A stretch of DNA of 11,683 bases from Acidimicrobiia bacterium. GTDB lineage: Bacteria > Actinomycetota > Acidimicrobiia > Acidimicrobiales > Ilumatobacteraceae. Positions 1-11,683 of this stretch are shown piece after piece (positions within the stretch are counted from its first letter, which is position 1; each line of letters begins with the position of its first letter). The notes beneath the pieces were generated by a model. It was not told where the DNA came from. It worked only from the letters and a program-made list of their open reading frames with translations, and ran no database searches. Location: positions 1-11,683 of the forward strand of contig JAUHYJ010000053.1 of the NCBI GenBank assembly GCA_030425785.1, read 5' to 3'. The position numbers were made by a program, and so were the translations under genes.

Positions 1-348
1 GTGGGTCGCGGTCGCCACCGCGCCCCCGACGGTGACGTGCGGGAGCGAGGGCAGGTTGTGGAGGGCACGGCCCTTCCGGTCGAGCACCTCGGTCAGCTCG
101 CCGTAGCGGACGCCGGCACCGCACCATGCCAGCTCGCCGTCGACCTCGATCGGCGTGTCGATCGCCGAGACGTCGACCAACAGATCACGACCGTCGGCGA
201 CCCGGTTGAAGCTGTGCCGGCTGCCGATCGCGTGGAGTCGGCGGCCCGGTGCGCCGGCGACGATCCGCCGCAGCTCGTCGATCGTGGTCGGGCGCGCGAC
301 CTCGTGCGAGGTGAACTCGACGTTGCCGGCCCAGTTCCGCACCGTCAC
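1..348 (-). CDS. FAD-dependent alditol/xylitol oxidase-like protein, N-terminal part (runs off the left edge)
   Basis: Only the first 116 residues are present; the reading frame is open at base 1. The translation has the layout of the N-terminal FAD-binding (PCMH-type) domain of actinobacterial alditol oxidases. It has NWAGNVEF at residues 5-12, then a GSRHSFN block at 42-48, then SLPHVTVGGAVATATH at the window edge. In Streptomyces alditol oxidase the equivalent histidine of GSGHSFN carries the covalent FAD; here it is His45, preceded by Arg44 instead of Gly. Family members oxidise polyol or sugar terminal hydroxyls with O2, releasing H2O2; the substrate here is unknown. The GTG start at 348 overlaps the TGA of the upstream gene by 4 bp (GTGA), so translation is probably coupled. 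A second in-frame GTG at 342 is a possible alternative. Relatives in the wider VAO family (L-gulonolactone oxidase-like) are the main alternative. Confidence 0.85.
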   Translation of the reverse strand, partial: MTVRNWAGNVEFTSHEVARPTTIDELRRIVAGAPGRRLHAIGSRHSFNRVADGRDLLVDVSAIDTPIEVDGELAWCGAGVRYGELTEVLDRKGRALHNLPSLPHVTVGGAVATATH

Positions 349-926
349 GCTCCCTCGAGCACGTCGAGGAGCGCGCGTCCGCGCGGCGACAGTTCGTAGC
401 CGGGTGAGTGGCTGATCGTCAGACCGAGCGCCTTGAGCTTGCGGACATGTTCCTTGAACGGCGGGGTGTCCCAGCCGACCGATGCGGCGAGGTCGGGCGC
501 TCGGACGTGGGGATGCTCCGCGATCAGGGCGAGGAATTGACGGGTCCACGGCCCACGGCGCCCGGCGTCGAGCCGGTCGAGTCGGGCCGTCAGCTCGGCC
601 ACGACGTCGGCCGTCAGCCGGTCGTCGTTGCGCAGTGCGATGCGTGGGTCGGCGCCGCCGAGGCGGACCTCGACCCGGTAGAACTCGCCGTCGGGCTTCG
701 CGGTCAGGTCGGCGACCAGCGCATCGACGTCGTCGTACCCGGCGCGCCGGGCGTCGGCGGCGGTGATCCCCGTGAGGTCGACCGGCTCGATCCGGACGAT
801 GTCGAGCACGCCGACCGGCGTCCTGAGCGTGCCGCCCGTCTTGACGGTCGGCCGCTTCTGCCGGCGGAAGACGACGTCGACCTCGCCGGCCGCGATGGCA
901 TCGAGCAGCTGCCGCCGCAACAACAT
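345..926 (-). CDS. ASCH-domain protein with C-terminal winged helix
   Basis: The 193-residue protein has two parts. Residues 1 to about 95 (MLLRRQLLDAIAAGEVDVVF, then RPTVKTGGTLRTPVGVLDIV) look like an ASCH/PUA-like fold, a family linked to RNA or nucleotide binding. Residues about 127-193 (RQFLALIAEHPHVRAPDLAASV, then FKEHVRKLKALGLTIS, then GYELSPRGRALL) have the helix pattern and strand-turn end of a winged-helix DNA-binding domain. This pairing suggests a regulator or nucleic-acid binder, but the ligand and target are not visible. The ATG at 926 overlaps the stop of the VOC gene (ATGA), and its own stop overlaps the start of the oxidase gene, so it is a middle gene of a coupled operon. A longer open frame extends leftward of this start into the neighbours but does not look like protein there. 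The fold assignment is from motif reading only. Confidence 0.75.
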   Translation of the reverse strand: MLLRRQLLDAIAAGEVDVVFRRQKRPTVKTGGTLRTPVGVLDIVRIEPVDLTGITAADARRAGYDDVDALVADLTAKPDGEFYRVEVRLGGADPRIALRNDDRLTADVVAELTARLDRLDAGRRGPWTRQFLALIAEHPHVRAPDLAASVGWDTPPFKEHVRKLKALGLTISHSPGYELSPRGRALLDVLEGA

Positions 927-1318
927 CAGACGGGATCCCCACCGCCGTAGGGCCGCGTGATCGCCTCGTAGAAGTGGCCGCTCGGGCTCATGAAGTAGAC
1001 CCCGCGTCCGCCGTCGTGGTGGTTGATCTCGCCGGGCCGCGCCGCCTGCGGGTCGGCCCAGTGGTCCAGGCCACGCTCGCGGATCCGGGCGTGGATGCCG
1101 TCGAAGTCCTCCTCGGACACCAAGAAGGCGTAGTGCTGGGCCGGGATGTCGCCGTCGCCGTGCTGGACGAAGTCGATCGACGCCTGGTCGGCGATGTGCG
1201 CAGCCAGGAAGTGACCGAACTCGACCGCCGGCGGCAGGCCGAACATCTCGGTGAAGAACGCGGCCTCGGCCGCACGGTCGACGGCGTGGACGATCGTGTG
1301 GTTGAAGTGGATCGGCAC
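926..1318 (-). CDS. VOC (glyoxalase/dioxygenase-fold) family protein
   Basis: This 130-residue protein has the beta-alpha-beta-beta-beta repeats of the vicinal oxygen chelate fold. It starts with the typical strand HFNHTIVHAVD and ends with the SPSGHFYEAI signature near residues 111-120. Candidate metal ligands are His7, His62 (AQHYAFLV) and Glu118; the fourth usual ligand is not obvious. Members include glyoxalases, ring-cleaving dioxygenases and antibiotic-binding proteins; nothing here fixes the substrate. The start is GTG, chosen because a GAGGGGA/GGAGG-rich Shine-Dalgarno stretch lies 9-12 nt upstream (1328-1335). That site overlaps the stop codon of the DUF169 gene, 18 bp upstream, suggesting termination-reinitiation in one mRNA. 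Its own stop overlaps the next gene's ATG by 4 bp. Confidence 0.88.
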   Translation of the reverse strand: MPIHFNHTIVHAVDRAAEAAFFTEMFGLPPAVEFGHFLAAHIADQASIDFVQHGDGDIPAQHYAFLVSEEDFDGIHARIRERGLDHWADPQAARPGEINHHDGGRGVYFMSPSGHFYEAITRPYGGGDPV

Positions 1319-1336
1319 GGTGTCGGGTCCCCTCCC

Positions 1337-2128
1337 TCAGCCGTAGCTGACGCCGAGCCCTGCCCGGGCGTCGGTGGTCACGCCGTAGGGCGGGATCGGG
1401 TAGCGCAGACCGTTCCGGCTGAGCGCCTCGAGGCCGTCGATCACCTTCGGCAGGAACGACGGCGGGATCGCCATCAGCAGCTCGTCCTCCATGACGCCCC
1501 CGTAGCGCCGCTCGGCGAAGCACGGGATCGACAGGCTCGGTTCGCCGGTCGCGAGCGCGCGACCCCACGAGTCGGCACACGACGACTCGCCGACGCACCC
1601 CCACTCGAGCTTGCGGTAACCGGTCCACTGCAGCCCGTTGATGAACAGGATCATCTGTGCGGGCGTGGCGTAGATCAAGCAGATGTCGGGCGGGTCGAGC
1701 CGGCCCGACGCGAGCGGTGAGCAGACGATGCCCTCGTGCGTGCCGAACGACGGCAGGTCCATCGCGGCCTGGTGCGCGGCGGCGTCGTCGGGAGTCGAGT
1801 ACCACACGCCTGCGTACTGGCGGCCGGCGAGCCAGGCGTCGTCGGGCGGATGCATGCCGACCACCGCTGCGCACTGATCGCCGACGAAGTCGTCCTTCGT
1901 CACCCCGACCGTCCAACCGTTGCGGCTCGCCTGACCGACGATCTGATCCATCGTGTGGATCGCATTCGGCCGGCGGAGCTTGGGCACCTGCTCCATGTCG
2001 GCGACGGTGACGAACCGCTTCATGCCGATCGGCGTCGTGCGCAATCGCAGCAACCGATTGAGATCGTCGACCACCCGGCCCCAGTCGAGATGGCCGTCGA
2101 CGTCGACGCGCGTCCCCGTTTCGCTCAT
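1337..2128 (-). CDS. DUF169 family protein
   Basis: The 263-residue protein matches the DUF169 (COG2043) pattern. An N-terminal region LNRLLRLRTTPIGMKRF (residues 23-39) is followed by QCAAVVGM (85-92), then GIVCSPLASGRLDPPDICLIYATPAQ, then GYRKLEWGCVGESSCADSW and IPCFAERRYGG. Six cysteines (86, 136, 150, 178, 184, 203) are spread over the core, several in the conserved blocks, so a metal or cluster role is conceivable but unproven. The family has no established biochemical function. It is the first gene of the minus-strand unit DUF169-VOC-ASCH-oxidase, 31 bp after the hotdog gene. The ATG at 2128 has no Shine-Dalgarno site but has TACGCT exactly 6 nt upstream, which supports this start as leaderless. 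A longer in-frame extension to 2338 runs into the hotdog gene and is not protein-like. Confidence 0.88.
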   Translation of the reverse strand: MSETGTRVDVDGHLDWGRVVDDLNRLLRLRTTPIGMKRFVTVADMEQVPKLRRPNAIHTMDQIVGQASRNGWTVGVTKDDFVGDQCAAVVGMHPPDDAWLAGRQYAGVWYSTPDDAAAHQAAMDLPSFGTHEGIVCSPLASGRLDPPDICLIYATPAQMILFINGLQWTGYRKLEWGCVGESSCADSWGRALATGEPSLSIPCFAERRYGGVMEDELLMAIPPSFLPKVIDGLEALSRNGLRYPIPPYGVTTDARAGLGVSYG

Positions 2129-2134
2129 GGGTCG

Positions 2135-2140
2135 AGCGTA
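2135..2140 (-). promoter_or_regulatory. -10 hexamer of a leaderless DUF169 promoter
   Basis: TACGCT on the minus strand is followed by 6 nt and then ATG at 2128, placing transcription start at or next to the start codon. No clear -35 box was found. The hexamer lies in the 31-bp gap after the hotdog gene, so the DUF169 operon probably has its own promoter. Confidence 0.5.
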
Positions 2141-2159
2141 CGGCGTCGGGGCGCGGCGG

Positions 2160-3149
2160 TCAGAGACGGTCGGCGGGGTAGTCGGCGTAGCTGGCCTTGA
2201 ACACGCCGGAGTGGAGCAGCACCCGTGCCGCCACCTCGCCGTCGCTCGCCCGGCGCACGACGGTCTCGACCCAGTGCGACTCGACCTGTCGGCTCTGGCC
2301 GACCGCGAGTACCTCGCGTTCGAGCAGGTAGTCCTCACCGACGAACAGCGGCCCGTCGACCGCGCGCACCTGCAGGTCGATGAACAGCCCGACCGCCGGG
2401 CCGCGCACCGGGAGCGACGCCCCCGCCTGATGCGTGAGCACGCTGTACATCTCGAACGGCAGGATCGGCCGCCCCCACGGGTTGTCGTCGGTCGAGTACC
2501 AGGCGCTCGGTTCGGTGATCTTGTCGAGCTTCTGGGCGAGTGAGAACGGGTAGAGGTGCCCGTTCGGGGTCGTCGCGTCGACCGACACGGGGTGGTCGAG
2601 CGAGCTGCGCGCGCCGACCTCGACCCGGTCGACGATGAACAGCTCGCCGACGTCGCGCTGGCGCATCCGGGCGAGCCGCTCGTCCAACTCGGTGACCGCG
2701 TCGCCGCCGACCGAGATCGTCCCGGTCAGCACCGGCGTGCCGCCGGACGTGTCGTCCGTCATGCCATCCGACGAGTCATCCGGCGAGTCGGCTGATTTGG
2801 CGGCGTCGATGCGAGCGAGCTCGTCGCCGACCCGGGTCGCGGCCGCGACCACGGATTCGCCCTCGACGACCATCGTCTGGAAGTGGGCGCTGATGCAGCC
2901 CTCGGCGAACCAGCGGTCGCCGAACAGTGCGTGGGCGAGCGGGTCGAACTGGCTGAAGTGCGTCGGGCCCTCGATCGGCGCCCCGGCCAACCCGAGCTTG
3001 GCGGCCTCGGCATCGTCGTGCACGCTGGCGTGGCCGTCGTACTCCTGGTCGGCGAGCATCTGCGCCGGCGCCCGCACCGGCCCGCGCAGGGTGTCGCCGT
3101 CACGCGTGAGGGGGGTGTCGGGGAACGGGTGGGTCACGCCGTCCAGCAT
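2160..3149 (-). CDS. Double-hotdog (MaoC-like/thioesterase-like) protein
   Basis: The 329-residue protein looks like a two-hotdog chain. The first half has HASVHDDAEAAKLGLAGAPIEGPTHFSQF (residues 40-68), resembling the hydratase-motif region of MaoC-like dehydratases, with HFQTMVVEGESV as a hotdog strand pair. The second half (about 185-325) has PFEMYSVLTHQAGASLP, then VGLFIDLQVRAVDGPLFVGEDYLLEREVLAVGQ, then HWVETVVRRASDGEVAARVLLHSGVFK, a hotdog sheet. MaoC-type proteins act on acyl-CoA or acyl carriers; no specific substrate is supported. Residues 117-139 are a polar, acidic low-complexity linker inserted between the halves. The start is uncertain. ATG at 3149 has a GAGGGGG tract almost touching it; an in-frame GTG at 3137 would sit about 12-13 nt after the same tract. 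It is transcribed away from the nested repeat element at 3165-3294. Confidence 0.72.
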   Translation of the reverse strand: MLDGVTHPFPDTPLTRDGDTLRGPVRAPAQMLADQEYDGHASVHDDAEAAKLGLAGAPIEGPTHFSQFDPLAHALFGDRWFAEGCISAHFQTMVVEGESVVAAATRVGDELARIDAAKSADSPDDSSDGMTDDTSGGTPVLTGTISVGGDAVTELDERLARMRQRDVGELFIVDRVEVGARSSLDHPVSVDATTPNGHLYPFSLAQKLDKITEPSAWYSTDDNPWGRPILPFEMYSVLTHQAGASLPVRGPAVGLFIDLQVRAVDGPLFVGEDYLLEREVLAVGQSRQVESHWVETVVRRASDGEVAARVLLHSGVFKASYADYPADRL

Positions 3150-3164
3150 GCCCCCTCACCCCGC

Positions 3165-3294
3165 CCCCGTTCCGGTCGGAGTATCCGCCCCCGGATCTCG
3201 TTCTGGTCTGAGTTTCGGTGCCCATGAGGACCAGAAGTCAGACCAGAACGGACGCCTGGACGGCGCGGGCGCCAGGACTCCGACCGGAACGGGG
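3165..3294. repeat. Nested inverted-repeat element with four copies of a 14-bp motif
   Basis: The outer arms ccccgttccggtcggagt (3165-3182) and its exact reverse complement (3277-3294) form an 18-bp perfect inverted repeat. Inside, 3199-3211 and 3238-3250 form a 13-bp perfect inverted repeat (cgttctggtctga). Two small hairpins fill the remaining gaps: atccg/cggat (3183-3187 with 3192-3196) and cctgg/ccagg (3255-3259 with 3272-3276). Folded, the 130 bp make a four-way, cloverleaf-like junction. All long arms are variants of one motif, GTTCYGGTCKGA, giving two forward and two reverse copies, plus a partial fifth at 3224-3237. The element fills the space between divergent genes. Its right arm covers where a -35 region of the SMP-30 gene would lie. 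It could be an operator, a REPIN/MITE-like mobile repeat or a structured RNA; the sequence does not decide. Confidence 0.85.
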
Positions 3295-3302
3295 ATGCTT
3301 TG

Positions 3303-3308
3303 TAGGGT
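3303..3308 (+). promoter_or_regulatory. -10 hexamer of a leaderless SMP-30 promoter
   Basis: TAGGGT lies 7 nt before the ATG at 3316 and there is no Shine-Dalgarno site. The expected -35 position (about 3280-3286) falls inside the right arm of the nested repeat, so any protein or cruciform at that arm would directly affect this promoter. Confidence 0.45.
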
Positions 3309-3315
3309 CGCCGCC

Positions 3316-4161
3316 ATGACCTGGGAGTTGCTCGTCGACGGCATCGACTTCGCAGAGGGGCCGCGCTGGCACGAAGGTCGGCTCTGGTACTCGGACTTCC
3401 ACCAGCGGACGATCTCCTCGGTCGGCATCGACGGCGACCGACGGATCGAGCTCGGCGACCTCGCTGATCAGCCGTCCGGGCTGGGGTGGATGCCCGACGG
3501 TTCGTTGCTGGCGGTGTTCATGACGACACGCAGGGTCATGCGGCAGTCGGGCACAGGCGACCTCGTCGAGCACGCCGATCTGTCCGGCATCGCCACCTGG
3601 CACTGCAACGACATGGTCGTCGACGCCGCCGGCAACGCCTACGTCGGCAACTTCGGGTTCGACCTCGAGGCGCGGGCGAGCTACGCGCCCGCCGATCTCG
3701 CACTCGTCCGCGCCGACGGGTCGGTCGAGGTCGCGGCGACCGAGCTGCGCTTCCCCAACGGGTCGGTGATCACGCCGGACGGCTCGACCCTGATCGTCGG
3801 CCAGTCGTTCGGCGGGAACTACGTCGCGTTCACGATCGCCGACGATGCGACGCTCCACGACCGGCGCGAGTGGGCTGCGATCGAGGGCACCGCCCCGGAC
3901 GGATGCGCGCTGGACGCCGCCGGTGCCATCTGGTTCGCCGACGCGCTCGGATCACAGGTCGTGCGGGTCGAGGAGGGCGGCCGGGTCACCGACCGGCTGG
4001 CGACGCCGGCACCGGTGTTCGCGTGCATGCTCGGCGGCGACGACGGTCGCACGCTGTTCGCACTGTGCGCCCCCGGTTCGGGCGCCCAGGCCACCGCCGG
4101 CAAGGCCGCCGGAGCGATCTTCACCACCCGGGTCGAGCAGCCCCATGCCGGGCGGCCGTGA
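3316..4161 (+). CDS. SMP-30/gluconolactonase/LRE-like beta-propeller hydrolase
   Basis: The 281-residue protein opens with the family's FAEGPRWHEGRLWYSDFHQRTI block and repeats propeller-blade motifs such as PDGSLLAVF, VDAAGNAYVGNFGFD and LDAAGAIWFADALG. Expected metal ligands are present by position: Glu14 (AEGP), Asn148 (FPNGS) and Asp195 (APDGC); Asn98 in HCNDM fits the substrate-side asparagine. Family members hydrolyse sugar lactones or similar esters with Ca2+, Zn2+ or Mg2+; the natural substrate is not evident. No signal peptide is seen, so it is probably cytoplasmic. The ATG at 3316 is supported by homology-like starting residues and by TAGGGT 7 nt upstream. Its TGA overlaps the GTG of the exonuclease gene by 4 bp, so the two are likely made from one mRNA. 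Confidence 0.9.
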   Translation: MTWELLVDGIDFAEGPRWHEGRLWYSDFHQRTISSVGIDGDRRIELGDLADQPSGLGWMPDGSLLAVFMTTRRVMRQSGTGDLVEHADLSGIATWHCNDMVVDAAGNAYVGNFGFDLEARASYAPADLALVRADGSVEVAATELRFPNGSVITPDGSTLIVGQSFGGNYVAFTIADDATLHDRREWAAIEGTAPDGCALDAAGAIWFADALGSQVVRVEEGGRVTDRLATPAPVFACMLGGDDGRTLFALCAPGSGAQATAGKAAGAIFTTRVEQPHAGRP

Positions 4162-4952
4162 CCCGGCACACGGTGCGCCTCGTCACCTGGAACGTCAACT
4201 CGATCCGGTCGCACCATCGCCGGCTCGGCGCCTGGGTCGAACGGCATCGACCCGATGTGCTCGCGCTCCAGGAGACCAAGTGCGCCGACGCGGTGTTCGC
4301 CGACATCATGGCCGACACCCTCCCGGCGGGATACGAGTTCGTGCACCACGGTCGCGACCACTGGAACGGTGTCGCGATCGTCAGCCGGGTGGGCATCGAC
4401 CACGTCCGGCGCGGTCTGCCGGGTGCGAACCGGCCGCCGTACGACGAAGCGCGGATCGTGTCGGCGACGTGCGGCGGCATCGACGTGCACTCGCTGTACG
4501 CACCGAACGGTCGCGAGCTCGACGACCCGCACTACCTGTTCAAGCTCGTCTGGCTCGAGCGGCTCCGCACCGCGCACGTGGGCGGGCGGCCGACCGCGAT
4601 GCTCGGCGACTTCAACGTCGCACCCGCCGACGCCGACATCTACGACCCTGCACGCTGGCGACGACGCACCCACGCCAGCCCGCCCGAGCGGGCAGCGATC
4701 GACGCACTGCTCGACACCGGGCTGCGCGACGTCACGCGCGAACACCTGACCGGGCCCGGCGTGTTCACGTGGTGGAGCTACCGCCCCGGCCAGTTCGACC
4801 GGAACCGAGGTCTGCGCATCGACCTGGCGTTGTGCGACGCCCAGGTCGCCGAACGCGTCCGGCGCGTGTGGATCGACGTCGACCAGCGCTGCGACGATCA
4901 CCCCATCGAGAAACCGAGTGACCACGCGCCGCTCGTCATCGATCTCGCGTGA
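4158..4952 (+). CDS. xth: Exodeoxyribonuclease III (AP endonuclease, Xth family)
   Basis: The 264-residue protein has the whole ExoIII signature set: VTWNVNSIRS (9-18, catalytic Asn), ALQETKC (36-42, metal-binding Glu39), HWNGVAIVSR, SLYAPNGR (112-119, Tyr114), LGDFNVAP (149-156, Asp151/Asn153), WWSYRPGQFDRNRGLRIDLAL (205-225) and KPSDHAPLVIDL (252-263, Asp255-His256). It cuts DNA at abasic sites and removes nucleotides from 3' ends in base-excision repair, using Mg2+ in the cytoplasm. Length is normal for the family. The start is GTG at 4158, overlapping the upstream stop (GTGA), with only a weak GGGCGG stretch before it, which implies translational coupling. The final codons and stop lie inside the first unit of the repeat cluster at 4935-5060. 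Confidence 0.95.
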   Translation: MTRHTVRLVTWNVNSIRSHHRRLGAWVERHRPDVLALQETKCADAVFADIMADTLPAGYEFVHHGRDHWNGVAIVSRVGIDHVRRGLPGANRPPYDEARIVSATCGGIDVHSLYAPNGRELDDPHYLFKLVWLERLRTAHVGGRPTAMLGDFNVAPADADIYDPARWRRRTHASPPERAAIDALLDTGLRDVTREHLTGPGVFTWWSYRPGQFDRNRGLRIDLALCDAQVAERVRRVWIDVDQRCDDHPIEKPSDHAPLVIDLA

Positions 4953-5060
4953 GACGGACACCCGCGATCTCACGTTGTCATCGACCTCCCGTGAGGCGGA
5001 CCGCCCGCACTCTCACGCAATCATCGATCTCACACCCGACAACACCCGCGATCTCAAGCG
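4935..5060. repeat. Three imperfect ~42-bp tandem units spanning the xth stop codon
   Basis: The block tcatcga(t/c)ctc recurs at 4936, 4978 and 5021. The block cccgc(ga/ac)tctca recurs at 4961, 5004 and 5045, so the period is 41-43 bp. The first unit contains the last six codons of xth and its TGA. Units 1 and 2 each carry an internal inverted repeat, cgtgaga/tctcacg and cgtgag/ctcacg. Unit 3 has lost the left arm. The array may be a local duplication of the gene end or a dispersed intergenic repeat. Confidence 0.75.
4948..4974 (+). terminator. Possible hairpin terminator at the xth end
   Basis: cgtgaga (4948-4954) and tctcacg (4968-4974) form a 7-bp perfect stem with a 13-nt loop, starting just before the xth stop. 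A second 6-bp stem (4990-4995 with 5012-5017) follows in the next repeat unit. There is no T-tract, only ttgt, so function as a terminator is uncertain. Confidence 0.35.
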
Positions 5061-5078
5061 TCGGGCGGATCGGACCGA

Positions 5079-5084
5079 TACGGT
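5079..5084 (+). promoter_or_regulatory. Possible -10 hexamer for the lipoprotein gene
   Basis: TACGGT fits TANNNT. It would start transcription near 5091, giving a leader of about 19 nt that includes the gggagg ribosome site at 5097-5102. No convincing -35 was found. Confidence 0.35.
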
Positions 5085-5109
5085 GGCGACGACAGCGGGA
5101 GGTGCTGAC

Positions 5110-6024
5110 ATGAAGATGCGACGAACGACGGCCACCTTGGCGATCGCCGCCTTGGCCCTGACGGCCTGCAGCGGCGGTGACGACGACGACGACACTGCCG
5201 ACGAGCCGGCCACGACCGAGGAGTCCACGACCGACGAGACGAACCCGGCGACGACCACGGACGAGGAGCCCGCCGAGGAACCCGCCGATGTCTCATCGGA
5301 CGAACCTGCGTCGGAACCGGCTGACGACGACGCTGGCGAACCCGCCGACGACGACGCGAGCGACGTGGACACGGTCGACGAGCCCGCCGCCGACGAGGAG
5401 CCCGCCGCCGACGAGGAGGAGCCGGCAGCCGAGCCGGCGGACGACGGGGCGGCGATCGTCGCCAACTCGCTCTCCGACATCCCCCAGCGCTGCCGTGACC
5501 AGATGGCCGACTTCATGAGCGAGCTCGAGCCGATCGTCGAAGACGTCGACTGGTCGACGGCCACGCTCGCCGACCTCGAGCAGCTCGGCAACGACCTCGA
5601 GGCGGCCTCGACCGACTTCGCCGACCAGAGCGCCGAGGTCGGCTGCGACGACATCGAGTTCCCGAACGACAACGAGTTCGAGCTGCTCATCGAGTTCGCC
5701 GAGTCGGAGGCGCCCGGCGTGGTCGGGTACTTCGAGTTCCTCGACCAGCTCGGGATGGGCGGCGGCGACGGCGACGACGGCGACGCCGCCGGCGACCCCG
5801 GTGACCCGAGCGGCCTGCCGGGCCTCGACGTCGGGTTCAGCGACTGCTCGGAGGCGATCGACTTCCTCCAGGGCCTGATCGACACCTACGACTCGATCGG
5901 CGAGGTGCCCGCCACCGAACTGATGGCGATCAGCGGGCTCGGCTCGGTCATCGGGACGTGCACCCCCGAGCAATTCGAGTTCCTCGACAGCCCCGAGGTC
6001 AACGAGTTCCTCGCCGGGCTCTGA
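5110..6024 (+). CDS. Secreted acidic lipoprotein of unknown function
   Basis: The 304-residue protein starts with a lipoprotein signal peptide: MKMRR, a hydrophobic stretch, then LTAC with lipobox Cys20. It should be lipid-anchored outside the membrane. Residues 21-115 are low-complexity and strongly acidic (Asp/Glu/Ala/Pro/Thr), probably an extended spacer. The remainder is predicted-helical and contains Cys128, Cys179, Cys246 and Cys284. The two pairs bracket similar segments (CRDQMADFMSELEPI and CSEAIDFLQGLIDTY), separated by a Gly/Asp-rich linker at 217-232, so a duplicated disulfide domain is possible. The ATG at 5110 is preceded by gggagg with 7-nt spacing. A longer in-frame upstream extension lacks signal-peptide features. 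No known family was recognised. It is followed by a convergent gene and a strong hairpin. Confidence 0.9.
   Translation: MKMRRTTATLAIAALALTACSGGDDDDDTADEPATTEESTTDETNPATTTDEEPAEEPADVSSDEPASEPADDDAGEPADDDASDVDTVDEPAADEEPAADEEEPAAEPADDGAAIVANSLSDIPQRCRDQMADFMSELEPIVEDVDWSTATLADLEQLGNDLEAASTDFADQSAEVGCDDIEFPNDNEFELLIEFAESEAPGVVGYFEFLDQLGMGGGDGDDGDAAGDPGDPSGLPGLDVGFSDCSEAIDFLQGLIDTYDSIGEVPATELMAISGLGSVIGTCTPEQFEFLDSPEVNEFLAGL
5377..5430 (+). repeat. Stepwise-growing tandem repeat in the lipoprotein spacer
   Basis: Three consecutive units of 15, 18 and 21 bp encode DEPAA, DEEPAA and DEEEPAA (residues 90-107). Each unit has one more GAG codon than the previous. The first two share a gacgag...cccgccgcc frame at DNA level; the third is diverged (ccggcagcc). 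Replication slippage is the likely origin. Confidence 0.8.
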
Positions 6025-6032
6025 CACCCGTG

Positions 6033-6065
6033 GCCGCTCGTCGCGTCAGCGACGCGACGGGCGGC
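6033..6065. terminator. Strong bidirectional hairpin between convergent genes
   Basis: Bases 6033-6046 pair with 6052-6065 as 13 Watson-Crick pairs plus one G-T pair around a 5-nt loop (cagcg). The core is cgtcgcgt/acgcgacg. It lies 9 nt after the lipoprotein stop and overlaps the last codons of the convergent GlsB-like gene. There is no T-run on either side, as is common in high-GC actinobacteria. It fits a shared terminator. Confidence 0.6.
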
Positions 6066-6318
6066 GCGGACCACGGCCGGCGATCGCCTGCAGGACCAGC
6101 AGCAACAGCACGGCGCCCAGCGCCGCGACGCCGATCGAGCGCAGCGAGAAGTCGTCCACGCCGTCCGCGTCGATCGTCGCCATCAGCCAGCCACCGATGA
6201 TCGCGCCGAGGACGCCGACGAGCATCGTGTAGATGCAACCGGTTCGATCGTCCTTGACGATCCAACGCGCCAACCCGCCGGCGATGAGTCCGACGACGAT
6301 CCACCCGATGATGCCCAT
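6046..6318 (-). CDS. GlsB/YeaQ/YmgE family stress-response membrane protein
   Basis: The 90-residue protein has three hydrophobic segments at about residues 4-21, 27-49 and 61-80. The first two are glycine-rich (IVVGLIAGGLARWIV and MLVGVLGAIIGGWLM), the hallmark of the transglycosylase-associated/GlsB family. The tail RGPRRPSRR is basic and probably cytoplasmic. Members are small inner-membrane proteins often induced by acid, envelope or stationary-phase stress; molecular function is unknown. The ATG at 6318 has no Shine-Dalgarno site, but TACCGT lies 8 nt upstream, so it may have its own leaderless promoter. It also follows the nitroreductase gene by 21 bp and could be the last gene of a thioredoxin-nitroreductase-GlsB operon. 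Its 3' end is inside the hairpin at 6033-6065. Confidence 0.9.
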   Translation of the reverse strand: MGIIGWIVVGLIAGGLARWIVKDDRTGCIYTMLVGVLGAIIGGWLMATIDADGVDDFSLRSIGVAALGAVLLLLVLQAIAGRGPRRPSRR

Positions 6319-6326
6319 GAACGGGC

Positions 6327-6332
6327 ACGGTA
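6327..6332 (-). promoter_or_regulatory. Possible -10 hexamer of a leaderless GlsB-like promoter
   Basis: TACCGT on the minus strand is followed by 8 nt and the ATG at 6318. It lies in the 21-bp gap after the nitroreductase gene; the spacing is at the long end for a leaderless start. Confidence 0.35.
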
Positions 6333-6339
6333 GCGACCG

Positions 6340-6759
6340 TCAGCGACGGGAGAGCACGACGACCGGGATCTCGCGGTCGCCCGCCGAGCTCTCGTACTCG
6401 GCGAAGGTGGGGACGTTCGACTTCTGCGTCGCCCAGATCGTGGCGCGCTCGTCACCCTCGGCCACCCGGGCGCGGACCGGCACGGTGTCGGTGCCGACCT
6501 CGATCGACACGTCCGGCTGGGCGACGAGGTTGTGATACCAGTCGGGGTGCGTCGGGGCCCCGGCCTTCGAGCCGAAGATCGCCCACTCGCCACCGTCGAG
6601 GGGCTGATAGGCCAGCGGGTTGAGCCGTTCGGCGCCCGACTTCCGGCCCACGGTGTGCAGGACGAGCATCGGCATCCCCTCGAACATGCCGCCGCAGCGA
6701 CCACCGTTGGCACGGAATTCCTCGATGATGGTGCGGTTCCACTCGTTGACGTCGTCCAT
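6340..6759 (-). CDS. Nitroreductase family deazaflavin (F420)-dependent oxidoreductase
   Basis: The 139-residue protein matches the Ddn/F420H2-dependent reductase family. It has LHTVGRKSGAERLNPLAYQPLDGGEWAIFGSKAG (residues 34-67), where the Arg-Lys-Ser-Gly part contacts cofactor phosphate in the family, and PTHPDWYHNLVAQPDVSIEVG (69-89), the other conserved signature. Length is typical. Known members use reduced coenzyme F420 to reduce nitro compounds, quinones or enones; the in-cell substrate here is unknown. The ATG at 6759 was chosen because it precedes the conserved helix WNRTIIEEFRANGG; no strong ribosome site is seen. It lies 52 bp downstream of the thioredoxin gene and 21 bp upstream of the GlsB-like gene on the same strand, suggesting a redox/stress transcription unit. 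Confidence 0.92.
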   Translation of the reverse strand: MDDVNEWNRTIIEEFRANGGRCGGMFEGMPMLVLHTVGRKSGAERLNPLAYQPLDGGEWAIFGSKAGAPTHPDWYHNLVAQPDVSIEVGTDTVPVRARVAEGDERATIWATQKSNVPTFAEYESSAGDREIPVVVLSRR

Positions 6760-6811
6760 GCGATGAGCAACGTCCGCGACGGCCGGTCGATTCCCGGAAC
6801 CGCGACCGTCG

Positions 6812-7243
6812 TCAGCCGTGGGCGCGCAGTTCGCCGTTCACCAGCGTCCGGAGCACGTGCTCGGGCTGGGCGCCGACGACGGTGTTCACGACCTCACCGT
6901 CACGCATGAACAGCATCATCGGGATGCTGCGCGCGTCGTAGCGGGCCGCCACCGCCGGAGACCGGTCGACGTCGACCTTCACGACCTTGAGCTGCCCGGC
7001 GAAGTCGCGGCTGAGCGTCTCGAGTACGGGCGCCACCATCCGGCACGGTCCGCACCAGGCGGCCCACAGGTCGACGACCACGAGGCCGGGCGCGCGCACC
7101 GCCTCGTCGAAGTCGGCGTCGGAGGCGTCGACGAGCCAGGGCAGGTCGGCGCGGCACTGCGGGCAGCGCGGCCGGCCGGTCGCCGCGACCGGCACGCGGT
7201 TGCGAGCCCCACACGACGCGCACGTCACGATCGCCGCTGTCAC
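6812..7243 (-). CDS. Thioredoxin with N-terminal zinc ribbon (thioredoxin-2 type)
   Basis: The 143-residue protein carries two CxxC pairs at Cys8/Cys11 and Cys27/Cys30, the zinc-binding N-terminal extension of thioredoxin 2 (TrxC). A thioredoxin domain follows, with active site WCGPC (63-67) and cis-proline in SIPMM (Pro108). The protein reduces disulfides in the cytoplasm; in E. coli TrxC the zinc part tunes redox behaviour under oxidative stress. The start is GTG at 7243. It has no Shine-Dalgarno site, but TACGCT lies exactly 6 nt upstream, so the mRNA is probably leaderless. It is the first gene of the minus-strand set with the F420-type reductase and the GlsB-like protein, and is divergent from the amidase gene. 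The symbol trxC would fit but orthology was not tested. Confidence 0.93.
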   Translation of the reverse strand: MTAAIVTCASCGARNRVPVAATGRPRCPQCRADLPWLVDASDADFDEAVRAPGLVVVDLWAAWCGPCRMVAPVLETLSRDFAGQLKVVKVDVDRSPAVAARYDARSIPMMLFMRDGEVVNTVVGAQPEHVLRTLVNGELRAHG

Positions 7244-7249
7244 ACGAAC

Positions 7250-7255
7250 AGCGTA
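7250..7255 (-). promoter_or_regulatory. -10 hexamer of a leaderless thioredoxin promoter
   Basis: TACGCT on the minus strand is followed by 6 nt and the GTG at 7243, with no ribosome site between. It is the same hexamer and spacing as at the DUF169 gene. No clear -35 is visible. Confidence 0.5.
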
Positions 7256-7293
7256 CCGAGCGGCGCACGCGGGCCCGAGCGCAGGTGTGCCGG

Positions 7294-7322
7294 TTGACGA
7301 TCGGACGACCCGGCGGCAACCT
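7294..7322 (+). promoter_or_regulatory. Weak candidate promoter for the amidase gene
   Basis: TTGACG (7294-7299) is a good -35 match. Seventeen nt later, CAACCT (7317-7322) is a poor -10 lacking the first T. Transcription would begin near 7329, just upstream of the gggagg ribosome site at 7331-7336. Confidence 0.25.
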
Positions 7323-7340
7323 GTGCGTTCGGGAGGCTCG

Positions 7341-8783
7341 ATGAACGAACTGCATTGGTGGACGGCCTATGGCCTCGCCGACGCGATCCGAGGTCGTGAG
7401 GTGTCCGCGCGCGAAGCGCTCGAGCACCAGGTCGGCCGGATCGAGGCGCTCGACGGGCCGATCAACGCCGTCGTCCGGTTCGACCTCGACCGTGCGCGCG
7501 CCGACGCCGCCGAGGCCGACGCCGCCATCGCCCGCGGCGACGAGCTCGGCCCGCTGCACGGTGTGCCGATCACCGTCAAGGACTCGTACCAGACCGCAGG
7601 CTGCGTCACGACGTCAGGCGCGCCCGAGCTCGCCGACTACGTGCCCACCGAGGACGCCTGGCCCGTCCGCAAGCTGCGTGAGGCCGGCGCCGTCATCGTC
7701 GGCAAGACCAACCTGCCGATCTGGGCCGGCGACATCCAGAGCTTCAACGAGGTCTACGGCACCACGAACAACCCCCACGACGTCACCCGCACGGCCGGGG
7801 GGTCGTCGGGTGGGTCGGCGGCGGCGTTGGCGATGGGCTTCACGCCGCTCGAGCTCGGATCGGACATCGGCGGGTCGATCCGGGTCCCCGCCCACTACTG
7901 CGGGGTCAAGGGTCACAAGCCGAGCTACGGCATCGTGCCGGGCCACGGGCAGATCCCCGGCATGCCCGGCACGCTCACCCAGGCCGACCTCGCCGTCACC
8001 GGCCCGATGGCGCGTTCGGCGCGCGACCTCGAGAACGTGCTGAAGATCCTCGCGGGACCCGACCGCTGGAACACGCCCGCGTGGCGGCTCGACCTGCCGG
8101 AACGTCCGATCGACGACTTCTCGCAGCTCCGCATCGCCGCCTGGCTCGACGACCCGTACTGCCCGGTCGACGCGTCGACGCGCCGCGTGCTCGGTGCACT
8201 CGTCGAGGCGATCGAGTCCCACGGCGGCCGGGTCGACGTCGACGCCCGACCCGCCTTCACGCTCGAGAAGGTCGACCGGGTCTTCAAGGAGCTGCTGTTC
8301 GCGGCGCTCTCGGGCGAGTTCTCGCCGACCCAGCTCGACGACATGGCCCGGCTCGAGGGCGACGACCCGCCGACGCACGCGGCCAGGTCGGCCGCGGCCC
8401 GACACCGGGCCTGGCTGTCGAACAACGAGCGTCGTCTCCAGATCCGCGAGCGGTGGCGCGAGTTCTTCCGGGACGTCGACGTCATCTTGATGCCGGTCCA
8501 GCCGCGCGCCGCGATCCCCCACGACCACTCGATGCCGCAATGGGCGCGCACGATCGACATCGACGGCGTCGAGCGGCCGTACCTCGACCTGTTCGGCTGG
8601 ACGGGTCCGGCAGGCGCGGGCTACCTCCCGTCGACCGTGGTACCGGCCGGCGTCGGCGACGACGGCCTGCCGATCGGTGTGCAGGTCATCGGCCCGTACC
8701 TCCACGACATCACCACGATCCGTGCCGCCCGGCTCATCTCGAAGCTGTGCGGTGGGCCACCCCGGCCGCAGCTCGCGCTCTGA
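7341..8783 (+). CDS. Amidase signature family hydrolase
   Basis: The 480-residue protein is a full-length amidase-signature enzyme. The Ser-cisSer-Lys triad is visible: Lys80 in [14 protein letters not shown], the cis-serine within [12 protein letters not shown] (153-164), and nucleophile Ser179 in [20 protein letters not shown]. The region [20 protein letters not shown] near residues 41-60 is also standard. The C-terminal part has [22 protein letters not shown], the usual substrate-pocket strand. The family hydrolyses amides ranging from small amides and fatty acid amides to aryl esters. No gatB or gatC neighbours are present, so a role as GatA in tRNA amidation is unlikely. The ATG at 7341 has a good gggagg site 4 nt upstream. 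No signal peptide is seen. It converges with the LLM-type gene, the two stops being 7 bp apart. Confidence 0.93.
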
Positions 8784-8790
8784 TCCGGTG

Positions 8791-9699
8791 TCAGGCGGCC
8801 GCGCGCAGCGCGGCGCGCGTCGCCGCCGTCTCGTCGGGGTTGCCACCCATCACGACCGCGGTGAAGTCGGTGGCGCCGGCGGTGGCGATCGCGCCGAGGC
8901 CCTCGACCACCTGGTCGTGCGACCCGATCAGCGAGATGTCCTCGACGCCGTGGACGCCCTCGATGTCGAGCATCGCACGGTACGACGGCAGCTCGGCGTA
9001 GTTCGCGAGGATCGCACCGACGAAGTCGCGAGCCGGCTGCGGGTCGTCGGTGACCCAGACCGGGAGGCTGCACACGATCCGGGGCGTGGCGCGGCCGGCT
9101 TCCGCGGCCGCCTCGTCGATGATCGGCTTGATCTGCTGCTCGATCGTGCGCGGGCCGACGCACCACAGGATCGTCCCCTCGGTGCGCCGACCCGCCAGGC
9201 GCAACATCTGCTCACCGAGCGCCGCGAGCATCACGGCGGGAGGATCGGTCGTCGGCCGTGCACCCTCGCCGACGTAGCTGAAGACGTCACCCTCGTGGTC
9301 CGCGGCGCCGGTCGTGAGCAGGGGCAGCAGCACGTCGAGGTAGTCGGCCATGTGACGGATCGGACGCTCCCACGTCATGCGGTAGCGGTCCTCGACCACG
9401 GGTCGGTGCGACAACCCGATGCCCAGGACGAACCTGCCGCCCGACGCCGCCTGCGCCGTGAGCGCGGACGCCGCCATGGCGTGCGGGTGCCGCGGCCACG
9501 TCGGGACGACGGCGGTACCGAGCTCGATCGACGAGGTGGATCGGCCGGCGAGCCCGAGCGCCGCCTGCGCATCGACCAAGGCGGTCTGGGCCAACCACAT
9601 GCTCGCGAAGCCGTCGGCCTCCGCCGCGACCGCGGTCTCGACGATCGAGCCGAGATCCGGCTGCACGAGTTGGTCGGAGGCGTTGATCCCGATGCGCAT
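8791..9699 (-). CDS. LLM-class F420-dependent oxidoreductase
   Basis: The 302-residue protein has the luciferase-like monooxygenase TIM-barrel pattern: MRIGINAS at the first strand, ADGFASMWLAQTALVDAQAALGLA (28-51), IELGTAVVPTWPRHPHAMA (58-76), GGRFVLGIGLSH (87-98) and PAVMLAALGEQMLRLAGRRTEGTILWCVGP (154-183). The blocks resemble the actinobacterial F420-dependent (MSMEG-type) subgroup more than FMN enzymes, though cofactor choice is inferred. Substrate is unknown. The ATG at 9699 is preferred over an in-frame GTG at 9717 because it gives the standard MRIGIN start and has TACGGT exactly 6 nt upstream, suggesting leaderless translation. The alternative start would put that hexamer inside the coding region. 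It is divergent from the RNA phosphodiesterase gene and convergent with the amidase. Confidence 0.9.
   Translation of the reverse strand: MRIGINASDQLVQPDLGSIVETAVAAEADGFASMWLAQTALVDAQAALGLAGRSTSSIELGTAVVPTWPRHPHAMAASALTAQAASGGRFVLGIGLSHRPVVEDRYRMTWERPIRHMADYLDVLLPLLTTGAADHEGDVFSYVGEGARPTTDPPAVMLAALGEQMLRLAGRRTEGTILWCVGPRTIEQQIKPIIDEAAAEAGRATPRIVCSLPVWVTDDPQPARDFVGAILANYAELPSYRAMLDIEGVHGVEDISLIGSHDQVVEGLGAIATAGATDFTAVVMGGNPDETAATRAALRAAA
8794..8827 (+). terminator. Possible hairpin after the amidase gene
   Basis: Two stacked 6-bp stems are possible: 8794-8799 with 8822-8827, and gcgcgc 8801-8806 with 8813-8818. They begin 11 nt past the amidase stop, inside the C-terminal alanine-rich codons of the convergent gene. 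There is no T-tract, and such GC-rich Ala/Arg codons often look palindromic, so this is tentative. Confidence 0.3.
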
Positions 9700-9705
9700 G
9701 GGGCC

Positions 9706-9711
9706 ACCGTA
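9706..9711 (-). promoter_or_regulatory. -10 hexamer of a leaderless LLM oxidoreductase promoter
   Basis: TACGGT on the minus strand is followed by 6 nt (ggcccc) and the ATG at 9699. There is no Shine-Dalgarno site. The spacing supports this ATG over the upstream GTG. Confidence 0.5.
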
Positions 9712-9762
9712 CGGCACCCGGCCGACGGGTCACGATGCGACGAGACGCCTCGGTCACCACGA

Positions 9763-9789
9763 ACCGGCGGCCGGTGCGCCATCATGGCG
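9763..9789. repeat. Two adjacent 13-bp palindromes upstream of the phosphodiesterase gene
   Basis: accgg-cgg-ccggt (9763-9775) and cgccat-c-atggcg (9777-9789) are each perfect dyads with odd centres, separated by one base. They lie 19-46 bp before the ATG at 9809, in the divergent space with the LLM gene. They may be regulator sites or a leader hairpin pair; no promoter boxes were found with confidence. Confidence 0.6.
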
Positions 9790-9808
9790 GGATGCCACGG
9801 GAGACCGG

Positions 9809-10336
9809 ATGACGAGGCTCTTCGTCGCTGCCTGGCCGGGTACGGATGCGCACGACGCGCTCGCCGGCCTGCCCCGACCGGACGACGAACCCGGCGTCCG
9901 CTGGGTCCGGCCCGCCAACTGGCACGTCACGCTGCGGTTCATCGGCGACGCCGACACCGGCGAGGTGGTCGAACGGTGCGCGAACGCCGTGTTCCCGCAC
10001 GCGGTCGCCCGACTCGGACCGGTGGTCGAGCGCCTCGATCGACGTCAGATCATCGTGCCGGTCGACGGCGTCGACGATCTGGCCGCCGCGGTCCGCCGCG
10101 TCACCAACGGGCTCGGTGAGCCGACGCGTCGACCGTTCCTCGGGCACCTGACCATCGCACGCACGAAGCCGGGTGCGACCTCGTCCGCGATCGGCACACC
10201 GATCGAGACGCAGTTCGCGATCGACGAGATCGCACTCGTTGCGAGCGACCTGACACCGAACGGCGCCGTGTACACGACGGTGGCGACGTTCCCCACCCGT
10301 GACGTGATCACCGTGCGCGCGCCACGAACTCGATGA
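9809..10336 (+). CDS. thpR: RNA 2',3'-cyclic phosphodiesterase (2H family, LigT/ThpR-like)
   Basis: The 175-residue protein shows both HxTx motifs of the 2H phosphoesterase superfamily, His39-Val-Thr-Leu (WHVTLRFIGD) and His113-Leu-Thr-Ile (LGHLTIARTK), and starts with the usual RLFVAAWP strand. Such enzymes open 2',3'-cyclic phosphate ends of RNA or tRNA halves; some show 2'-5' RNA ligase activity in vitro. The protein should be cytoplasmic. The ATG at 9809 has gggaga 4 nt upstream, a slightly short spacing. Its 3' end overlaps the convergent alpha/beta hydrolase gene by 29 bp, so the last nine sense codons and the stop are also coding on the other strand. The C-terminal tail VRAPRTR may have been added by this overlap. 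Confidence 0.92.
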   Translation: MTRLFVAAWPGTDAHDALAGLPRPDDEPGVRWVRPANWHVTLRFIGDADTGEVVERCANAVFPHAVARLGPVVERLDRRQIIVPVDGVDDLAAAVRRVTNGLGEPTRRPFLGHLTIARTKPGATSSAIGTPIETQFAIDEIALVASDLTPNGAVYTTVATFPTRDVITVRAPRTR

Positions 10337-11159
10337 CCGCGGCGTTGAACGCGTCGTTCTTGTCGCCGGCCACCATGTGACCCGCTTCGGCCACGTCGAC
10401 GACTTCGGCCTGTGGGACCAGTTCGAGCAACTCGCGCACCCCCTCCTCGCTGACGATGTCGCTCATCCGTCCGCGTACCAGCAGGGTCGGGATGTCGACG
10501 CGCCGGGCTGCGTCGGTGAGGCGATCGTGGTGGACGAGCCCGCCCTGGCCGTCGACGCCCTCGTGGTTGCCCAACCAGCGCGGGTCCCAGTGCCAGTACC
10601 AGCGGCCGTCGCCCCGCTGGCGGAGGTTCTTCGCCAGCCCTGACAGATCGGTCGGGCGTGGCCGGTGCGGGATGAACGCGGCGATCGAGTCGGCGGCGTC
10701 CTCGAGGGAGTCGAACCCGCGCATCCCCGCCCGCATGAACGCCTGGATCTTCTGGCGGCCCTCGACTTCGATGCGCGGCGTGACATCGACCAGGACGAGC
10801 GCCGTGGCGATCGGCTCGCTGCTCTCGCCCACCGCCACCAGGCTCGCGAGCCCGCCGAGCGACGCCCCGACGAGGGTCGGAGGCCGCCCGAGCGACGACG
10901 CGATCGAACCCACGTCGGCAGCGAAGCGCGTCATGTCGTACGTGCCGTCCGGCGACCAGTCGCTGTGTCCGTGCCCGCGGAGGTCGATCGAGATCGCGAA
11001 GTTGCCGGCGGCGGCGAGTTGCGTCGCCGCGCTGCCCCACGCGTGCCGCGTCTGGCCGCCACCGTGCAGGAGGAGGACGGGCGGGTCGGCTTCGTCACCG
11101 TAGAGGTCGGCGGCGAGGCGGAGCCCGGCGCCGGGCAGCATGACGGTGGTCGGCTCCAT
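10308..11159 (-). CDS. Alpha/beta hydrolase
   Basis: The 283-residue protein has the alpha/beta hydrolase core. VLLLHGGGQTRHAW (28-41) forms the oxyanion-hole strand. IDLRGHGHSDWSPDGTYDMTRFAADV (58-83) follows. The nucleophile elbow is VGASLGG with Ser100. Asp234 (RGRMSDIVS) and His261 (EAGHMVAGDKNDAFNAAVIEF) complete the triad. The cap region around 135-215 is Trp/Arg rich (GDGRWYWHWDPRWL), as in epoxide-hydrolase or haloalkane-dehalogenase-like and bromoperoxidase-like relatives, so the substrate cannot be set. No signal peptide is present. The ATG at 11159 has no ribosome site but TAGCTT lies 6 nt upstream. It follows the FtsK-like gene by 9 bp on the same strand, so it may be read from both its own promoter and read-through. 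The 3' end overlaps thpR. Confidence 0.93.
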   Translation of the reverse strand: MEPTTVMLPGAGLRLAADLYGDEADPPVLLLHGGGQTRHAWGSAATQLAAAGNFAISIDLRGHGHSDWSPDGTYDMTRFAADVGSIASSLGRPPTLVGASLGGLASLVAVGESSEPIATALVLVDVTPRIEVEGRQKIQAFMRAGMRGFDSLEDAADSIAAFIPHRPRPTDLSGLAKNLRQRGDGRWYWHWDPRWLGNHEGVDGQGGLVHHDRLTDAARRVDIPTLLVRGRMSDIVSEEGVRELLELVPQAEVVDVAEAGHMVAGDKNDAFNAAVIEFVARAR

Positions 11160-11165
11160 GGCCGG

Positions 11166-11171
11166 AAGCTA
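11166..11171 (-). promoter_or_regulatory. -10 hexamer of a leaderless hydrolase promoter, overlapping the upstream stop codon
   Basis: TAGCTT on the minus strand ends 6 nt before the ATG at 11159. Its first three bases are the TAG stop of the upstream FtsK-like gene. No -35 was seen, and because a stop codon supplies the TA by chance, this is the weakest-supported of the N6 cases. Confidence 0.35.
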
Positions 11172-11683
11172 GGCGGCGGTCACGACCGATGTCGTGGCGG
11201 AACGCTCGGCGACCTGCACGATCGTCGGGACACGATCGACGAGCAGAACGCCGCGCCCGGCCGGCCAGCGGAGCCCCGGTCGGGCGGGCACCTTGACGCC
11301 CGTGAGCTGGAGGAACTGGCTCGGATCATCGGGCTGCAGGACGAGCATCCGCCGAGCGCGGCGCAGTTCGGCGATCGCCAGATCGGCCGCGTAGCCCGTC
11401 ATCGACCGGAGGTCGACCGTGGCGACGAGCCGCACCCGACCGGTGCCGAGCAGCCGCGGCCACACCGACGCGAGCACGGGGTCGTCGAACGCATCGAGGT
11501 CGTCGACGGCCACGATGACACGCTCGTCGCCCGACGCCACGGTCGCGAGGTTCGCGACACGGTCGAGCGCTGCACCGACGACGCTCGCCGCGCCGAACGC
11601 GGTGTCGTCAGCACGCTCGGCGATCGCACCGTCGAGCGACAGCGGCGAGGCGGCGGTACCGACGACGACCACGCGCTCGTCCG
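11169..11683 (-). CDS. FtsK/SpoIIIE (EccC-like) ATPase, C-terminal fragment (runs off the right edge)
   Basis: About 170 residues are visible and the frame stays open to the window end (the codons before the GTG at 11672 read D-E-R). A Walker-B-like strand RVIVAVDDLDAFDDP lies at about 11478-11522. It is followed by WPRLLGTGRVRLVATVDLRSM, a sensor-like strand and arginine, then LRRARRMLVLQPDDPSQF and the closing WPAGRGVLLVDRVPTIVQVA. This order fits the last, often degenerate, ATPase domain of multi-domain FtsK/EccC proteins of type VII secretion or related FHA-FtsK proteins. The Walker A motif is not in the window, so the class and completeness cannot be judged. The stop TAG overlaps a candidate -10 for the following alpha/beta hydrolase gene, 9 bp downstream. 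Another AAA/SpoIIIE-like P-loop protein remains possible. Confidence 0.62.
   Translation of the reverse strand, partial: DERVVVVGTAASPLSLDGAIAERADDTAFGAASVVGAALDRVANLATVASGDERVIVAVDDLDAFDDPVLASVWPRLLGTGRVRLVATVDLRSMTGYAADLAIAELRRARRMLVLQPDDPSQFLQLTGVKVPARPGLRWPAGRGVLLVDRVPTIVQVAERSATTSVVTAA

Follow-up and report, generated by a model that had tools for sequence, protein, structure and literature searches.

The window (the whole stretch of DNA analysed, 11,683 nucleotides from an Acidimicrobiia bacterium of the Ilumatobacteraceae) contains a palindromic element that is probably a nested, non-autonomous copy of a repeat family, here family A, belonging to a system that resembles REP/RAYT but uses an unrelated enzyme, by which we infer it to have been mobilised. 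The main result is an association of palindromes with genes for AbiEi-Vsr-like nucleases (AbiEi-nucleases), which the first-pass annotation of this DNA had not foreseen. Palindromes flanking such genes suggest a so far undescribed route by which small repeats spread.

The element sits between two divergent open reading frames (2160–3149 on the minus strand and 3316–4161 on the plus strand). As had been annotated, an 18-bp perfect inverted repeat (3165–3182 with 3277–3294) encloses a 13-bp perfect one (3199–3211 with 3238–3250). All four arms had been read as one 14-bp motif in the order forward, forward, reverse, reverse; the order holds, but the part common to all arms is 12 bp, GTTCYGGTCKGA, starting at 3169(+), 3200(+), 3238(−) and 3279(−). 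The outer left arm (3165–3182, +) carries copy 1 at 3169–3180, the inner left arm (3199–3211, +) copy 2 at 3200–3211, the inner right arm (3238–3250, −) copy 3 at 3238–3249 and the outer right arm (3277–3294, −) copy 4 at 3279–3290. Copies 2 and 3 bound a 50-bp core palindrome (12 + 26 + 12; 3200–3249), which is the unit counted 21 times in the genome. The predicted DNA fold of the element is a cloverleaf with small lateral hairpins on the left (ATCCG-CCCC-CGGAT, 3183–3196) and on the right (CCTGG...CCAGG, 3255–3276); both had been proposed for the gaps between the arms, but the left one is absent from the RNA minimum-energy fold. Folding as DNA and as RNA, the latter a check suggested in the annotation, gave a structure far more stable than shuffles (z = −8.7 and −8.1, respectively; none of 200 shuffled sequences reached this stability in either case), which would hold for any such palindrome. 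The neighbouring genes had been named hotdog and SMP-30: the right one is SMP-30/gluconolactonase-like (PF08450, 1.6e-35), but the hotdog label was not borne out for the left one, a 329-aa reading frame with no Pfam match at E ≤ 0.001 (best Pfam entry DUF7158, E 0.035). The right arm had been predicted to cover the −35 of the SMP-30 promoter; a sigma-70 consensus scan of 3050–3420 gave no site, and none was expected. On the plus strand, the right outer arm coincides with a terminator-like stem that has a weak run of T (3278–3294; 1 match, 0.1 expected).

The genome that holds the window (G000; 4.42 Mb, 857 contigs, 83% complete) contains numerous partial copies of the element detectable by BLASTN. 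Using a core pattern of two 12-bp arms separated by exactly 26 bases, with up to 3 mismatches, and the backward pattern as a control, we found 21 cores on 16 contigs, compared to 0 for the control. Family A, of which the window element is one copy, thus consists of dispersed, extragenic short palindromes in the sense applied to REP/REPIN sequences; its members are GTTCTGGTCGGA palindromes of 50 bp, and the consensus of 18 cores starts GTTCTGGTCGG. Nine of the 16 loci are nested, with two or three arms per side, three repeat in tandem every 62 bp, and four hold a single core, one of these (C804) at a contig end. In a motif-by-motif scan, the distance between neighbouring forward and reverse motifs was 38 in 20 of 22 cases, with the remaining two (26 and 14) involving a weak motif; this constancy is partly built in, because cores were selected at a fixed spacing. 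Motifs on the same strand were separated by 31 (10 cases), 41 (6), 42 (2), 30 (2), 22 (1) and 29 (1), and five further distances (12 twice, 16, 19 and 47) each include a motif carrying 1 or 2 mismatches. Outer motif copies therefore lie ~31 or 41 bp further out, which corresponds to whole helix turns, and selection by a protein that contacts a single face of the helix would be expected to produce steps of ~10 bp. As part of our best explanation, the family A unit is likely to be a 50-bp dyad of two 12-bp putative protein-recognition motifs placed 38 bp start to start. Several copies are located a few bases past stop codons; of 17 loci, nine could be typed by a rough GC3 rule, six lying between co-directional and three between convergent genes.

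In 60 relatives, the core pattern matched three times in G003 and once each in G035, G037, G041 and G052, while the control pattern gave single matches in G003, G004 and G026; these counts are near control level, and family A as a family was not found in the 60 genomes. A search for the left gene covered ten genomes of the genus. In two congeners (G006 and G008) the divergent pair is retained and its matched ends are 104 and 118 bp apart, respectively; the intergenic space lacks any motif copy with up to 2 mismatches, and its perfect inverted repeats do not exceed 6 bp. As the element is missing between the same divergent genes in these two congeners, it is an insertion and not a conserved operator, and, judged by sequence comparison, the window element is a lineage-private insertion. 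Another congener (G009) keeps the pair 619 bp apart with no motif between the genes; in G001 and G005 the right gene is on the other side, and in G001 a single motif, with 1 mismatch, is present upstream of the left one; the G004 locus is cut by a contig end; and the left gene had no match in G002, G003 or G007. Both models favoured in the first-pass annotation, a mobile repeat and an operator controlling both genes, came with tests of their own. The search for further genomic copies supports the former, with 21 cores (control 0), a nested order at 9 of 16 loci and an empty site in two congeners, and the latter was rejected, since G006 and G008 retain the gene pair without the element.

The link between family A and a nuclease runs through G003, whose contig is sequence-identical to CALFRK010000103.1 from an uncultured Ilumatobacter. 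Here, two core-pattern matches (2 and 3 mismatches), 1027 bp apart, bracket a single gene of 304 aa, and one of these palindromes has 20 consecutive nucleotides identical to a family A copy. We tie the G003 palindromes to family A because they flank the gene on both sides and share these 20 bases, the count of weak matches not being significant; dispersed copies of the core pattern in G003 amount to one weak 3-mismatch match, no more than in the control (1). The encoded protein and its kin have an N-terminal AbiEi winged helix, in some members an AbiEi C-terminal domain, and a DUF559/MTES_1575 nuclease domain, with several of these matches lying under the Pfam curated cut-offs. PADLOC AbiEi models match residues 4–186 of one nuclease at 5e-30, and a profile of 31 nucleases matched 3HRL (2e-9) and the mobile intron protein 3R3P (2.7e-4), with weak matches to Vsr (0.07–0.3) and AbiGI (0.05). 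In the C-terminal domain, D236, E247 and H254 are nearly invariant and D263 is invariant; these four we take to be the residues of the EDxHD motif. The predicted structure of one such nuclease (L142) has a mean pLDDT of 91.4. A search with one member counted 798 homologues at E ≤ 0.001, of which 120 were listed, and such genes presently carry the labels 'DUF559', 'very-short-patch-repair endonuclease', 'AbiEi antitoxin domain' or hypothetical; NCBIfam gave no family at E ≤ 0.01 for four nucleases and none above cut-off for that of G003. Plasmid carriage of the G003 nuclease was also considered and rejected, as 72,556 plasmid records yielded one weak match with 27% identity over 60% of the query.

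We then compared the flanks, 230 bp on each side, of 70 AbiEi-nuclease genes from 30 genomes of one order, with a threshold score of 15. The sample comprised 30 loci from the first homologue search and 40 taken in E-value order among the matches listed, skipping two partial matches (G020:C29 and G035:C472) and two loci at contig starts (G049:C26 and G024:C287); one locus (L122) was dropped for its short right flank, leaving 69 genes. Eighteen of the first 30 loci had been inspected before the statistic was fixed, and the threshold was read from the score table. Matching flanks (score ≥ 15) were found at 39 of 69 genes, in 24 of the 30 genomes, compared to 1 of 58 for windows 600 bp further out, 17 of 2000 for cross-genome pairs and 0 of 69 with the right flank reversed. 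Leaving out the discovery locus in G003 gave 38 of 68, and among loci fetched once the idea existed the figure was 20 of 39. At a score of 20, matches remained at 29 of 69 genes, against 1 of 58 far windows and 1 of 2000 cross-genome pairs. No matching flanks were detected at 30 of the 69 genes, which include all nine in G042, G048 and G049. Of 18 loci examined in a further scan, drawn from named records, 8 had flank matches at 15 or above, and several of these 8 are also part of the main survey.

A palindrome of 32–66 bp (median 48), a range that includes the 50-bp core of family A, was called at 31 of the 39 flank matches and none at the other 8. The upstream matched stretch ends a median of 59 bp before the nuclease start codon, and the downstream one starts a median of 9 bp past the stop. 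Palindrome sequences mostly differ from locus to locus, and the correlation of arm similarity with protein identity across 30 loci was weak (r = 0.157; 4 of 2000 permutations as high). In Ilumatobacter nonamiensis YM16-303 (L181), the right copy spans 52 bp as a palindrome whose 21-bp arms are perfect, and the left copy has the arm CGTTTGCGTTGTACTTCTGGT in common with it. By eye, three tandem palindromes stand on either side of one nuclease gene in G016 (L123), and one contig of Desertimonas flava is identical to a G016 contig over the compared stretch. G003 and G008 carry a cassette at the same location, with nucleases that are 80% identical and palindromes that differ between the two genomes but agree inside each; in G009, two genes neighbouring this cassette are present and the cassette is absent. 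As a separate observation, 22 of 69 nuclease genes (L083–L152) have TGT[GC]A[GC]A in the 70 bp upstream of them, compared to 6 of 69 windows further out. The motif may belong to a promoter or operator, and 9 of 14 TGTCAC sites are located 28–30 bp 5' of the start codon.

At least two families, one in G000 and one in G038, combine a nuclease gene with dispersed cognate copies in one genome. A nuclease gene of G000 (C155:1388–2326, minus strand) was found with a family-built profile (A1), the PF04480 profile alone giving E 0.288 and the G003 protein as query giving no nuclease match in this genome at E ≤ 0.001. It is bracketed by a second palindrome, family B, whose arms contain GCGTGAGGTYTCTGCGCA, so that flanking of an AbiEi-nuclease gene by matching palindromes is seen for a family A-like sequence in G003 and for family B in G000. 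Matching of half-sites revealed 12 family B palindromes in G000, of which two adjoin the gene and the remaining 10 are on other contigs; the control gave 0. The C155 nuclease and the family B copies together indicate that G000 holds the proposed system, with a palindrome other than that of the window. Among eight congeners, family B half-sites numbered 14 in G006, one in each of three and none in four; several of the 14 in G006, which are within 2 mismatches and family B-like, carry a GTTGTTGCGCA variant, and this genome has one weak nuclease match. The G038 genome, assembled as one contig, has 16 places, besides the flanks of one nuclease gene, that match the left array of this gene at E < 1e-3; the same search in four other genomes gave nothing at that level, with one weaker match each in G016 (0.003) and G021 (0.03). 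A second, weak A1 match in G000 (C278, E 3.5e-4) has no family A motif nearby, and profile and protein searches of this 83% complete assembly found no nuclease adjoining any family A copy.

In the mechanism that we propose, two nuclease molecules would bind each palindrome through their AbiEi winged helices, and the Vsr/EDxHD-like domain would cut or nick at the palindrome or at a target. Repair could then copy the palindrome, or the whole palindrome-gene-palindrome cassette, elsewhere, and nested arms would be extra half-sites gained in helical register. The nuclease belonging to family A itself would be in the unassembled part of G000 or have been lost, and autoregulation through the upstream copy may coexist with mobility. 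According to PMC7319586, a pair of 23-bp inverted repeats with 3 bp between them, 49 bp in total, is bound cooperatively by AbiEi, which bends the DNA; by analogy, since AbiEi sites span 49 bp in all, palindromes of ~50 bp would fit two AbiEi molecules. We consider it an evenly balanced question whether AbiEi-Vsr nucleases form a widespread selfish or domesticated class in Acidimicrobiia-like actinobacteria, each with its own ~50-bp palindrome and cassette, seeding solo, nested and tandem copies by double-strand-break repair, and thus a RAYT-independent origin of palindromic repeats.

An alternative that we regard as unlikely is that the palindromes are operators bound by an AbiEi-type repressor, with the dispersed copies being a regulon or chromosome-organising sites and the nuclease domain being incidental. 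The helical spacing of the motifs and the position of the upstream match, ending a median of 59 bp before the nuclease start, fit such a role, as does the precedent of AbiEi and Rv2827c, which autoregulate through paired 23-bp inverted repeats in their own promoters, with Rv2827c binding four such repeats within ~131 bp (both from PMC7319586). However, the match on the other side begins 3' of the nuclease stop codon, and therefore is not that gene's operator; furthermore, the window copy is missing from the same divergent pair in G006 and G008, and three of the nine typed family A loci lie between convergent genes. A function as a structured RNA, a terminator or an mRNA 3'-end stabiliser, which had been a third option in the annotation, is very improbable, despite the strong predicted fold, the copies that follow stop codons at a distance of a few bases and the one terminator-like match at 3278–3294. 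Across 22 dyad pairs in 18 of the 21 cores (leaving out the near-identical tandem copies C484:3402, C812:2962 and C812:3024), pairing was 76.5%, compared to 75.6% in shuffles, and the covariation score was reached by 132 of 500 shuffles, with change counts likewise inside the shuffle range. The arms of the window copy pair with each other perfectly, two inner pairs (columns 20–31 and 22–29) show changes on both sides, and slid versions of the structure pair at 21–47%, as expected of any palindrome. Since pairing is no higher than in shuffles, the arms are conserved as sequence and not as pairing; their fixed sequence and spacing are also unneeded for termination. Rfam, searched with the window and eight copies, gave nothing at the gathering score, two matches with E < 1 (mir-2329 and CDKN2B-AS_2) both lying below it, and we rejected a structured RNA on these grounds.

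It is also decidedly unlikely that a HUH (RAYT) or DDE transposase moved the element as a classical REPIN/MITE, with the AbiEi-nuclease link restricted to other families. The annotated model of a REPIN/MITE-like mobile repeat did hold in form, with dispersal, nesting and an empty site, and the nested and tandem, species-private orders are like those of REPIN/BIME; where it failed is the REPIN/RAYT route. One Y1/RAYT-like gene was found in G000 (PF01797, contig C98; L059 1459–2322; L156), which reaches 46.6 of the 80 bits of NCBIfam REP_Tyr_transpos and is thus under the cut-off. The 2.9-kb locus has 11 motif matches at exactly 3 mismatches, compared to 3.3 expected (0 of 200 shuffles reach 11), but these are scattered over the locus and none is closer; the contig carries no family A motif within 1 mismatch, and the flanks of the gene do not match each other. 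With this single Y1 gene and no close motif copy near it, RAYT was rejected as the mobiliser, and no Y1/HUH gene bracketed by family A was met in the 83% complete G000 assembly. The matching palindromes of G003 bracket a nuclease rather than a transposase, and family A arms have neither the GTAG nor the CGTC end tag described in PMC3733652. The C-terminal part of the Y1 gene seems to run on in another frame. A phage origin was rejected separately, as none of 50,697 phage records matched the element at E ≤ 0.01.

Bacteria commonly carry palindromic repeats, for which a HUH transposase (RAYT) is the usual candidate maker. MITEs such as ERIC, RUP and Correia are short, non-autonomous, palindromic and intergenic, and family A resembles them in having inverted repeats. 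The nuclease-palindrome system that we favour shares with REP/REPIN/BIME and RAYT, as described in PMC2817692 and PMC3733652, dispersed species-private palindromes that occur singly, in pairs and in tandem, flanking of a cognate DNA-processing gene by the same repeats, and co-divergence of enzyme and repeats, which is weak here. It differs in its enzyme, an AbiEi-Vsr-like nuclease and not a HUH tyrosine transposase; in its unit, a palindrome of 32–66 bp (median 48, n = 31); in having CGTC inside the core and not terminal, unlike the REP sequences in PMC3733652; and in the ~12 to 21 copies counted in three families, compared to the tens to hundreds given for REP in PMC2817692. Like AbiE type IV toxin-antitoxin proteins (AbiEi and Rv2827c), the nucleases have a winged helix and, in some members, an AbiEi C-terminal domain, and their palindromes recall the paired inverted-repeat sites of ~49 bp in AbiEi and Rv2827c promoters (PMC7319586); unlike in AbiE, the AbiEi portion shares a polypeptide with a nuclease domain, and palindromes occur on both sides of the gene and scattered elsewhere. 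The C-terminal domain profile matches 3HRL, 3R3P and weakly Vsr, as for EDxHD/Vsr-like homing endonucleases and Vsr, but the gene is free-standing, with an AbiEi DNA-binding half and bracketing palindromes. Among the matches listed in open-licence literature, titles and abstract openings contained no link between AbiEi-nuclease genes and palindromic repeats, and nothing in this literature joined any two of AbiEi, DUF559, MTES1575 and 'repetitive extragenic palindrom'. If true, our interpretation would add a second, unrelated enzyme class with cognate palindromes, a candidate maker for orphan repeats such as, perhaps, the CGTC repeats that are apparently without a dedicated transposase according to PMC3733652, and would suggest a role for a large gene group known only as DUF559, AbiEi-domain or hypothetical.

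Other repeats were seen beside ccr in two of the congeners. In G002 (L164, ~2840–2920), a long nested palindrome, GTGACGGA...TCCGTCAC, whose sequence is unlike that of the window element, lies just past the ccr stop codon, and in G006 (L161, ~2815–2880), a short unit (CCGGAATCGG.AGAGGCC...) is present three times in tandem immediately 3' of ccr.
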